A DNA stretch of 64,000 nt, taken from assembly GCA_020249265.1 (NCBI GenBank), contig JADCGA010000024.1, positions 1-64,000 on the forward strand. Reading direction: 5' to 3'. This document shows positions 1-64,000 of the stretch, piece after piece (the first letter of the stretch is position 1; the number at the start of each line of letters is the position of its first letter). A program made the position numbers and the translations under genes. Origin of the DNA: Roseomonas sp. (GTDB taxonomy: Bacteria; Pseudomonadota; Alphaproteobacteria; Acetobacterales; Acetobacteraceae). The notes beneath the pieces are model-generated. The model worked only from the letters and a program-made list of their open reading frames with translations. It did no database searches and was not told the DNA's origin.

Positions 1-141
1 AACAAGCATCTTTCAGTATATCAACGGCTTCTATAACCCGCGCCGAAGGCATTCAGCTTTGGGAGGCAAAAGCCCCCTGGCCTTCGAACGCCAAGCAGCC
101 TAAACGAGTAATCGGAGCGGCATAAATACGTGACAGGTCCA
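1..141 (+). mobile_element. IS3-family element, 3' end only
   Basis: Bases 2-103 encode the last 33 codons of an IS3-family OrfB integrase, ending in the family-typical stretch FYNPRRRHSALGGKSPLAF and a TAA stop at 101-103. The non-coding tail runs to a CA dinucleotide at 140-141, as expected for TG...CA ends of IS3 elements. The same tail, with a few substitutions, occurs in inverted orientation at 54753-54800, which supports placing the end here. The rest of the element lies outside the window. The element sits directly against an IS481-type transposase fragment, so it apparently inserted into it. Confidence 0.8.
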
Positions 142-462
142 ACTCCTGCTCGACACGCGTGGCGCCGTGGCAGGGATGGGCAAGGGCGTGGTCGAGGATC
201 GCGGCCTCAATCTCGGCCGGAACGCGGTTAGGGTGAGGCCCCTTCGCGCCGGGGATCCGGTCGATCAGGCCGTCCGCGCCGTAGGTCTGGAAGTTTCGAC
301 GGATTTCGTAGAATTGCTGCCGGGAATAGCCGATCAGCTTGCAGGCGCGGCTCACATTGGACAATTCGCTAGCGAGTTCGAGCAACGACAGCTTGCGTCG
401 TGCTACCTTGTCTTTCGTGGTCATCATCGTGGTCTTTCATGTTTGAGGGTTGTGTCGCAACA
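142..462 (-). mobile_element. IS481-family transposase, N-terminal fragment
   Basis: Reading leftward from an ATG at 427, about 95 codons match the N-terminus of IS481-type transposases: a helix-turn-helix region with SRACKLIGYSRQQFYEIRR, then the linker GADGLIDRIPGAKGPHPNRV. The DDE catalytic domain is absent, because the frame runs into the neighbouring IS3 end at about position 141; the remaining codons of the open frame are IS3 sequence. A likely terminal repeat starting TGTTGCGACACAA on the minus strand lies at 450-462. This is a dead remnant, not a working transposase. Confidence 0.75.
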
Positions 463-574
463 CCATCAAACCCGCTTCCACGCGGTCCGGCCACCGCGAA
501 CCGGGCGCGTAGACTCTTGCGGTCCGCGCCCGGTTCCGTCGGTGGCCTATGTCAGGTAATTACCGTAGGAGGAC

Positions 575-691
575 ATGATCCGCGAAGATTGGAGACACCT
601 TCAAAGGGCGATGAGTGCCGTAGAATTTCGCGCAGATCAAGAAGAACGTTTGGATTGCTTGCTGGCGCAGGCCTTGCGACAGCCTGAGTAA
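575..691 (+). CDS. Possible small protein, 38 residues
   Basis: A 38-codon open frame (MIREDWRHLQRAMSAVEF...) begins at an ATG six bases after a strong TAGGAGG ribosome-binding site. It is charged (many Arg, Glu and Asp), has no signal peptide or membrane segment, and matches no family I recognise. It lies in the otherwise empty stretch between the IS481 remnant and the HNH gene. The good ribosome site is the only positive evidence. It could be a cut-down gene left by the insertion events beside it. No other gene is visible in 463-736. Confidence 0.35.
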   Translation: MIREDWRHLQRAMSAVEFRADQEERLDCLLAQALRQPE

Positions 692-736
692 GGAACGCAC
701 TGTCCAGGGCAGAATCTTGCCCTCTCGCGTGAGGTA

Positions 737-1339
737 CTAATTTTCCAATTCGCTGTCCCAGTACAAATAATCCCGCCAGCTCTCATGCAAGTAATTCGGC
801 GGGAAGGATCGTCCATTTTCCTGTAGTTCCCAGCTTGTCGGCTGGCGCGGTGCCTGGCGCGGGATCATTTGGCATTCGCGCGGCAGGCGATTGCCTTTCC
901 GCAAATTGCACGGCCCGCAGGCGGTGACGACATTCTCCCAGGAAGTGCGCCCACCGCGGGAACGCGGGATCACGTGGTCAAAGGTCAAATCCGGCGTGGG
1001 GTAACCGCCGCCGCAATATTGGCATTCAAAATGATCGCGCAAAAAGACATTGAAGCGCGTGAAGGCAGGGCGCCGCGCGGCGGGGATAAACTCCTTGAGC
1101 GCAATCACGCTGGGCAGGCGTAGCGCCACCGATGGCGAATGCACTTCCACATCATATTCATTCAGCACGGAAACACGGTCCAGAAAGACAGCCTTGATAG
1201 CGTCCTGCCATGACCAAATGGACAGAGGAAAGTACGAAAGCGGACGAAAATCCGCATTCAAAACCAGCGCGGGATAGGCATGCGCCCCCGCGAAGTGACC
1301 GCCATCTGGCAAGCCTCGCTCCTTCCAGCGAGGCGCCAC
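737..1339 (-). CDS. HNH endonuclease family protein
   Basis: This 200-residue protein has an N-terminal region with the conserved PALVLNADFRPLSYFPLS and a C-terminal HNH nuclease fold. Two zinc-binding Cys pairs (C106/C109 and C141/C144) bracket the nuclease core DHVIPRSRGG at 121-130, with N136 as the likely middle residue. This is the chromosomal HNH family common in alphaproteobacteria; its substrate is not established and it is not obviously a restriction enzyme. The start at 1339 is a GTG. A TTG 27 bases further in has a better-placed AAGGAG, so the first nine residues are uncertain. It stands alone with no partner methylase. Confidence 0.85.
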   Translation of the reverse strand: MAPRWKERGLPDGGHFAGAHAYPALVLNADFRPLSYFPLSIWSWQDAIKAVFLDRVSVLNEYDVEVHSPSVALRLPSVIALKEFIPAARRPAFTRFNVFLRDHFECQYCGGGYPTPDLTFDHVIPRSRGGRTSWENVVTACGPCNLRKGNRLPRECQMIPRQAPRQPTSWELQENGRSFPPNYLHESWRDYLYWDSELEN

Positions 1340-1451
1340 ATCATTCAGGGGCTCTGCCCGGCGGAAGGGCCCCAGATATAGTGGCGCCGCCGCGTATTCG
1401 CGAAACTCATGACATGCGCCGCGCCGCGCCGCAAGCTACCCAGGGCAGGTT

Positions 1452-2120
1452 TCATCCGGCTGTCATGTTGCCGAGGCTGCGCGCCAGAAGCGCGGTGCCG
1501 GCGGCCAACCCGGCATCATCCAGCCCATGGCCCAGATCAGGCCGCAGCAGCAGTTCATGGGGCACGCTTTCGGCTTGCAAAAGCCGCGCAGCCTGGCGGC
1601 TGGCCATGGCGGGCACCACCTCATCTGCTTCGCCGTGCACCAGCAGCACGGGCGGGCGGGCGGTGCGTTCGGCGGCGAAGCTTTCCGGCCCCAAAAGCGC
1701 GCCGGAATAGGCCAGGATGCAGGCCGGCGCCGGCATCGCGCCGCGCAGACCAGCGAAGAGCGCCACCATGGCCCCCTGGCTGAAGCCCATCAGCGCCAAA
1801 CGGTCTCCGCCAAGGCCGAGTTCCGCGAGCTTCGCCTGGGTGAAGTCCCCAAGGATAGCGGCGGCGTGGCGCAACCCAGCCTCCATCCGCGCCGGGGTGC
1901 GGTCCATAATGTCGAACCATTGCCGGCCATAAGGGGCGCCCTGGAAAGGAAAGGGCGCATGGGGGGCGATGAACAGGGTGCGGGGCAGGGCTTCCGCCCA
2001 GACCGGGGCCAAATCAATCAGGTCGAAACCATCCGCGCCGACGCCATGCAGCAGCAGGACCAGAGATTCGGGCTTGCCGCCCGAAGCGGGGCCATATTGC
2101 GGGCCTTCCAATGCTGCCAT
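1452..2120 (-). CDS. Alpha/beta hydrolase, carboxylesterase/phospholipase family
   Basis: This 222-residue cytosolic serine hydrolase of the phospholipase/carboxylesterase family (Pfam Abhydrolase_2) shows the oxyanion-side motif LLLHGVGADG near residue 23. The nucleophile elbow is GFSQG with Ser114; Asp166 lies in HGEADEVVP and His198 in DLGHGLD, so the catalytic triad is complete. The ATG at 2120 follows AGGGGAG at a good distance. A much longer open frame runs upstream on this strand to 3026, but it is antisense to gluQ and its extra residues resemble no protein. The gene is divergent from gluQ. Likely substrates are short acyl esters or lysophospholipids, but this is family inference only. 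Confidence 0.88.
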   Translation of the reverse strand: MAALEGPQYGPASGGKPESLVLLLHGVGADGFDLIDLAPVWAEALPRTLFIAPHAPFPFQGAPYGRQWFDIMDRTPARMEAGLRHAAAILGDFTQAKLAELGLGGDRLALMGFSQGAMVALFAGLRGAMPAPACILAYSGALLGPESFAAERTARPPVLLVHGEADEVVPAMASRQAARLLQAESVPHELLLRPDLGHGLDDAGLAAGTALLARSLGNMTAG

Positions 2121-2173
2121 GTGGGAATCTCCCCTTGCCTGAGGTGTGTACTGCCCGCTACCCGGCGGAAGCC

Positions 2174-3032
2174 ATGGATGCAACGCCCGAGATAACCCGC
2201 TTCGCGCCAAGCCCGACGGGATTCCTGCATCTGGGCCATGCCCGCGCCGCGCTTTTCGCCTGGCGCCGCGCGCGCGCAACAGGCGGGCGCTTTTTGCTGC
2301 GGATCGAGGATATAGATACCACCCGCTGCCGCCCGGAATATGAGGCCGCGCTATTGGAAGATTTGCGCTGGTTGGGCCTGGATTGGGATGAAGCGCCACG
2401 CCGACAATCCGCGCATTTCCCCGAATATCGCAAGGCTTTGGATGGGTTGGCGGCGCGCGGCCTGACCTATCCCTGCTTTTGCACTCGCGCCGATATCGCG
2501 CGCGAAGTGGCCGCCGCCGGTGCCGCGCCGCAAGGCCCGGATGGGCCGCTTTATCCGGGGATTTGCCGCGAATTGCCGGGGGGCTGAGGCCACGCGCCGC
2601 ATCGCCGCCGGGCAGCCCTATGCGCTGCGCCTGCACATGGCGCGCGCTTGTGAGGCCGTGCCTGGGCCATTGCAGGCGCATGAGGAAAATGAGGGCTGGC
2701 ATAGATGTCGGCCAGAGCTTTTCGGCGATGTGGTACTGGGGCGAAAGGATGTGCCGGCATCCTATCACCTTTGCGTCACGCATGATGATGCGCTGCAAGG
2801 TGTCACGCTGGTGACGCGCGGTGATGATCTGAAGCCGGCCACTGATTTGCATCGGCTGCTGCAAGCGCTGATGGGCTGGCCCGAACCGCGCTATGCGCAT
2901 CATGCGCTGATGCGTGACGCGACAGGGCGGCGATTGGCAAAACGCGATGGCGCGGAAAGCCTGCGGGCGTTGCGGGAGAAGGGGCTGAGCCCAGGTGAAG
3001 TACGGGCAATGGCGGAGGAGCCCCAAGTCTAG
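2174..3032 (+). pseudogene. gluQ: tRNA glutamyl-Q(34) synthetase, frameshifted
   Basis: The product is GluQRS, which attaches glutamate to queuosine in the anticodon of tRNA-Asp. The first part has the class I signature HLGH at residues 19-22, RIEDIDTTRC, and a YPCFCTR zinc-binding segment. Reading stops at a TGA at 2585-2587, and the rest of the protein continues in the next frame (ATRRIAAGQPYALRLH, then the KMSKS-like LAKRDGAES) to TAG at 3032. The switch falls at a run of six G at about 2577-2582; one G fewer would restore a 285-residue protein of normal length. Both halves are well conserved, so a sequencing error or very recent mutation is as likely as true loss. Confidence 0.85.
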
Positions 3033-3112
3033 ACCTTGGGAGCAAAATGGCGAGAGCTTTGATCCTTAGGGCTCTTTGGCGCGGCCCTGTTGCCTTAGCC
3101 CCTGTAGTTGCC

Positions 3113-3727
3113 TTAGTCGATAGAGATTCGCGCATTGCGCACCAGTTCGGCCCAGAGCGGGCCCTCGCTGGCAATGGCCGCGGCCATCTGCGGTGGTGAC
3201 GAGCAGACGGGCAGCGTGCCCAGCCGCTCGAGGTTGGCGCGGAAACCAGGAAAACTCTGTTCGGCCACAGAGGGCACAGCAGGCAAGGCCGGCATCCGCT
3301 CCAGCCCAGCCACGGCGATGACGCGGATGGCGGGCCCGCCGTGATGGCCGATCACATCCGACGGGTTGCCGAAATAGGCCACAACATCACCCGCGAGCAG
3401 CCCAGCCACTGCCGGGGCTCCGTCGCGATAGGGCACATGCGTCGCCTCAAGCCCCGCCCTTTGCAACAAAAACGCCATGGCGAGATGGTTGGAAGCGCCA
3501 TTGCCGCCCGAGGAATAGGCTGCCTGCCCCTGCTGCGCCCGCAGATAGGCCAGGAAGCTGGCGAGATCCGGCGTGTTAATGCGGGTGGATACGGCCAGCA
3601 CTTGCGGATTGGCACCCATAATGGTGATGGGGACCAGGTCGCGCATAGTGTCGAAGGGCAGGCGCGTCAGGGCCGGCAGCATGACCATCTGCGAGGCGCT
3701 GCGGATCGGGGCGTTTGAGAACCACTC
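3113..3727 (-). pseudogene. TctC/Bug solute-binding receptor, N-terminally truncated
   Basis: About 200 residues match the second half of Bug (TctC) periplasmic receptors: RLPFDTMRDLVPITIMG, then GGNGASNHLAMAFL and VPYRDGAPAVAGLLAGDVV, with a normal C-terminus. Family members are about 320 residues. The missing first ~110 residues include the signal peptide and the first ligand-binding segment. The frame opens immediately after the stop codon of the upstream permease (TGA at 3728-3730) without a start codon or ribosome site until internal ATGs at 3688 and 3682. Without a signal peptide it could not reach the periplasm, so it is called a relic. Confidence 0.75.
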
Positions 3728-4582
3728 TCATGCCAACAGCATCGCAAGTCCGCTCATCACCAGCAGCAAATTGACCGAACGGCCAAACTGCCTTTCGGTC
3801 ATGAAGCGAAACACCTCAAGCCCGCATAGCGTGCCAAGCGCGGCGGGCAGCAGATAGGCGAAGCAGGCGGCGCTTGGCAGCGTGGGGCGCCCGGCCACTT
3901 CGGAAAGGGCGGCAATCACGCCAAGGGCCGCGAATTGCATCACCAGGATATAGGCCTGCAACACCGCGCGCTGGCGTTCCTTTTGCCAGGGCTTCAGCCC
4001 GCACCAAATGGCAATCATCGCGCCCGGAAAAGCGGCCAAGGCGCCGGTCAAGCCGCCTGAGGCTCCCACCAGAAGCTCAGCCCCCCAGCCGAAGGGCCGC
4101 CTGATCGGGCGGGGCTGGCGCAGCAGGGCGAAAATGCCATAGGCCAGTAGCATCACGCCAAGCATGCTGGCGTGGGAAGAACCCTCGGGCAGCCTCAGCA
4201 ACAGCCAAACGCCGAATGGCAGGGCGCAAAGCCCGCCCAACAGCAATGGCGCCAGGGAATGGAGATCCAGGTCTCGGCGCAGGACAAAGCTGCTCCAGCC
4301 ATAAATCGCGATGCTGCACAGCATCAGCGTCTGCACCATGGTCAGCGCATCCAGCCCCGCCAAGGCCAGAATGGGCACGCATAGGGCTGAGAAAGCAAAG
4401 CCCACCACAGCCGATGCATAGGCCGCCAGGAAAACACCGATCAGCGCCGGCAAGGGTTGCGCTATGCCCGGCATATCCCCAATCAGCGCGGCATAGGCGG
4501 GGATGCAGGCCAGCGCTGCCAGGCTCGCCGCCAATACGCGCCAGCGCGCGGGGCGCCGGGCGTCGGCGGTTTCCAGCATCAT
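3728..4582 (-). CDS. TauE/SafE-family membrane permease
   Basis: This 284-residue integral membrane protein has about eight hydrophobic segments and the family pattern of two related halves (YASAVVGFAFSALCVPILAL; GASGGLTGALAAFPGAMIAI). TauE/SafE proteins export or import small organic acids and sulfonates or sulfite; this substrate is unknown. The start at 4582 was chosen because ATGATG there overlaps the TGA of the upstream hydrolase in an ATGA arrangement; an in-frame extension to 4816 is only antisense to that gene. It belongs to a minus-strand run that starts at 8067. Immediately downstream lies a truncated Bug receptor. Confidence 0.82.
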   Translation of the reverse strand: MMLETADARRPARWRVLAASLAALACIPAYAALIGDMPGIAQPLPALIGVFLAAYASAVVGFAFSALCVPILALAGLDALTMVQTLMLCSIAIYGWSSFVLRRDLDLHSLAPLLLGGLCALPFGVWLLLRLPEGSSHASMLGVMLLAYGIFALLRQPRPIRRPFGWGAELLVGASGGLTGALAAFPGAMIAIWCGLKPWQKERQRAVLQAYILVMQFAALGVIAALSEVAGRPTLPSAACFAYLLPAALGTLCGLEVFRFMTERQFGRSVNLLLVMSGLAMLLA

Positions 4583-5367
4583 GGCGCGCCCCGGCTGAAA
4601 TGCTGGGCGAAGAAGCCCGCGACCTCGGTAGCACTTTGCGCTGCCATGGCGGGCCACGGGTGCACGGCAAGGCGCTCCGCAAGGCCAGCGGCGGGCAGCA
4701 GCGCCGCCGGCGCCTGGCCAAGGGCTGGGTAATCCCAGGCATAGCCGGCGCCGGGGACCTCGCGCACCGCCGCCTCGGCACCGCGGGCGCGCAGCCTTGC
4801 GGCCAGGCTGGCGCAAGCCGGTGCGGGGTTGGCGGGATCTTCCGCGCCATGCAGCAGCAACACTGCCCCCGGCGCAGTCTGCGGCACAGGCAAAGAAGCG
4901 CAGCCGGGGTAAAGCAAGGCGCGCGCATCGGCCCCCGGAAGGCCTAGTGCCAGCCGCGCCCCCTGCCCGAAGCCGAGCACGCCAAGCCTGGGTGCCTCAA
5001 TGCGCGGGTCGCTGGCCAGCAGGGCCAAGGCAGCGCGGGCGGCCTCGGCGCTCGCGTCGCGCAATTCCAGCACGGCAATGCCGGCACCCAGCAGGCTTTC
5101 CACATAGGGCACGGCGCGACCATCGGCGCCCAAAGCATCCGGCAGGATCAGCACAGCGGGAATGGCTTTGCGGGTGGGCCCATCGGGCAGGCTGAATAGC
5201 GCTACCGCGCCCGCGAATTGCAGCGCGAAGGGCCGATCCGTTAGCGACGGCAGGGGGAAGCTCGCCAAGGTTTCGGGTGCTGAAGAAAAGGGTGCTTGCG
5301 CGGCGGTAAAGGAAGGCGCGGCCAAGGCCAGACAAAGCGTCAAAACGCGGCAGAGCTTATGGCGCAT
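4579..5367 (-). CDS. Secreted dienelactone-hydrolase-like protein lacking the usual nucleophile
   Basis: This 262-residue protein has a signal peptide (MRHKLCRVLTLCLALAAPSF, cut near AAQA) and an alpha/beta-hydrolase body. The beta-5 elbow reads GFGQGARLAL: the position normally Ser or Cys is Gly134. The acid residue is kept (HGAEDP, Asp177). The region normally holding the catalytic His reads PGAGYAWDYP, with Tyr209 where family members usually have His. Both changes suggest a non-catalytic protein, perhaps a binding protein, though a rearranged active site is possible. It overlaps the MFS gene upstream by 11 bases and the permease downstream by 4, so it is probably co-expressed with both. 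Confidence 0.8.
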   Translation of the reverse strand: MRHKLCRVLTLCLALAAPSFTAAQAPFSSAPETLASFPLPSLTDRPFALQFAGAVALFSLPDGPTRKAIPAVLILPDALGADGRAVPYVESLLGAGIAVLELRDASAEAARAALALLASDPRIEAPRLGVLGFGQGARLALGLPGADARALLYPGCASLPVPQTAPGAVLLLHGAEDPANPAPACASLAARLRARGAEAAVREVPGAGYAWDYPALGQAPAALLPAAGLAERLAVHPWPAMAAQSATEVAGFFAQHFSRGAP

Positions 5368-6712
5368 AGTGGCCTCCCCGATGCATGGCGATCACCGCGG
5401 ATTTCCGGCGCAGCATGCGGATGGGCTCGGGCGTCGCGGGGCCGGATGCCTGCTCAGGCGCCTCACCTGCCTTGGGGCGAGGGTTGGCCTTGCGCGGCTT
5501 GGGCCGGGCCATGGCCAGCAGCAGGGTGCCCAGCAGGCCGATCAAGCCGCAGGCCGCGACCGGCAGATCATGCGCGCCAAGGGCGGAAACACTCACCCCC
5601 ACCAGCGGCACGCCAACCAGCAGGGCAATGCCGCGGCTTGTGCAAAGCAGGCCGACAATCCCGCCGACAGAACGGCTGCCAAAGCTATCGGCGACAAAGG
5701 CGGGCAGCAGCGCCACAAAGCCACCCTGCAAGGCGCCGTAAATCAGCGCGAAGCCCTGCAGGGAAGCAGCGTCATCAGCCAGCGCCCAGAGCATCATGGC
5801 GATGGAAACGCCAAGGCAGGACAGCAGAAAGCCAAGCCGGCGCCCGAGCAAATCCGCCAGCGCCGCCAGGCAGAAGCGCCCGACAATGGTGCCAACCCCC
5901 ATCAGCCCAAGCAGCGCCACCGCCTGTTGATGGGACAGGCCGCGCGCTTCGGCCGTGCCGACCAGCAGCATGAGCGGCGCGGCGGCAGGGATTGCAACCA
6001 GCAGCGTGCCGGCATAGGCCAGCAGGAAGGCACGGCTGCAAAGCACTTCACCAAGCGCAGCCCCATCATCATTGGGTGCGGCCTGTTTCACGCGCAGCTT
6101 GCTGCCATCCGGCCCCATGCCATGGCTTTCCGGCCCCGCTTCCAGCAGCAGGGACCCGGCCAGGCCCACAATCGCTGCCAGGACAGCGCAGCAGAGAAAA
6201 GCGAAGCGCCAGTCGCCGAAATCCGCCAGGATGAATTTCAGCAGCGGAATCAGCGCGGTGCCGACGCCAATGCCACTCAGCGCTATGCCGGAAGCAAGGC
6301 CGCGATTGGCCAGGAACCAGCGCTGCACCGCCGCCACCGCCGGCACATAAGCCAGGCCAACGCCGATGCCGACCAAAAGCCCGTAGCTCGCGAAGAAGGT
6401 GGCGGCATCCTTCGCGGTGGCGGCAATGGCCAAGCCAAGCGCAATCAGGAGCGTGCCGAAAACGGCCAGCGGCCTTGGCCCGACGCGATCCGAAAGAGGG
6501 CCACTGATGGCGCTGACAAAGAAGGTAACACTACTGCTGAGCGCGAGCACCATGGCGGCATCGCCACGTTCAAGCTCGAGACTGACGGCGATTTCAGGCG
6601 CAAAGGCCGAGCTTGAGTAGATCGCGCCAAAGCCGACCAGCATGACCAGAAAGGCACCCAACACTACAAGCCAGCCGCGATGGCGCTGCCATGGGGAAAG
6701 CGGCGTGGCCAT
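5357..6712 (-). CDS. MFS transporter, oxalate/monocarboxylate type
   Basis: This 451-residue major facilitator has twelve predicted membrane segments. The loop 2-3 motif GPLSDRVGPRPL is present, and GLASGIALSGIGVGTALIPL in the fifth segment is typical of the oxalate:formate antiporter/monocarboxylate group. A basic, Pro-rich tail (ARPKPRKANPRPKAGEAPEQ) ends the protein. The ATG at 6712 overlaps the TAA of the small upstream gene (TAATG), and its 3' end overlaps the hydrolase gene. Substrate is probably a carboxylate, by subfamily likeness only. A long open frame on the opposite strand is a shadow. Confidence 0.88.
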   Translation of the reverse strand: MATPLSPWQRHRGWLVVLGAFLVMLVGFGAIYSSSAFAPEIAVSLELERGDAAMVLALSSSVTFFVSAISGPLSDRVGPRPLAVFGTLLIALGLAIAATAKDAATFFASYGLLVGIGVGLAYVPAVAAVQRWFLANRGLASGIALSGIGVGTALIPLLKFILADFGDWRFAFLCCAVLAAIVGLAGSLLLEAGPESHGMGPDGSKLRVKQAAPNDDGAALGEVLCSRAFLLAYAGTLLVAIPAAAPLMLLVGTAEARGLSHQQAVALLGLMGVGTIVGRFCLAALADLLGRRLGFLLSCLGVSIAMMLWALADDAASLQGFALIYGALQGGFVALLPAFVADSFGSRSVGGIVGLLCTSRGIALLVGVPLVGVSVSALGAHDLPVAACGLIGLLGTLLLAMARPKPRKANPRPKAGEAPEQASGPATPEPIRMLRRKSAVIAMHRGGHYAP

Positions 6713-6945
6713 TACTCAGCCCCGCGGCAGCAGGATTTTTCGGGAAAAAGCCCGGACAGGTCGGCATCCGGCAGCGCGCCAAATATCGCCGCCAGCACGG
6801 CGATCAGGATGGCGAAGGCAAATATCGCTTCCACAACATGCGCAATCCACCAAAGCGCGGCACGCTCAGCCGCATTGCGCAGGCTTTCTTGCCATGGGCG
6901 CGGTATGGGGCTGTCGGTGCCGTGGCCTTGGCGGTTAGTCATCAT
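6712..6945 (-). CDS. Small single-span membrane protein
   Basis: This 77-residue protein has a soluble N-terminus and one strong hydrophobic segment (HVVEAIFAFAILIAVLAAIF, residues 36-55), then a short tail with two adjacent Cys (EKSCCRGAE). No family is recognised. It starts at ATGATG within the end of the preceding 63-residue gene (11-base overlap) and ends in TAATG with the MFS start. That packing makes it very likely a real gene that is translationally coupled to the transporter. It might be an accessory subunit of one of the flanking transporters, which is inference from position. Confidence 0.65.
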   Translation of the reverse strand: MMTNRQGHGTDSPIPRPWQESLRNAAERAALWWIAHVVEAIFAFAILIAVLAAIFGALPDADLSGLFPEKSCCRGAE

Positions 6946-7126
6946 CCGCCTCCGCCGGCTCGTGCACGCGGCAATCCACGATCAGCAGGGATTGGTCGCT
7001 GCGTAGCCCCGCGCGCAGCCAGGCTTCGGCAGCGGCGCAGGTTGGGTGGATCATGCGGCCCTGCTCACAGAACATTTCGAATGGGCCGCAGAGCAGAAAA
7101 AACATGATGAAAACCGCGCCGGTCAT
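6935..7126 (-). CDS. Small exported or membrane-anchored protein
   Basis: This 63-residue protein begins with a hydrophobic stretch (MTGAVFIMFFLLCGPFEMFC) that could be a signal peptide or anchor, followed by a short soluble part containing HPTCAAAEAWLRAGLR and ending in acidic residues. Two later Cys could form a disulfide if exported. Its ATG overlaps the stop of the upstream SBF transporter (ATGA, 7123-7126) and its end overlaps the next small gene. I do not recognise a family. The overlaps on both sides are the main evidence that it is translated. Confidence 0.6.
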   Translation of the reverse strand: MTGAVFIMFFLLCGPFEMFCEQGRMIHPTCAAAEAWLRAGLRSDQSLLIVDCRVHEPAEADDD

Positions 7127-8067
7127 GCGAGTTTCATCGTTGCGAAGAGACGGCGCATGGCCAGAGGCAGCATGAAGATTGGGAAGACGCTCATGGCGAG
7201 GAACAGCTCGACGCCCGGATGCGCCGCAAGTAAGGGCGCGGCGGCCGCCCAGACGAGGGTGATGTTGCGGTTGCCGCTGACCAGGCCGATGGTGAGCGCC
7301 CGCCGACGGTCGAGCGCGGCGAAGAGCAGCGCGCCAAGCACCTGCAGCCCCGCATTGGCCACGAAGCCCAGCGCCAGGAGCGCGGCTGCATGTCCCGGCG
7401 CGGCGAGGATGTGCCCGCCCATCCCATGCATTGCACCGATGGCGACCGTGATCAGGCCGATCACGGAGATGCCGGTCATGGCTTGCGGGTTCGCCGCCAC
7501 CCAGCCGCCGGCAAAGCGCCGCAATGCCCAGGCCGCCACCGCCGCCCCGCCCACGATAAGCGCCAGCCGGGCCGCAAGCGCGACCTGGTCAATCGCGAGT
7601 TCGGCGCCGGCCAGCGCCGCGGCCAGTGGCGGCAGGTAGAAGGGCGCAGCGAGCGAGGCCGCGACGGTTGCGAGCAGCGCCAGCGGGGCGCTAAGGCCGA
7701 GCATGGCGGCGATCGCCGCCGCGCTGCCGACCGGGGGCGCCATTGCGACGAGTATGATCCCGATGGCAAGATCGGGTCTGGGTTCCAGCAGCGAAACCAA
7801 GCCATAGGCTACAAGCGGCACACCGAACATGGACCAGGCGAGCATCGTGATCAACGCGCTGCGATCGGCGGCCTCGGCGCGGAATGCCGCGGCGTCCACC
7901 TTGAGGAAGGCACCCAGGGTGAAGACAAACACGGCCAGACCCATCAGCGGCTTTGCGAGCTCGGCGAGAGGAGGCATCGCAAGCCCGATGACGACGCCGC
8001 CACAGAGCAGCGCGGGTCCGTGCCGGCCTGCCGCCGCCAGGATGGTCAGGGGAGTATGTGTCGCCAT
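7123..8067 (-). CDS. Bile acid:sodium symporter-family (SBF) transporter
   Basis: This 314-residue membrane protein with nine to ten hydrophobic segments belongs to the SBF/BASS superfamily. The crossover-helix motif GLVSGNRNITLVWAAAAPLL near the C-terminus and the SAAAIAAMLGLSAPLALLAT segment fit that fold. Such proteins move organic anions with sodium; the substrate here is not deducible. It is the first gene of a minus-strand run (SBF, two small proteins, MFS, hydrolase, permease) with overlapping junctions throughout, suggesting one polycistronic transcript devoted to uptake or efflux of organic acids. Confidence 0.82.
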   Translation of the reverse strand: MATHTPLTILAAAGRHGPALLCGGVVIGLAMPPLAELAKPLMGLAVFVFTLGAFLKVDAAAFRAEAADRSALITMLAWSMFGVPLVAYGLVSLLEPRPDLAIGIILVAMAPPVGSAAAIAAMLGLSAPLALLATVAASLAAPFYLPPLAAALAGAELAIDQVALAARLALIVGGAAVAAWALRRFAGGWVAANPQAMTGISVIGLITVAIGAMHGMGGHILAAPGHAAALLALGFVANAGLQVLGALLFAALDRRRALTIGLVSGNRNITLVWAAAAPLLAAHPGVELFLAMSVFPIFMLPLAMRRLFATMKLA

Positions 8068-8472
8068 GGTCTGTCTCCGCTGGGATGCCGAAAAATCCCC
8101 CGCGCGCCCTGCGACAAGGCTGGGGTCCTCCGAAGATGTTCTGAGAGTTCCTCGACACGGCCGCTCCGCCTGAGTTTCGCAAGGGATGGAGGGCGGGAAC
8201 GCATGGGCTGTAGCGGCCTGACTTCAGACGGAATCCTGGCAGCGACCAGCCCCGCCTTGGTGGTCCGCCTTGACCGCAAGCGCATCGGCTCATCGATTGC
8301 CGAGCTGACCGAGAGGCGGAGTTTGGCGGAGCCGACCGACCGGCTTGGCGGGCTGATCGTCCCCCGCGAGGGGAGGCCGGGGGCGCATCCCATGAAGAGC
8401 AGAGTGGGCAGCGCGCCGTCCATCAGGATCTCCTGCGGCGGGCGGTGAAGATGGTGTGCAAAAAGATTCGCA
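8068..8472. other. Gap with no convincing gene
   Basis: About 400 bases between the SBF and LysE genes. Open frames exist on both strands (the longest is 125 codons on the minus strand, 8046-8423), but their Arg/Ser/Pro-rich composition and overlap with the SBF start look like high-GC shadows. The promoter for the SBF-led run should lie in the left part. A decayed gene cannot be excluded. No hairpin with a T run was seen. Confidence 0.4.
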
Positions 8473-9153
8473 TCACTTCGGCCCCCCGGCTGTGCTGAAG
8501 CTCGACAAGGCCGTGGCGGGGATCAGGCCGAAGGCGCCGAGCAGCATGGGAAGGGCGATGGCGGCGATGAGCAGCGCGGCGACGCCGCGAATGAGCCCTT
8601 CCCGGCGTTGCACGAAGCGACGCATGGAGGGCCGTGCCATCAGTGCCGCGCATAGGGTCCAGAACAGGGCCGCAGCCCCGGTGATGATCAGGATGATGGC
8701 GAGGTTAGATTTCCCTTCGAGGGCCGTGATGCGCCCGATTGGGACCAGGGCGGCGGCAAAATAGGCGATGGTGACGGGATTGCAGGCAGCGGTGGAAAAA
8801 CCGGCCAGAAAGAGCGCCAAACCCTGGCTTGGCCGCAGTGGAGGGCTGACGGCCTGATTGCCCGCGAAATTGCGCGTGCGGGAGATTGCCCAGGCCACCG
8901 TCAGTAGCATGCCGCCCGCCAAGAATTGCAGCGCGGGGGAGAGTGTTTCCACCTGCATCAATTCGCTGACGGCGAGTACAAAGCTCGCGAGGCCGCCGAC
9001 GCCGAAGGCGATGCCAATGATCATCGGGAGCGCAATGGTGAGCCCCTCCAGCGCCGCGACGGTGCCGATGGCCACCATATTTGGCCCGGGTGAGGCCATG
9101 ATGAGCAGGTAGCCCAGCATGAAGGCGCCAAGTTCAGGGGGCATGGGGGGCAT
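8473..9153 (-). CDS. LysE/RhtB-family exporter
   Basis: This 226-residue membrane protein has about six hydrophobic segments. The LysE family N-terminus GYLLIMASPGPNMVAIGTVA, with its SPGPN motif, is at about residue 16, and AACNPVTIAYFAAALVP forms the second conserved block. LysE/RhtB proteins export amino acids or their derivatives. The start at 9153 (CAGGA just upstream) gives the usual length; a second ATG nine bases downstream is equally possible. Longer open frames up to 9282 add a poorly conserved, Cys-rich extension. It stands apart from its neighbours and is divergent from the LuxR-type regulator. Confidence 0.85.
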   Translation of the reverse strand: MPPMPPELGAFMLGYLLIMASPGPNMVAIGTVAALEGLTIALPMIIGIAFGVGGLASFVLAVSELMQVETLSPALQFLAGGMLLTVAWAISRTRNFAGNQAVSPPLRPSQGLALFLAGFSTAACNPVTIAYFAAALVPIGRITALEGKSNLAIILIITGAAALFWTLCAALMARPSMRRFVQRREGLIRGVAALLIAAIALPMLLGAFGLIPATALSSFSTAGGPK

Positions 9154-9739
9154 TCCTGGCTGGCAGAATTTGGACCTGATCCCCTCTCGCACCCGCCGGG
9201 CGTGGAGGGCTTGATGGGCTGAATTTGGCTGCCGACATGCGTGATGGTCCGTCCCGCGCCAGGGTAGTCCCGACGCGGCCAAACTGCCGCCAAGGCCGCT
9301 TTGCAGTCCTCAAATCGGTCTCAAGAAAAGCTAAAGCTTTTCTCAAATCGGGCCGGAGGTTGCGCTGCCCTGAAGATCGGCGCGGGTGAATATGCCGGTT
9401 TGGAACTGCCGCTGATCCAGGGATTTCAGGGAAATAGAAGCACCGACTGGGGCATCGGGCATCCGCGGGAATCGGCGCCGGCTGGGTTCGGGGCGGATGG
9501 CTGAACATCGCGTTAAGAACCACCGCGAAACGCGCCCCGGCGCATCCTTCATTTGGAGGATGCCGACGAATTATTCCGAGGCAAGCAGCAGGCATGGACA
9601 AAACACTGCATCCATGTGTTCATAAATCCGCCAGAACAGGTGACCCTGAAGAACTCCGCCGGGTCTTCAGCCGGACTCATGTATTTTTGGCCAGAAAATC
9701 CAGCTAACCAACCCGACCGACCCGAAAGGATTGGCACGA
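9154..9739. other. Long divergent intergenic region
   Basis: Nearly 590 bases separate the divergently read LysE and LuxR-type genes. No open frame here has credible coding character. The right half (about 9550-9739) is more AT-rich than the flanks and probably carries the promoter of the regulator. AAAGGA at 9725-9730 is the regulator's ribosome site. A strong inverted repeat is listed separately. Confidence 0.5.
9321..9346. repeat. Inverted repeat flanked by short direct repeats
   Basis: A perfect 8-base inverted repeat (GAAAAGCT at 9325-9332 and AGCTTTTC at 9335-9342) with a 2-base centre. TCAA on both sides and two copies of CAAATCGG (9311-9318 and 9344-9351) flank it. It lies about 400 bases upstream of the LuxR-type regulator and 170 bases upstream of LysE, so it is not placed as a terminator for either. 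It could be an operator or a dispersed palindrome. Confidence 0.5.
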
Positions 9740-10870
9740 ATGCGTTTACTCGATGATCAAAAATACCTCAGCGCAACGATTGGGCGTATTTACGATTGCG
9801 CCCTGCGGCCGGAGCTTTGGCAGAATCTTGTCCTTGATCTCCAGGAACTGATTGGCGGCTGCCGTTCGATGATCCAGGTCATCTCCCCCGGCGGTCAGGC
9901 TCTTCTTGTGCAATCGCAACATGGCCTTGGGCCAGACGACCCAGCAGCACAATACTCATCAATTAACCCACTGCTTCCTTATGGGCTTACCTGGCCATTC
10001 GACAAGGCCTTTCGGGCGTCCAGCGATTTTGGCACGGAACGCTTGAGAGCGACGCGTTACTATAAGGAATATCTGGGTCCAAGAAATCTTCACGATATCG
10101 TCATGTTTCTTGTAACACGCGATGTTGGTGCCTATGGCATTTGGGCAATCGTCACTGATGACAATAGGGGGGGAATCACGGATCAGGAGGCGGCGGGCCT
10201 TGAACTGATAGCCCCGCATATTCGCCGTGCGATCGAGATTTCAACCGTACTCGGCGTTCAGCGCGTGGCCGCGGATACCTACCGCACCGCCCTTGATCAA
10301 TTGGGTGCGGCGGTCATGATTATTGACGCGGCGGGCCAGACCGTCTTCGCCAATTCGGCGGCCGATGGCCTATTGGAAAAGGGTCACCCCCTTCGCCGTT
10401 CTGGTTCACGCCTGCGCGGTTCGAACGCTGCAAATGATGAAGTTCTGAGGAAGGCCATTGCGGCAAACGGCGGCTTTGAAGCGCTGATCACCGGGGAAGG
10501 CGATAGCGAATGGTTGCTGTTTGCGATTTCCTTGGATGATGTTGATGCGGATATCACTGGTCGTGGCGCGCGTTCAACGCTGCTGGTGCTGCGGGAGCCG
10601 CGGGCAGAAAGCCATAATCCCGTGGCCATTGCGGCGCGCGTCTTCGGGCTTACGCCGGCGCAAGTTCAGGTGCTGGCGTTCCTTGCGCAAGGCCATGCGC
10701 CAGAGGTTATCGCTGATCTGATTGGCATTTCTTCGACCACCGTAAGAAGCCATCTTTCTGAATTGTTTCGCCGCACAGGTACTGGGCGGCAGGCAGACCT
10801 ACTCGCCCGGACATTGTCTCTGGCTTCCCCGCTTCGTGGTTCGACCGAGGTGGAGGGGGCGTCTCAGTGA
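9740..10870 (+). CDS. LuxR-type HTH transcriptional regulator
   Basis: A 376-residue protein with a C-terminal LuxR/GerE helix-turn-helix: VFGLTPAQVQVLAFLAQGHA, then IADLIGISSTTVRSHLSEL, close to the end. The first ~250 residues include a PAS-like part (TALDQLGAAVMIIDAAGQTV) and no receiver domain, so it is neither a response regulator nor a clear autoinducer-binding LuxR. No luxI is near. The ATG at 9740 has AAAGGA nine bases upstream; a TTG at 9731 is a weaker alternative. Its stop overlaps the start of the downstream outer-membrane protein (GTGA), so the two are translationally coupled. Confidence 0.85.
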   Translation: MRLLDDQKYLSATIGRIYDCALRPELWQNLVLDLQELIGGCRSMIQVISPGGQALLVQSQHGLGPDDPAAQYSSINPLLPYGLTWPFDKAFRASSDFGTERLRATRYYKEYLGPRNLHDIVMFLVTRDVGAYGIWAIVTDDNRGGITDQEAAGLELIAPHIRRAIEISTVLGVQRVAADTYRTALDQLGAAVMIIDAAGQTVFANSAADGLLEKGHPLRRSGSRLRGSNAANDEVLRKAIAANGGFEALITGEGDSEWLLFAISLDDVDADITGRGARSTLLVLREPRAESHNPVAIAARVFGLTPAQVQVLAFLAQGHAPEVIADLIGISSTTVRSHLSELFRRTGTGRQADLLARTLSLASPLRGSTEVEGASQ

Positions 10871-11847
10871 TCCGTCTGCTCGGAAGCTCTTGGCTGCAAA
10901 TTCAGCGCTTAGGACTAGTTTGCTGTGCCTTGGCCTGGTTCACTTTGCCGGCTCATGCCTCCGAAGGCGGCTTTGTTGCTGGTCCGCTTGGCGGGTCTGA
11001 TCTGCGTGCCGCGCTTTCGCCGCCACCTGGAACCTATCTTCTGATCATGCCGCTTGCTGGAAATGTTGTGGATTTACGCGACAGGGATGGCAACAAAAGC
11101 CCCTTGGACTTCAGTGGCAGTTCGGTTGGGGCCGGCGCTGCGCTGTACCATGTTTTCGAAGACATGGTCGCTGGTGGGCGGTTTGGTCTAGGGGTGACGG
11201 GGGCTGTGGCCAAAGCTTGCATCAGGATCAACGCCCTGAACCGTTCCCAATGCCAGACAAATTTCACTGATACCTTCATTGAGGGTTTTTGGTCCCGACC
11301 GATTGGTGAGCTTGGGCTATCCGGTCCTGCAGCGGACGACCCGCGCCGGCAGTATATTCCCTATGGTTTGACATTGGGCATGAGCCTTGGCGCGATGCTG
11401 CCCACTGGCGCCTATAGCCCTGAGGATTTGGCGCCCTTGGGCTCGAATACGCCGGTTTTGGTGCCGAGCTTGGCTGCAACTTGGATCAGCCCACCCTGGC
11501 TTGGGGATGGCACGGAGTTGAGCACACGAATTTTTTACAATGTCCACGGGCGCAACGACAGTACAGGCTATCAGGCCGGCGATATGTTGGTGGTTGACTG
11601 GGCCGTGACTGAAAGGATTGGTCGATTTCAATTGGGGCCAGCCGGAACCTATGCCACGCAAATCCAGGATGATCGGCAGAATGGACGGAACCTGGGCAGT
11701 ACGGAAGTTGTTTCGGTTGGTGGCGTGATCGCGGTTGATTTGCCCGAACTTGGCATGTTTTTGGCGTTCAAGGCCTTAAGGGATATTGAGGCGCAATACC
11801 GGGTGCGCGTGGACCGGGCGATCCTGCGCATTGGAATGCGGTTCTGA
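10867..11847 (+). CDS. Outer-membrane protein, phenol-MetA/SphA-like transporter family
   Basis: A 326-residue protein with a signal peptide ending near LPAHASEGG and a body rich in alternating hydrophobic beta strands with a terminal RIGMRF. This is the pattern of the outer-membrane proteins annotated as phenol-degradation meta-pathway (MetA/SphA) transporters, for example ISPPWLGDGTELSTRIFYNV. Two Cys in CIRINALNRSQCQ may pair. The GTG start overlaps the LuxR-type stop by four bases, so it is likely made together with that regulator. Family likeness is moderate; a general beta-barrel role is safer than a named substrate. Confidence 0.72.
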   Translation: MIRLLGSSWLQIQRLGLVCCALAWFTLPAHASEGGFVAGPLGGSDLRAALSPPPGTYLLIMPLAGNVVDLRDRDGNKSPLDFSGSSVGAGAALYHVFEDMVAGGRFGLGVTGAVAKACIRINALNRSQCQTNFTDTFIEGFWSRPIGELGLSGPAADDPRRQYIPYGLTLGMSLGAMLPTGAYSPEDLAPLGSNTPVLVPSLAATWISPPWLGDGTELSTRIFYNVHGRNDSTGYQAGDMLVVDWAVTERIGRFQLGPAGTYATQIQDDRQNGRNLGSTEVVSVGGVIAVDLPELGMFLAFKALRDIEAQYRVRVDRAILRIGMRF

Positions 11848-11943
11848 TTCGGCACCTCTAGCAAAGGCTTGGCGGTAGCAATGCGCCCTCATGTTTGCAA
11901 GACAGTCTTGGCTACGCGCCAAGGCGGGTTTTGTCCACGAGGC

Positions 11944-12711
11944 CTACCCCGGCTCCCCCATCGCCGGCGCACCGCCGCATTGTTGCATCAGCGCGAAAAC
12001 GTCCTGCACGGCGGCTTCAATCGCCACCAGATCAGTACCCTTCGCCACCACGGCCACTCCACCGCCGCCACCTTGGCGGTAATAGGGGTAGGAACCAAGA
12101 TCCAAATCAGCATAGCTTTGCTGAATGGCGGAAAGCCCTTCCGCGATGGCGCCTTCCACCACGCCATGCGCATGCACGCTGCGCGAGAGAATGGGCGGGC
12201 CACCTTGCAGGCGCGGCGCAAGCGCTTCGAACATGGATTGCATGATGCGCGGCACACCGGCCATCACATGCACATTGCCAATGGTGTAGCCTGGCGCGAT
12301 GGAAACCGAATTCTCGATCAAAATCGCGCCGCGCGGCATGGTTGCCATGCGTTGCCGCGCCGCGTTGAAGTCACCGGGCGGGGTCTGGCGCGCGTAATAG
12401 GATTCCAGCGCATGCCAGGCTTCCGGCTGTGGTTCCCATGGCACGCCAAAGGCGCGCGCGACGCATTCGCTGGTGATGTCATCATGGGTCGGGCCAATGC
12501 CGCCGGTGGTGAAGACATGGTCGAATTTGGCGCGTACTTCATTCACCGTATTGATGATCACGTCCGGCACATCGGGGATCACGCGCACTTCCTTCATGGG
12601 AATGCCGATTTCCCCCAACCGTGTCGCCAGGAATTGCAGATTGGCATCCCGGGTGCGGCCGGAAAGCACCTCATTGCCGATGATCAGCAGGCAGGCGGTC
12701 GGGTTCGGCAT
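11944..12711 (-). CDS. CinA-like molybdopterin-binding-domain protein
   Basis: This 255-residue protein is the MoaB/MogA-fold domain seen at the N-terminus of CinA. It begins ACLLIIGNEVLSGRTRDANL and has the binding loop TTGGIGPTHDDITSECVARA. It lacks the C-terminal nicotinamide-nucleotide amidase domain of full-length CinA and resembles the stand-alone alphaproteobacterial form whose role is unclear. A Gly-run (RQGGGGGVAVVAKG) lies near the C-terminus. It starts 27 bases downstream of the GNAT-Nudix gene on the same strand and probably shares its transcript. Confidence 0.87.
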   Translation of the reverse strand: MPNPTACLLIIGNEVLSGRTRDANLQFLATRLGEIGIPMKEVRVIPDVPDVIINTVNEVRAKFDHVFTTGGIGPTHDDITSECVARAFGVPWEPQPEAWHALESYYARQTPPGDFNAARQRMATMPRGAILIENSVSIAPGYTIGNVHVMAGVPRIMQSMFEALAPRLQGGPPILSRSVHAHGVVEGAIAEGLSAIQQSYADLDLGSYPYYRQGGGGGVAVVAKGTDLVAIEAAVQDVFALMQQCGGAPAMGEPG

Positions 12712-12738
12712 GGGTTTCTCCTATCGTATGGCGGAAGC

Positions 12739-13731
12739 TCAAAGGAAATCGCGCAGCATGGCAACCAGGGGGATATCGGCGGGCGGCATGGCGTAATCGC
12801 CAAGCCGTGTCGGGCGCACCCAGGCCAGGGCCTGGCCCTCCATCGCCGTCACCTGGCCCTGCCAACGCCGGCACAAATAAAGTGGCATCAGCAGATGGAA
12901 TTTTTCGTAAGTGTGGGACGCAAAGGTGAAGGGGCCAAGGCAGGCGGCGCTGACATCTATGCCCAATTCTTCGTGCAATTCGCGGATCAGTGCTTCTTCC
13001 GGCGTCTCACCCGGCGCCACCTTGCCGCCTGGAAATTCCCATAAGCCGGCGAGTGGTTTGCCTTCCGGGCGACGGGCCAGCAACACGCGGCTTTCCGGAT
13101 CAATCAAGGCCACCGCCGCCACCAGCAGCGTCGGCTTGCCGGAAGCAGGCGCGGCCATCACGGGCACTGTCGCGTCAGCCGCGATATCCATCCGCGTGGC
13201 GGTAAATTGCCGTACCGGCATGGCCCCGCCGCGCGAAACAAACTCCTGACTGCCCGCGCCACTTTCCTTGAAGCCGATCCGTCGCAACACCGCCGCCGAG
13301 CGTTCATTATCCACAAGCGCGGATGCCACCAGCCGATCAATATCCAGATTGGCCAAGGCCCAATGCGCCAAGCGCCCCGCCGCTTCCGGCCCTAAGCCCT
13401 GCCCCCAATGGCGCCGGCCAATCCAATAGCCAAGCTCAGCCTCTCGTGGGTTTTTGGGATCAAGCGTCAGGCCAACACAGCCAAGCAGTGCTTCCGTGCC
13501 ATCCTCATCGCGCGTTACCGCCAAATGCCAGGCGGTACCGGCAGAGATTTGCGCGCGGGTGGAAGCAATCCATTCATCCGCCAGATCGCGCGGATAGGGG
13601 AAGGGCACGCGGGCCAGCGTTTTCGCCACTTCCCAATCATTCACCAGCCGATGCAAGGCAGGCGCATCATCTGCCTGCAATGGACGGAGCTTCAGGCGCT
13701 CCGTTACCAGCGGTACAAAATCATTTTCCAT
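12739..13731 (-). CDS. GNAT acetyltransferase-Nudix hydrolase fusion
   Basis: A 330-residue two-domain protein. Residues 1-180 are a RimJ/RimL-type GNAT domain (TERLKLRPLQADDAPALHRL; the acetyl-CoA loop is RRHWGQGLGPEAAGR at 106-120). Residues 200-330 are a MutT-like Nudix domain with a complete Nudix box running from G236 through E242, R250, E251, E254, E255 and G257. The second half should hydrolyse oxidised nucleoside triphosphates such as 8-oxo-dGTP; the acetyl acceptor of the first is unknown. It follows argJ by 17 bases on the same strand. Fusions of this kind occur in related bacteria, so it is probably genuine rather than an assembly artefact. Confidence 0.9.
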   Translation of the reverse strand: MENDFVPLVTERLKLRPLQADDAPALHRLVNDWEVAKTLARVPFPYPRDLADEWIASTRAQISAGTAWHLAVTRDEDGTEALLGCVGLTLDPKNPREAELGYWIGRRHWGQGLGPEAAGRLAHWALANLDIDRLVASALVDNERSAAVLRRIGFKESGAGSQEFVSRGGAMPVRQFTATRMDIAADATVPVMAAPASGKPTLLVAAVALIDPESRVLLARRPEGKPLAGLWEFPGGKVAPGETPEEALIRELHEELGIDVSAACLGPFTFASHTYEKFHLLMPLYLCRRWQGQVTAMEGQALAWVRPTRLGDYAMPPADIPLVAMLRDFL

Positions 13732-13748
13732 GGCAGCGCTGCGGCGCG

Positions 13749-14987
13749 TCAGCTCCGGTAATTGCCATTGATGTCAATATAGCCATGCGTCAGATCGCAG
13801 GTCCAAACCGTGGATTTGCCCTTGCCAAGGCCGATATCCACGGTGATCTCTACCTCGCGCCCCTTCATGTGCTTAACGACGGGCGCTTCATCATAGCCAT
13901 CTACCACGCCGCCATCGCGCGCCATCCAGACGCCGCCGACATTGACGGAAAGCTTATCTCGATCCGCGGGCTCACCGGCCTTGCCGACGGCCATGACAAT
14001 GCGGCCCCAATTCGCATCTTCCCCGGCAATTGCGGTTTTCACCAAGGGCGAATTGGCGATGGACATGGCAATGCGATGCGCGGAACGCGCTGTGGTGGCA
14101 CCTGTCACGTTGATCTGGATCAGCTTCTGCGCGCCTTCACCATCACGCGCCACCATCAGCGCCAATTCCATCAGCACTTCATTCAGGGCGCGGGCGAAAT
14201 CCTTCAGCACCGCGCCACCTTCCGCCGGTACGCGCGGATGCTTCGCCGTGCCGGTCGCGAAAACCATCACGGTGTCGGAAGTGGAGGTATCAGAATCCAC
14301 CGTCACGCAATTGAAGGAACGATCAACGCCCTTCTTCAATAGCGCTTGCAAAGCGGCGGCGGGGATCTTTGCATCAGTCGCCAGGAAGGAAAGCATGGTC
14401 GCCATATCAGGCGCGATCATGCCGCTGCCCTTGGCGATGCCGGCAATGGTCACTTCCGCATCCCCAATGCGCGCCTTGCGGATGGCGCCTTTCGGGAAGG
14501 TATCGGTGGTCATGATGGCCTTCGCGGCACCCTGCCAATCACGTTCCGCAGCCGCTTCAAAAACGCGCGGCAGGGCGGCGATCAGCTTTTCGGTCGGCAG
14601 TTTTTCGCCAATCACGCCCGTGGAAGCCAGGAAGATTTCCTTGGGCTTGCAGCCGAGGATCGCGGCGGCAGCCTTGGCGGTTTCCTCACAGGTTTGGCGC
14701 CCGGCGCGGCCTGTGAACACGTTGGAATTACCGGCCGTTACCACCAGGCCACGCGCCTTGCCGCCGGGCAGGGCACCGCGGCACCAATCCACCGGCGCGC
14801 CGGGGCAGCGATTGCGGGTGAAAACCCCGGCCACTGTCGTCCCCGTAGGGAAGGCCATCACGGTCACATCATCGCGATCCTTGTAGCGAATCGCAGCGCG
14901 GCCCGAGGCAACGCGCACCCCCGGTACAGCCGGCATTTCTGGCAGCGGCAAAGCGAGTGGCGAGGTGGGGATATCATGTCCGGCCAT
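13749..14987 (-). CDS. argJ: Bifunctional ornithine acetyltransferase/N-acetylglutamate synthase
   Basis: ArgJ transfers the acetyl group from N-acetylornithine to glutamate, recycling it in arginine synthesis. The 412-residue precursor contains the self-cleavage site between Ala196 and Thr197 (KGSGMIAPDMATML); Thr197 becomes the nucleophile of the beta chain. Other family blocks are VVTAGNSNVFTG, IFLASTGVIGE and FNCVTVDSDTSTSDT, and it ends GYIDINGNYRS. The start at 14987 has GGAGAAAG upstream; the open frame extends 15 codons further, into a palindromic element, with no ribosome site. It lies downstream of a parvulin gene and upstream of the GNAT-Nudix gene. argC is about 5.7 kb away on the other strand. 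Confidence 0.95.
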   Translation of the reverse strand: MAGHDIPTSPLALPLPEMPAVPGVRVASGRAAIRYKDRDDVTVMAFPTGTTVAGVFTRNRCPGAPVDWCRGALPGGKARGLVVTAGNSNVFTGRAGRQTCEETAKAAAAILGCKPKEIFLASTGVIGEKLPTEKLIAALPRVFEAAAERDWQGAAKAIMTTDTFPKGAIRKARIGDAEVTIAGIAKGSGMIAPDMATMLSFLATDAKIPAAALQALLKKGVDRSFNCVTVDSDTSTSDTVMVFATGTAKHPRVPAEGGAVLKDFARALNEVLMELALMVARDGEGAQKLIQINVTGATTARSAHRIAMSIANSPLVKTAIAGEDANWGRIVMAVGKAGEPADRDKLSVNVGGVWMARDGGVVDGYDEAPVVKHMKGREVEITVDIGLGKGKSTVWTCDLTHGYIDINGNYRS

Positions 14988-15007
14988 GGGTCTTTCTCCG
15001 GGTTTGA

Positions 15008-15051
15008 GCATTTTCAAGCCAAGTGGAATCACTTGGCGGCTCGGAAAATGC
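15008..15051. repeat. Double-stem palindromic element
   Basis: Two nested perfect inverted repeats: outer arms GCATTTTC (15008-15015) and GAAAATGC (15044-15051), inner arms GCCAAGTG (15018-15025) and CACTTGGC (15030-15037), with a 4-base loop. A likeness of its left half is at 19859-19876 (15 of 18 bases). It sits between the parvulin and argJ genes, just upstream of the argJ ribosome site. The T run is on the wrong side for a terminator serving these genes. It looks like a member of a dispersed palindrome family that could affect mRNA stability. Confidence 0.65.
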
Positions 15052-15105
15052 GATCAAAAAAATAGTTAGTGCGTGTTCGCTGAACGGATGTGAAGCGGAC
15101 ATGAA

Positions 15106-16041
15106 CTAACGACGGGTCGGCGCAGCGGGGCGGCCCGCCGGGGCGGTGGGGGCGGGCGGTTCCGCCGCGTCAAGGGCGCGCGGCACCGTCCCATCCAGGT
15201 TGAAACGCTCGATCTTCGCGGTGCTGCGGGCACGTTCCACCACGGTATTGATTTCGGCCTCGAACAGGCGCTGGCGCAGGGTCTCGCGTACTTCCTCAAA
15301 GGCTGGCGGCGCTGAGGAACGACGTTCATCCACGCGGATGATGTGCCAGCCAAAGGGGCTGCGCACCGGCGCGGCGCTTATTTGCCCCGCCGGTAGTGCA
15401 AAGGCGGCTTCCGCGAATTCCGGCACCATATCGCCGCGCTTGAAGAAGCCAAGGTCACCGCCTTCCCGCGCGCCGGGACCGGCGGAACGGCGCTGCGCCA
15501 CGGCGTTGAAATCCGCCCCGGCGCGGATTTCGGCCAGGGCTTCCCGCGCTTCGGTTTCTGTCGGTACCAGAATGTGGCGGGCGCGCACTTCTTCTTCCAC
15601 GGGGCGGGCGCGGATTTCGGCCTCATAAGCCGCGCGGATGCGTTCTTCCGTCACGAGTCCGGCCAATGCGCGGGAGAGATAGGCCTGCTGCAATTCCTGT
15701 TCTTCGGCGCGGCGGATGCGCGCGCGCACTGCCTCATCCTTATCCAACCCCGCGCGGCGGGCGGCGGCGGCCACGGCCCGCCCCGCGATCATTTGATCCA
15801 GCAGCAGGGGATAGAGCATTTGCGGCGGCGCGCCGCGCAATTCCTCGGGCAATTCCTGGGCGGCATTGGCGAGGTCTGAGAAGCGAATCTCCTCCCCATC
15901 CACCTTGGCCACGATGGGGTCAGCCGGCGGGGCCGCCGGGGCGGGCTGGGCCAGGCCGGGCTGTGCAAGGGCCACCCCTAGCAGCAGCGCCAGGGTGGCG
16001 CGAAGGGGGGCAGAGGCGGCAGGGCCGCGCGAATGGCGCAT
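15106..16041 (-). CDS. Parvulin-type peptidyl-prolyl isomerase, exported
   Basis: A 311-residue protein with a signal peptide (RATLALLLGVALAQPGLAQP) and a SurA-like N-terminal chaperone region (ADPIVAKVDGEEIRFSDL). A PpiC rotamase domain spans about 150-250 (VRARHILVPTETEAREALAE, GGDLGFFKRGDMVPEF, SPFGWHIIRVDE). The C-terminus is Ala/Pro-rich. It should assist folding of periplasmic or outer-membrane proteins. The ATG at 16041 was preferred to a TTG five codons upstream. It is divergent from secA, which carries the Sec export role, and upstream of argJ. Confidence 0.88.
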   Translation of the reverse strand: MRHSRGPAASAPLRATLALLLGVALAQPGLAQPAPAAPPADPIVAKVDGEEIRFSDLANAAQELPEELRGAPPQMLYPLLLDQMIAGRAVAAAARRAGLDKDEAVRARIRRAEEQELQQAYLSRALAGLVTEERIRAAYEAEIRARPVEEEVRARHILVPTETEAREALAEIRAGADFNAVAQRRSAGPGAREGGDLGFFKRGDMVPEFAEAAFALPAGQISAAPVRSPFGWHIIRVDERRSSAPPAFEEVRETLRQRLFEAEINTVVERARSTAKIERFNLDGTVPRALDAAEPPAPTAPAGRPAAPTRR

Positions 16042-16218
16042 AGGGGCTGGTCCCAAATCGGTGATCGGCCCGGAACATGGCCGAAGCGCCCCTTCCCCAC
16101 AAGGCGCCAGCGTTGACCCGCCCCCCGGGGGCGCCTATCTCTGCGGCCAATCCGTAACATGCTTAAGGCGCCCCGGCGCCACGAACGGGCGCCCGCCCGC
16201 CGGAGATTGACGCGCCAG

Positions 16219-18945
<2,727 letters not shown>

Positions 18946-19142
18946 GGCGTTTGCTGGTCCATTATTCCCAAGTGGTTCGCAAAGGCTTTAGGCAAGCGCT
19001 TCCGGGGCAAGGAGCCTTTCATTTCGCCATGCCGCGCCCTCACCAGCCTCGACCACGACCCGGAACTGGGTAAGCTCCGGGACGTTCATCTGCCTTGATG
19101 AAAGCGCTTGAGCGGCTTTCCTGGTCGCACTATGCTCTGACC

Positions 19143-19784
19143 ATGATCCTCGTGGGCCAGTTCGACTCTCCCTTCGCGCGGCGCGTGGCGGTGACGCTCA
19201 ATCACTACCGCATGCCCTACACGCGCAATCCGATCTCGGTGTTCCGCGACATGGAGGAGATGCGAAAGATCAATCCGCTGGTGCGCGTACCTTCGCTGAT
19301 TCTGGAATCGGGCGAGGTGCTGATCGACTCCTCCGCCATCATCGACCACTTGGACGAGATGGCGGGACCGGCCCGCGCGCTGACGCCGCCGCATGGGCCG
19401 GAGCGGCGCAAGGTGCTGCAGGCGGTGGTGCTGGCGCATGGGTTGATGGACAAGTGCGTTGCGCTGTCCTACCAGCGACTATTCCACAGCGACAAACACA
19501 TCAACCGCGACTTCGAGAAGCGGATGATGCAGCAGATTACGGCCGCCCTCCACAAACTTGAGCATGACTGCGGCGCGCCTTGGTTCTTTGACGGGAAGAT
19601 GACGCAGGCCGATATCACCACCGGCTGCCTGCTCGGCTACATGAAGATGCGCGTGCCCGATATGTTTCCGGCGGACAAGTATCCGAAGCTGCACCACCTC
19701 GCACTCCATTGCGAGGCCACAGAAGAGTTCGTGAAGGCCCGCGCCTCGCCCGACGAAACGGTGCCGGGCCAAACGCAAGATTAG
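19143..19784 (+). CDS. Glutathione S-transferase family protein
   Basis: A 213-residue protein with the thioredoxin-like N-terminal domain (MILVGQFDSPFARRVAVTLN), where Ser9 is the likely catalytic residue. The glutathione-binding motif VRVPSLILESGEVLIDSSAI is complete with its cis-Pro and ESGE/DSS equivalents. The C-terminal helical domain includes WFFDGKMTQADITTGCLLGY. It should conjugate or reduce electrophiles with glutathione. The start at 19143 is the usual family start; 19098 is another ATG with 15 more codons. The gene is isolated, lying between two copies of the secA 3' end, which suggests it arrived as an insertion. Confidence 0.9.
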   Translation: MILVGQFDSPFARRVAVTLNHYRMPYTRNPISVFRDMEEMRKINPLVRVPSLILESGEVLIDSSAIIDHLDEMAGPARALTPPHGPERRKVLQAVVLAHGLMDKCVALSYQRLFHSDKHINRDFEKRMMQQITAALHKLEHDCGAPWFFDGKMTQADITTGCLLGYMKMRVPDMFPADKYPKLHHLALHCEATEEFVKARASPDETVPGQTQD

Positions 19785-19819
19785 TCGGCTATAGGCCCGA
19801 TCTTCCGACAAAGGTCAGG

Positions 19820-19858
19820 CCGGCCAAGAAATACAAGGCTTGTCACGGACGGGCTTAG
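19820..19858 (+). repeat. Right, degenerate copy of the secA 3' end
   Basis: In frame, it reads AKKYKACHGRA followed by TAG, against [11 protein letters not shown] and TGA in secA. Differences are scattered and mostly third-position or synonymous-type, showing it was once coding. It is followed at once (19859-19876) by a half copy of the palindromic element seen at 15008. Confidence 0.75.
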
Positions 19859-19899
19859 AGCGTTTTCCAGCCAAATAGGGGCGCGGCAAAAAATCCGCG

Positions 19900-19929
19900 T
19901 TGACAGACCTGCCAGCGGACCACTACCGT
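19900..19929 (+). promoter_or_regulatory. Probable sigma-70 promoter of the arginine leader
   Basis: TTGACA at 19900-19905 is a perfect -35 box. After 18 bases, TACCGT at 19924-19929 is a weak -10. Transcription would begin at about 19936-19937, at the A of the leader-peptide ATG, giving a leaderless message. No ribosome-binding site precedes that ATG, which agrees. Confidence 0.6.
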
Positions 19930-19936
19930 TTGTGTT

Positions 19937-20032
19937 ATGGATCAATCTTGCCTCCGCAACGCTAACCGACGCCGTCGCTGCTTCTCAGCGGCGGCTTCTG
20001 TGGCTGCGTGCAGACAAGCCCCTCCCCGGTGA
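19937..20032 (+). CDS. Arginine attenuator leader peptide, 31 residues
   Basis: The open frame MDQSCLRNANRRRRCFSAAA... ends at TGA 20030-20032. Codons 11-14 (19967-19978) are four consecutive Arg codons, all different (CGA CGC CGT CGC), with further Arg codons at 7, 26 and 31. It is followed by potential alternative RNA stems and a strong terminator, then a GNAT gene and argC. This is the arrangement of a ribosome-mediated attenuator sensing charged tRNA-Arg. The ATG is at the predicted transcription start, as for the leaderless trpL of Sinorhizobium. The peptide has no known family; the call rests on Arg codon clustering, position and the downstream terminator. Confidence 0.72.
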   Translation: MDQSCLRNANRRRRCFSAAASVAACRQAPPR

Positions 20033-20034
20033 GG
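19971..20034 (+). promoter_or_regulatory. Attenuator stem segments
   Basis: GCCGTCGCTG (19971-19980), inside the Arg codon run, can pair with CAGCGGCGGC (19986-19995): ten pairs with one G-U. A stalled ribosome on the Arg codons would block this stem. CCCCGGTGAGG (20024-20034), overlapping the leader stop, can pair with CCTCGGGG in the terminator's right arm with a small bulge, a candidate antiterminator. A ribosome at the stop codon would cover it and let the terminator form. The pairing was judged by eye. Confidence 0.5.
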
Positions 20035-20083
20035 CCCGCCCCGTAGCGGTCCACCGCCGAGGCGGCATCAGCCCGCATCTATG

Positions 20084-20115
20084 AACCCCCGCAGCCCCTG
20101 GCCTCGGGGGTTTTT
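20084..20115 (+). terminator. Rho-independent terminator of the arginine attenuator
   Basis: An eight-pair GC-rich stem (AACCCCCG at 20084-20091 with CGGGGGTT at 20105-20112) is followed by a T run (20111-20115, then CTTT). It lies 52 bases after the leader stop and 27 bases before the GNAT start, so it would stop transcription before the arg genes. Confidence 0.8.
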
Positions 20116-20141
20116 CTTTGCTCAGATCACAGGAGAACATT

Positions 20142-20690
20142 GTGCAGGACAGCAACTCCACCCACCCCGATTCTTCACAAGCATCTAAAGATGCCGTGCA
20201 CAAAACAGTGCGGCGCGCCACCATCGCTGATGCTGTGACCGTCCGCGAATTGACCCGCGCGGCCTACGCGAAGTGGGTGCCCGTCCTCGGGCGTGAGCCG
20301 CGGCCGATGACCGCCGACTACGACGCGGTACTGCGCGAACACCTGGTAGACTTGCTACAGGTGGGCGGCGAAGCCGTGGCGCTGATCGAAATGGCGCCAA
20401 AGGCTGACCACCTGCTGATCGTCAACGTCGCGGTCGCGCCAAACTACCAGGGAAAGGGCTATGGCCGCGCCATGATGGCGCATGCGGAGGAGGTCGCCCG
20501 ATCCCTTAGCCTCAGTGAAATGCGACTCTACACCAACGCGCTCTTTGCCGAGAATCTGCGCCTCTATAGCCGGCTTGGCTACCGGGTGGACCGCGAGGAG
20601 CAGCATCCGCAGTTCGGGGTTGCCGTGCATATGAGCAAGCGCCTCGAAGCCGCAGCCGACGAGCACTCCAGCAACAGGACATCACCATGA
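20142..20690 (+). CDS. GNAT-family N-acetyltransferase in the arginine-attenuated operon
   Basis: A 182-residue single-domain GNAT. The acetyl-CoA site is NVAVAPNYQGKGYGRAMMAH, followed by the C-terminal LYTNALFAENLRLYSRLGY typical of the fold. The GTG at 20142 follows CAGGAGA by six bases and was preferred to an upstream TTG in the terminator. It sits between the Arg attenuator and argC and overlaps argC by ATGA, so it should be made with argC when arginine is short. That makes an N-acetylglutamate-related role tempting, but it does not look like known short NAGS enzymes, so the substrate is open. Confidence 0.82.
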   Translation: MQDSNSTHPDSSQASKDAVHKTVRRATIADAVTVRELTRAAYAKWVPVLGREPRPMTADYDAVLREHLVDLLQVGGEAVALIEMAPKADHLLIVNVAVAPNYQGKGYGRAMMAHAEEVARSLSLSEMRLYTNALFAENLRLYSRLGYRVDREEQHPQFGVAVHMSKRLEAAADEHSSNRTSP

Positions 20691-21664
20691 GCATTCGTAT
20701 TGGCATTGTCGGGATCAGCGGTTTTGGCGGTGGCGAGGCGATGCGCCTGGTCGCGAACCACCCGTCTTTCGAACTGATCTACGCTGCCGGTGAAGGTAGT
20801 GTCGGCAGCCGCTTGGGGGACCGCTTCCCCGGTGCGCCAGCCAAGCTGGCCGAGTTGATGATCGAGAAATGGGACCCTGCGATGCTCCCGAAGCTCGATG
20901 TGCTGTTCGCCTCGCTGCCCACGGGCAGTTCAGCCGAGGCGCTGGCGCGTGTCCCCAAGGACGTGAAGATCGTCGATATCGGCGGCGATCACCGCTATGT
21001 TGAAGGTTGGGCCTATGGCCTGGCCGATATCTGGCCGGCGCAGATCGCGGGTCAGACCCGCATTGCCAATCCTGGCTGCTTCCCTGCAGCAACGCTTACT
21101 GCGCTGGCGCCACTACTGGCCGAAAAGCTGATCGAACCTGGCAACATCGTCATTGACGCCAAGACCGGTATCTCCGGCGCTGGTCGGGGCGGCGCCGACA
21201 GCAAATTCGGCTATGCCGAGAGCAACGAGAACCTGGTGCCCTATGGTCTGCTCAAGCACACCCACATGCCCGAGATGGCGAGGACGATTGAGCGGCTGAG
21301 CGGCAGTAGCGCCGCTGGGCTGGTGTTTACGCCACATCTGGTGCCAATGACCCGTGGCATACTTGCGACCATCTACTGCCGAGGTCGTGCTACCACGGAC
21401 CAGTGCTTGGACGCGGCGCGGCGCTACTATGCCGGGCGGGCCTTTGTTCGCGTGACCGACAAGCCACCGCAGACCAAATGGGCAACCGGGTCGAACCTTG
21501 CCTTCGTCAGCTACGCGGCGGACCCAGAGCGCAACTTGGTGATCGCAATGGGCGTGGTTGATAATCTCGGTAAGGGGGCGGCCGGCCAAGCGATGCAGAA
21601 CGCGAACCTGGTCTGCGGCCTGCCGGAAACTGCGGGGCTGGATAGTGTGCCTGTTTGGCCATGA
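20687..21664 (+). CDS. argC: N-acetyl-gamma-glutamyl-phosphate reductase
   Basis: ArgC reduces N-acetylglutamyl phosphate to the semialdehyde with NADPH, the third step of arginine synthesis. The 325-residue protein has a Rossmann start (IGIVGISGFGGGEAMRLV), the catalytic Cys131 in ANPGCFPAATLTAL, a substrate loop with GISGAGRGG, and the conserved late His in HLVPMTRGILATIY. The ATG overlaps the stop of the preceding GNAT gene. A LysY paralogue is a conceivable alternative, but the upstream Arg-codon leader favours ArgC. Codon choice is somewhat less GCG/CGC-biased than in flanking genes, so this operon may not be native. Confidence 0.9.
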   Translation: MSIRIGIVGISGFGGGEAMRLVANHPSFELIYAAGEGSVGSRLGDRFPGAPAKLAELMIEKWDPAMLPKLDVLFASLPTGSSAEALARVPKDVKIVDIGGDHRYVEGWAYGLADIWPAQIAGQTRIANPGCFPAATLTALAPLLAEKLIEPGNIVIDAKTGISGAGRGGADSKFGYAESNENLVPYGLLKHTHMPEMARTIERLSGSSAAGLVFTPHLVPMTRGILATIYCRGRATTDQCLDAARRYYAGRAFVRVTDKPPQTKWATGSNLAFVSYAADPERNLVIAMGVVDNLGKGAAGQAMQNANLVCGLPETAGLDSVPVWP

Positions 21665-21776
21665 GGTACGCCAAGCACATACGCCAAACGCCCGACGTGC
21701 CCCGCGCCGGGCCACGCATTTCGCGCTATAGGCGGGCAAGAAAAGTCAGAGGTCGGGCGCCGCCCGGAATTGCCGC

Positions 21777-22238
21777 ATGAAATTGGCCCGTCATGGCCTG
21801 ATTGCCCTGATGCTACTGGTGCTTGCTGCGCCCGCTGATGCGGCTTGGGAATATACGCGCTGGGGCATGAATGAAGCGCAGGCGGTGACTGCATCGCGCC
21901 GCGCGGTGCGCAGCCTGACGCCAGCCGAACGGCGCATGATGGATGCGCGGGTGGAATATCGCGCACGTGGCGTCTTCAGCGTGGAGGGGCTGCGCATGAA
22001 TATCGCCTTTGGCTTCGATACAGAAACCGGCGGTTTGGCGTGTGTTTCAGGCCGTGGCGCTGCGGCACAGGGTGACGTGCTGCGCCAGCGCTTGATCGCG
22101 CGCTTCGGTCCGCCGGAGTTTGATGATCAGGACCCGCGCAGTGGTGAACAGGATATCGGCTGGACCACGCCGGATAAGATTGACCTGGTGATCACCTCGG
22201 CCGGCTTTACCCTGCTGCATTGTGCGCCGGGCTACTGA
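21777..22238 (+). CDS. Secreted protein of unknown function
   Basis: A 153-residue protein with a clear signal peptide (MKLARHGLIALMLLVLAAPA, cleaved near ADAAW) and a small body containing WEYTRWGMNEAQAVTAS, then GLRMNIAFGFD and two Cys (GGLACVSGRG, TLLHCAPGY) that could form a disulfide. The pattern of a short conserved WGMS/N-like motif plus a mixed alpha/beta body is common in small periplasmic proteins of alphaproteobacteria, but I do not recognise a named family. Its last 32 bases overlap the convergent PrpD gene. Confidence 0.7.
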   Translation: MKLARHGLIALMLLVLAAPADAAWEYTRWGMNEAQAVTASRRAVRSLTPAERRMMDARVEYRARGVFSVEGLRMNIAFGFDTETGGLACVSGRGAAAQGDVLRQRLIARFGPPEFDDQDPRSGEQDIGWTTPDKIDLVITSAGFTLLHCAPGY

Positions 22239-23571
22239 GCAAAGCCATCAGCGGCGCAATGGAAGCCGACCTATCCAGCGCCCAAAGCGCTGCAATCTGC
22301 CCTTCCACATCAGCCGTGGTGCCGCCGATCGCCGCATTGGCGCGGTATTTGGCGGCGAGTTCCGCGTCACTCAGCGGCCGTCCCGCACTGCCGCGCGGAT
22401 GTTCCACATAAGCTTGGTGCGTGCTGCCATCAGCAAGTGTGACGGTCACACGCGCCGCGCCGCGCGGCAGGCTGGCATCGCATTCCGCCAGCACCTTGGT
22501 GCGAATCGCCGCAAGCATAGGGTCTTGCACCGCCGCCATGTCAAAATCCGCCACATCAGCGCGGCCAAGCAGCAGCGCAATGGCGGCGCAGTGATGAATA
22601 CTGACGCGCGTGTCACGTTCATTGCGCACTGCTCGATCACCGCGCGCCAGCAAAAGCGCATCGCCGGCAACCGTCACGCGCGTGATTTGCGCCACCGCCG
22701 CGCCAAGCTGTTCGCGCAGCGCCAGGCAGGCATCAATCACTGCATGAAACACAATGCCCGCCGCATAGGGCTTGTAGGTATTGCGCGCAATTTCCCAGCG
22801 TTGCCCGAGCCCTTCGGTGATTTCGGTCAGCACGGGTTCATCACCCATCGCGCGCGCCCAGCCCAGAGGGCCTTCGATGGCGCGTGGTGCGGCACGATAG
22901 CCGCGGGCGGCGAAGCGCGCGGCCAATATGCCATTTCGAGCCGCATTACCCACACCGATATTCTTCGCGGCAGTCGCCAGATTTTCCACAATGCCGCCCG
23001 ATTGACTGGCGGCGATGCCAAGCGCATCTGCGGTCTGTTCAGCCGAAAGCCGCATGAGCCGCGCCGCCACTGCCGCCGCGCCGAAGACTCCGCAGCTTGT
23101 GGTAATGTGCCAGCCCCGCGCGTAATGCCCCGGTGAGACAGCATTGCCGATACGGCAGGCAATTTCCGCGCCCAACAGAAAGGCATGCAAAACTTCAGCG
23201 CCGCTCGCACCGGTTTCCTCGCCAAGCGCAAAGGCCACGGGGGCAACTGGCGCGCTTGGGTGGATCACGGTCCGCAGATGCGTGTCATCGTAATCCAGCA
23301 GATTGGACGCAATGGCATTGACGAAAGCCGCCTCCATCACGCCAAGCCTGTCGCGCTGGCCAAGCACGGTTGCGCTTTGCTTGCCGGAGGCTTCGCGCAT
23401 GATCTCAAGCGCAGTGACCACCGCCGGATCACGCGCGACACCCAAGGCGCAGCCCACGTGATTGAGGATGGACCGCCGCCCTTCATGGCGGAGCGCCTCC
23501 GGCAGGGCTTCAAACTGCGATTCGGTGACGAAACGCCCCAGGATTTGCGTGGCCGATAATGCTTCACCCAT
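22207..23571 (-). CDS. MmgE/PrpD-family protein (first copy)
   Basis: A 454-residue member of the MmgE/PrpD family, which includes 2-methylcitrate dehydratase, cis-aconitate decarboxylase and epimerase-like enzymes. Family blocks include NAIASNLLDYDDTHLRTVIH, CGVFGAAAVAARLM and NTYKPYAAGIVFHAVIDACL. These proteins usually act on branched or substituted dicarboxylates. The ATG at 23571 (AAGGGA upstream) was preferred to a GTG seven codons earlier that overlaps the cyclase stop. It is last in the minus-strand run Bug receptor, SDR, cyclase, PrpD. A second, divergent PrpD lies at 26857-28218. Confidence 0.88.
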   Translation of the reverse strand: MGEALSATQILGRFVTESQFEALPEALRHEGRRSILNHVGCALGVARDPAVVTALEIMREASGKQSATVLGQRDRLGVMEAAFVNAIASNLLDYDDTHLRTVIHPSAPVAPVAFALGEETGASGAEVLHAFLLGAEIACRIGNAVSPGHYARGWHITTSCGVFGAAAVAARLMRLSAEQTADALGIAASQSGGIVENLATAAKNIGVGNAARNGILAARFAARGYRAAPRAIEGPLGWARAMGDEPVLTEITEGLGQRWEIARNTYKPYAAGIVFHAVIDACLALREQLGAAVAQITRVTVAGDALLLARGDRAVRNERDTRVSIHHCAAIALLLGRADVADFDMAAVQDPMLAAIRTKVLAECDASLPRGAARVTVTLADGSTHQAYVEHPRGSAGRPLSDAELAAKYRANAAIGGTTADVEGQIAALWALDRSASIAPLMALLSSPAHNAAG

Positions 23572-23588
23572 GGGGCGCTTCCCTTGAT

Positions 23589-24329
23589 TCACTCAGCTAT
23601 TTCGCGCGCCATGACACGTGCCGGCGCGCCATCTGACCCGGTGATGGCAAGCGCACCAAAGATGAATTCCACGCGCTTGCCGGCAAGCGGGCGGGGTCCG
23701 CGCAAATGCTCACAAATCAGCACGCCGTCACGAAGCAATCGCTGATGCACGGGCCAAGTAAAACCCTCAGCCGGGCGGCGATGTACGGGCAGATCGGGCG
23801 TTGGGAAATCACAGGCGAGCAGTTTTACCTGTTTCGCCACAATCCAATCCGCCGCTGCCAAACTTAGGCACGGATGCGCATCATAAGCGGGCGTATTGAT
23901 ATGCGGCGAAGAACCTGTATCCAGCGCGAGTATATCGCCCGGGCGCAGCAAGGGGCGCGCGGCTTCCAGATGTTCCGGTTCAATCAGGCTATTGGGCGGC
24001 AGATCGAAACGCCAGACAACGCCAGGGCCATTCCAGCGTTCCAGCGGCACTTGTTCCATGCTGGGGCCATCGCTGTAGAAATGGCAGGGCGCATCCACAT
24101 GCGTGCCGGTATGCACCACCATCTCGAAGCTGGTGACAGTCAGCGGATCAGCCGGCAGGCAAAACAGCTTCTTCACCTTGGGCGGGCCGAAGGTGGGCAC
24201 ACGCGGCATCGCCTCATCTATCGGGTGCGTCAGGTCCAACCACGGGCCGAGCGGCGTGGTTTCCTGCCGAGGCGGCAGGGGCATCCAGCCGCGCCAGCCA
24301 AGACCACGTTCTTTTGCCTTATCGCACAT
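23589..24329 (-). CDS. Cyclase-family metal hydrolase (kynurenine-formamidase-like)
   Basis: A 246-residue protein of the Cyclase (PF04199) family, metal-dependent hydrolases such as kynurenine formamidase and isatin hydrolase. The zinc/manganese-binding signature HTGTHVDAPCHF is complete, and LDTGSSPHINTPAYDAHPCL and CDFPTPDLPVHRR follow. The ATG at 24329 follows AGGAAAG. It lies between an SDR and a PrpD gene in the same operon, suggesting it opens a cyclic or amide intermediate in the same catabolic route. The exact substrate cannot be read from sequence. Confidence 0.85.
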   Translation of the reverse strand: MCDKAKERGLGWRGWMPLPPRQETTPLGPWLDLTHPIDEAMPRVPTFGPPKVKKLFCLPADPLTVTSFEMVVHTGTHVDAPCHFYSDGPSMEQVPLERWNGPGVVWRFDLPPNSLIEPEHLEAARPLLRPGDILALDTGSSPHINTPAYDAHPCLSLAAADWIVAKQVKLLACDFPTPDLPVHRRPAEGFTWPVHQRLLRDGVLICEHLRGPRPLAGKRVEFIFGALAITGSDGAPARVMAREIAE

Positions 24330-24344
24330 ACCGCTTTCCTTTCT

Positions 24345-25118
24345 TCACACGGCGCGGAGCCAACCGCCATCCACATCCATCAGCGTGCCTTGCACATAGC
24401 TGGCACGGTCACTGACCAGGAAGCTGACAACCTCGGCAATTTCCTCGGGTGCGGCGAAGCGGGTGATGCCGGCTTCGCGCGCCAGATCAGCCGCTGCCGC
24501 CGCATCATCCGCACCCAATTCCTTGGCGCGCGTTTGGATGCGATGCGTCAGCCGATCCGTGTGGATATTGCCGGGATTGATGAGGTTGACGCGCACGCCA
24601 TCCGCCACACCACGATCCGCGAGCGCCTTGGTGAAATTCATCAGCGCCGCATTGACTGAACCGCCAATGGTGAAATCCGCACTCGCCAAGCGTCCGCCGA
24701 CGCCACCGATATTCACAACGGCGCCCTTGGCTTTGAGCAAGTACGGCCAGGCAGCACGCGCGAGCCGCACGGCGCCGAATAGTTTCAGTGCATAGCCATC
24801 CGCCCAATCAGCATCGGAAAGCGTCAGAAAATCGCCGCGCTTGGTCGCACCCGCGCTATGGACCAGAATATCCAGAGCGCCGAAGCGCTGGATGGCGGCG
24901 GCAACTGCGGCTTGGGCGGCGGCATCTTCGCGCAAATCGCCCGGCACCACCACGCAATCCGCGCCGCAATCGGCGGCTACGTTGCGCATATCGGCTTCAC
25001 TGCGCGCCAGCAGCACCAGTTTCGCGCCATCACGCGCCAGGGTGCGGGCAATGGCGGCGCCAATGCCGCGGCTGGCGCCACTCACCAAGGCAATCTTGCC
25101 AGAAAGCGGCGCGCTCAT
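24345..25118 (-). CDS. SDR-family oxidoreductase with atypical active site
   Basis: A 257-residue short-chain dehydrogenase fold with the cofactor motif SGASRGIGAAIARTL and HSAGATKRGD (in place of NAG). The catalytic YxxxK is not present: the region normally YxxSKAAL reads FTIGGSVNAALMNFTKAL. The C-terminal VRVNLINPGNIHTDR and GTLMDVDGGWL are normal. A subfamily with this change exists among proteobacterial SDRs, so it is probably a divergent enzyme rather than a dead copy. Its ATG overlaps the stop of the Bug receptor (ATGA), and the cyclase follows after 15 bases. Confidence 0.82.
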   Translation of the reverse strand: MSAPLSGKIALVSGASRGIGAAIARTLARDGAKLVLLARSEADMRNVAADCGADCVVVPGDLREDAAAQAAVAAAIQRFGALDILVHSAGATKRGDFLTLSDADWADGYALKLFGAVRLARAAWPYLLKAKGAVVNIGGVGGRLASADFTIGGSVNAALMNFTKALADRGVADGVRVNLINPGNIHTDRLTHRIQTRAKELGADDAAAAADLAREAGITRFAAPEEIAEVVSFLVSDRASYVQGTLMDVDGGWLRAV

Positions 25119-26080
25119 TCCGCGGTAATCCCGGCTTCGCGAATCACCTGGCCGTAGCGCGCGACATCAGTGGCGATCAGCGTGCCGAAGGCCTCGGCAG
25201 TGCCACCCACAACTTCAGCGCCTGAATCAAGCAGTCTCTGGCGCATCTCTGGCGCGGTGATGATGCCGCCAATCACGGCGTTCAAGCGCTGCGCGGCAGC
25301 CGGCGGCATGCCGCGCGGTCCGACAATGCCGTACCATTCGGCAATTTGATAACCGGGGATGGCGGCCTCTGCGATGGTGGGCGCTTCCGGCAGGAAGGGC
25401 AGGCGTTGCGCAGCGGTCACACCCAGCGCGCGTACCCGGCCGCCGCGTACATGCGGCAGCGCGGATGTGGCATTGGCGAACATGATCGGCACATTGCCGG
25501 CCATGAGGTCCGTCAGCGCCGGCGCACCACCGCGATAGGGCACATGGGTCATGGTAAGCCCGGTGGCGAGGCGAAACATCTCACCGCTGATATGCGTCGA
25601 AGTACCGGTACCGGAAGATGCGAAGGCGAGTGGATTGGTCCGGCCCCAGGTGATCAATTCCGGCACCGTGCGTGGTGGCAGGTTGTTGTTGATGCACAGG
25701 ATATTATGGACATCGGCCACATGGATCAGCGGCGTGATGTCACGCACCGCATCAAAGGGGTGGTTCTTCACCAGATGCGCATTGGCGGCGTGGGTGCTGA
25801 TGATGAAGCCAAAGGCATGGCCATCAGGATCGGCGCGCACAATGGCTTCCGTGCCGATCAGCCCCGCCGCCCCGGCGCGGTTTTCGATAATGACGTTTTG
25901 GCCAAGCGCTTCCTGCAAGGCCGGCGCGATCATGCGCGCGAGAATATCTGTGGTGCCGGCGGGCGGCCAGGGCACGATGAAGCGAATGGGGCGTGTGGCC
26001 ACCCAGGTGCCTTGCGCGCGCGCGATGCGCGGCGCGGCAAGTGCCGCAGTTGCAGCGACCATAAATGAACGTCTTTTCAT
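25115..26080 (-). CDS. TctC/Bug-family tripartite tricarboxylate receptor
   Basis: A 321-residue periplasmic solute receptor with a signal peptide (MKRRSFMVAATAALAAPRIA, cut at RAQG), possibly Tat-like given KRRSF. Typical blocks follow: RPIRFIVPWPPAGTTDILAR, IIENRAGAAGLIGTEAI, MTHVPYRGGAPALTDLMAGN and EAPTIAEAAIPGYQIAEWYG. It would capture a carboxylate for the tripartite TctAB permease; no TctA or TctB is in the window. A strong GGAGGA precedes the ATG. It leads the operon with SDR, cyclase and PrpD, which suggests that its ligand is their substrate. Confidence 0.92.
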   Translation of the reverse strand: MKRRSFMVAATAALAAPRIARAQGTWVATRPIRFIVPWPPAGTTDILARMIAPALQEALGQNVIIENRAGAAGLIGTEAIVRADPDGHAFGFIISTHAANAHLVKNHPFDAVRDITPLIHVADVHNILCINNNLPPRTVPELITWGRTNPLAFASSGTGTSTHISGEMFRLATGLTMTHVPYRGGAPALTDLMAGNVPIMFANATSALPHVRGGRVRALGVTAAQRLPFLPEAPTIAEAAIPGYQIAEWYGIVGPRGMPPAAAQRLNAVIGGIITAPEMRQRLLDSGAEVVGGTAEAFGTLIATDVARYGQVIREAGITAE

Positions 26081-26209
26081 GCCGGCTTTCCTCCACCCCT
26101 TTTGCGGGCATCGTGAACGGGCACGCGGAATCTGTCCAGCACGGGCGCCGCTTTCCCTCGCGCGCAAGCGGGGCAATACTCGGCACCTCGACATAAGGGA
26201 CGGAACGGC

Positions 26210-26860
26210 ATGGCCAAGGGTGGCGGGTTGCTTTGCGTGATGAATGATATCGCGCCGGCTTGCGATAGGCGCGACTATGAAGCCTGGTATCAGCAGGATC
26301 ACGTGCCGGATCGTCTTGGCATTCCTGGCTTTCAGCATGCCAGGCGCTATCGCCGCCTGAATGGGCCGCGTGCGGAATTCCTGACCTTTTATGAAACGGC
26401 GACACCGGCAGTGCTGTGTTCGGCGCCTTATATCAAGCGGCTCGCGGAACCCACGGACTGGACCGCGCTCATCATGCTGCATTTCCGCACCATGTCACGC
26501 AGTATTTGCCGTGTGGCGCTGGATGAGGGGCAAAGGGGTGTGGGTGGCCTGCTGGCGCTGATTGCCCATCAAGAAGACCCATCAGCCAGCCTTGAAGCGC
26601 AATTGGCAGCGGTGCTGGCGCAGCCGGGTGTGACGCGCGTGCGGATTTGGCGCGCTGATCCTACAGTGACCGTGCCGAGCCCGGAAGAAAAACTGCGCCC
26701 AGGCGGCGATGGGTCCTTCGCGACGATTATCGTGGTTGAAGGCACGAATGCCGAAATGATCAATGCAGCGCTTGCGGCGCAGGGGGTATCGGATTCTGCC
26801 AGTTTTTACAGCCTGATTTATGCCTCACCAGAAGCGCCCCAGAAGGAAGCAACAGCATGA
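26210..26860 (+). CDS. EthD-like dimeric alpha-beta barrel protein
   Basis: A 216-residue protein that appears to contain two ferredoxin-like halves. The first has DRRDYEAWYQQDHVPDRLGI and GFQHARRYRRLNGPRAEFLTFYE, a pattern of DUF4286/EthD-type dimeric barrels. The second ends FATIIVVEGTNAEMINAALA. Such proteins often act in degradation of aromatic or cyclic compounds without a well-defined reaction. It is divergent from the Bug-led operon and overlaps the following PrpD gene by ATGA, placing it in the same catabolic context. Confidence 0.65.
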   Translation: MAKGGGLLCVMNDIAPACDRRDYEAWYQQDHVPDRLGIPGFQHARRYRRLNGPRAEFLTFYETATPAVLCSAPYIKRLAEPTDWTALIMLHFRTMSRSICRVALDEGQRGVGGLLALIAHQEDPSASLEAQLAAVLAQPGVTRVRIWRADPTVTVPSPEEKLRPGGDGSFATIIVVEGTNAEMINAALAAQGVSDSASFYSLIYASPEAPQKEATA

Positions 26861-28218
26861 CCACGCGCGCCCTTGCCGAATTTACGGCCGGTATTAAGCC
26901 TGATGCTTTGCCGCCAGAAGTTATGCGCCAGGCGGCGCGGCTGGTGCTGGATGCGCTGGGCTGCGCCATGGCGGCCTGGACGGAAGATGCGGAAAAATCC
27001 CGCGTGGCACGAGACATCGCGGCGCTTTATCCCGGCGCCCCCGGCGCATATGTGATGGGAACGAAGGGCGCTGCGGTGCAGCCCGCTTTCGCCGCATTGG
27101 CCAATGGTATCCTGATCAATGCCGCCGATAATGATGACACACATAAGCGCGCCTTGTTGCATGTAGGCTCCGTCATGGTGCCAACCGCGATCGCCCTGGC
27201 CGAAGCGCGCGGGCTTTCCGGCAGCGCGATGCTGGCGGCGCTGGTTGCGGGATATGAGGTTGCGGTGCGTGTCGGCATGGCGGTGATGCCGACGCATTAT
27301 CGTTTCTGGCATTCCACCGCGACCAACGGGACTTTTGGTGCCGCAGCCGGTGCCGCCCATGCCATGGGGCTGGATGCGGATGGCGTGCAACGCGCGCTCG
27401 GCCTGGCGGGAACGCAGGCGGCGGGGCTGAATACGTTCTTCGAATCCGGCGATATGACGAAATCCATCCATCCAGGCAAAGCTGCGCTGAATGGCATTCT
27501 GTCCGCGCAAATGGCAGCCCTTGGCGCCACCAGCCCACCCGGCATTCTGGAACACCCGAAGGGCTATCTGGCAGCGTTTTCGCTGGAACCGAAAGCCGAG
27601 GCTTTGACCGCCGGCTTGGGAAGCGAATGGGAAATCCTGCAAAACGGCTTCAAGTATTTCCCTTCCATCCTGGCTAGCCATTCACCGATTCAAGCGACAC
27701 TCGCCATCACGGCCAAGCATAAGCCAGACCCGAAGCGAATTGTGTCCATCACCAATGAAACTTACAACACGGTGAAATCGCATTTTTCCAACAAGGATGT
27801 AACTTCCGTGATGGGTGCGCGGGTTTCCGTGCCCTATTGCATTGCTGCCGCCGCGGTGGATGGTGAACTTACTCAGCGCCAATTCGCGCCCGCCAGGGTG
27901 AATGATGCGCTGATCCGCCAGGTATTGGCGCGGACGGAAGTGGTGCCGGATGCGGAACTGAATAAGCTCTATCCCGCGAAGTTCCCTGCGCGCGTCACGA
28001 TCACGCTGGATGATGGCACGAAGCTGACGGAAACCGTGCTGCTGCCAAAGGGCGACCCTGGCGCGCCGCTTTCCGATGATGAATTGGAAGCAAAATACCG
28101 CGACAATGCCGAACCGCTTTTGGGCAAGGCGGGTGCCATGGCGCTGCGCGATGCGATCTGGCGGCTGGATGATGCGCCCGATATGGCAGAGCTGGTGCGC
28201 TGCATGCAGCCGAGATAA
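26857..28218 (+). CDS. MmgE/PrpD-family protein (second copy)
   Basis: A 453-residue MmgE/PrpD protein: LVLDALGCAMAAWTEDAEKS, then NADDNDDTHKRALLHVGSVM (using Asn-Asp in place of the LDFDD seen in many relatives), ATNGTFGAAAGAAHAMGLD and NGFKYFPSILASHSPIQATL. It is clearly divergent from the copy at 22207, so the two probably act on different substrates or steps. Its ATG lies in the stop of the EthD-like gene. Transcription is divergent from the Bug-SDR-cyclase-PrpD operon, with a shared promoter region at 26081-26209. Confidence 0.88.
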   Translation: MTTRALAEFTAGIKPDALPPEVMRQAARLVLDALGCAMAAWTEDAEKSRVARDIAALYPGAPGAYVMGTKGAAVQPAFAALANGILINAADNDDTHKRALLHVGSVMVPTAIALAEARGLSGSAMLAALVAGYEVAVRVGMAVMPTHYRFWHSTATNGTFGAAAGAAHAMGLDADGVQRALGLAGTQAAGLNTFFESGDMTKSIHPGKAALNGILSAQMAALGATSPPGILEHPKGYLAAFSLEPKAEALTAGLGSEWEILQNGFKYFPSILASHSPIQATLAITAKHKPDPKRIVSITNETYNTVKSHFSNKDVTSVMGARVSVPYCIAAAAVDGELTQRQFAPARVNDALIRQVLARTEVVPDAELNKLYPAKFPARVTITLDDGTKLTETVLLPKGDPGAPLSDDELEAKYRDNAEPLLGKAGAMALRDAIWRLDDAPDMAELVRCMQPR

Positions 28219-28221
28219 CGC

Positions 28222-29094
28222 CTAACCGTAACGCTTCAAGATATCGCGCATGGCCGGCGCCAGATCGGGCCGCGCCAGCGCGAAAGCCACCTGCGCTTCC
28301 AGAAACCCGGCCTTGTCGCCACAATCAAACCTGCGCCCTTCATAGCGAAGGCCATGGAAGGGCTGCGTGCCGATCAGCTTCGCCATGCTATCGGTCAATT
28401 GCACTTCCCCGCCCGCGCCCTTTTCCATGCGCGCCAAATGCCCGATCACTTCGGGCATCAGCACATAGCGGCCGATGATCGTCAGGTTGGATGGCGCTTT
28501 TTCAATCGGCGGCTTTTCCACCAGGCCTTTCACGGAAACCAGCCGCCCGTGATCTTCCGCGACATCCAATACGCCGTAGCGATTCACGCGGTCACGCGGC
28601 ACTTCCTCAATCGCGACAACATTGCCGCCGGTTTCGCGATAGGCCTCCGCAAGCTGCGCCGTGCAGGAAACCGCACATTGCATCAGATCATCGGGCAGCA
28701 GAATGGCGAAGGGATCATCGGCAATGAAGGCGCGCGCGCACCAAATGGCATGGCCGAGCCCCATGGGTACTTGCTGGCGGACCGACATGATGGAACCAGG
28801 CGGCGGCGCATCGGCGCGCAACGCCGTCAATTCTTTTTCCTTGCCGCGTTCCGCCAGAGTGCGTTCCAGCTCATAGGCAATGTCGAAATGATCCACCAGC
28901 ATGGTCTTGCCGCGGCCGGTGATCAGGCAGATCTGCTCAATCCCCGCGGCAAGCGCTTCTTCCACCGCGTATTGAATGAGCGGCTTGTCCACGATGGGCA
29001 GCATTTCCTTCGCCATGGTCTTGGTGGCGGGCAGGAAACGCGTACCAAGCCCGGCAACGGGCAGCACGGCTTTCTTGAGCGGCTTCAACGGCAC
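28222..29094 (-). CDS. galU: UTP-glucose-1-phosphate uridylyltransferase
   Basis: GalU makes UDP-glucose for glycan and envelope synthesis. The 290-residue protein starts with the nucleotide-binding signature AVLPVAGLGTRFLPATKTMA, followed by KEMLPIVDKPLIQYAVEEAL, VPMGLGHAIWCARAFI, and the metal-binding ILLPDDLM. The start is a GTG at 29094 after AGGGGAAG. It lies close to the convergent PrpD gene (3-base gap). It may supply sugar nucleotide to the glycan locus at 43.8-56.5 kb, but there is no positional link. Confidence 0.94.
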   Translation of the reverse strand: MPLKPLKKAVLPVAGLGTRFLPATKTMAKEMLPIVDKPLIQYAVEEALAAGIEQICLITGRGKTMLVDHFDIAYELERTLAERGKEKELTALRADAPPPGSIMSVRQQVPMGLGHAIWCARAFIADDPFAILLPDDLMQCAVSCTAQLAEAYRETGGNVVAIEEVPRDRVNRYGVLDVAEDHGRLVSVKGLVEKPPIEKAPSNLTIIGRYVLMPEVIGHLARMEKGAGGEVQLTDSMAKLIGTQPFHGLRYEGRRFDCGDKAGFLEAQVAFALARPDLAPAMRDILKRYG

Positions 29095-29122
29095 GGGAGG
29101 CTTCCCCTGAATTGATCTTCTA

Positions 29123-29160
29123 CCGCCTTATGCCGCGAAAGCCGGGCATGATTAAGGCGG
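29123..29160 (-). terminator. Inverted repeat, possible terminator
   Basis: CCGCCTTA (29123-29130) pairs with TAAGGCGG (29153-29160), and TGCC/GGCA inside extend the stem. It lies between the end of the ferric-reductase-like gene and the start of galU. There is no clear T run, so it may be a weak terminator or a processing signal. Confidence 0.4.
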
Positions 29161-29169
29161 GGGCGGCGC

Positions 29170-30477
29170 CTAAAACACCGAAAAACGTTCCTCCAGGATG
29201 CGGCGCCGGGGCACGCCAAGCACGGCCAAGCCCTCATGCGCGGCACGGATCATGGGGCCGGGACCGCAGAGCAGGAAAACCCAACCCTCTCGCGCCCCCT
29301 GCGCGGCTTCAGCCTGGATCAATGCGGGCGTCATCATGCCGACGAAGCCCGTCCAGCCAGGCGGCGGTTCTTGCAGGACATGGTGCAGATCAAGCGGCAA
29401 TCGCCCCGCCAGCGCCGCCAATTCCGCTGCCGCCATGATCTGCCCCTGATGGCGATTGCCATAAAGCAGGGCGATGGGACGGGTTTCGCCCCGTGCTGCC
29501 GCCTGACGTAACAGGGACAGCATGGGCGCAAGCCCCGCGCCGCCGGCGATCATGAAAATGCCGGGTTCCCGCCGGCCTTCCAGGCAAAGAGCGCCATGCG
29601 GGCCGTCCACATAGGCGCGCGCGCCAATCGGAAGCGCCCCGATCTGGCGCGTGAAATCCCCTGCCTCCTTGATAAGGAAACGCAACGCCGCCCCATCAGA
29701 AGGCGCTGAGGCGATGGAGAAAGGATGCTCGCGCACCGAAAACGCCGAGCAATCCAGTCGCAGCCAGGCGAATTGCCCGGCGCGATAGGAAAGCCCCGCA
29801 TGGCCATCTGGTTCCAACGTCAGCGACCACAGCTGATCACCAACGCGTTCCAGACCGGCGATGCGCCAAGGGCGGCGCGTCAGGCGCCAGGGCCGCAGCA
29901 GATAAACCGCAACCAGGCTGCCCAGAGCCAAGGCCAGCATAAACGCCCAATAGGCCATCAGCGCCGGTGCGCCCGAATAGCGCCCGGCAGAGATTGCATG
30001 ATGCAGCGCGAACCCCGCCAATAGCGCCGCGCCAAGCCCACGGCTTACCCGCCAGGTTTCATAGCGATAGGGCAAATCATCGCGCCTGATGGCGGTAAGC
30101 GTCAGCAGCCCAAGTAGCAGCCAAGCAAGCGTCCCGGTGATGAGTGATACCGCATCAAGCCCCAGCACCGCGCCAGGATCATCCGGGCGCTGAGAAGCGG
30201 CGCCACTCGGGGTAAGGTAAAACAGCGGATGCAACAGCGCCGCCAGCGTGAGGATTTGCGCAAACACCTGATGCCAGCGCAGGCTGCGATCCATGCCGAT
30301 GCCAGCGCTGATCACGCGAAACCGGCCCGAAAGTAGAAATTCAAGCAGCAATGCAGCGGTGGCCATCATGGCGATGGCGCTGGAAGCTTCGTCCAGCCAC
30401 GGGCGCGCTGGGCCGATCAGCCACCAGCCAAGTGCGACCGGCAGCACGACCAGCAGGGCATAGGCGCTGAGGATCAC
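29170..30477 (-). CDS. Ferric-reductase-like transmembrane flavoprotein
   Basis: A 435-residue protein. Residues 1-210 hold about six membrane segments with paired His typical of the ferric-reductase-like haem-binding domain (GMDRSLRWHQVFAQILTLAA, LLHPLFYL, FALHHAISAGRY). The rest is a ferredoxin-reductase module: YRAGQFAWLRLDC, the FAD motif VREHPFSIASAPSD, NAD-binding MIAGGAGLAPMLSLLRQA, and terminal LLCGPGPMI with EERFSVF. It should pass electrons from NAD(P)H via FAD across the membrane. The start codon is GTG. It is read divergently from the class V aminotransferase; 30478-30652 is their shared upstream region. Confidence 0.87.
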   Translation of the reverse strand: MILSAYALLVVLPVALGWWLIGPARPWLDEASSAIAMMATAALLLEFLLSGRFRVISAGIGMDRSLRWHQVFAQILTLAALLHPLFYLTPSGAASQRPDDPGAVLGLDAVSLITGTLAWLLLGLLTLTAIRRDDLPYRYETWRVSRGLGAALLAGFALHHAISAGRYSGAPALMAYWAFMLALALGSLVAVYLLRPWRLTRRPWRIAGLERVGDQLWSLTLEPDGHAGLSYRAGQFAWLRLDCSAFSVREHPFSIASAPSDGAALRFLIKEAGDFTRQIGALPIGARAYVDGPHGALCLEGRREPGIFMIAGGAGLAPMLSLLRQAAARGETRPIALLYGNRHQGQIMAAAELAALAGRLPLDLHHVLQEPPPGWTGFVGMMTPALIQAEAAQGAREGWVFLLCGPGPMIRAAHEGLAVLGVPRRRILEERFSVF

Positions 30478-30652
30478 AAGGGCGGGCAGGGCGGATCACC
30501 TTTCAGCATGCGTGCAGCCTAACATCGCCCGCGCAGCAAGTCTTGGTTTTGACGCATGCGCGGTTCGGGCCTTGAATGCGGGGCAACGTGAAGGACGCTC
30601 CGCATGACATTTTCCCTGCTTGGCCGCTCCGCCGTTCACTTAAGGTCTCGCC

Positions 30653-31783
30653 ATGAAACTCGCCCCGCTTTTTGATCCCGCTGATTTTCGCATCGCGCCC
30701 GGCATCACGCATCTTTGCGCGGCTGGCGAGACGCCCTTCCTGCGCCAGCATGACGCTGCCTTTGCTGCCTACGCCGCCGATAAATCCGATGGCCCAGCCG
30801 GGCGCCATCGGCAGGAAGCCATGATGGAAAGCGCGCGGGCCCGCGCGGCGCGGTTATTTCATGTGGAGCCCGCCGATATCGGCTTTGTGTCATCGGTGGC
30901 CGAGGGCGTTGCCATGGTGGTGGAAAGCCTTGATTGGCGCGCGGGCGATACGGTGCTGGTGGACCCGGATGAATATCCATCGGTCGTCGCACCGCTGACC
31001 TTGCAGCGCCATCCCAAGGTGACATTGCGCTTTGCCAAAGCCGCTGATCCCGTCAGCTTCGCCGCCGCGATTGATGGCACCACACGGATGATCGGCGTCA
31101 GCGCGGTGTCCTTCCTGAATGCCGCGCGGCATGATTTGGTGGCTTTGCGTGCGGCAGCGGATAAGGTTGGCGCTTTGCTGGTGGTGGATTTCACGCAAGG
31201 TGCCGGCTGGATGCCGATCCATGCCGATATCGCGGATTTCGCTTTCTCGGCCTGCTATAAATGGATGCTGGGATGTACAGGTGTTGCACTCGCCTATTGG
31301 AATCCGGCACGGCAACCGGGCTGGGTGCCGAGCACCGCGGGCTGGCATTCCATTGCCTCCATGGGGCGGCCGGATTGGTCTGAAACACCCGCGCTGCTGC
31401 CAGGTGGTGCGCGCTTCACGCGGGGCAATCCATCGCATCTTGGGCTTTATGTTTTGGATTCGGCGCTGCGTTATCTCGAAGCCCATTCGCCGGAAGTGAT
31501 TGAAGCCCATGTGCAGCGGCTGACGGTGGAGCTGATGAACCGTCTGCGCGCTGCCGGCATTCCTTCCACCACGCCGCCTAATCCGCACTGGCATGGTGCC
31601 AGCGTTTGTGCGGAACACCCCAAAGCGGCCGCGATTGTGGATGGCATGGCGCGGCGCGGCGTGCTCGCCTGGAATGGGCGCGGGCGCATTCGCATTTCCT
31701 TCCACGGCTATAATGGCAGTGAGGATATGGACCGCGCCGCTGATGCGCTGATTGCCGAATGGCGTGCCGCCGGTGCAAGCTGA
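30653..31783 (+). CDS. PLP-dependent class V aminotransferase-like protein
   Basis: A 376-residue fold-type I PLP enzyme with the Schiff-base Lys203 in FSACYKWMLGCTG, preceded by the cofactor Asp in LLVVDFTQGAGWMPI. The early THLCAAGETPFL and RGNPSHLGLYVLDSALRYLE blocks resemble cysteine-desulfurase/kynureninase-like proteins. No catalytic Cys loop of a true desulfurase is evident, so it is probably a lyase or aminotransferase of unknown substrate. The ATG is at 30653. It precedes an alcohol dehydrogenase gene by 28 bases and likely shares its transcript. Confidence 0.85.
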   Translation: MKLAPLFDPADFRIAPGITHLCAAGETPFLRQHDAAFAAYAADKSDGPAGRHRQEAMMESARARAARLFHVEPADIGFVSSVAEGVAMVVESLDWRAGDTVLVDPDEYPSVVAPLTLQRHPKVTLRFAKAADPVSFAAAIDGTTRMIGVSAVSFLNAARHDLVALRAAADKVGALLVVDFTQGAGWMPIHADIADFAFSACYKWMLGCTGVALAYWNPARQPGWVPSTAGWHSIASMGRPDWSETPALLPGGARFTRGNPSHLGLYVLDSALRYLEAHSPEVIEAHVQRLTVELMNRLRAAGIPSTTPPNPHWHGASVCAEHPKAAAIVDGMARRGVLAWNGRGRIRISFHGYNGSEDMDRAADALIAEWRAAGAS

Positions 31784-31811
31784 ACGATAGGGTTACCAGG
31801 AGGAAGCGCCG

Positions 31812-32945
31812 ATGCGCATGAAAGCCGCCATTCTTTTCGAACAAGGGCGCCCGCGCCCCTATGCGGATACGCGCCCGCTGGTGGTAGAGGAAGTGGAACT
31901 CGACCCCCCTGGCCCTGGCGAAATCCTGATTGAAGTTGCCGCCGCCGGGCTTTGCCATTCTGATCTTTCCACCATTGAAAACCAGCGGCCGCGCCCTCTG
32001 CCGATTGTGATCGGCCATGAAGGGGCGGGCATTGTGCGCGAATGCGGGCCGGGCATCACCGACCTCAAGCCCGGTGATCACGTGATCACGGTTTTCGCTT
32101 CATCCTGCGGCACTTGTCGTTACTGCGCGCGCGGTCGGCCCAATATCTGCCCAAGTGGCAATGCGGCACGCGCGGCGGGGTCGCTGGTGAGTGGTGCGAA
32201 GCGCATCAAGCGCTTGGATGGGAATTATGTGAACCACAATAGCGGCCTGTCGCTATTTGCGCAGTTCGCCGTGGTGGCGCGACGTTCCGCAGTGAAGATT
32301 GACAAGGACATCCCGCTGGATGACGCGGCGATTTTCGGCTGCGCGGTAATGACCGGCGCCGGCGCCGTGATCAATACCGCGCGCTTGCAGCCCGGTGAGA
32401 ATGTCGCGGTTGTGGGCCTGGGCGGCGTTGGCATGAATGCGTTGTTCGCCGCTGTGGCATCGGGCGCTGATCGTATCATTGCCGTTGATACCAACCCGAA
32501 AAAGCTGGAACAGGCCAAGGAATGGGGTGCCACCGATGTCTTCCTGGCCGGCAATGATGATTGCGCGGCGGCGGTGCGCGATGCGACCGATGGCGGCGTT
32601 GATACGGTGATCGAAACCGCCGGCACCATTCCCGCCATGCAACTTGCCATTGCCATTACCGCGCGTGGCGGCAGCACCATCAGCGCTGGCCTGCCGAATG
32701 TGAATGCTTCGGTGTCTTACCTCCATGCATCTTTGGTGTCGGAGGAAAAGAGCATTCGCGGTTCCTATATGGGGTCCTGTGTCGCGGAGCGTGACATTCC
32801 GCGCCTGCTTTCGCTATATCGGCGCGGCAAGATGCCGGTGAATAAGCTGAAAAGCGGCGTGGTGAAGCTGGAAGAAATCAATGAAGGGTTTGATCGGCTA
32901 TCCGATGGCACGGTGCTGCGCCAGATGCTGAAGCCGAACGGCTAA
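31812..32945 (+). CDS. Zinc-dependent alcohol dehydrogenase, class III-like
   Basis: A 377-residue medium-chain dehydrogenase. Catalytic zinc ligands are in AGLCHSDLSTIE and GHEGAGIVRECG; four structural-zinc Cys lie in CGTCRYCARGRPNIC. The NAD site is VAVVGLGGVGMNALFAA with Asp following at IIAVDTNPKK, indicating NAD preference. It oxidises an alcohol or S-hydroxymethyl adduct; the substrate is unspecified. A strong AGGAGGAA precedes the ATG. Its 3' end overlaps the convergent SDR gene by four bases. Confidence 0.92.
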   Translation: MRMKAAILFEQGRPRPYADTRPLVVEEVELDPPGPGEILIEVAAAGLCHSDLSTIENQRPRPLPIVIGHEGAGIVRECGPGITDLKPGDHVITVFASSCGTCRYCARGRPNICPSGNAARAAGSLVSGAKRIKRLDGNYVNHNSGLSLFAQFAVVARRSAVKIDKDIPLDDAAIFGCAVMTGAGAVINTARLQPGENVAVVGLGGVGMNALFAAVASGADRIIAVDTNPKKLEQAKEWGATDVFLAGNDDCAAAVRDATDGGVDTVIETAGTIPAMQLAIAITARGGSTISAGLPNVNASVSYLHASLVSEEKSIRGSYMGSCVAERDIPRLLSLYRRGKMPVNKLKSGVVKLEEINEGFDRLSDGTVLRQMLKPNG

Positions 32946-33724
32946 ATATTACCATCCTTGGCGGGCAGGCGGCTGAAGATCGCGGCCCGCCAGGAAATCG
33001 GCAAGCTGCCCGCGAAACGCGCCAGCATATAAGTCGGCCAAGGATAGGCGACGCGCGTCTTGCCGCGCGCCATCCCCGCCAAGGTGCGGCGTGCTGCCTC
33101 ATCCGCATCCATCAAGAACGGCATTGGGAATTTGTTGCGCGCGGTCATGGGAGTGCGGACATATCCGGGGCAAATCGCATGCATCCGAATGCCGCGCTTG
33201 CGTTCCGTGGCATCCAGCGCTTCCGCCCAGCGCTGCACCGCAGATTTGGTGGCGCAATAGGTCGGCGCGCCCGGGGCCGCGACAAAGGCCGCGACGGAAG
33301 AAACCACAGCAATGCGCCCGCGCAGCCCATCCGCGCCCGGGGATTGTGCGGCCATGACCTCCAGCGCCGGCAGGGCAGTATTCAAAACGCCGGTGACATT
33401 GGTTTCAAAAAGCAAGCGCGTTTGAGAAGTGGGTTCCGTGACGCCCCCGGTACCGGCAGAAATGCCGGCATTGGCAATCACCAGATCAAGCGGCCCGGCG
33501 CCCGCGATCCAGCCCGCCATGGCATCGGCATCGCAAACATCCATGACGCGAGGCAGCACTTCGGCGCCGCGTGCGCGGCAGGCGGCAGCGGCCTCCTCAA
33601 GCCTTGTGGCATCGCGGCCAGACAGATGCAGAACAACGCCAGGCGCCGCGCAGGCTTCCGCCAAGGCGCGGCCCAGCCCGGATGAGGCCCCGGTGATCAG
33701 CACATTCTGCCAAAGTGCTTGCAT
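32942..33724 (-). CDS. SDR-family oxidoreductase
   Basis: A 260-residue classical short-chain dehydrogenase: cofactor motif VLITGASSGLGRALAEA, IANAGIS, catalytic Ser in AVVSSVAAF and the intact YCATK. Its C-terminus has a PYLARF-like hydrophobic stretch (YPWPTYMLARFAGSLPISW) often seen in membrane-associated SDRs acting on lipids. The ATG at 33724 with AGGAGG seven bases upstream was chosen; the open frame upstream to 33967 is antisense to the YicC-like gene. The two genes are divergent with only 28 bases between starts. Confidence 0.88.
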   Translation of the reverse strand: MQALWQNVLITGASSGLGRALAEACAAPGVVLHLSGRDATRLEEAAAACRARGAEVLPRVMDVCDADAMAGWIAGAGPLDLVIANAGISAGTGGVTEPTSQTRLLFETNVTGVLNTALPALEVMAAQSPGADGLRGRIAVVSSVAAFVAAPGAPTYCATKSAVQRWAEALDATERKRGIRMHAICPGYVRTPMTARNKFPMPFLMDADEAARRTLAGMARGKTRVAYPWPTYMLARFAGSLPISWRAAIFSRLPAKDGNI

Positions 33725-33752
33725 AACATTCCTCCTGGGGCAAAAACGGCGC

Positions 33753-34652
33753 ATGGCCAAGCTTGCATCCATGACCGGTTTCGCCCGTGCCGATGGCACC
33801 CTGCCCGATGGCGCTTCCTTCCTGTGGGAAGTGCGCAGCGTCAATGGGCGGGGGCTCGATTTGCGGCTGCGCCTGCCCAATGGCTTTGACGCGCTGGAAC
33901 CCGCGCTGCGCGACGCGGCGGGAAAGGTGTTCAAGCGCGGCAATATCTCCGCCACCTTGAACATCAAGCGTGAGGAAAAGGCGGCCCCCCGGCTGACACC
34001 AGACTCAGCCGCCCTCGATCAGGCCCTGCGCCTGGCGCTGGATTTGGCCGCGCGTATTCCAGGTGCGCCGCCGCCGCGCGCTGAAGCACTGCTGACCCTG
34101 CCCGGCGTGCTGCGCGCCGAAAGCACGGAACTGGATGAAGCCGCCGAGGAAGCGCGCCGCGCCGCCGTGGCCAAGGGTTTCGATGCCGCGCTGAAGAGGC
34201 TTGCCAAGGCGCGTGCGGCGGAAGGGGCGCGCCTCGCGGAAATTCTGACCGTGCTGATTGATGAAATCGCGGCCCTTGTGGCACTGGCGCGCGATGCGGC
34301 GGCGGATCAACCCACGCAGCAAAAGGCGCGCCTGCTGGAAAGCCTCGCAGCGCTGCTGGAAGGCGAACGCCGTGTGCCGGAAGAACGCCTGGCCGCTGAG
34401 GTCGCGCTGCTCGCTGCCAAATCTGATGTACGGGAGGAGATTGATAGGCTTAACGCCCATATCGCAGAAGCGCGTGCCTTATTGGCTTCCAGCGATGCGG
34501 TGGGGCGGCGGTTGGAATTTCTGACGCAGGAATTCGTGCGCGAAGCCAATACGCTGTGCAGCAAATCCGCGAGTGTCGCGCTGACGCGGCTTGGGCTTGA
34601 TCTGAAAGCCGCCATCGAGCGCCTGCGCGAACAAGCGGCGAATGTGGAGTAA
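33753..34652 (+). CDS. YicC-family endoribonuclease
   Basis: A 299-residue YicC protein, complete from LASMTGFARADGTLPDG at the start, through VRSVNGRGLDLRLRLPNGF, to the C-terminal RRLEFLTQEFVREANTLCSK. YicC proteins are metal-dependent endoribonucleases linked to sRNA turnover and stress growth. The gene is followed after six bases by gmk, the usual yicC-gmk pairing in alphaproteobacteria, which supports the call. Confidence 0.92.
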   Translation: MAKLASMTGFARADGTLPDGASFLWEVRSVNGRGLDLRLRLPNGFDALEPALRDAAGKVFKRGNISATLNIKREEKAAPRLTPDSAALDQALRLALDLAARIPGAPPPRAEALLTLPGVLRAESTELDEAAEEARRAAVAKGFDAALKRLAKARAAEGARLAEILTVLIDEIAALVALARDAAADQPTQQKARLLESLAALLEGERRVPEERLAAEVALLAAKSDVREEIDRLNAHIAEARALLASSDAVGRRLEFLTQEFVREANTLCSKSASVALTRLGLDLKAAIERLREQAANVE

Positions 34653-34658
34653 GCGCCC

Positions 34659-35279
34659 ATGAAGCGTCGCGGTGTTTGTCTGGTGATTGCGGCACCCCCA
34701 GGGGCGGGCAAAACCAGTGTTTCCCGCGCGCTTTTGGAAAGCGAGGCAGATTTGGCGCTTTCCGTCAGCGTCACCACCCGCGCGGCGCGTCCGGGGGAAG
34801 TTGATGGCGTGCATTACCATTTCCGCGATATGGCCGAATATCACGCCATGATTGCGCGCGGTGATTTGCTGGAACATGCCATGTTTCTGGGCCGCGGCTA
34901 TGGAACCCCGCGCGCGCCAGTCGAAGCCGCCTTGGCCGAAGGGCGCGATGTGCTGTTCGACATTGAATGGCAGGGCCATCGGCAATTAAAGGCCAGCATG
35001 CCGGCCGATGTCACCAGCATTTTCCTGCTGCCGCCGAGCATGGCGGAGCTGGAGCGGCGCCTTCAACTGCGCGGCCAGGATGGGACAGAGGAGATCGCCA
35101 AGCGCATGGCGGCAGCGCGGGAAGAAATCGCCCATTGGGATGAGTTTGACCATGTGCTGATCAATCAGGATTTCGCCGCAACCGTAGCAGCCGCGCGCGC
35201 CGTGTTGCATGCCGCGCGTAGTGAGCGCCCCCGCCTACCCAGCATGGCGGGCTTCATCAAGGGCTTGCTTGGCGCGTGA
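34659..35279 (+). CDS. gmk: Guanylate kinase
   Basis: GMP to GDP kinase, 206 residues. The P-loop is APPGAGKTSVSRALL; the GMP-binding region has SVSVTTRAARPGEVDGVHYH and FRDMAEYHAMIARGDLLEHA; DVLFDIEWQGHRQLK and SIFLLPPS follow. Family length and order are complete. It lies directly after the YicC-like gene and its stop overlaps the GTG of the following AEC transporter (GTGA), so the three are probably one operon. Confidence 0.96.
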   Translation: MKRRGVCLVIAAPPGAGKTSVSRALLESEADLALSVSVTTRAARPGEVDGVHYHFRDMAEYHAMIARGDLLEHAMFLGRGYGTPRAPVEAALAEGRDVLFDIEWQGHRQLKASMPADVTSIFLLPPSMAELERRLQLRGQDGTEEIAKRMAAAREEIAHWDEFDHVLINQDFAATVAAARAVLHAARSERPRLPSMAGFIKGLLGA

Positions 35280-36199
35280 GCATTGTTCTTGGCATTGTCC
35301 TGCCGGTTTTTGCGATTATCGCTTTGGGCTATGCTGCTTCGCGCTGGCGCTTTGTGGATGATGGCGGCTTTCGCGGGCTGAATTTCTTCACCTTCTCCAT
35401 CGCCTCGCCCTGCTTGTTGTTCAATGGCGGCACATCGGGGCATGAGGGCGGCGGGCCGGCGGCCTTCGCGTTTTTCATCGCCTCCATGCTGATCTATGGC
35501 ATTGCGCTATGGTTGGGTCGTGCCCGGCTGCGCCAGGGGATAGGTGCGGCGGGGCTATTCGCGCTGAATGCCAGCTTCGGCAATACCGTGATGCTGGGCA
35601 TTCCGCTGATCACGGCGGCTTTCGGTCAGGCCGGGCTGACCATTCTGCTGGCGATCCTCGCGCTGCATTCGATGGTGCTGCTGAGTGTCGCCACTGTGGT
35701 GGCGGAGATTGGGCTGCATAGCCAGGCGCCGCTGTCGCGCGTTTTGCGCGCTACGCTGCTGGGTGTGCTGCGGCATCCGATTGTGATGGCGGTATTCCTT
35801 GCGTTCGTGTGGCAGTGGCTTGGGATTCCCGTACCGGCGCCAATGCGGCGCGTGCTGGAGTTGCTCGGCGGTGCCGGGCCGCCACTGGCACTATTCTGCC
35901 TTGGCGGGTCGCTCGCGGGATTTTCTTTGGCCGGGGCGCGGGCGGAGGTTGCTTTTGCCAGTTTCCTGAAACTCGCCCTGATGCCCGCGCTTGCTTGGGG
36001 TGCCTGCTGGGCGCTCGGGCTTTCGCCTTTGGAAACGGCGGTGGCGGTGGTGAGTTCTGCCCTGCCGACTGGCGCCAATGCCTTTCTGCTGGCGCGGCGC
36101 TATGACACCGGCGTGGGCGCTTCAGGTGCTACCGTGCTGCTTTCAACGCTGATCTCCATCGCAACACTTTCGGTTTTGCTCGCTTACTTCAAAGCTTGA
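35276..36199 (+). CDS. AEC-family transporter
   Basis: A 307-residue membrane protein with about ten hydrophobic segments in two halves, the auxin-efflux-carrier (AEC) fold. Blocks include IVLGIVLPVFAIIALGYAAS, NASFGNTVMLGIPLITAAFG and the closing SALPTGANAFLLARRYD. Bacterial members such as MdcF export or import malonate and related acids. The GTG start overlaps gmk. It is convergent with an MFS gene, whose stop abuts its own (36199/36200). Confidence 0.87.
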   Translation: MSIVLGIVLPVFAIIALGYAASRWRFVDDGGFRGLNFFTFSIASPCLLFNGGTSGHEGGGPAAFAFFIASMLIYGIALWLGRARLRQGIGAAGLFALNASFGNTVMLGIPLITAAFGQAGLTILLAILALHSMVLLSVATVVAEIGLHSQAPLSRVLRATLLGVLRHPIVMAVFLAFVWQWLGIPVPAPMRRVLELLGGAGPPLALFCLGGSLAGFSLAGARAEVAFASFLKLALMPALAWGACWALGLSPLETAVAVVSSALPTGANAFLLARRYDTGVGASGATVLLSTLISIATLSVLLAYFKA

Positions 36200-37420
36200 T
36201 CATTCCGCTGCGGTCATCGCCGCACGGCGCCGCCGCGCCAGCCGCCATTCCTGCCCTATCGCCATCACCGCCGTCAGCAGCATGAAGCCCGCGCTGGTGA
36301 TGAAGATCAGCCGCGGTTCGCCTGCTTCCAGCAGCCAGCCGAAAAGCGGCGGCCCCACCATGCCGCCAATATTGAAGCCCGTGGACACAATGCCGAAGAC
36401 CGCACCTGCCTGCCCCGGTGGCGCTGCGGCGCGCACCAGCATATCACGCGACGGCATGATCATACCGGTAAGCAGGCCAGCGCAAATCATGGCCGCCACC
36501 AGCACATAACCCTGGAAAACACCATTGCCGACCAGCAGCATGATGGATGCGGCGGCGATGAAACCAAAAGTCGCCACCAGCCCATGGCGCTTGGTCCAAT
36601 CCGCGATGTAACCGCCCATCAAAACGCCAATCGCGCTCGCGAAAAGATAGCCGGTCAAAGCCCCATTCGCGAGTTCCAGGGTCATGCCCTGCGCCACCCA
36701 GGCCGCGACGGAGAAGCTATGGATGCCGCCATTGGCCAGCGCCAGCATGATGAAGAACACCATCATCGCCATCACGGCTGGGGTCAGCACACGGCGCACG
36801 CCGCCTGCTTCGGATGCACGCTGCGTGGCTGCTGCCGGGCGGGGTTTGGCCGCATCGCGCCGCGCGGCAAAAATCAGCGGTATCGCGACCAGCGGGCCAA
36901 CCAAACCGCCGGCAATCATGGCGGAGGACATGCCGCCAAGCGCCGCAACACCCAGCATGAAGGCGGGCGCAATCGCACCGCCCAAAAAGCCGCATGCCGT
37001 ATGCAAGGAAAAGGCGCGGCCTACACGGCCTTCACTGATATCCGAACCAAGCACTGCGTAATCCGCCGGGTGATAGACACTATTGGCTAGGCCCGCCATG
37101 GCGACGGCCACCATCAGCATGGGCCAGCTTGGAAACAGCCCAAGCAGGATGAAGGCGGAACCACCAAACATCAAAGCCGCCGCCAACATTTTGCGCGGGC
37201 CGATCCGGTCCACGATAAAACCCATCGGCGCCTGGGTAAAGGCGGAGACAATATTGAAGACCGTTAGCGCCAGGCCGAGTTCAATATAGGAAACATCGAG
37301 CGATTCCCGCAGGAGTGGAAATAGCGGCGGCAGGATCAGGATATGTAAATGGCTGACGAAATGCGCGGCGCAGATTTGTGCCAGGGTGCGTTTTTCAGCG
37401 GCGCTCCATCCCGATGCCAT
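36200..37420 (-). CDS. MFS transporter, fosmidomycin-resistance-like
   Basis: A 406-residue major facilitator with twelve hydrophobic segments. [20 protein letters not shown] at the N-terminus and [20 protein letters not shown] are typical of the Fsr-like group of efflux carriers. A central basic loop ([18 protein letters not shown]) separates the halves. The ATG at 37420 follows the polA stop by two bases, so it is probably co-transcribed with polA. Substrate unknown; resistance is only a family suggestion. Confidence 0.86.
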
Positions 37421-37422
37421 GG

Positions 37423-40299
37423 TCAATGCGCCTCTGCCCAGGAATGACCCTGTCCGATTTCAACCGAAAGCGGCACGCGCAAAGTGGCGACCGATTCCAT
37501 GATTTGCCGCACGATGGCTGAGGTTGCTTCAACCTCAGCCTCCGGCACCTCAAACACCAATTCATCATGCACTTGCAGCAGCATGCGCGCCTTCAACCCT
37601 GCATCCTGCAAGGCGCGCGGCAGGCGTACCATGGCGCGTTTGATGATCTCTGCCGCGCCGCCCTGGAAGGGCGCATTGATGGCGGCGCGTTCCGCCCCGG
37701 CGCGGCGCACCGGGTCACGCGTGGCAATATCGGGAATCCACAGCTTGCGGCCGAAGGGGGTGCGCACAAAGCCATGCGTACGGGCTTCTTCCTTCAGCCT
37801 TTCCATTTCCTGCCTGATGCCCGGATATTGCGCGAAATAGGCATCAATAATGCTGCGCCCTTCACCGGGCGGAATACCAAGGCGGGTCGCCAGGCCAAAG
37901 GCCGACATGCCATAGATGATGCCGAAATTGATCATCTTGGCGCGGCGCCGCGCTTCCTTATCCACCTGGCCACGCGGAATGCCGAAGATTTCCGATGCTG
38001 TGCGGGCGTGAATATCCTCACCACCCGCGAAGGCTTCGCGCAAACTTGGTACCTCCGCCAAATGCGCCAGCAAGCGAAGTTCAATCTGGCTGTAATCGGC
38101 AGCCAGCAGCACATGCCCTTCCTCCGCGATAAAGGCGCGGCGGATGCGCATGCCTTCTTCGCTGCGGATCGGGATATTCTGCAAATTGGGATCGGTTGAC
38201 GAAAGCCGCCCGGTGGAGGTGATCGCCATCTGATAGGAAGTATGTACGCGCTTGTCAGTTGGATCGATCTGCGCGGCGAGCCCTTCAACATAGGTGGATT
38301 TCAGCTTAGCCAATTGGCGCCATTCCAGCACCTTGCCGGCCAATTCCACGCCTTGAACGCTGAGTTCTTCCAGCACCGCGGCATCGGTGGAATAGGCGCC
38401 AGTCTTGCCCTTGCGCCCGCCCGAAAGCCCCATTTCATCAAACAGAATCTCACCCAATTGCTTGGGCGACCCAACATTAAACGCGCGGCCAGCAAGCTGA
38501 TGGATGGCCGCTTCCAGCACTGCCAGGCGCCCGGCGAAATCTTCCCCAATGCGCGCCAATTCCGCGCCATCCACCTTCACGCCAGCGGCTTCCATATCGC
38601 GCAACACGGGGATCATGCGGCGTTCGATTTGCTCGTAGCTCGCCAGCGCCCCATCAGCGCGCAAGCGTGGGCGCAGCAGCAGCCAAAGGCGCAACGTTAC
38701 ATCCGCATCTTCGGCGGCATAGGCGGTGGCTTTATCCAGCGGCACTTCGCTGAACAGCATCCGGGCTTTGCCGGTGCCGGTCACCTCATCAAAGCTGATC
38801 GGCTTATGGCCCAGATGCAAAACCGAAAGCTCATCCATGCCATGCCCATGCCGACCTGCTTCCATGGCGTATGACAGCATCATGGTGTCATCAATCGGGC
38901 TGATATCGGCAAAGCCGCCATTTTCCGCCCGCGCCATGACTTCCAGATCATATTTCGCGTGCTGGAAAACCTTGAGCACGGCAGCATCGGTGAGAAGAGG
39001 GCGAAGCAGCGCGAAGGCTGCTTCCGGCGCAATCTGTTCTGGCGCCGGCGCGGCCAGCATATCGCCTGTGCTGCCATGGCGGATTGGCACATAACAGGCG
39101 CGGCCTGGGGCGATGGCCAACGAGAACCCAACCATGGTGGCGCGGCGCGCATCCAGGCTATCGGTTTCCGTATCCACGCCCACCACGCCCGCTTCACGCG
39201 CCAGCGCCACCCAACGCGCCAAGGTGGCTTCATCCGTCACGCAATCATAAGGGCCGAAGGCCGCCGCGACATTGGACGCTTCTGCCGTGGGCGCTTCCGG
39301 TGCAGTCGCTCGGCTTGCCCCGCGATGCGGAGCGCCGCTCGTCTCGCCAAAACCCATGCGCGCCAGGATGGAACGAAACCCTTGCGTGCGCAGAAAGGCT
39401 TCCAGCTTGCCATCGCCCGGCGCCTTGGCTTCCAGCGCGGCAATCTCAAGCGGCAAAGGCGCGGTATCATCCAAAGCCACCAGGCGGCGGGAAATCCGCG
39501 CCAATTCGGCGTTCTCCAGCAAGGCTTCCCGGCGCTTGGGTTGCTTGATTTCTCCCGCGCGGGCCAGCAGCGCTTCAAGATCACCATATTCATTGATCAA
39601 TTGCGCCGCTGTCTTGATGCCAATGCCCGGCACGCCCGGCACATTATCTGTCGCATCCCCGGCCAGCGCTTGCACTTCCACCACCTTATCCGGGGTGACG
39701 CCGAATTTTTCCATGACTTCCGGCGCGCGCAGCGGCTTCTGCTTCATGGGATCGAGCATCTGCACCGCAGGGCGGATCAATTGCATCAGATCCTTGTCGG
39801 AAGAAACAATCGTCACATGCCCGCCGGTTGCTTCAAACGCCTTGGCATAAGCGGCGATCAAATCATCCGCTTCAAAACCTTCTTGTTCCACACGCGCGAC
39901 ACCAAAGGCATCTGTTGCATCGCGGATCAGGCCGAATTGCGGCACCAATTCCGGTGGCGGGTCCGGGCGATGCGCCTTGTATGCGGCATAAATCTGATTG
40001 CGAAACGTATTGCGCCCGGCATCGAACACCACCGCGATATGGCTCGCAGCGTGGCGCAGCAGGAATTGGGAGAGCATATTCGTGAAGCCGAAAACCGCAT
40101 TCACCGGCGTGCCATCCGGCCGCGTCATCGGCGGCAGGGCGTGATAGGCGCGAAAAATATAGCCAGAACCATCCACCAGAATCAGGTGGCGCTCACCTGG
40201 CTTGGTTTCCGGCAGGCCCTCGGCCCCGGCAATTGCCTCGCTCAAGGCTTTGCCATGCGGGTGGGAAACGGAAGGGCCGGCGCCGTCTTCAATGCCCAT
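37423..40299 (-). CDS. polA: DNA polymerase I
   Basis: About 958 residues with all three domains: 5' nuclease ([40 protein letters not shown]), 3'-5' exonuclease with its Asp/Glu motifs intact ([22 protein letters not shown]) and the family A polymerase ([56 protein letters not shown]). It fills gaps in repair and Okazaki-fragment processing. The ATG at 40299 overlaps the end of the zf-CHCC gene by 11 bases; ten upstream codons of open frame are antisense-like. The protein is complete. Confidence 0.96.
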
Positions 40300-40528
40300 G
40301 ATCCTCGCCGGCGCCTTCGGCCAGCACATAGGTGATGGAACAATAAGGGCAGGTCACATCATGCCCTTCAATATGCAGCCAAATACGCGGATGGCCTAGC
40401 CCGCTGGCCGCTTCCCCATCGCAGGGGATATTGCGGCGTTGCACAGTAATGCGCTGTTCGGGCGTCACACCCACCACGGGCTTCGGGCCATAGCCGGTCA
40501 TTTGCTGGTCGCGCATCTGGGTCCTCAT
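40289..40528 (-). CDS. zf-CHCC zinc-finger protein (NDUFS6-like)
   Basis: A 79-residue protein of the zf-CHCC family: Cys in RRNIPCDGEA, His in GHPRIWLHIEG, then CPYC, a single zinc site. Bacterial members resemble the C-terminal part of mitochondrial complex I subunit NDUFS6 and are typical of alphaproteobacteria. It overlaps polA by 11 bases and may be co-transcribed with it. Role unproven; a structural zinc protein of complex I is the best guess. Confidence 0.85.
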   Translation of the reverse strand: MRTQMRDQQMTGYGPKPVVGVTPEQRITVQRRNIPCDGEAASGLGHPRIWLHIEGHDVTCPYCSITYVLAEGAGEDHGH

Positions 40529-40603
40529 GTCGCAGGTCTTGAACTGATCATACCGGGGCAGGGGGTGATGGACCAGCCTTGCCCGGCACCCTATCTAAAG
40601 CCC

Positions 40604-41596
40604 ATGACCATGAAGCCCTTCATAACACCGCGCCGCGCGCTGCTGGCCGGCCTGGCGCTGGCCGGGTGTGCCGAGGCCCGCGCCCCCATGGGGCCGGTGG
40701 TGACCAGACCGGTGCTCAGGGATGATGCTTTGGTCATGGCCGATGGCGTGCGCCTGCCCTTGCATGCCTGGCAGCCGGAAGGGCCACCACGCGCCGTGAT
40801 GCTCGCTTTGCATGGCATGAATGAATATGGCCGATCATATGCTGAGGATGCCGCGCCCTGGTTCACCGGGGTGGGGGTGGCGCTTTACGCCTATGACCAG
40901 CGCGGCTTTGGCAGCACCGCGCCGCGCGGGGTTTGGCCGGGGCATGAGACTTTGGCGCAGGACGCCATTACCGCCGCCGGGCTGATCCGCGCGCGCCATC
41001 CCGGGCTGCCGCTTTATATGCTGGGCGAAAGCATGGGCGGCGCGGTGCTGGTGCTGGCCGGCAGCAAGGCCCCCATTGCGGATGGCTTTGTGCTTTCCGC
41101 GCCGGCCTTGCGCGGGCGGAGCAGCCTTGGCTGGCCGGCGCGCTGGACGCTGGATGTTATGGTGGCGCTTGTGCCAGGGCTGGCGTTTTCGTCCAGCGCG
41201 CCTCTGTTTCGCCCGACAGATAATCTGGAAGCTTGGCGCCGCTGGTCCAGCGACCCCAAGTTGCTGAAGCAAACGCGGGTGGATGCCGTGGCGGGCCTGG
41301 TTGATCTGATGGACGCCGCCACCGCCGCCCTGCCGCGCTTCACTGCGCCCGCTTTGGTGCTCTACGGCGCCAAGGATGAATTGGTGCCGCCAAAGCCGAT
41401 TCGCGTGGCCCTGGCCCAATTGCCGAGGGGTGCTGCCCAGCGCGTGGCCTTTTATCCGGAAGGCCATCACATGCTGCTGCGCGATTTCGGCGGCGCGGCG
41501 GTGGCCGACGATATCCTGGCCTGGATGGGGAATCGCGACGCGCCCTTGCCGAGCGGGGCGGATCAGGCGGCGGCGGCTTGGCTCGGTTCTGCTTGA
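40604..41596 (+). CDS. Lysophospholipase-like serine hydrolase, putative lipoprotein
   Basis: A 330-residue alpha/beta hydrolase of the Hydrolase_4/monoacylglycerol-lipase type. The N-terminus has a lipobox (LLAGLALAGC) with Cys as lipidation site, so it is likely anchored in the envelope. LALHGMNEYGRSYAEDA gives the oxyanion strand, GESMGGA the nucleophile Ser, LVLYGAKDELVPPKP the Asp and PEGHHMLLRDF the His: a full triad. The ATG at 40604 was preferred to one two codons in. It is divergent from the zf-CHCC gene. Confidence 0.88.
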   Translation: MTMKPFITPRRALLAGLALAGCAEARAPMGPVVTRPVLRDDALVMADGVRLPLHAWQPEGPPRAVMLALHGMNEYGRSYAEDAAPWFTGVGVALYAYDQRGFGSTAPRGVWPGHETLAQDAITAAGLIRARHPGLPLYMLGESMGGAVLVLAGSKAPIADGFVLSAPALRGRSSLGWPARWTLDVMVALVPGLAFSSSAPLFRPTDNLEAWRRWSSDPKLLKQTRVDAVAGLVDLMDAATAALPRFTAPALVLYGAKDELVPPKPIRVALAQLPRGAAQRVAFYPEGHHMLLRDFGGAAVADDILAWMGNRDAPLPSGADQAAAAWLGSA

Positions 41597-41663
41597 GCGG
41601 GCTTCCAATCCTGGCCACGCATGGCATGGTGGGCATAGTGATATCAACGAGGGAAGCGAAACC

Positions 41664-42044
41664 ATGCCCGTCAATGGCCTTGGCCCCTATGATGACAGCA
41701 ATATCTTCGCGCGGATCCTGCGCAGCGAAATCCCCGCGAAGAAGGTGCATGAGGATGAGCATGTGCTCGCCTTCCATGACATCGCGCCGCAGGCGCCGGT
41801 GCATGTGCTGGTGATCCCGAAGGGGCGCTATGTCTCGATTGCTGATTTCAGCGCCAGCGCAACGCCTGATGAAATCACTGGCTTCTGGCGCGCGGTGGGC
41901 CAGGTGGCAAAGGGCTTGGGGCTGGAAGCGGATGGGTATCGCGTGCTGATGAATATGGGCATGCATGCCGGGCAGGAAGTACCGCATTTCCATGTGCACA
42001 TCTGCGCCGGTCGGCCGTTGGGCCGCATGATCGCCCAAACTTGA
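41664..42044 (+). CDS. HIT-family nucleotide hydrolase
   Basis: A 126-residue histidine-triad protein with NIFARILRSEIPAKKVHEDE at the start and the triad HFHVHICAGRPLG near the end. HIT proteins hydrolyse nucleotide-P bonds such as adenosine phosphoramidates. GAGGGAAG precedes the ATG at 41664. It lies between a lipase-like gene and a GMC oxidoreductase on the same strand, 20 bases upstream of the latter. Confidence 0.93.
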   Translation: MPVNGLGPYDDSNIFARILRSEIPAKKVHEDEHVLAFHDIAPQAPVHVLVIPKGRYVSIADFSASATPDEITGFWRAVGQVAKGLGLEADGYRVLMNMGMHAGQEVPHFHVHICAGRPLGRMIAQT

Positions 42045-42064
42045 GAATAAGCAGAGGAAGCGTG

Positions 42065-43765
42065 ATGTTCGATACGATTATTGTGGGCGGCGGTTCAGCC
42101 GGTTCCGTGCTGGCGCATCGGCTTTCGGCGCGTAGCGGCCATAAGGTGTTGCTGTGCGAGGCTGGCCCTGATGCGCCGCCCGGTGAGGAAGCGAAGGAAA
42201 TCCGCGACAGCTACCCCGGCACGGCGTATTTCGATCCGCGCTTTCATTGGACCGAATTGCGCGTGCATACGCAGGTTGTGTCCCACAATAATCCGCAGGA
42301 ACGCCCACCCTTGCGCAAATATGAACAGGCGCGGGTGCTGGGCGGCGGTTCTTCCATCAATGGGCAGATGGCCAATCGCGGCGCGCCCACGGATTACAAT
42401 GAATGGGAAGCACGCGGTGCGACAGGTTGGAATTGGGATGCGGTGCTGCCCTATTTCAAGAAGGTCGAGCATGACCTTGATTTCGACGGACCCTTCCACG
42501 GCAAGGATGGGCGCATAAAGGTCCGGCGTATCATGCCCAACCAGTGGAACAACCACGCCAAGGCGGCGGCCAAGTCTTTCGCTGCCGCTGGCTTCAAGCC
42601 CTTGGAGGACCAGAACGGATTTTTTGAGGACGGGTTCTTTCCGATCACCATTTCAAATGCGGAAGAACAGCGCGTTTCCGCCGCCATGGGCTATCTGGAC
42701 CGCGGAACCCGCGCGCGGGAAAATCTGACGATTTCCTGCGAAACCCAGGTGAAGGAATTGATCTTCGAAGACCAGCGCTGTGTTGGCGTGGTGGCTTTGG
42801 TGCGCGGGCAGGAACAGCGCTTCATGGGGCGTGAAATCATCCTGTCCTGCGGCGCCATTCATTCCCCCGCGCATCTGCTGAGATCGGGGATCGGCCCCGT
42901 GGGGCATTTGCGCGACTTGGGCATTCCTGTGCGGATGGCGCTGCCTGGTGTTGGCCAGGGCCTGATGGACCATCCTTCCATTGCGCTGTCTTCCTTTTTG
43001 AAGCGCGGCGCGCGGGTAGATAATCAAACGCGGCGGCATATCCTGCTTGGGCTGCGCTACTCCTCCAAGCTGGAAGGCGTGCCGGCGGGTGACATGTTCG
43101 CGGCCGTCGTCAGCAAATCCGCCTGGCATGCGGTGGGGGAGCAAATTGCTTCCATGCTGCTTTGGGTGAATAAGACCTACTCGGAAAGCGGGCAGTTGAA
43201 GCTTGCGTCCAGCAATTGGCGTGATGAACCGGTTGTTGAATTCAATCTTTTGTCAGACAAGCGCGATCTGGACCGGCTGATGAGTGGCTTTCGCATGATG
43301 GCCGCGATCCAGATGAGTGATGAGTTGGGCAAGGTCACGGATAATCATTTCCCCGCCAGCTATAGCGACCGCGTGCGCAAGCTTGGCGTGGTGAATGACA
43401 AGAACCGGATGCTGACCAAGTTGATCAGCCTGGTGCTGGATGGGCCCGCCTTTCTGCGAAGCTATTTCATTGATCGCTTCGTGGTGGAGGGTTTTCGCCT
43501 TGATCAAGTGCTGACGGATGATGCGGCCTTGGAAGCCTTCATCCGCAAGGCGACGATTGGCGTTTGGCACGCTTCCTGTTCCTGCCGCATGGGTAGGCCG
43601 GAAGACCCGATGTCGGTGGTGGACCCGAATGGCCGGGTGAAAGGGATTGAGGGGCTGCGGGTGGTGGATGCGTCAATCTTCCCTGTGGTGCCCTGCGCGA
43701 ATACAAATTTCCCGACGCTGATGGTGGCGGAGAAGATTGCTGATGCGATTATTGCGGGGCATTGA
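42065..43765 (+). CDS. GMC-family FAD oxidoreductase
   Basis: A 566-residue glucose-methanol-choline oxidoreductase: FAD motif TIIVGGGSAGSVLAHRLSAR, signatures YEQARVLGGGSSINGQMANR and ILSCGAIHSPAHLLRSGIGP, and C-terminal active-site His in GVWHASCSCRMG, with the second conserved site at VVPCANTNFPTLMVAEKIAD. It oxidises an alcohol; the residues do not tell which. The ATG at 42065 follows GAGGAAG. It ends 45 bases before the methyltransferase that opens the glycan locus. Confidence 0.93.
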   Translation: MFDTIIVGGGSAGSVLAHRLSARSGHKVLLCEAGPDAPPGEEAKEIRDSYPGTAYFDPRFHWTELRVHTQVVSHNNPQERPPLRKYEQARVLGGGSSINGQMANRGAPTDYNEWEARGATGWNWDAVLPYFKKVEHDLDFDGPFHGKDGRIKVRRIMPNQWNNHAKAAAKSFAAAGFKPLEDQNGFFEDGFFPITISNAEEQRVSAAMGYLDRGTRARENLTISCETQVKELIFEDQRCVGVVALVRGQEQRFMGREIILSCGAIHSPAHLLRSGIGPVGHLRDLGIPVRMALPGVGQGLMDHPSIALSSFLKRGARVDNQTRRHILLGLRYSSKLEGVPAGDMFAAVVSKSAWHAVGEQIASMLLWVNKTYSESGQLKLASSNWRDEPVVEFNLLSDKRDLDRLMSGFRMMAAIQMSDELGKVTDNHFPASYSDRVRKLGVVNDKNRMLTKLISLVLDGPAFLRSYFIDRFVVEGFRLDQVLTDDAALEAFIRKATIGVWHASCSCRMGRPEDPMSVVDPNGRVKGIEGLRVVDASIFPVVPCANTNFPTLMVAEKIADAIIAGH

Positions 43766-43810
43766 GGGGGGCAGTTTTGAAACAGTCCAGCCGGGGTCAA
43801 AGGGTTGCAA

Positions 43811-44581
43811 ATGAACAAAGATGAGCGAGAGCAGGCGCGCGCCTTCGCAAGCCTTGACTATGAGGGGTTCCGCCAGCTTGCCCAGCGCACTGACCTTAGC
43901 CGGTATCAACGGATCGGATTTCCTGATTCGCTCCGCGCAGGGCGGGAGAGCGAGATTTTTCAGGACATCTGCGCAAAGCTCCCCCTGCTTGATCAGGGCG
44001 AGGAACTCACGGTCCTTGATATCGGCCCGGGATGCAGCGACCTTCCGAACCTGGTCATTGATCACTGCAAAGCCAGAAAGAATCGCCTGATATTGGTAGA
44101 TTCGCTTGAAATGCTGGCCGATTTGCCAGAAGGAGAAGGGATCGAAAAGATTGAGGGTCCCTTCCCCCAATGCGCGCCACTGCTTGGGGGATTGCAGTAC
44201 GCCACCGATGTGATCCTGTGCTATTCTGTCCTTCACTATGTTTTTGCGGAAGGTCAGATATTCGGCTTTTTGGATGCAGCGCTCAAGCTTCTGCGGCCCG
44301 GCGGGGGGATGATGATGATCGGCGATATACCCAATGCGTCCATGCGGCGGCGGTTTCTGGCAAGTGCGGCAGGCGCCGCGTTTCATCGCGCCTATACCGG
44401 AAGCGATGTGCCGCCAGACTTAGGTTTCAATCAGGCGGCTGAGGGTGAAATGGATGATGCCGTTCTCATTTCCCTGATTTCTCGCGCCCGTGCCGCTGGT
44501 GTGGATGCGTGGATTCTTTCCCAACCTCCCCATTTGCCTATGTCCAATCGCCGCGAAGATCTCATTTTAAGGAGGCCGTGA
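43811..44581 (+). CDS. Class I SAM-dependent methyltransferase, module A
   Basis: A 256-residue methyltransferase with the SAM motif I VLDIGPGCSDLPNLVIDHCK, acidic residue in LILVDSLEML, and a conserved CYSVLHYVFAEGQIFGFLDA segment. It is a clear paralogue of the protein at 48168-48917, sharing the FPDSLRAGRESEI-like start, the GPGCSDL loop, GDIPNASMRRRF and the terminal SNRREDLILRRP. The acceptor is presumably a sugar. Its last codons AGG AGG CC double as the ribosome site of the acyltransferase gene that starts in its stop (TGATG). Base composition is lower in GC than module B. Confidence 0.8.
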   Translation: MNKDEREQARAFASLDYEGFRQLAQRTDLSRYQRIGFPDSLRAGRESEIFQDICAKLPLLDQGEELTVLDIGPGCSDLPNLVIDHCKARKNRLILVDSLEMLADLPEGEGIEKIEGPFPQCAPLLGGLQYATDVILCYSVLHYVFAEGQIFGFLDAALKLLRPGGGMMMIGDIPNASMRRRFLASAAGAAFHRAYTGSDVPPDLGFNQAAEGEMDDAVLISLISRARAAGVDAWILSQPPHLPMSNRREDLILRRP

Positions 44582-45294
44582 TGCTTTCCAGCAAGCCGGA
44601 AAAGAGGAAAAATCTGGTCCTGGTGGGGGACAGCGCCTTCGCCGAGATCGCGCATGAGTATTTCGATTGGTTCAGTGATTACCAGGTTGTCGCCTTTGCG
44701 GTGGAACGCGCCTTCCTACGCCAGCATGCGCTGCGCGGTCTGCCCGTGGTGGCACTGGAAGACATGCGGGAAGAATATCCGGCGGCGTCGCATGATGTTC
44801 ATGTCGCGATTGTCTACACGCAGCTCAACAGGTTACGTGCACGCTTGGTGCGGCAGGTTTCGGCTATGGGATATTCCCTGGCTTCCTTCATCAGCCCTGC
44901 CGCCTTCATTGCGCCCAGCGCGCGGATCGGAAGGCATTGCTTTATCTTCGAAAACAATGTGATCCAGTCTTTCGTAAGTATTGGCGATAATGTCGTGCTT
45001 TGGTCCGGCAATCATATCGGCCATCACAGTACCCTTGAAGATAATGTCTTCATTTCATCGCATGTCGCCCTTTCGGGATTTTGTCGGGTGGGTGCGCATA
45101 GTTTCCTTGGCGTCAATGCTGCCGTAGGCAATAATCTGACGGTGGCAGCGGATAATTGGATTGGCCAGGGGGTGGCGATTTCCCGTGATACGGAACCGGG
45201 ACAGATGTTCAGGGCGGCCGAGCAGGAGGCGGCGAGGGTGGGGGCGAAGCGGTTCTTCAAGATAAAGGATGACGAGGTTTCGGATCCGGGATGA
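44581..45294 (+). CDS. Left-handed beta-helix sugar acyltransferase, module A
   Basis: A 237-residue protein with two parts: a Rossmann-like N-terminus (NLVLVGDSAFAEIAHEYFDW) as in PglD/NeuD acetyltransferases, then hexapeptide repeats forming a left-handed beta-helix (FIAPSARIGRHCFIFENNVI; GNHIGHHSTLEDNVFISSHV). Such enzymes N- or O-acylate nucleotide sugars. It is the paralogue of 47476-48165. The ATG overlaps the methyltransferase stop, and its own stop overlaps the start of a truncated glycosidase-like gene (ATGA). Confidence 0.83.
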   Translation: MLSSKPEKRKNLVLVGDSAFAEIAHEYFDWFSDYQVVAFAVERAFLRQHALRGLPVVALEDMREEYPAASHDVHVAIVYTQLNRLRARLVRQVSAMGYSLASFISPAAFIAPSARIGRHCFIFENNVIQSFVSIGDNVVLWSGNHIGHHSTLEDNVFISSHVALSGFCRVGAHSFLGVNAAVGNNLTVAADNWIGQGVAISRDTEPGQMFRAAEQEAARVGAKRFFKIKDDEVSDPG

Positions 45295-45360
45295 GGTGGC
45301 GCAAGCTTGGCCTTCTCTGGGCGCCTGATGGAAGGCTTCCCTGGGCCCATTCCCACGCGG
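45291..45360 (+). pseudogene. Glycosidase-like gene, N-terminal remnant
   Basis: An ATG coupled to the acyltransferase stop begins a frame reading MRWRKLGLLWAPDGRLPWAH then SHA. This resembles the N-terminus of the glycosidase-like protein at 45532-46509 (WERRGLVFAAPG... then RSHA). Beyond codon 23 the frame turns into unrelated, low-complexity sequence, so the gene is cut at about 45360. It shows that module A once continued into the same gene type as module B. Confidence 0.55.
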
Positions 45361-45528
45361 GCCAAGGCCCTGGAGGATGTTACGCAACGTCTTACCAGCG
45401 CGCGGGACTGGGCCCAGTCGCAAGCCGATGCCTGGGAGGCCCGGGCAGGCGAACTGGAGGTGAAGTATCAGGAGGCCATCCGGCCGAAGGGCTTTGTGCA
45501 CTGGCTCAGAACCCGCCTGGGGGTGTAG
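45360..45528 (+). pseudogene. C-terminal remnant of a coiled-coil protein
   Basis: In a different frame from the preceding remnant, about 55 codons read AKALEDVTQRLTSARDWAQS, then a helical stretch and RPKGFVHWLRTRLGV, then stop at 45528. The heptad-like helix and a tail of this type occur at the C-termini of polysaccharide-biosynthesis proteins, but the parent family is not certain. No good start exists inside the fragment; an ATG at 45307 would begin in the other remnant. It ends four bases before the convergent gene at 45532. Confidence 0.5.
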
Positions 45529-45531
45529 GCG

Positions 45532-46509
45532 TCAGCGCCGGGCGGCGCTTCTCAGCGCGGCTAGGAGCGGGGTCGCCGTGGAACCCCCGGTATCCCGCGC
45601 GGGCCGCCGCGCCAGCCCGAAGCCGGACCGGCCGAACTGGTTGCCGTTGTAGAAGAGATACTCCCAGTCGCCCGTGCTGCATGGCGCGCCGAAGCAGGTC
45701 ATCGACGACTCCCACTCCTCCGTTGGGCCGGGTAGGAGGGTACGCCAATGCAGGGCGCCGGCCTCCATCCTGGCCTGCTGCAGCTCGTAGCCGGTCTCGG
45801 CTCGCCGCGAGATGATCAGGCTCGCCCCCTGCGCCTCCTGCCAGAGTACAGGGCGTCCCCATCCGATTTCTCCTCGCGAGAGATCCGGATCGAGCAGGGA
45901 GGACATCGCTGGCGCGTCCCAGCGATAGCCATCCGCCGACCAAGTCTCGCGGAGGCTGTAAGTGGGCAAGCGCTTGCCGGACGCACCGTCAAAGAACTCG
46001 CCGCCGCCTATGTAGAGCATCCGCCACCCCTCCGCGTCGGGGAACACGAAGGGCGCGGTGCGGAAGAAACGCTCCCCAGGCATGGCCTGGAGGATCTGCC
46101 CGTCGCCATGCCGCCGGAAGGACAGCCCGCCGTCGTCGCTGAGCGCTAGTCCAGCGAAGAGCCTGTAAGGCACATCGGCCGAGATGCGCTGCCAGCCGAT
46201 ATAATAGAGCAGCAACCGGCCATCTCGCGCGACGATCTGGCTGGGGTTGACGCCGTGCTCGTCGAAGGCCCCAGCTGGGCCGAGATGCAGCACCGGCACG
46301 GGGTCGAACTCCAGGACGCGGCGGGGATCGTCGCGATCGAGATCTACCCGGAAGATGCGGCCCTGCAGGTCGTCGTCACAGGAAGTGACGAAGACACGGA
46401 TGCGGTCGTCCAGCACTAACGGCGTGGGCAGCATGGCATGGCTGCGCATGACCCCTGTGCCCGGCGCGGCGAAGACGAGGCCGCGCCTTTCCCAGTCCTG
46501 GCTGCTCAT
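45532..46509 (-). CDS. Glycosidase-like five-bladed beta-propeller protein
   Basis: A 325-residue protein with the look of GH43/GH130-type beta-propellers: RSHAMLPTPLVLDDRIRVFV at the start, then PVLHLGPAGAFDEHGVNPSQ with conserved acidic residues, LLLYYIGWQ, SADGYRWDAP and the closing LFYNGNQFGRSGFGLA. Members in glycan loci may cleave, transfer or only bind sugars. Its ATG overlaps the FemAB-like stop (ATGA). It is the last gene of the minus-strand operon beginning at 50515. A truncated relative is at 45291. Confidence 0.7.
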   Translation of the reverse strand: MSSQDWERRGLVFAAPGTGVMRSHAMLPTPLVLDDRIRVFVTSCDDDLQGRIFRVDLDRDDPRRVLEFDPVPVLHLGPAGAFDEHGVNPSQIVARDGRLLLYYIGWQRISADVPYRLFAGLALSDDGGLSFRRHGDGQILQAMPGERFFRTAPFVFPDAEGWRMLYIGGGEFFDGASGKRLPTYSLRETWSADGYRWDAPAMSSLLDPDLSRGEIGWGRPVLWQEAQGASLIISRRAETGYELQQARMEAGALHWRTLLPGPTEEWESSMTCFGAPCSTGDWEYLFYNGNQFGRSGFGLARRPARDTGGSTATPLLAALRSAARR

Positions 46510-47483
46510 CGCCGTTCGCCGCTCCTAGCTTCCCATTGCGCGAGATCGAGGCGGAAGAAGTCCTGTACGATTCCTCGGGCCCCAAAGCCTTCCTTGAACT
46601 CAGTTAGCCCGCGGTTCAGGTAGGTACCCTCGTCCTCGTTTGAGTTGCCGAAGTCGAAATAGCGGGCCTTGTCACGGAAGAGGTCAAGAAGCGTCGAGAA
46701 GAGGATGTCGAGCGCGCCGCAGCCGCGCGCCTCGTCGTCCGACGCAATGTATTGCGCGTGGATGGTTTGGCCGCAGAGGAACAGCAGCGTACCCGCACAG
46801 AGGGTTTTGCCCTCGTAGACCGCAAAGAGCCGGATGTTCTCCGGGAAGCGGCTCTGCAGCAGGTGCAACTCCTCGGCAGAATGCACTGGCCGTAGCCCGT
46901 GACGCGAGGCGAGGTTGCCGGCCAGCAAGCCCCAGAAAGCGTTGATGTCCGCGCTCTCGCGCACGACTAGCCCCGTCTTCTGCGCCTTCTTCGCGCCGCG
47001 GCGGCGACGCTCTTGGACCGGCGCCTGGGCAACGAGGTCCACGGTCTGGGTCATGTCTCGTCTGTAGAGAGCGGCGCCGTGATAGAAGAGCGCGTAGCGA
47101 TCCTCGTCGGCCGGCATGCGGTGATAGATGGGTGGAACCGCCTTGTAGACGATCTCCTCCGCGCCCTGGGCGCGGCAATGCGTAAACCACGCGGCGAAGA
47201 TGTCGAGCGCGAGCGGAGCCAGCATGGTCTCATCGCAGATCATCCCGCCATAGGAGAGTCCGGCGTGGCTGGTGATCCGCACGCTGGATCGATTGGCCGG
47301 AAACAGCGCAAGCAGACGGCCGCCAGCGTCGGTGACCAAGGCGGACGCATCGACAAACCGCTCTGAGTGGTAGTCCATGAAGCCGCGCATGAACAGGAAT
47401 GTGCCGTTCTTGCTGCGCGCGATGAACGCGTCCCACGCCGCCCGATCCTCCGGTGCGTAGGGCCGGACGATTAGCTCAACCAT
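46506..47483 (-). CDS. FemAB/BioF2-like GNAT acyltransferase
   Basis: A 325-residue protein of the GNAT-fold FemAB-like group. The N-terminal half has DRAAWDAFIARSKNGTFLFM and MDYHSERF; the C-terminal half has the acyl-acceptor region LFAVYEGKTLCAGTLLFLCG and YFDFGNSNEDEGTYLNRGLT with FKEGFGARGI. Such proteins transfer amino-acyl or acyl groups to peptidoglycan, lipids or sugars. It overlaps the acyltransferase gene upstream by eight bases. Module A has no equivalent, so it is specific to module B. It may attach an amino acid or acyl group to the glycan, which is inference. Confidence 0.75.
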   Translation of the reverse strand: MVELIVRPYAPEDRAAWDAFIARSKNGTFLFMRGFMDYHSERFVDASALVTDAGGRLLALFPANRSSVRITSHAGLSYGGMICDETMLAPLALDIFAAWFTHCRAQGAEEIVYKAVPPIYHRMPADEDRYALFYHGAALYRRDMTQTVDLVAQAPVQERRRRGAKKAQKTGLVVRESADINAFWGLLAGNLASRHGLRPVHSAEELHLLQSRFPENIRLFAVYEGKTLCAGTLLFLCGQTIHAQYIASDDEARGCGALDILFSTLLDLFRDKARYFDFGNSNEDEGTYLNRGLTEFKEGFGARGIVQDFFRLDLAQWEARSGERR

Positions 47484-48165
47484 CCGACTTGACGCGGAAG
47501 AACCGCCTGGCGCCTACGGCCGATTTCGGGGTGCTCTCGGCGCGATACATTGCGTCGGCCTCGGTGTCCTTCGTGATTAGCGTGCCGGGGCCGATCCAGT
47601 TGTCAGGGCCGATGCTGACCTGGTCCGCAATGGTCGCGTTGACTCCCAGGAAGCTGTTGCGCCCCACGCGGCAATGGCCGGAGACGACGACATGCGACGC
47701 AATGAAGACATGGTCCTCGATGACGCTGTGGTGGCCGATGTGGTTCCCGGACCACAGGATCACGTTGTCGCCGATGGTGCAGAAGGGCTGCACAACGTTG
47801 TTCTCAAAGATGAAGCTGTTCTCCCCCACGGGCACGTTCCGCCAGACCAAGGCGCGCGGACTCACATAGGTGGCGAGGCCGTAGCCGCGCGCCCTCATTT
47901 CGGCGCAGAGGCGCGCGCGGGCACGGTTCAGCTCGCGGTAGGTAAGCGCGACGAAGGCGTCGTGCGTCTCCGCCTGGCAGTGTGCGGCCAGCTCTTCCAG
48001 GACGTGGACCGGCCGGCCCAGCAGAGTATCGCGCCGGTGGAAGGCGGCGCTCACGGCGAAGGCCGCGACGTCGTAGTCGCCGGCCTCCTCGAAGAGCTCG
48101 CAGGCCACTTCGGCGAAGGAACTGTCACCGACGATGACGAGCTGGCGCTTGGGGGTACGGGCCAA
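47476..48165 (-). CDS. Left-handed beta-helix sugar acyltransferase, module B
   Basis: A 229-residue protein like module A: Rossmann start LVIVGDSSFAEVACELFEEA, hexapeptide repeats VPVGENSFIFENNVVQPFCT and GNHIGHHSVIEDHVFIASHV, ending VGARRFFRVKSDG. The start is a TTG at 48165 with AGGAGG eight bases upstream, inside the last codons of the methyltransferase gene. In this operon with ketoisomerase and aminotransferase, it is the best candidate for the FdtC/QdtC-type step, N-acetylating a dTDP-3-amino-3,6-dideoxyhexose. O-acylation is the alternative. Confidence 0.83.
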   Translation of the reverse strand: MARTPKRQLVIVGDSSFAEVACELFEEAGDYDVAAFAVSAAFHRRDTLLGRPVHVLEELAAHCQAETHDAFVALTYRELNRARARLCAEMRARGYGLATYVSPRALVWRNVPVGENSFIFENNVVQPFCTIGDNVILWSGNHIGHHSVIEDHVFIASHVVVSGHCRVGRNSFLGVNATIADQVSIGPDNWIGPGTLITKDTEADAMYRAESTPKSAVGARRFFRVKSDG

Positions 48166-48167
48166 GG

Positions 48168-48917
48168 TTAGGGCCTCCTGATCAGGATATCTTCCCGACG
48201 GTTCATCATTGGCAAGCCGGAGCCTTGAGGCAGCACAAAGGACTGGAAGCCAGCGGCGCGGGCGCGCGCGAGAATTCCCAGCACCACTGCGTCGTCGATC
48301 TGTCCGGGCTCGGGCGCGTTGAAGCGGTAGTCGGGCGCGGGCTGCCCTGCGTAATGCTCGGCGTGATGCGTGCGGCCCGCCGGGCTCGCGAAGAAGCGCT
48401 TTCGCATGCTGACATTGGGGATGTCGCCGATCAGCAGCCCGCCCGCCACCTCGTCCAGTAGCGTCAGGGCCGAATCGATGAAGCGGTCAAGGCTGGCTTC
48501 TGCGAAGACGTACTGGATCACGCTGTAGACCAGGATGGCATCGAACGGCCCGGCGTCGCGCAGGGCAGGCAGGCAGGCGGGGAAGGGGCCCTCAACTTTG
48601 CGGATCAGCGGTCCGTCCGCCAGCTGGGCGAGGATCTCGGGCCCGTCCACCAGAGTCAGATGCTGGCCAAGCTCGACGGCCCGGCCGACGATGCAACGGG
48701 ATAGGTCGCTGCAGCCAATGCCGATATCCAGGATTCGGGCGCCTTGCCGCATGAAGGCGGGAAGCTTGCCGTCGATGTCCGCCAGGATCGCCTCGCTCCG
48801 CCCCGCGCGGAAGGCGTCGGGAAAGCCCGCCTTCTCGTTGCCGGACAGCTGCGCCTGCCCGGCCCTGTGACGAAACGCCTCGTAGCCCGCGACGTCGTAG
48901 CCAGGACTCTTGCTCAC
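48168..48917 (-). CDS. Class I SAM-dependent methyltransferase, module B
   Basis: A 249-residue paralogue of module A: AFRHRAGQAQLSGNEKAGFP, SAM loop ILDIGIGCSDLSRCIVGRAV, LVDGPEILAQL, VYSVIQYVFAEASLDRFIDS, GDIPNVSMRKRFFASPAG and terminal MNRREDILIRRP. The GTG at 48917 gives a start matching module A; the open frame continues upstream only into the aminotransferase gene. It overlaps nothing but lies two bases from the acyltransferase start. Codon usage is more extreme GC3 than module A, so the two copies have different histories. Confidence 0.8.
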   Translation of the reverse strand: MSKSPGYDVAGYEAFRHRAGQAQLSGNEKAGFPDAFRAGRSEAILADIDGKLPAFMRQGARILDIGIGCSDLSRCIVGRAVELGQHLTLVDGPEILAQLADGPLIRKVEGPFPACLPALRDAGPFDAILVYSVIQYVFAEASLDRFIDSALTLLDEVAGGLLIGDIPNVSMRKRFFASPAGRTHHAEHYAGQPAPDYRFNAPEPGQIDDAVVLGILARARAAGFQSFVLPQGSGLPMMNRREDILIRRP

Positions 48918-48933
48918 GACGCGCCCCGCACCC

Positions 48934-50046
48934 TCAAGGCCCGCCCAGCATAGCCAGGGCTCGCTCCAGGCGCTTGGCGACAGCATCCACTTGTCTATCC
49001 TCCATTTCGGGCCAGAACGGCAGGCTGAGCACTTCCGAGGCCGCGCGCGTTGATTCCACCAGACCCGAAGTGCAGTGGCTGTCCTGGTAAAGCCGCTGCA
49101 GATGTGGCGGCGTCGGGTAGTGCACCAGCGTGCTGACGCCCAGCTCGGCCAGCGCTAGCTGTAGCTCGTCCCTCCGGCGGCTGCGGATAACGTATAGATG
49201 CCAGACCGCTTCCGGATCCACCTCCGGGCGAACGATGCTAGGTAGTCCTGCGAGCAGGGCGTCGTACCGCCCGGCGAGCGCGCGCCGGCGCTCCGTCTTC
49301 GCGGCGAGGAGGGGCAGCTTGGCGCTCAGGAAGGCGGCTTGAAGATCGTCCAGCCGCGAGTTCACGCCGCTCTCGTCATGCCGGTACTTGATGATGGAGC
49401 CGTAGTTGCGGAGTCTGCGGATGCGCTCGGCCAGGGCGTCGTCGTCCGTGGTCACGGCGCCGCCATCGCCGAGCGCGCCTAGATTCTTCGTAGGGTAGAA
49501 GCTGAAGGCCGCAGCGCGGCCGAGCCCGCCGACGCGGCGTCCGCGATGTGTGGCGCCATGCGCCTGCGCGGCATCCTCGATCAGCGGCAGCCCGTGCTCG
49601 CCTGCGACCTCTGACAGCGCGTCCATCGCTGCCGGGCGGCCATAGAGATGCACGGCCATGATGGCCCTCGTGCTCGGAGTGATGGCCGCCCGCACGAGGG
49701 CGGGGTCGAGATTGAAGCTCGCGGCATTGACGTCGACGCCGACTGGCCTGGCGCCGCACTGGCTGACCGCGAGCCAAGAGGCGATGAAGGTGTGGCCGGG
49801 TACGATCACCTCATGGCCGGGCCCGATGCCGAGCCCGCGCAGGATGAGGGTGATCGCATCCAACCCGTTGCCGACGCCGATGGCGTGACGCACGCCGCAG
49901 AAGGTCGCGAATTCCGCCTCGAACCGAGCGAGATGTTCACCGAGGATGTAGTGGCCCCCGTCGATTACGGAGGCCGCGGCGCCGAGGAGATCTGCGCGGA
50001 TGTCACGGGTCGCGCCGCCAAGATCGTAGAAGGGGATATCCTGCAT
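48934..50046 (-). CDS. DegT/DnrJ/EryC1/StrS-type sugar aminotransferase
   Basis: A 370-residue PLP enzyme with IPFYDLGGATRDIRADL at the start, GNGLDAITLILRGLGIGPGH, the acidic VPLIEDAAQAHGA-like block (LPLIEDAAQAHGATHRGR) and Schiff-base Lys187 in FSFYPTKNLGALGDGG. Such enzymes aminate 3- or 4-keto nucleotide sugars. Preceded by a ketoisomerase four bases away, it fits FdtB/QdtB, making dTDP-3-amino-3,6-dideoxy-galactose or -glucose. The ATG at 50046 was chosen; the open frame upstream is antisense to the ketoisomerase-coding region. Confidence 0.9.
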   Translation of the reverse strand: MQDIPFYDLGGATRDIRADLLGAAASVIDGGHYILGEHLARFEAEFATFCGVRHAIGVGNGLDAITLILRGLGIGPGHEVIVPGHTFIASWLAVSQCGARPVGVDVNAASFNLDPALVRAAITPSTRAIMAVHLYGRPAAMDALSEVAGEHGLPLIEDAAQAHGATHRGRRVGGLGRAAAFSFYPTKNLGALGDGGAVTTDDDALAERIRRLRNYGSIIKYRHDESGVNSRLDDLQAAFLSAKLPLLAAKTERRRALAGRYDALLAGLPSIVRPEVDPEAVWHLYVIRSRRRDELQLALAELGVSTLVHYPTPPHLQRLYQDSHCTSGLVESTRAASEVLSLPFWPEMEDRQVDAVAKRLERALAMLGGP

Positions 50047-50050
50047 GGGT

Positions 50051-50515
50051 CTAGCCTGTGGCGCCCTGCTGCGCAGCGTAGGAACGGAAGTCCTCGTAGG
50101 AGCGGATATAGTCGGCCTCGTCATAATGCATGGAGGCCAGCACCAGGCACACGGCGCCGCCGGAGAAGTCGTCGATCTCGCGCCACACACCAGGCTCGAC
50201 CAGGAGGCCGCTGTCTGGGCGCTTGAGCATGAAAGTCTCGCGGCGCTGCCCATCTTCCAGGCGAATCGTGAAACTGCCGGAAAGCGCTAAGAAGAGCTGC
50301 CGGAGCTGCCTGTGGGCATGGCCCGCCCGGACCGATCCGCTTGGCACGTCGTAGATGAAATAGACGCGCTCAATCTTAAACGGCAGGTTCGTCTCGCTTT
50401 CGATCACTGTAAGGTTGCCACGCCGATCAGCGATCTTAGGCAGATCGAAGGTTTTCCAACGAGTCGTTTGAATCACCGTCCGTCGCTGAGCCCTCGGCCG
50501 CGCTGGTGTATCCAT
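50051..50515 (-). CDS. dTDP-6-deoxyhexose 3,4-ketoisomerase (FdtA/QdtA/WxcM cupin)
   Basis: A 154-residue cupin of the FdtA/WxcM family: DRRGNLTVIESETNLPFKIE, VYFIYDVPSGSVRAGHAHRQ with the active-site His residues, GSFTIRLEDG and VWREIDDFSGGAVCLVLAS. The reaction converts dTDP-4-keto-6-deoxyglucose to a 3-keto-6-deoxyhexose, the substrate of the adjacent aminotransferase. The fold cannot separate FdtA (galacto product) from QdtA (gluco product). It is the first gene of the operon running to 45532. No rmlA/rmlB is in the window. Confidence 0.9.
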   Translation of the reverse strand: MDTPARPRAQRRTVIQTTRWKTFDLPKIADRRGNLTVIESETNLPFKIERVYFIYDVPSGSVRAGHAHRQLRQLFLALSGSFTIRLEDGQRRETFMLKRPDSGLLVEPGVWREIDDFSGGAVCLVLASMHYDEADYIRSYEDFRSYAAQQGATG

Positions 50516-50807
50516 TGAGCCACGAACCCTTCCTACCCCGATTCACACTTCCGTGAAGCCTACCCAGATCCATTTTTTTTGGAAAGTCCTGCGCTGCCCC
50601 TTCACAGGACTTGTGCGGATTCCCATGATTTTCGCCCATTAGCACAAGTCACTCAATTTCGGATGGCAACCCACGAACCAGAGATCTTTCTAGTTCTTAT
50701 TGATCAAGCGAGCAGCCCCAGTCTAACAGAGTCCGCCTTCCACTGGATAGTGGTTCGCCTGGGCCGCTGCCGTCTTGCGTTCGCCGCGGGGATGTGAGGG
50801 AAAGTTA
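50516..50807. promoter_or_regulatory. Divergent promoter region of the glycan genes
   Basis: About 290 bases between the divergently read ketoisomerase and GT61 genes, notably richer in A+T than its flanks, with a run of eight T at 50573-50580. Promoters for both operons are expected here. No clear -35/-10 pair was assigned. GAGGGA at 50796-50801 is the ribosome site of the GT61 gene. Confidence 0.55.
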
Positions 50808-52745
50808 GTGGTGATTGCGACCACCATGGTTAACGATCCCACGTCTTGGGAAGCGGGTCATGCAAATATGCGCTCTCTGCTGCGATACATGGCCCAGTCC
50901 GGGATAAATGCGTTCACGATCTTCACGACATTTCTTGTTCTTCATGCCCCGCGCCGACATTGCGGCAAGTCGGTGGCTGGTTCAGAGCATGATTTCGGGG
51001 CGGGGCACTTCGTGCGCCGCGCGCTCGGTTTCTATATTGCGGGAAAGGGGCGCGACCTGCGCCCCCTGGTTCCCGTCTATGTCAGCCAGTCCCCGGGCAC
51101 GGTTCCGTCGCTGCGGCACGGGCGGACGTTGGTTGCGGCTCCCCTTGTCGGCCTTCGGATCTTCTTCGCTAATATATTGAAGGTTCGGGGATTTTTTTCC
51201 GATGCCGAGGATCTCTACGAGGTCCTGACACAGGACGGATCGTCCTGCCCGCTCGCGCTGACTGGCCTCGGCGACCTGCTGCTGTTGCGGGCAGGCTGGA
51301 ACCGCGAGCGCGAGCCCTATCTGGCCGGCGGCATACTGCTGGACGTCCTGGGCGAAGGTCGTTCCCTGGGCCAAGCAGGATCCTACTCCGACGCGATTCG
51401 GGTGTTGCAGCAGGCGGTGGCCCTCGGCGGCGGCGCGGACAGCCAGTGGCTGCTCGCGATGGCGCTGCTGGGCGCCGGACGGCACAGCGAGGCGGTCGCA
51501 GCACTCGAGGCCTATCGTGTGTTGGCACATGAGATCCCCGGCGCGCTGGGCGCCGACTTCCAAGTCAGGCTGGCCCGCGCCCGCCTAGGCCTGGACGGCA
51601 ACGCCGCCCTGGAGGACTACCGCTCCTACCTGGGGGAGTGGTCGGGATGGATACGCGTCGACCGGCTCGACCTGGAGTCGGAAGCGGAACACGTTGCGCG
51701 GACGGGGCTCGCCGACCCGGCCCGCGTCGAAGAAGCGGCCTTGCAACTCAAGTCCAAGATCATCCTTTCGAGCGCGACCAGGTTCTTCAAGAATGTGGCG
51801 ACCTTTCCCGCCTCGGCAGCGAAAGTAGTCGAGGATGCTGAAATCCTTCCGGGCCGCGGGGTCATCGCCGGCGGGGAGCGCCTGCTGTCCGGCTCATTCC
51901 CGATCCCTCCGGTTCACTGGCCGCTCTTCTCGCCCTGCCTTATCCCCCTGTCCGATCGCGAGGCCATCGTGTCCCGCAGGAGCGCGGTGAGGTTCGAGGT
52001 GGAGAATTGCATCTATATCGGCAGCAACGACAACTATTATCACTTCATCATCGACGAAATCGGAAGATTGGCCGCCATCGAGGATGATCCGCGATTTGCG
52101 AGCAATCCGATCCTGATCGACGACCGAGCCCGGCTTTGGCAGCGACAGCTTCTGGTACGCCTCGGAATCCCGCAGTCCCGATTCAAGGTCGTCGACCTCA
52201 CCGTGTCGCTTCTGGCGCGCCAACTCGTGCTGCCTCCGCTTCTCTCCAGGAACATGATCGCGCATCCCAAGGCTGTGCAGTTCCTGCGGCGGCGCCTCGC
52301 GCCGGAAGCAGATTCGGCATCGCCGGTGCCCGGGCGGCGCCTCTACCTCGCGCGCCGGAGCCAGGGGATCCGCGAGGCCCGGCTGCTGAACGAGCGCAGC
52401 CTGATCGAGCGGTTCAAGCGGGCGGGCTTCTCCATCGTCGATACCGGCTCCATGAGCCTCGGCGAGCAGATCGAGCTGTTCTCCGGCGCCGAGGTTATCG
52501 CAGGTCCTGGGGGGGCGGCCTTCACGAACATCCTCTTTGCGCCGAAGGAAGCCCGGATGCTGACGCTCGCGCCCACGGGCGTTATCTGCGAGACCTTCAC
52601 CAGCATCGCGCACATTATCGGCCAAGACGCCTGGTGCTGCGCGGGCGTGAGCTACGCCCGCCCCCATCCGCAATGGATCTGGACGACCTTCGACTTCGAG
52701 ATTAAAGAGTCTGACATTGATCTTGCTTTGGAGCAGGTCCTTTAG
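50808..52745 (+). CDS. Glycosyltransferase family 61 protein
   Basis: A 645-residue protein. The C-terminal ~300 residues are a GT61 (DUF563) domain: IYIGSNDNYYHFIIDEIGRL, the RRLYLARRSQ-like block (PGRRLYLARRSQGIREARLL) and EVIAGPGGAAFTNILFAPKE. The middle (about 130-260) has TPR-like helices (GSYSDAIRVLQQAVALGGGA; RHSEAVAALEAYRVLAHEIP). The first 120 residues are unassigned. It probably adds a sugar to a surface glycan. The GTG at 50808 with GAGGGA six bases upstream was chosen; ATG 50826 is a later option. It leads a three-gene plus-strand operon. Confidence 0.82.
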   Translation: MVIATTMVNDPTSWEAGHANMRSLLRYMAQSGINAFTIFTTFLVLHAPRRHCGKSVAGSEHDFGAGHFVRRALGFYIAGKGRDLRPLVPVYVSQSPGTVPSLRHGRTLVAAPLVGLRIFFANILKVRGFFSDAEDLYEVLTQDGSSCPLALTGLGDLLLLRAGWNREREPYLAGGILLDVLGEGRSLGQAGSYSDAIRVLQQAVALGGGADSQWLLAMALLGAGRHSEAVAALEAYRVLAHEIPGALGADFQVRLARARLGLDGNAALEDYRSYLGEWSGWIRVDRLDLESEAEHVARTGLADPARVEEAALQLKSKIILSSATRFFKNVATFPASAAKVVEDAEILPGRGVIAGGERLLSGSFPIPPVHWPLFSPCLIPLSDREAIVSRRSAVRFEVENCIYIGSNDNYYHFIIDEIGRLAAIEDDPRFASNPILIDDRARLWQRQLLVRLGIPQSRFKVVDLTVSLLARQLVLPPLLSRNMIAHPKAVQFLRRRLAPEADSASPVPGRRLYLARRSQGIREARLLNERSLIERFKRAGFSIVDTGSMSLGEQIELFSGAEVIAGPGGAAFTNILFAPKEARMLTLAPTGVICETFTSIAHIIGQDAWCCAGVSYARPHPQWIWTTFDFEIKESDIDLALEQVL

Positions 52746-52813
52746 GCCTATGCGGGATACCCGAAGTTTGAGCGCGTGACTTTGGGGGCCGGTCGGGCTG
52801 AGGGAGGTTAGGC

Positions 52814-53641
52814 ATGCAGGAGCGACAGTTTTTTGAAGCCTATGGAGTCACGGAGCGCCTGCCCCAGGCGGACGCGATCGACGAAGCCGTGGCGGAGCTG
52901 CGCATTAACGGTGTCACGACGCTGGCCAGCGGACTTTCCGCCGATTTCATCGAAATGCTCAGGCGCGGGCTGGACGAGGTCTACACGGTTCAGGCTGCAG
53001 AAATGGGAGGCGAGGAGAAGCTCCTCAGCATGAACGACGCTGACATCGCCCGATGCATGCTGTCCTATGACCCAAACTACCTGACTGCGGCGACGGCACC
53101 GCCTCTCCTCGAACTGACCCGCCGCTTCATCGGCCCGCAGTTCGTGCTGCTGATGCAGAACGGAATCTTGAACCGGCCGGAGCGGGAGAACTACCAGGCC
53201 AAGTGGCACCGGGACCTAAACTATCAGCACTGGACCAGTTCCAAGCCGCTGGCCATGAACGCGCTGCTTTGTCTCGACGGCTTCACCCTCGAGAACGGCG
53301 CGACGCACGTCCTGGCCGGAACCCAGCATGTTGCGTCCTTCCCGACCGACGCCTTCGCGCGTGCGCATGAGCGGCAGATCACAGCACCCGCCGGCTCCTT
53401 CCTGATCATGGACGCAATGATGTTCCACCGCGCGGGCATCAACCGTTCGAAGAAGGTGCGGCGGGCGGTAAACCACGTGATCGGCCTACCCTTCATGGCC
53501 CAGCAGATCGACATTCCCAGCGCCATGGCTCGCCGCGGTCAGCGCGTGCCGGCTGATCCGGCGATCCGGAACTATCTCGGCTACCGATGGTCGCCGGCGG
53601 CGGACGCCGTCGAGTGGCGTTCACGACGCCTTCCCGCGTAA
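52814..53641 (+). CDS. Phytanoyl-CoA dioxygenase (PhyH)-family protein
   Basis: A 275-residue Fe(II)/2-oxoglutarate oxygenase: iron ligands His132 and Asp134 in WHRDLNYQ and His205 in MMFHRAGIN, the 2-oxoglutarate Arg nearby in KKVRRAVNHV. The fold is complete. PhyH enzymes in glycan loci are thought to hydroxylate a sugar or lipid moiety. A GGGAGG ribosome site precedes the ATG. It is followed by an FkbM methyltransferase in TAATG overlap, so hydroxylation and then O-methylation is a reasonable inference. Confidence 0.87.
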   Translation: MQERQFFEAYGVTERLPQADAIDEAVAELRINGVTTLASGLSADFIEMLRRGLDEVYTVQAAEMGGEEKLLSMNDADIARCMLSYDPNYLTAATAPPLLELTRRFIGPQFVLLMQNGILNRPERENYQAKWHRDLNYQHWTSSKPLAMNALLCLDGFTLENGATHVLAGTQHVASFPTDAFARAHERQITAPAGSFLIMDAMMFHRAGINRSKKVRRAVNHVIGLPFMAQQIDIPSAMARRGQRVPADPAIRNYLGYRWSPAADAVEWRSRRLPA

Positions 53642-54693
53642 TGAGTCCGCGAGGTCGCGACATGCTGATCGGACTCTATGGCGCCGGCACGATGGGGCGG
53701 GCGATCGGCCGCGCGGTAGACTTCCCTTTCACCTTCGTTGACGACACGCCGAGCAAGATCGGCACTATGATCGACGGTCACGACGTGGCCAGCTTCGCGG
53801 AATTCTCGCGTGCCCCCGAAGCGACGCGGCGGCTGTACATCTGCATCTACCAGCCTGGCTTCTCCTATCTGAGGAAGCGGGACGAGCTTCGGCAGGTGTG
53901 TCCTTCCATCGACGTCCGACCGTTCACAGAGATCTTCCAGTCGCCGGTGGCGGACCGGCTCCTCCCCTACCTATTCTTCGAAAAGGCCGAGGAACTCCGC
54001 TCCAAGCTCCCTCGCTACGAAAAGGTCCGGGGGCTGCTGGAGGACGAGCTGTCGCGCCGGACACTGGATGGCCATATCAGGTTCCGGCAGACCGGACGCT
54101 TCGAGGAAATCGTCAGTACGCCCCGGCAGGACGTGCCCTTCCTGCGAGAGGTGCTGTCGCCCGACGTCACCTATGTGGACGGCGGCGCCTTCGATGGGGA
54201 CACGGCGGAGGACTTCCTCGAACTCGCGTCCGGGCGGTTTGGCCGCATCCATCTCGTCGAGCCCGATGCGCGGAACCTGGAGCGGGCGAAGCTGCGGTTC
54301 CAGGGCCGCATCGATCCCGATCGGATCGCATATCATCCGACGGCGATCGGCACGCGCCACGGCCTCGTTGGCTTCAACGCGCTAGGCTCGGTGGGCTCCG
54401 CTGTCGACGAGGCGGTAGACGAGAAGGTTCGGACAGTCCCTCTATCGGCGTTCGGGTCAGATTCGCAAATGTACATCAAACTCGACATCGAGGGGCTCGA
54501 GATCGACGCGATCGCGGCGGAACTGGATTTTCTATCGTCTTGCCGTCCCTTACTGGGGATCAGCGTGTATCATCGCCCCGACGACCTGCTGGATGCGGTG
54601 AAGCTGATCCAGACGGCCAGTCCGGAATATCGCCTCTACCTGCGATGCCATGGGGAAGCGGGTGAGGATCTCTTGCTCTACGCGATTTCCTGA
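53641..54693 (+). CDS. FkbM-family methyltransferase with N-terminal Rossmann-like domain
   Basis: A 350-residue protein. Residues 1-110 resemble a nucleotide-binding fold (MLIGLYGAGTMGRAIGRAVD) as in PglD-type N-domains. The rest is an FkbM methyltransferase: VTYVDGGAFDGDTAEDFLEL (SAM motif I), IHLVEPDARNLERAKLRF, and the hallmark MYIKLDIEGLEIDAIAAELD. FkbM enzymes O-methylate sugars and polyketides. The ATG at 53641 overlaps the PhyH stop; an ATG at 53662 with GAGGT upstream is a possible alternative. It ends the operon before the IS3 remnant. Confidence 0.85.
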   Translation: MSPRGRDMLIGLYGAGTMGRAIGRAVDFPFTFVDDTPSKIGTMIDGHDVASFAEFSRAPEATRRLYICIYQPGFSYLRKRDELRQVCPSIDVRPFTEIFQSPVADRLLPYLFFEKAEELRSKLPRYEKVRGLLEDELSRRTLDGHIRFRQTGRFEEIVSTPRQDVPFLREVLSPDVTYVDGGAFDGDTAEDFLELASGRFGRIHLVEPDARNLERAKLRFQGRIDPDRIAYHPTAIGTRHGLVGFNALGSVGSAVDEAVDEKVRTVPLSAFGSDSQMYIKLDIEGLEIDAIAAELDFLSSCRPLLGISVYHRPDDLLDAVKLIQTASPEYRLYLRCHGEAGEDLLLYAIS

Positions 54694-54752
54694 CGTCTGC
54701 CCGGTCGGATGCCGATGCAAAGCTACCAGGCGATGACTTGGCGCGAGAAATC

Positions 54753-55112
54753 TGGACCTGTCGCGTATTTATGCCGCTCCGATTTCTCGTTTGGGCTGCC
54801 TGGCGATCGAATGCCAGGGGGTTTTTCCCTCCCAATGCTGAATGCCTTCTGCTCGGGTTGTAGAAGCGCTCGATGTAGTCGAACACATCAGCTCGGGCTT
54901 CGTCTCGGGCGCGGTAGACTTTGCGGGCTGTGCGTTCGGTCTTCAATGACGAGAAAAAGCTCTCCATCGCGGAATTGTCCCAGACGTTCCCGGCACGGTT
55001 TATCGAACAGGTGATGCCGTTATCGGCCAGCAGGTGCTGAACCTGTTCGCTGGCGTATTGCGATCCCTGGTCCGAGTGATGAAGCAGTGCGTCGGCCTTT
55101 CCGCGACGCCAG
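54753..55112 (-). mobile_element. IS3-family element, C-terminal remnant
   Basis: On the minus strand the frame reads WRRGKADALLHHSDQGSQYA, VWDNSAMESFFSSLKTE and FYNPSRRHSALGGKNPLAF: the second Asp and the Glu of the DDE integrase of IS3 OrfB. The first Asp, OrfA and the left end are missing; homology stops near 55112. The normal stop is changed to CAA, so the frame runs on out of the element. The right end (TG at 54753-54754) and sub-terminal bases match the element at 1-141 with some substitutions. Dead remnant. Confidence 0.8.
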
Positions 55113-55260
55113 TGTGATCGTCCCGTGACCGGTTGGACGGGCCGCCCACGCGTCCAATTCATCCGACTGTTAGCTGCCATCCAGCAAAAGCGAGCCATCA
55201 AAGCGCAGCACAACAGCATGGCGCTTGCGAGCCAGGTGTCTCCGCTTGGCGTAAATCCCT
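55113..55260. other. Short unassigned stretch downstream of CgeB-like gene
   Basis: About 150 bases between the IS3 remnant and the stop at 55261. A minus-strand frame reading KRRHLARKRHAVVLRF is open but has no start or family. It is probably decayed sequence left by insertion or deletion. No clear terminator. Confidence 0.35.
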
Positions 55261-56475
55261 TCAGGCGTTAAATTCGTAAAAGCTGCTATCTGCTTCAAGC
55301 GCGTTCAGCAATATCAGTTCCAGCATCTTGGTGATGAATTGGTCCAAACCAAAACGCTCCTCCGCTTTGGCGTAGACGTCATCGAGCATCATCTGCGTTC
55401 CGGCCGGATCCTTGGCCATTTGGCGAATCTCGGCAAGGCGAAGGTCCACGGCATCGGGAAACACGGGATCGTTAATGGGGACGGATTTATAGCTTGGATA
55501 GATACCCAGGCTTTCATCGCGTGCCTGCGAAGAATCTGTCAAGGTGAATAACTTGGAAAGGAAGGCCGCCAAGATGCGATCATGCGAACCGGTCAATGTG
55601 CAAGGTGCCGTATTCGCCAGAATGCGGCTTCTTCCATAAAGCTTGTTCAGTTCATGGGCCGCGATGGGTCCATGGAAGACCGCGCGGGAGTTCGCTTGCT
55701 CCAGATGCGGCCAATTTCCAAAGATATGCCCGCCATGCCGCATGATCTGTCGCGCCATGCGATCAGCCCTGACTGCGCGCACATAGGAATCGACAAGCCA
55801 ACAACTACGCATGAAAAGCGCCAGGCGATTTCCGAAATGGACTTGGTGTTCAGCAAAGGCATCCGCGACGATTTGCCCAATGGTGTCTTTCTGCCCGGCC
55901 AATGCAGTTTGGGTGGCCTGTTCAACCACATCTCGGATCAGCCTTGGTAAGTTGGCCCAACCTGCTCGGATGGTTTGCGGGTCAGCGCCCGTCTTCACAA
56001 AGACAAGTTCCAAATCGCGCTTATGCCAGGGTGTGGCACTGGCGTGCGGATTGCTCGGGTAGCCGGGCGGAAGGACGGTTGCGATATTCTTCCCCTTCAT
56101 GAAATGGGTGTAGAAATCCGCGAATTCCTTCACGCCATACAGGAAAAACTTTCCTGGGCCTGATGCGCTATGCAAGTACGGCGCCTGATAAGGCGCATCG
56201 CCCATGATGCCGATGAATGGGATTTTCAGGCTCGTCCAAAGATTGCCGGATTCAAGGGAAAGGTTCATGCCCATGCCTTGATGGCTGAAACAAAAATCAG
56301 GCCTGCCCTGTTTCAGCCGCGCATCCAGCTTCGCCGGCCAGCCTTCCTGCAATAAGTCAATGGTTTCAACCGAAATGCCGAACCGCGCCATGCGATCGGC
56401 AATGCATTGGGTCCACCAGGCAAGAATGCCGTTGGCATTTTGGCCTACAAACGCAATCGCGGAAAGATTCGTCAT
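55261..56475 (-). CDS. CgeB-like glycosyltransferase-like protein
   Basis: A 404-residue soluble protein with an N-terminal nucleotide-binding-type fold (AIAFVGQNANGILAWWTQCI), CFSHQGMGMNLSL, FIGIMGDAPYQAP, and a C-terminal half with HGGHIFGNWPHL, SRILANTAPC and SHDRILAAFLSK. The order of these blocks recalls the CgeB/DUF3880-type glycosyltransferases of glycan loci, but similarity is weak and no catalytic motif is certain. The ATG at 56475 was preferred to a TTG four codons upstream. It follows native-type composition and is next to the IS3 remnant. Confidence 0.55.
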   Translation of the reverse strand: MTNLSAIAFVGQNANGILAWWTQCIADRMARFGISVETIDLLQEGWPAKLDARLKQGRPDFCFSHQGMGMNLSLESGNLWTSLKIPFIGIMGDAPYQAPYLHSASGPGKFFLYGVKEFADFYTHFMKGKNIATVLPPGYPSNPHASATPWHKRDLELVFVKTGADPQTIRAGWANLPRLIRDVVEQATQTALAGQKDTIGQIVADAFAEHQVHFGNRLALFMRSCWLVDSYVRAVRADRMARQIMRHGGHIFGNWPHLEQANSRAVFHGPIAAHELNKLYGRSRILANTAPCTLTGSHDRILAAFLSKLFTLTDSSQARDESLGIYPSYKSVPINDPVFPDAVDLRLAEIRQMAKDPAGTQMMLDDVYAKAEERFGLDQFITKMLELILLNALEADSSFYEFNA

Positions 56476-56559
56476 GTTGCGATTCAACCCTCTTAATTGG
56501 CTGACATTATCTTCACAACCAAGGAAGATAAAGCTTTACATTGCAAGACCGCGTGGCGC

Positions 56560-57366
56560 CTAAGGTACAACATCCGGATAAACCACCCCGTAATACCGCC
56601 GCAGTTCCGCAATCTGCCCAGGTGGCGGCTGGCCATAAGCACCGCGCCGGCTGGTAAAGCGCCCACCCATGGCGCGCCTGAGCTTAACCGCCGCCTGCCC
56701 CTGCTGCACTAGCGCCAAAGGCCCGCATAGCACCGGCGCACCGCGCGCAGTTTCATGCACGCCCGCTTCAAACAGCAGCACCATCGCCACACCAACGGCG
56801 GGGATCACCACCTCTGCCCCGCGTGCCACGCAATCCTCGGCGGCCTTGTGGAATTGCGCCAGCACGGAATCGCGCACGGGGCCTGGCGAAAAAGCGGCTT
56901 CCAGATCGGTCAGCTTGGCCACATCCATCCGCGCCGTCGCGGCCACCCGCCCGGCCAGGCCATAGCCGCGGATATTCTCAGCAACGCGCGCTTCGTGCTT
57001 GTCGTTCGAAAACACAATGCCGATGGATGCACCCATCTGGCAGGCGGTCAGCAGGGCGGTTTCGCATAGCCCAAGCACCGGGATGCCGGCGATTTCGCGC
57101 GCAATCCGCAGCCCCGGGTCCACGATATTGCCGAGTAAGACGCCATCGAAACCCTCGGCCTCGGCCCGCGCCACGTTTTCCAGCACCTCACCGGTTTCGA
57201 TGAATTCCAGATAGCGATATTGGTCGCCAATGCCGCCGCGCTTTTCGATGCCATGAATGGCGATTTCCGTGCCCGGATCGGCCCCGGCATCCAGCACGCG
57301 CCTAAGCGCCTTGGCATAGGTGGGCCAGGCATCTGGCCGGGTCAGGGATTGGTACCAAAGCTTCAT
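56560..57366 (-). CDS. Asp/Glu/hydantoin racemase-family protein without the Cys pair
   Basis: A 268-residue protein with the racemase fold: RYLEFIETGEVLENVARAEA, GVLLGNIVDPGLRIAREIAG, GLCETALLTA, KLTDLEAAF, GAEVVIPAVGVAMVLLFEAG. In classical hydantoin racemases a Cys stands where Asn is seen in LGNIVDPGL and another in the second strand, where this protein has VIPAVGVAM. The single Cys (GLCE) is elsewhere. It belongs to a recurring subfamily with these changes and is probably not a standard racemase. The ATG at 57366 follows a G-rich site. Divergent from the JmjC/cupin gene. Confidence 0.8.
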   Translation of the reverse strand: MKLWYQSLTRPDAWPTYAKALRRVLDAGADPGTEIAIHGIEKRGGIGDQYRYLEFIETGEVLENVARAEAEGFDGVLLGNIVDPGLRIAREIAGIPVLGLCETALLTACQMGASIGIVFSNDKHEARVAENIRGYGLAGRVAATARMDVAKLTDLEAAFSPGPVRDSVLAQFHKAAEDCVARGAEVVIPAVGVAMVLLFEAGVHETARGAPVLCGPLALVQQGQAAVKLRRAMGGRFTSRRGAYGQPPPGQIAELRRYYGVVYPDVVP

Positions 57367-57465
57367 TGCAGCCCCCCTCATGTCCAGGATCATAGCGCCC
57401 GATTCCCCGCGCGGCGTCCACCCCAGCCCCTCGCCCACGCCCTGATTCCTCTGATATAAGGCGCC

Positions 57466-58674
57466 ATGATCATGACCCTGGCCGATATCCTGGCGCCAAT
57501 GCCGCCAGAGCGTTTCTTCGCCGAGTATTACGACCAGCAACCGCTGCATCTGCCGGGCGCTGCCGAGAAATTCGCCCATGTCTTGGATTGGGCCGGCATC
57601 AATCGACTGCTTGGCATGACGCATATCTGGTCCGAACGCAGCCTGAAGGTGGTGCTGGACAGCACCACAATCCCCGCAGCGCACTATAGCCAAAGCGCCA
57701 TGTCGCGTGATGGCGCCACCACGCTGCAACCCATCCCCGCCAAGATGCAGGAATGGGTGGCGCGCGGTGCTTCCGTGGTGATGAATGATGTGGATAGCCT
57801 GGCGCCCGGCCTCGCTGGTGTTTCCAATGCGCTGGAAGGTGCCGGCCTCGGTAAGGCGCAGGCGAATGTCTATATCTCCTGGCAGAGCCACAAAGCCTTC
57901 CAGGCGCATTATGACACGCATGATGTCTGGGCCGTACAGGTGGAGGGGGAGAAGGACTGGAACATCTGGGAAGGCCGCGCCGAATGGCCTGTGGCGCATG
58001 CAATCTTTCGCAGCCAGGGCCAGGAATTTCATGAAAAAGCCAAGGGCGCGCTCCGCTTCAAGGCGCATCTGAAAAAGGGCGATCTGCTTTATCTGCCACG
58101 CGGCTGGTATCATGATGCCTTGGCCGAAGCGCCCAATTCCGTGCACATCGCCTACGGCGTGCATGCCGCCATGGGTGTGGATTTCATGGGCCTGCTGACG
58201 GAGCGCGCCTTCCATGATGCGGAGTTTCGCAAGCCCTTGCCGCGGCAGGATGGCTCAGCGGGGGCGAAATACGCGCTGACGCAACGCGCCGCTTTGCTTG
58301 GCCAACGCATCGGCGAATGGTCGCGCGATCCAAAATTCCTGCAAACCGTTGAAAACTTCCTGGCGCAGTATCGTTATGAACGCGGTGGCTATGATTTGCT
58401 CGCGGCCCGTGGTGCGGCGCCGGCATCGGAAGCCGGCGGCGCCCAGGTTTTCCGCGTGCGCCCCAATGTGAAAACCGTCCGCCGCGGCGCGGATTACGGG
58501 CTGCGCACCGAAATGGGCGTGCTGGCCATCACCGCGCAAGACGTTGAACCTGCCGCCTGGATCATCACCCAGCCGAGCATCACGGAGGCCTCGCTTGCTT
58601 TGGCCTGCCCCGGCGCCAATACGGCGGCGCTGATTGAAAAGCTCCGCGCGGCGGAGATTCTCCTGCCCGCATGA
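57466..58674 (+). CDS. JmjC/cupin-4 Fe(II)/2-oxoglutarate oxygenase (ROXA-like)
   Basis: A 402-residue protein with an N-terminal double-stranded beta helix. The HxD iron ligands are His148 and Asp150 in AHYDTHDVWAVQVEG, and a late His lies in YLPRGWYHDALA. PLHLPGAAEKF at the start is the usual opening of ribosomal-oxygenase-type cupins. A winged-helix-like C-terminal part follows, as in ROXA. Those enzymes hydroxylate a ribosomal-protein Arg or His; the target here is unknown. The ATGs at 57466 and 57472 both lack a strong site. Its stop overlaps the OmpA-like start (ATGA). Confidence 0.82.
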   Translation: MIMTLADILAPMPPERFFAEYYDQQPLHLPGAAEKFAHVLDWAGINRLLGMTHIWSERSLKVVLDSTTIPAAHYSQSAMSRDGATTLQPIPAKMQEWVARGASVVMNDVDSLAPGLAGVSNALEGAGLGKAQANVYISWQSHKAFQAHYDTHDVWAVQVEGEKDWNIWEGRAEWPVAHAIFRSQGQEFHEKAKGALRFKAHLKKGDLLYLPRGWYHDALAEAPNSVHIAYGVHAAMGVDFMGLLTERAFHDAEFRKPLPRQDGSAGAKYALTQRAALLGQRIGEWSRDPKFLQTVENFLAQYRYERGGYDLLAARGAAPASEAGGAQVFRVRPNVKTVRRGADYGLRTEMGVLAITAQDVEPAAWIITQPSITEASLALACPGANTAALIEKLRAAEILLPA

Positions 58675-59102
58675 TCCGCCTTACCTTGCTGGCGCTTGGC
58701 ATCACGCTTTTCGCACTGCCCACGCTTGCCCAGCCGCAGGGCTTTTCCTGCGTGGGTGCGGAAAGGCTGGAAGACGATGTGTTTTCCATCGCCTTCCTGC
58801 GTGGCAGCGCCGTTATCCCGGAAGCCGCGCGCTCCCCACTCGCGGCGGCCATCGAAGCTGCCTTGGCCGAACCGGATCGCAATATCTGCATTCTGGGTCA
58901 TGCGGGGCAGGAAGGCGGCGCCACAACCTCCATCCAATTGGCCGCGCAGCGCGCCCGCGCCGTAACCAATGCCATGGCGGGGCGCGGCATTGTGGCGGAA
59001 CGGCTGAGGTCAGAGGCGCGCAGCGCGCAATTCAGCCCGAGCGTTCGCGCCGCCGAGCCCCCATCACGGACCGTCACCATCGTGCTGATGCCGCCCCCGT
59101 AA
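58671..59102 (+). CDS. OmpA-like domain protein, exported
   Basis: A 143-residue protein with a signal peptide (MIRLTLLALGITLFALPTLA) and an OmpA-C-like fold: VFSIAFLRGSAVIPEAARS, ICILGHAGQEGGATTSIQLA and the helix AAQRARAVTNAMAGRGIVAE. These domains often bind peptidoglycan; the canonical Asp/Arg pair is not complete here (QLAAQRARAV keeps the Arg). It is coupled to the JmjC gene by ATGA overlap. Confidence 0.72.
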   Translation: MIRLTLLALGITLFALPTLAQPQGFSCVGAERLEDDVFSIAFLRGSAVIPEAARSPLAAAIEAALAEPDRNICILGHAGQEGGATTSIQLAAQRARAVTNAMAGRGIVAERLRSEARSAQFSPSVRAAEPPSRTVTIVLMPPP

Positions 59103-59196
59103 GGCGTTGAGGGGCTTGCCCCGTCACCCGTGCGGCGCCAGAAGAGGGGCAGGAATAACAGGGCCGATTCGCGCCCAATGCCAAGGAGAAACGCCG

Positions 59197-59703
59197 ATGT
59201 TGTCGCGCCGTTCCCTATTCGCCGTCGGCGGTGCTGCCCTTTTGCTGAATGGCTGCGCGCAGGTCGCGCCGGAAGGCGGCCCTCCGCTGATGGATCTCAT
59301 CGGCAGCGATTCAAATCTCTCCAGTTTCCGCGCCGCGCTGCGCAGTTCTGGCCTCTCTTCCGAATTGTTTGACAGGCCCGGCATTTACACCGTTCTCGCG
59401 CCCACCAACCTTGCCTGGTCAGGCGCGCCAGAGCGTATTCGCCGTGGCGAGCATGATGCCCTGCTTAGTCTGATTGCGGGCGGGCGGCTAAGCCTGGCGG
59501 ATATCCAGGCGCGCGGCGGACGCATCCGGATGTTGAGCGGCATTGACGTGCGCGTCGTGGGCGGAACCGCGGAAAGCCCGCGTATTCAGGCGGCGCGCCC
59601 AGGCCAGGCGCCTTCCGGTGCTTCGGCAAGCATCATCCGCGCCAATCTGATGGCGAGCAATGGCGTGGTGCATGTTGTGCAGGGCGTGCTGCTGCCCACG
59701 TGA
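59197..59703 (+). CDS. Fasciclin-domain lipoprotein
   Basis: A 168-residue protein with a signal ending in a lipobox-like LLLNGC, then a FAS1 (fasciclin) domain: SNLSSFRAALRSSGLSSELF, GIYTVLAPTNLAWSGAPERI and the closing IRANLMASNGVVHVVQGVLL. FAS1 domains act in adhesion and extracellular interactions. CAAGGAG upstream supports the ATG at 59197. It overlaps the following DUF2459 gene by four bases (GTGA). Confidence 0.85.
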   Translation: MLSRRSLFAVGGAALLLNGCAQVAPEGGPPLMDLIGSDSNLSSFRAALRSSGLSSELFDRPGIYTVLAPTNLAWSGAPERIRRGEHDALLSLIAGGRLSLADIQARGGRIRMLSGIDVRVVGGTAESPRIQAARPGQAPSGASASIIRANLMASNGVVHVVQGVLLPT

Positions 59704-60311
59704 TTGGGCGCCGCTGCGTCCTTGGCGGGCTGCTTCTTGCGCCGGCATTGGCCTTTGCGGCCAGTGCCGCGCGGCAAATCTGGGTTGTCAGCAATGGCTG
59801 GCATAGCGGCATCGTACTGGCCCGCGCCGATGTGTCTGAAAGCGTCATCCCGGAAATTGCCGACTTCCCCCAGGCGAGGTTTTTCGAATTCGGCTGGGGC
59901 GATGCGGAATTCTACCCGGCGCGGGAAGCCGGTGCCTGGCTTGCCCTGCGCGCGGCCTTTCCTGGGCCGGCGGTAATGCATGTTGCCGGGCTTTCGGATC
60001 ACCCGGCGCGCATCTGGCCCAATGTCACCATTCTACCATTTGCGGTGGATGCGGATGGGCTCCGCCGATTGCTCGATTTCTTGCGCCAAAGTTTTGACCG
60101 CGCAGGCGCCGGGCGTGCAGAGGTAAGGGCACGCGGCATTTACCCTTTCAGCCTATTCTACCCGGCCACAGGGCGCTTTCATCTGTTCAACAATTGCAAC
60201 AGCTGGACCGCGCAGGCGCTGACCGCCAAGGGGCTTGGCGCATCACTTGGTGGGGTGAATACGGCGGAGGATCTGATCAGCCGCATCCGCCCTTTTGCGA
60301 TGGTGGAATAA
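59700..60311 (+). CDS. DUF2459-family exported protein
   Basis: A 203-residue protein starting with GTG, with a signal peptide (RRCVLGGLLLAPALAFAASA) and the DUF2459 pattern: IWVVSNGWHSGIVLARADV, FFEFGWGDAEFYPA, YPFSLFYPATGRFHLFNNCN and SWTAQALTAKGLG. The conserved His and Cys suggest a cysteine-peptidase-like fold, but its function is unknown. It is translationally coupled to the fasciclin gene and convergent with the LutA-like gene two bases away. Confidence 0.85.
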   Translation: MIGRRCVLGGLLLAPALAFAASAARQIWVVSNGWHSGIVLARADVSESVIPEIADFPQARFFEFGWGDAEFYPAREAGAWLALRAAFPGPAVMHVAGLSDHPARIWPNVTILPFAVDADGLRRLLDFLRQSFDRAGAGRAEVRARGIYPFSLFYPATGRFHLFNNCNSWTAQALTAKGLGASLGGVNTAEDLISRIRPFAMVE

Positions 60312-60312
60312 C

Positions 60313-61086
60313 TCAGCCCTTCTTTGCCTCACCAATCGGCGGCGCGTCGCTGGTCATGCCGGCCAGCACTTCCGCCACATGGCGCACCTTCACCGAAGAC
60401 CCTTCGCGCTTCAGGCGCCCGGCCATATTCAGCAGGCAGCCCATATCGCCGGCCAGCAGCGTGCCCGCGCCGGTTGCCTGGACATCACGGCATTTATCGG
60501 TGACCATGCGCACGGAAATATCGGGATATTTCACGCAAAAAGTCCCGCCAAAGCCGCAGCAGATTTCCGGTTCCGCCAATTCAATCAGGCTGAGCCCTTC
60601 GACGGTTTTGAGCAATTTGCGCGGCTGCGCTTTCACACCCATCTCGCGCAGGCCCGAACAGGAATCATGATAGGTCACGCTGCCATCCAGCCGCGCCGCG
60701 ACCCTTTCCATGCCCATGACATCAGTAAGAAAAGACACCAATTCATGCGTGCGCGCGGCCAGCGCTTCAGACTTGCCGCGATAATGCGGGTCATCATCAA
60801 ACAGCGCCGGATAGTGATGCGCGATCATGCCCGCGCAGGAACCGGAAGGCGCCACCACATAATCATAGCCCTGGAAGGCATCTACCACTGCGCGGGCCAG
60901 CGCCTTGGCATTGGCGCGGTCCCCGGAATTATAGGCGGGCTGGCCGCAGCAGGTCTGGCTTGGCGGCACCTCCACCTGGCAGCCCGCTTCTTCCAGCAGC
61001 TTGATCGCAGCAAAGCCAACATTGGGCCGATAGAGGTCCACCAGGCAGGTGACAAAAAGCGCGATGCGCGGACGGGCTTGGGTCAT
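60313..61086 (-). CDS. LutA/YkgE-family Fe-S (CCG-domain) protein
   Basis: A 257-residue protein with two CCG domains: VEVPPSQTCCGQPAYNSGDR and LAEPEICCGFGGTFCVKYPD, plus GSCAGMIAHHYPAL and TYHDSCSGLREMGV, binding a 4Fe-4S cluster. It matches LutA, a subunit of lactate (L-lactate) or glycolate utilisation complexes. Its partners LutB and LutC are not in the window on either side, so it is solo here. A separate electron-transfer role cannot be ruled out. Confidence 0.87.
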   Translation of the reverse strand: MTQARPRIALFVTCLVDLYRPNVGFAAIKLLEEAGCQVEVPPSQTCCGQPAYNSGDRANAKALARAVVDAFQGYDYVVAPSGSCAGMIAHHYPALFDDDPHYRGKSEALAARTHELVSFLTDVMGMERVAARLDGSVTYHDSCSGLREMGVKAQPRKLLKTVEGLSLIELAEPEICCGFGGTFCVKYPDISVRMVTDKCRDVQATGAGTLLAGDMGCLLNMAGRLKREGSSVKVRHVAEVLAGMTSDAPPIGEAKKG

Positions 61087-61132
61087 GGGCGGAGTTTAGC
61101 CTTGCCGATGCGCGCTGGCGATATGGCCGGCG

Positions 61133-61984
61133 TCAATTCAGGCGCTGGCGCAATTCGCCGGCTAGCGCACGTACGCGGGCAGCCGCTTCGCCTTCCGGCA
61201 CCAATTCCAGGAAGCGATCCAGGCAGCCCAAGGCAGCGCCAATCCGTTCCAGCCTTTGGTTCATCAGCCCCGCTTCGCGCCACAGCGCGGCATGGTCCGG
61301 TGCCAGGCGCAACATGTCTTCAGTGGCGGAGAGCGCGGCCTTCACATCACCGCCGCGCAAGCGCCGGAGCTTGATGTTGTTTTGCAGGCGCAGCAGCACT
61401 TCGCGCCGCGTCATGGGGCGCAATACGCCCGGGCGCAATTCCGCCTTTTCGCCTTCCACGCGCTTGATCAGCGCGCGCAAATCCTGCGCTTCCAGAACCT
61501 TGCCGCCGGCAAAGATATCCAGAATGAGCTTGCCCTTGGGCCCTTCCAACGCCAGCAGGAAATGGCCGGGGAAATCCACGCCAAAAGCGCCCCATCCGGC
61601 AGCATCAGCGGCATGCAGCCACAAGATGCCAAGCGCCACAGGCAGGCCGCGCCGGCGTTCCACCACGCGGATCAGATTGGCATTCGCCATATCCTCATAG
61701 GTTTCGGAATCGCCCTGATAGCCGAAATGCCCATGCAGCGTTTCCGTAAGGATCAGCCTTCGCGCTTCCAGATCGCCGGCATCGGCCTTGGCATCCATGC
61801 TGGCGGCTTGCACCACCTTGCGCGCGATATCGGAAAAATGGGCCGCCACCTTGCACCAATCCGCTTCCGGCGCATCCACCCGGGCCAATTGCAGGGCAAC
61901 GGTCGCGATATCAAGCTCCAGATCCGGCAGGCTGCCGGCGGCTTCGATGGCGCTTCGGGGTTCAGGGGCATGGGTGATCGTCAT
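61133..61984 (-). CDS. SirB1/transglutaminase-like protein with TPR tail
   Basis: A 283-residue protein whose middle holds the SirB1/Transglut_core2 block: LHGHFGYQGDSETYEDMANA, RRRGLPVALGILWLHAADAA, FPGHFLLALEGPKG. Most members have Cys and His at the core, but the Cys equivalent is not evident here, so catalysis is doubtful. The C-terminus has TPR-like helices (RLRGGDVKAALSATEDMLRL; GAALGCLDRFLELVP). The ATG at 61984 gives a usual start; a TTG at 62020 is an alternative. Role unknown. Confidence 0.82.
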   Translation of the reverse strand: MTITHAPEPRSAIEAAGSLPDLELDIATVALQLARVDAPEADWCKVAAHFSDIARKVVQAASMDAKADAGDLEARRLILTETLHGHFGYQGDSETYEDMANANLIRVVERRRGLPVALGILWLHAADAAGWGAFGVDFPGHFLLALEGPKGKLILDIFAGGKVLEAQDLRALIKRVEGEKAELRPGVLRPMTRREVLLRLQNNIKLRRLRGGDVKAALSATEDMLRLAPDHAALWREAGLMNQRLERIGAALGCLDRFLELVPEGEAAARVRALAGELRQRLN

Positions 61985-62026
61985 TAGACATATTTTTACG
62001 TCTTCTTCAGGAAGGATCAAGTTTTA

Positions 62027-63178
62027 TCAGCGCAGCAGCAGCGGTAGCATAGAATCCAGGCGCAAAAGCCCCTCCCCGGTTGCGCAAAGCCGGCCATTTC
62101 CACCCCAAAAGAGGTAATCCTCATCCAAACAGGCGGCCAGCATGGCGGGGTCCACAACCTCGGCGAAGGCAAGCCCGGCGCGGGTTTCGATTCGGCTGGG
62201 GTCTATGCCTTCCGTGAGGCGCAGCCCCATCAGCATCGCCTCCCGCCCCGCTTCCGCAGGGCTCAGGGTTTCCACATCCACCGCCGCATGGCCTTGGGCT
62301 TCCACCAGGCGCAGCCATTCTTCCGGCGCGCGATGGCGCCGCGTGGCTTGGATGCCGGCCTCGCGCAACATGCGCTGATGCGCCCCGGCGCCAATGCCCA
62401 GATAATCCCCGTAGCGCCAATAGGCCAAATTATGCCGGCTTTCCGCGCCCGGCTTGGCGTAATTGCTGATCTCATAGGCTTGCAGGCCAAAGCGCGCGGC
62501 TTCTTCCGCCGTTGCCAGATAAAGCCGCGCCGCATCATCCTCTGGCGGCAGCGCAAAGGCACCGCGACGATAGAGCGTTTCAAACTGTGTGCCGGGTTCA
62601 ATCGTCAGCTGATAAAGCGAGAGATGATCGGCAGCCAAGGCCAAAGCCTGGCGCAATTCCGCCCGCCAGGCGGCTTCCTGCTGGCCGGGCCGCGCATAGA
62701 TCAAATCAAAGGAAAGGCGCGGGAAAATGCCGCGCGCGGCTTCCAAAGCGGCAATCGCCTGAGGCACATCATGCTTGCGGCCCAGAAAGCCCAAAGCCTC
62801 GGCATTCAGGGATTGCACGCCAAGGCTTGCGCGATTGACGCCCGCATCACGAAACGCCGCAAGCTTCGCAGCCTCCACACTGGTGGGGTTGGCTTCCAGC
62901 GTGATCTCAATATCGGGCAGCGGGTCGAAGAAACGCGCGGCATCTTCAATCAAGGCTGCAACAGTTTCCGGCGCCATCAGGCTTGGCGTGCCGCCGCCGA
63001 AGAAAATGCTGGCGAGCGGACGGCGGCCCATCAGCGCCGCTTCATGCGCCAATTCACGGCGCAGCGCGGCACGGAAACGCGCTTCATCCACCCTGTCACG
63101 GACATGGGAATTGAAGTCACAATAAGGGCATTTGGCCGCGCAAAACGGCCAGTGAATGTAAAGTGCAAGCGGTTCCAC
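62027..63178 (-). CDS. hemW: Radical SAM haem chaperone HemW
   Basis: A 383-residue radical SAM protein, HemW type (formerly annotated as oxygen-independent coproporphyrinogen III oxidase-like). YIHWPFCAAKCPYCDFNS gives the CxxxCxxC cluster motif, IFFGGGTPSLM the SAM-binding Gly-rich strand, and GVQSLN, SFDLIYARPGQ and HNLAYWRYGDYLGIGAGAH follow in order. HemW inserts haem into respiratory proteins. The start is a GTG with weak ribosome site. It lies downstream of the RidA-family gene on the same strand. Confidence 0.9.
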   Translation of the reverse strand: MEPLALYIHWPFCAAKCPYCDFNSHVRDRVDEARFRAALRRELAHEAALMGRRPLASIFFGGGTPSLMAPETVAALIEDAARFFDPLPDIEITLEANPTSVEAAKLAAFRDAGVNRASLGVQSLNAEALGFLGRKHDVPQAIAALEAARGIFPRLSFDLIYARPGQQEAAWRAELRQALALAADHLSLYQLTIEPGTQFETLYRRGAFALPPEDDAARLYLATAEEAARFGLQAYEISNYAKPGAESRHNLAYWRYGDYLGIGAGAHQRMLREAGIQATRRHRAPEEWLRLVEAQGHAAVDVETLSPAEAGREAMLMGLRLTEGIDPSRIETRAGLAFAEVVDPAMLAACLDEDYLFWGGNGRLCATGEGLLRLDSMLPLLLR

Positions 63179-63235
63179 GTGGGATCTTTACGCTATTCCA
63201 GCTTCACGCCGGAAGCCTCCACCACCGGGTGACAC

Positions 63236-63709
63236 TCAATCGACGGCGAACACCGCGTCAATCTCAACTGTCGCGTCAAGCGGCAGCTGCGCCACGCCGA
63301 TTGAGGTCCGTGCATGCCGGCCATTCTCGCCCCAAAGCGCGATGAACAGTTCTGAGCAGGCGTTGATCACCTTGGGATAGTCGCCCATGCCGGGGGCCGC
63401 GGTCACGAAGCCGCGCACCATCACCACCTGACGGACGCGGCCAAGGTCGCCGCCAAGTGCCGCGCGCAGGGTGGACAGCAGTTGCAAGCCAATCGCGAGC
63501 CCACCCGCACGCGCGGTCGCAAGGTCCACATCCTTGCCATAGACCCCGGTAGGGTAGGGAGTACCGTCGCGTTCACAGATCTGGCCCGCGAGGAAGATCA
63601 AATTGCCCTCCCGCCGCCACAGGATGAATTCCGCCACAGGCTTGGCCGCAGGCGGCAGGGCATGACCAAGGGCGGTCAGGCGGGAAAGAAGGTCGGCGTC
63701 AGTCGGCAT
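63236..63709 (-). CDS. RidA/YjgF-family protein
   Basis: A 157-residue member of the RidA superfamily: LIFLAGQICERDGTPYPTGV, ARAGGLAIGLQLLSTLRAAL, and the closing RTSIGVAQLPLDATVEIDAVFAV, missing the catalytic Arg of classic RidA but close to the YjgH/LysR-linked subgroup. RidA proteins hydrolyse enamine/imine intermediates. The ATG at 63709 gives the usual length; the frame upstream to 63808 is not supported. Confidence 0.85.
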   Translation of the reverse strand: MPTDADLLSRLTALGHALPPAAKPVAEFILWRREGNLIFLAGQICERDGTPYPTGVYGKDVDLATARAGGLAIGLQLLSTLRAALGGDLGRVRQVVMVRGFVTAAPGMGDYPKVINACSELFIALWGENGRHARTSIGVAQLPLDATVEIDAVFAVD

Positions 63710-63874
63710 GATAAAGCATCCCCGATAGGTCACGCAGAACGTGTGTTTGTCGTCGGCGGTCCATGGCCCTGAAGCCGGCATCCGACGCAGAAAAACACGC
63801 TGCGACAAGTGATCATTACATCAACTTTGCACGCGTGAAACCAAGCGGCAACGCAGGGCTTTCACCTAAACGGC

Positions 63875-64000
63875 CTATCTTTTCTTCCCGCCCACCCTTT
63901 GGATGGAGGCAATACGCAAAGCGGCCTTGCCGGATGCCTTCGCGATTTCATTGTCCTGCGCTTCAATTTGCTTCTCCGCCGGGAGGTCACCATCAAGCCC
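63875..64000 (-). CDS. C-terminal part of an unidentified gene, cut by the window edge
   Basis: The last 41 codons of a minus-strand gene read LPAEKQIEAQDNEIAKASGK then AALRIASIQRVGGKKR and a TAG at 63875-63877. The helical, charged tail has coding character but is too short to name. A gene continuing to the right of the window is likely. The stretch 63710-63874 between it and the RidA-family gene shows no gene. Confidence 0.5.
   Translation of the reverse strand, partial: GLDGDLPAEKQIEAQDNEIAKASGKAALRIASIQRVGGKKR

Follow-up and report, generated by a model that had tools for sequence, protein, structure and literature searches.

Attenuators that sense an amino acid through a leader peptide control the trp, his, leu, ilv, thr, and phe operons of Proteobacteria. 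To our knowledge, arginine is missing from the usual lists of biosynthetic genes under classical leader-peptide attenuation, and the control of arginine genes in Alphaproteobacteria is poorly known.

The closest described systems are compared here with the argC leader. Work on Actinobacteria attenuators names attenuators for His, Thr, and Phe, and T-boxes for Arg in other species (PMC1262725). The trpL leader of Sinorhizobium meliloti is, like the candidate leader described here, an alphaproteobacterial attenuator, and its RNA begins at the AUG of the leader ORF (PMC10117765, PMC7298713); it differs in its amino acid, tryptophan, and in its 14-aa peptide that is active in trans, whereas the peptide end of the argC leader is not conserved. 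In Salmonella, the upstream ORF orf34 of speF senses arginine through consecutive Arg codons (PMC6386406), as the argC leader may do, but it has a Shine-Dalgarno start, two consecutive Arg codons, a dependence on Rho and RNase G, and an ornithine decarboxylase target. The SpeFL core HIRRT..HIMM (DUF2618), as given in that paper, was absent by eye from the leader peptides of this study. The leader ORF rbfL of Staphylococcus aureus senses arginine limitation via Arg codons (PMC13009471), but its action is translational, with a ribosome-binding site blocked, and stalling lowers the expression of a biofilm regulator. The carA leaders resemble the argC leader in that RNA-level control has been proposed or reported ahead of a gene supplying arginine (and pyrimidine) synthesis, with a leader peptide in Pseudomonas aeruginosa and predicted attenuation in P. 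syringae (PMC4997734) and a motif in the beta-proteobacteria (PMC8632094); the gene and class are different, and a run of Arg codons is not part of the descriptions compared. Lastly, uORFC-8-2 of the Rhodobacterales is an alphaproteobacterial candidate for a ribosome-mediated attenuator, with tandem codons in its first stem (PMC8632094), but these are cysteine codons and the gene behind them is cysS.

The locus described here lies in a 64-kb stretch of Roseomonas sp. DNA, the whole of which was analyzed and is referred to as the window. We consider it probable (roughly 80%) that this locus controls a GNAT-family acetyltransferase gene and argC by ribosome-mediated transcription attenuation in response to arginine, through a leader ORF whose translation probably starts without a 5' leader; the leaderless start, the switch, and the arginine response are inferred. 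The parts of such an attenuator are present in order (Table 1), their spacing and sequence are conserved among relatives, and the Arg codons and their reading frame are under selection. A preliminary description of the sequence had reported the promoter, the 31-codon ORF, the Arg codons, the terminator, and the GNAT and argC genes, and direct reading found each of them where it had been placed. Like the classical attenuators, the locus joins a short ORF carrying a run of end-product codons to a protector, antiterminator, and terminator layout with a biosynthetic gene downstream. Unlike them, it would be specific for Arg, its candidate antiterminator is 7 bp long and nearly invariant, and the unit appears to have spread horizontally.

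Table 1. Features of the candidate arginine attenuator and the genes behind it (positions are those of the window)
Feature	Position	Strand	Basis or remark
Promoter -35, TTGACA	19900-19905	+	Sequence
Promoter -10, TACCGT, weak	19924-19929	+	Sequence; 18-nt spacer from -35
Leader ORF, 31 codons, MDQSCLRNANRRRRCFSAAASVAACRQAPPR	19937-20032	+	ATG at 19937, 7 nt past -10
Arg codons CGA CGC CGT CGC, leader codons 11-14	19967-19978	+	Regulatory role proposed
Protector stem (1:2), predicted	19950-20019	+	RNAalifold, 14 rows of the window's clade; Arg codons in 5' strand, GGCTGCG in 3' strand
Core hairpin of protector stem	19971-19980 with 19986-19995	+	96.5% of cells paired
GGCTGCG, candidate antiterminator 5' strand	20002-20008	+	Would pair with 20090-20096
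CGCAGCC, candidate antiterminator 3' strand	20090-20096	+	Overlaps terminator 5' arm
Intrinsic terminator, AACCCCCG...CGGGGGTTTTTCTTT	20084-20119	+	12 pairs
GNAT-family N-acetyltransferase gene, GTG start	20142-20690	+	PF00583, 51.8 bits; first gene past the terminator
argC, N-acetyl-gamma-glutamyl-phosphate reductase, TIGR01850 type	20687-21664	+	Overlaps GNAT stop

In the proposed mechanism, RNA polymerase would initiate on the A of the leader ATG or immediately beside it, with a ribosome following behind. With ample charged tRNA-Arg, the ribosome would pass the Arg codons and reach the stop; the protector stem would re-form and hide GGCTGCG, CGCAGCC would remain in the 5' arm of the terminator, and transcription would stop near 20116. 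With scarce charged tRNA-Arg, the ribosome would stall at codons 11-14 and cover the 5' strand of the protector stem, and the freed GGCTGCG would pair with CGCAGCC, block the terminator, and allow GNAT and argC to be transcribed.

The window ArgC scored 285.3 bits against a TIGR01850 cut-off of 233.6, the window GNAT was above the Pfam cut-offs, and argC, a gene of the arginine pathway, is a downstream gene that makes the amino acid repeated in the leader. Across both strands of the window, only this site combines an ATG-initiated ORF bearing three or more Arg codons in a row with an intrinsic terminator behind it. The identical strict test was positive upstream of 45 argC genes among the best 80 of 257 named loci, and it returned 0 hits in the 892,036 bases (both strands counted) flanking those 80 loci.

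Transcription of the leader appears to begin at its start codon. The distance from the start of TTGAC to the leader ATG is 36-38 nt in 73 of 75 loci (six of these being the same contig under two names), the exceptions being a locus that has lost both the ATG and the promoter (L042) and one that has lost the promoter (L094). A Shine-Dalgarno-like 4-mer is absent from the 14 nt 5' of the ATG in 62 of 74 loci; in the other 12, it begins 4-6 nt before the ATG, which is probably too close to work. This conserved spacing, combined with a mostly missing Shine-Dalgarno sequence, indicates that the leader ORF probably has a leaderless start that is conserved among relatives, as judged from sequence. 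A generic sigma-70 scan reported no promoter at the leader because the -10 box is too weak for its rules.

Selection on the leader ORF was followed in an alignment of 49 non-redundant leaders. From the 75 loci, the removal of six genus loci repeating a named contig and of L042 left 68, the removal of leaders >93% identical left 52, and L011, L014, and L017 were also not included. Of the 49 leaders, 48 retain three or more Arg codons in a row, the exception (L005) reading R-C-R-R; the longest run is five codons in 24 rows, four in 21, three in 3, and two in 1. Between the ATG and the end of the Arg run there are two gaps only, of 6 nt each, in two rows, and the 38 columns past the run hold ten gaps, nine of them 1 nt long and the other 3 nt. 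The nine 1-nt gaps belong to nine rows at three positions, and as some are shared in related species they represent fewer events than rows. The leader is thus an ORF with a run of end-product codons under frame selection, and a frame that is kept up to the Arg codons and drifts afterwards fits a cis-acting attenuator, not a working peptide. Peptide ends vary among relatives, and the window peptide is shorter than in most of them because of a 1-nt difference 3' of the Arg run.

Together, the Arg run and the promoter spacing support the arginine attenuator originally read from the window sequence. The same description held that loss of the Arg codons in relatives retaining the terminator would speak against attenuation; the run persists in all but one of the aligned leaders, but on an Agrobacterium Ti plasmid (L144) the terminator is kept and the Arg run is down to two adjacent codons. 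The shortening in L144 looks like an internal deletion. A decayed copy at L149:1501-1687 runs from mid-leader into a short argC-like fragment and is without a terminator.

A stem covering the Arg codons forms part of the fold of 19937-20120, and this fold exceeds 199 of 200 dinucleotide shuffles in stability (z -4.18). Across the 49 leaders, an intrinsic terminator stands between the leader ORF and the structural gene with 99.3% of its cells paired, compared to 96.5% for the core hairpin, both with little covariation. For the window's clade (14 rows), an extended stem is predicted to pair the Arg codons and an upstream CGCA.CGC with the stretch bearing GCTGCG, while for the other clade (35 rows) the predicted pairings are Arg codons:GCGUCG and GCGGC:GCUGC. 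As the stems differ in sequence, what the clades share is the layout, in which the Arg codons occupy the 5' strand and GCTGCG is hidden, such that a protector stem over the regulatory codons is predicted in both.

The GCTGCG motif (columns 67-72) is invariant at five of its six columns in the 49 rows, with C in 48 of 49 at the other, and it stays conserved across two reading frames (frame 0, 40 rows; frame 2, nine rows). Its complement CGCAGC is nearly invariant, including a C at column 171 that is unpaired in the predicted terminator and present in 49 of 49 rows. The candidate antiterminator GGCTGCG:CGCAGCC has 98.3% of its cells paired vs 27-58% in slid controls, and among the 49 leaders it showed no covariation because the pair hardly varies. 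Outside the common sequence, L108 keeps the antiterminator pairing through a G-U pair and, by eye and after the fact, L160 has a G-U pair and GTCGTG/CGCGAC replaces the pair in the far diverged L162 and L163.

Energy models did not reproduce the proposed switch. When the ribosome was masked at various positions in partition-function folding, no clean or consistent switch emerged; in RNA cut before the 3' arm, the mean antiterminator probability was 0.12 free, 0.13 and 0.17 stalled, and 0.20 with the ribosome on the stop. For the window, this probability was 0.21 in free RNA, fell to 0 with a stalled ribosome, and reached 0.66 with the ribosome on the stop, the opposite of the model. In the full RNA, the mean terminator probability was 0.95-0.98 in every ribosome scenario, that of the window fell to 0.40 when the ribosome stalled at the second Arg codon, and the terminator persisted in truncation folds of the window. 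It should be noted that these are equilibrium models, which do not include kinetic, co-transcriptional effects. The duplex energy of the leader segment with the terminator arm beat shuffles (p<=0.05) in only 6 of 57 leaders, and not in L160, L162, or L163, and was not counted in favor of the antiterminator; a 58th leader (L140) was excluded from the shuffles as the script found no terminator start.

ArgC of the window type shows 86-96% identity in the best 80 of the 257 named loci. Leader and terminator lie upstream in 57 of these 80, on which the motif search and the covariance model agree; in another 22 they were not detected, and for L081 upstream sequence is lacking. Carriers of the leader include Acetobacteraceae, Reyranellaceae, Bosea, and Methylobacterium, and in the genus group it is present in all 18 loci with enough upstream sequence. 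In class genomes, the covariance model with strict filters matched 3 of 385 (G000, G314, and G392), and in family genomes 14 of 150. A DNA pattern, GCGGNGGC..GCTGCG..CCGCAGCC, run on the 385 class genomes was rejected as too loose, with the reversed control also matching: of the 17 genomes it matched, only the same three were true by eye. Phage records held no match, and the seven stretches of viral contigs that matched a pattern had no relative among them. The argC copies without the leader (L037-L041, L045, L092, and others, from Bradyrhizobium, Cupriavidus, Polaromonas, and other taxa) have a different stretch of ~20 nt in common ahead of argC, and a TTGACA-like motif recurs farther upstream in some of them. 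Rhizobiales bacterium 2SD has two argC units (L065 and L068), with the leader in both.

Sequence comparison suggests that promoter, attenuator, and argC moved between genomes as one block. In 91 pairs of loci with the leader in both (drawn from 20 chosen loci), the median start of similarity is 260 nt upstream of argC (range 323 to 64), near the -35 box, and its end falls 3-60 nt past the last counted argC codon; the pairs listed are 82-94% identical in DNA, and most join different families or orders. For 87 pairs with the leader in one only, similarity mostly begins 11-22 nt before argC. Neighboring genes are unrelated, with no family in more than three of the 80 loci barring GNAT (five loci) and secA (four), as counted for ORFs >=90 aa without argC and the ORFs overlapping argC or the leader. 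In the argC tree, alpha- and betaproteobacterial loci intermingle; the tree has many weak forks and was used only for this mixing of orders and classes (L054 stands in its group A through a faulty pattern, although the peptide is type B). Matches to argC came from nine plasmid records and covered >=98% of its length in six; of these six, plasmids of Methylobacterium aquaticum and Roseomonas haemaphysalidis carry the leader and Arg run, the Agrobacterium Ti plasmid (L144) carries the shortened leader, and no leader was found with the argC of two Paracoccus plasmids and one Paraburkholderia plasmid. No terminal repeats around the unit were seen by eye. A glutathione S-transferase gene separates two copies of the secA 3' end in the window (18917-18945 and about 19825-19858), and in several relatives this end of secA directly precedes the leader.

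The leader is also found with other cargo. At L155 and L159, it directly precedes a GNAT gene whose product is 67% and 60% identical to the window GNAT, respectively, with no argC within the stretch examined. At L162 (1490-2530) and L163, a diverged leader with five Arg codons and a terminator is followed by a SnoaL-GNAT fusion (280 and 278 aa). In four loci, mostly Reyranella (L052, L059, L071, and L084), GNAT occurs just 3' of an argC without a leader. In the genus group, GNAT lies immediately 5' of argC in 12 of 19 loci, one of them clipped by a contig end. This repeated linkage of GNAT and argC suggests that the GNAT serves arginine synthesis, perhaps as an N-acetylglutamate synthase; sequence searches gave no confirmation of this. 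By eye, a SnoaL-like ORF apparently sits between leader and argC in L019, in the usual place of GNAT.

The host genome encodes a type-2 argC (TIGR01851) along with argJ, argB, argG, argH, and argF, each above its cut-off, which makes the window copy a second argC. No Arg-run ORF with terminator was found within about 1.5 kb on each side of the type-2 argC, argJ, argG, two argH-family genes, argB, or argF; a weak hairpin lies near the argF start. Within the genus group, ArgC of the window type is present in 20 of 35 genomes (one as a fragment at a contig end), and the remaining 15, some of which are incomplete assemblies, have weaker argC-like matches only. About 5 kb separate the argJ gene (13752-14930, - strand) from the argC unit, with secA in between, which places two arginine genes close together despite the patchy occurrence of the unit in the genus group.

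Several other explanations could account for parts of these observations. The Arg codons may serve as a ribosome sensor that acts through RNA stability or Rho access, with the hairpin a plain leaky terminator. There is precedent in Salmonella speF, where two consecutive Arg codons exert their effect by way of mRNA folding and decay, and where Rho-dependent termination is influenced by the ORF (PMC6386406), and the lack of a clean antiterminator in the energy models is in keeping with it. We nevertheless regard this as unlikely, because the nearly invariant terminator stem and the complementary pair that overlaps it fit classical attenuation better. Less likely again, and in our estimation very improbable, is that the leader is kept mainly for a trans-acting peptide or a terminated small RNA comparable to peTrpL and rnTrpL of S. 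meliloti. The leader RNA sequence is well conserved, and the S. meliloti papers describe a leaderless trpL with both a trans-acting peptide and a trans-acting RNA (PMC7298713, PMC10117765). Against this, peptide ends differ among relatives and the 1-nt gaps past the Arg run in 9 of 49 rows depart from the conserved peptide expected of peTrpL-like products, and the suggestion in the preliminary description that the free peptide might act in this way found no support.

At the far end, the locus could be a chance Arg-rich ORF in GC-rich DNA beside the terminator of the upstream gene, its conservation reflecting recent transfer. Arg codons are common in GC-rich DNA and the block is highly identical between lineages, but such combinations are missing from the flanking DNA, no frame-breaking gap occurs up to the Arg run, and a strongly diverged element with the Arg run recurs before GNAT and SnoaL-GNAT genes, which leaves this explanation with hardly any credibility. 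Ribosome-mediated attenuation by arginine remains the reading that we favor.

Attenuation as such is already known; what is new is that this attenuator is specific for arginine, has spread together with argC as one block, and has been recruited by GNAT genes. At gathering score, no Rfam family matched the window, L033, L036, L074, or L162, and the best permissive match at the site was RNaseP-T (E 0.47) on the other strand. No description of an arginine attenuator of argC was recognized in searches of an open-access library, a scope outside of which lie most subscription papers and all preprints; the accessible parts of PMC11109978 and PMC2965389 contain nothing on one.

More tentatively, the unit may be a portable arginine-starvation module, in which a leaderless Arg attenuator and argC have moved across orders and onto plasmids and the attenuator has been recruited by GNAT and SnoaL-GNAT genes, though we hold this to be somewhat less than an even chance. 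Should this be the case, it would constitute an arginine regulon not described before, in which the GNAT would probably supply the pathway with N-acetylglutamate. The unit also appears to be an example of a regulatory RNA travelling with its gene, and it ties an uncharacterized GNAT and a SnoaL-GNAT fusion to arginine supply. As a compact, conserved, and probably leaderless element, the proposed Arg attenuator is directly testable, and recipients of the module would gain a starvation-controlled extra capacity beside their ordinary arg genes, which lack the leader.
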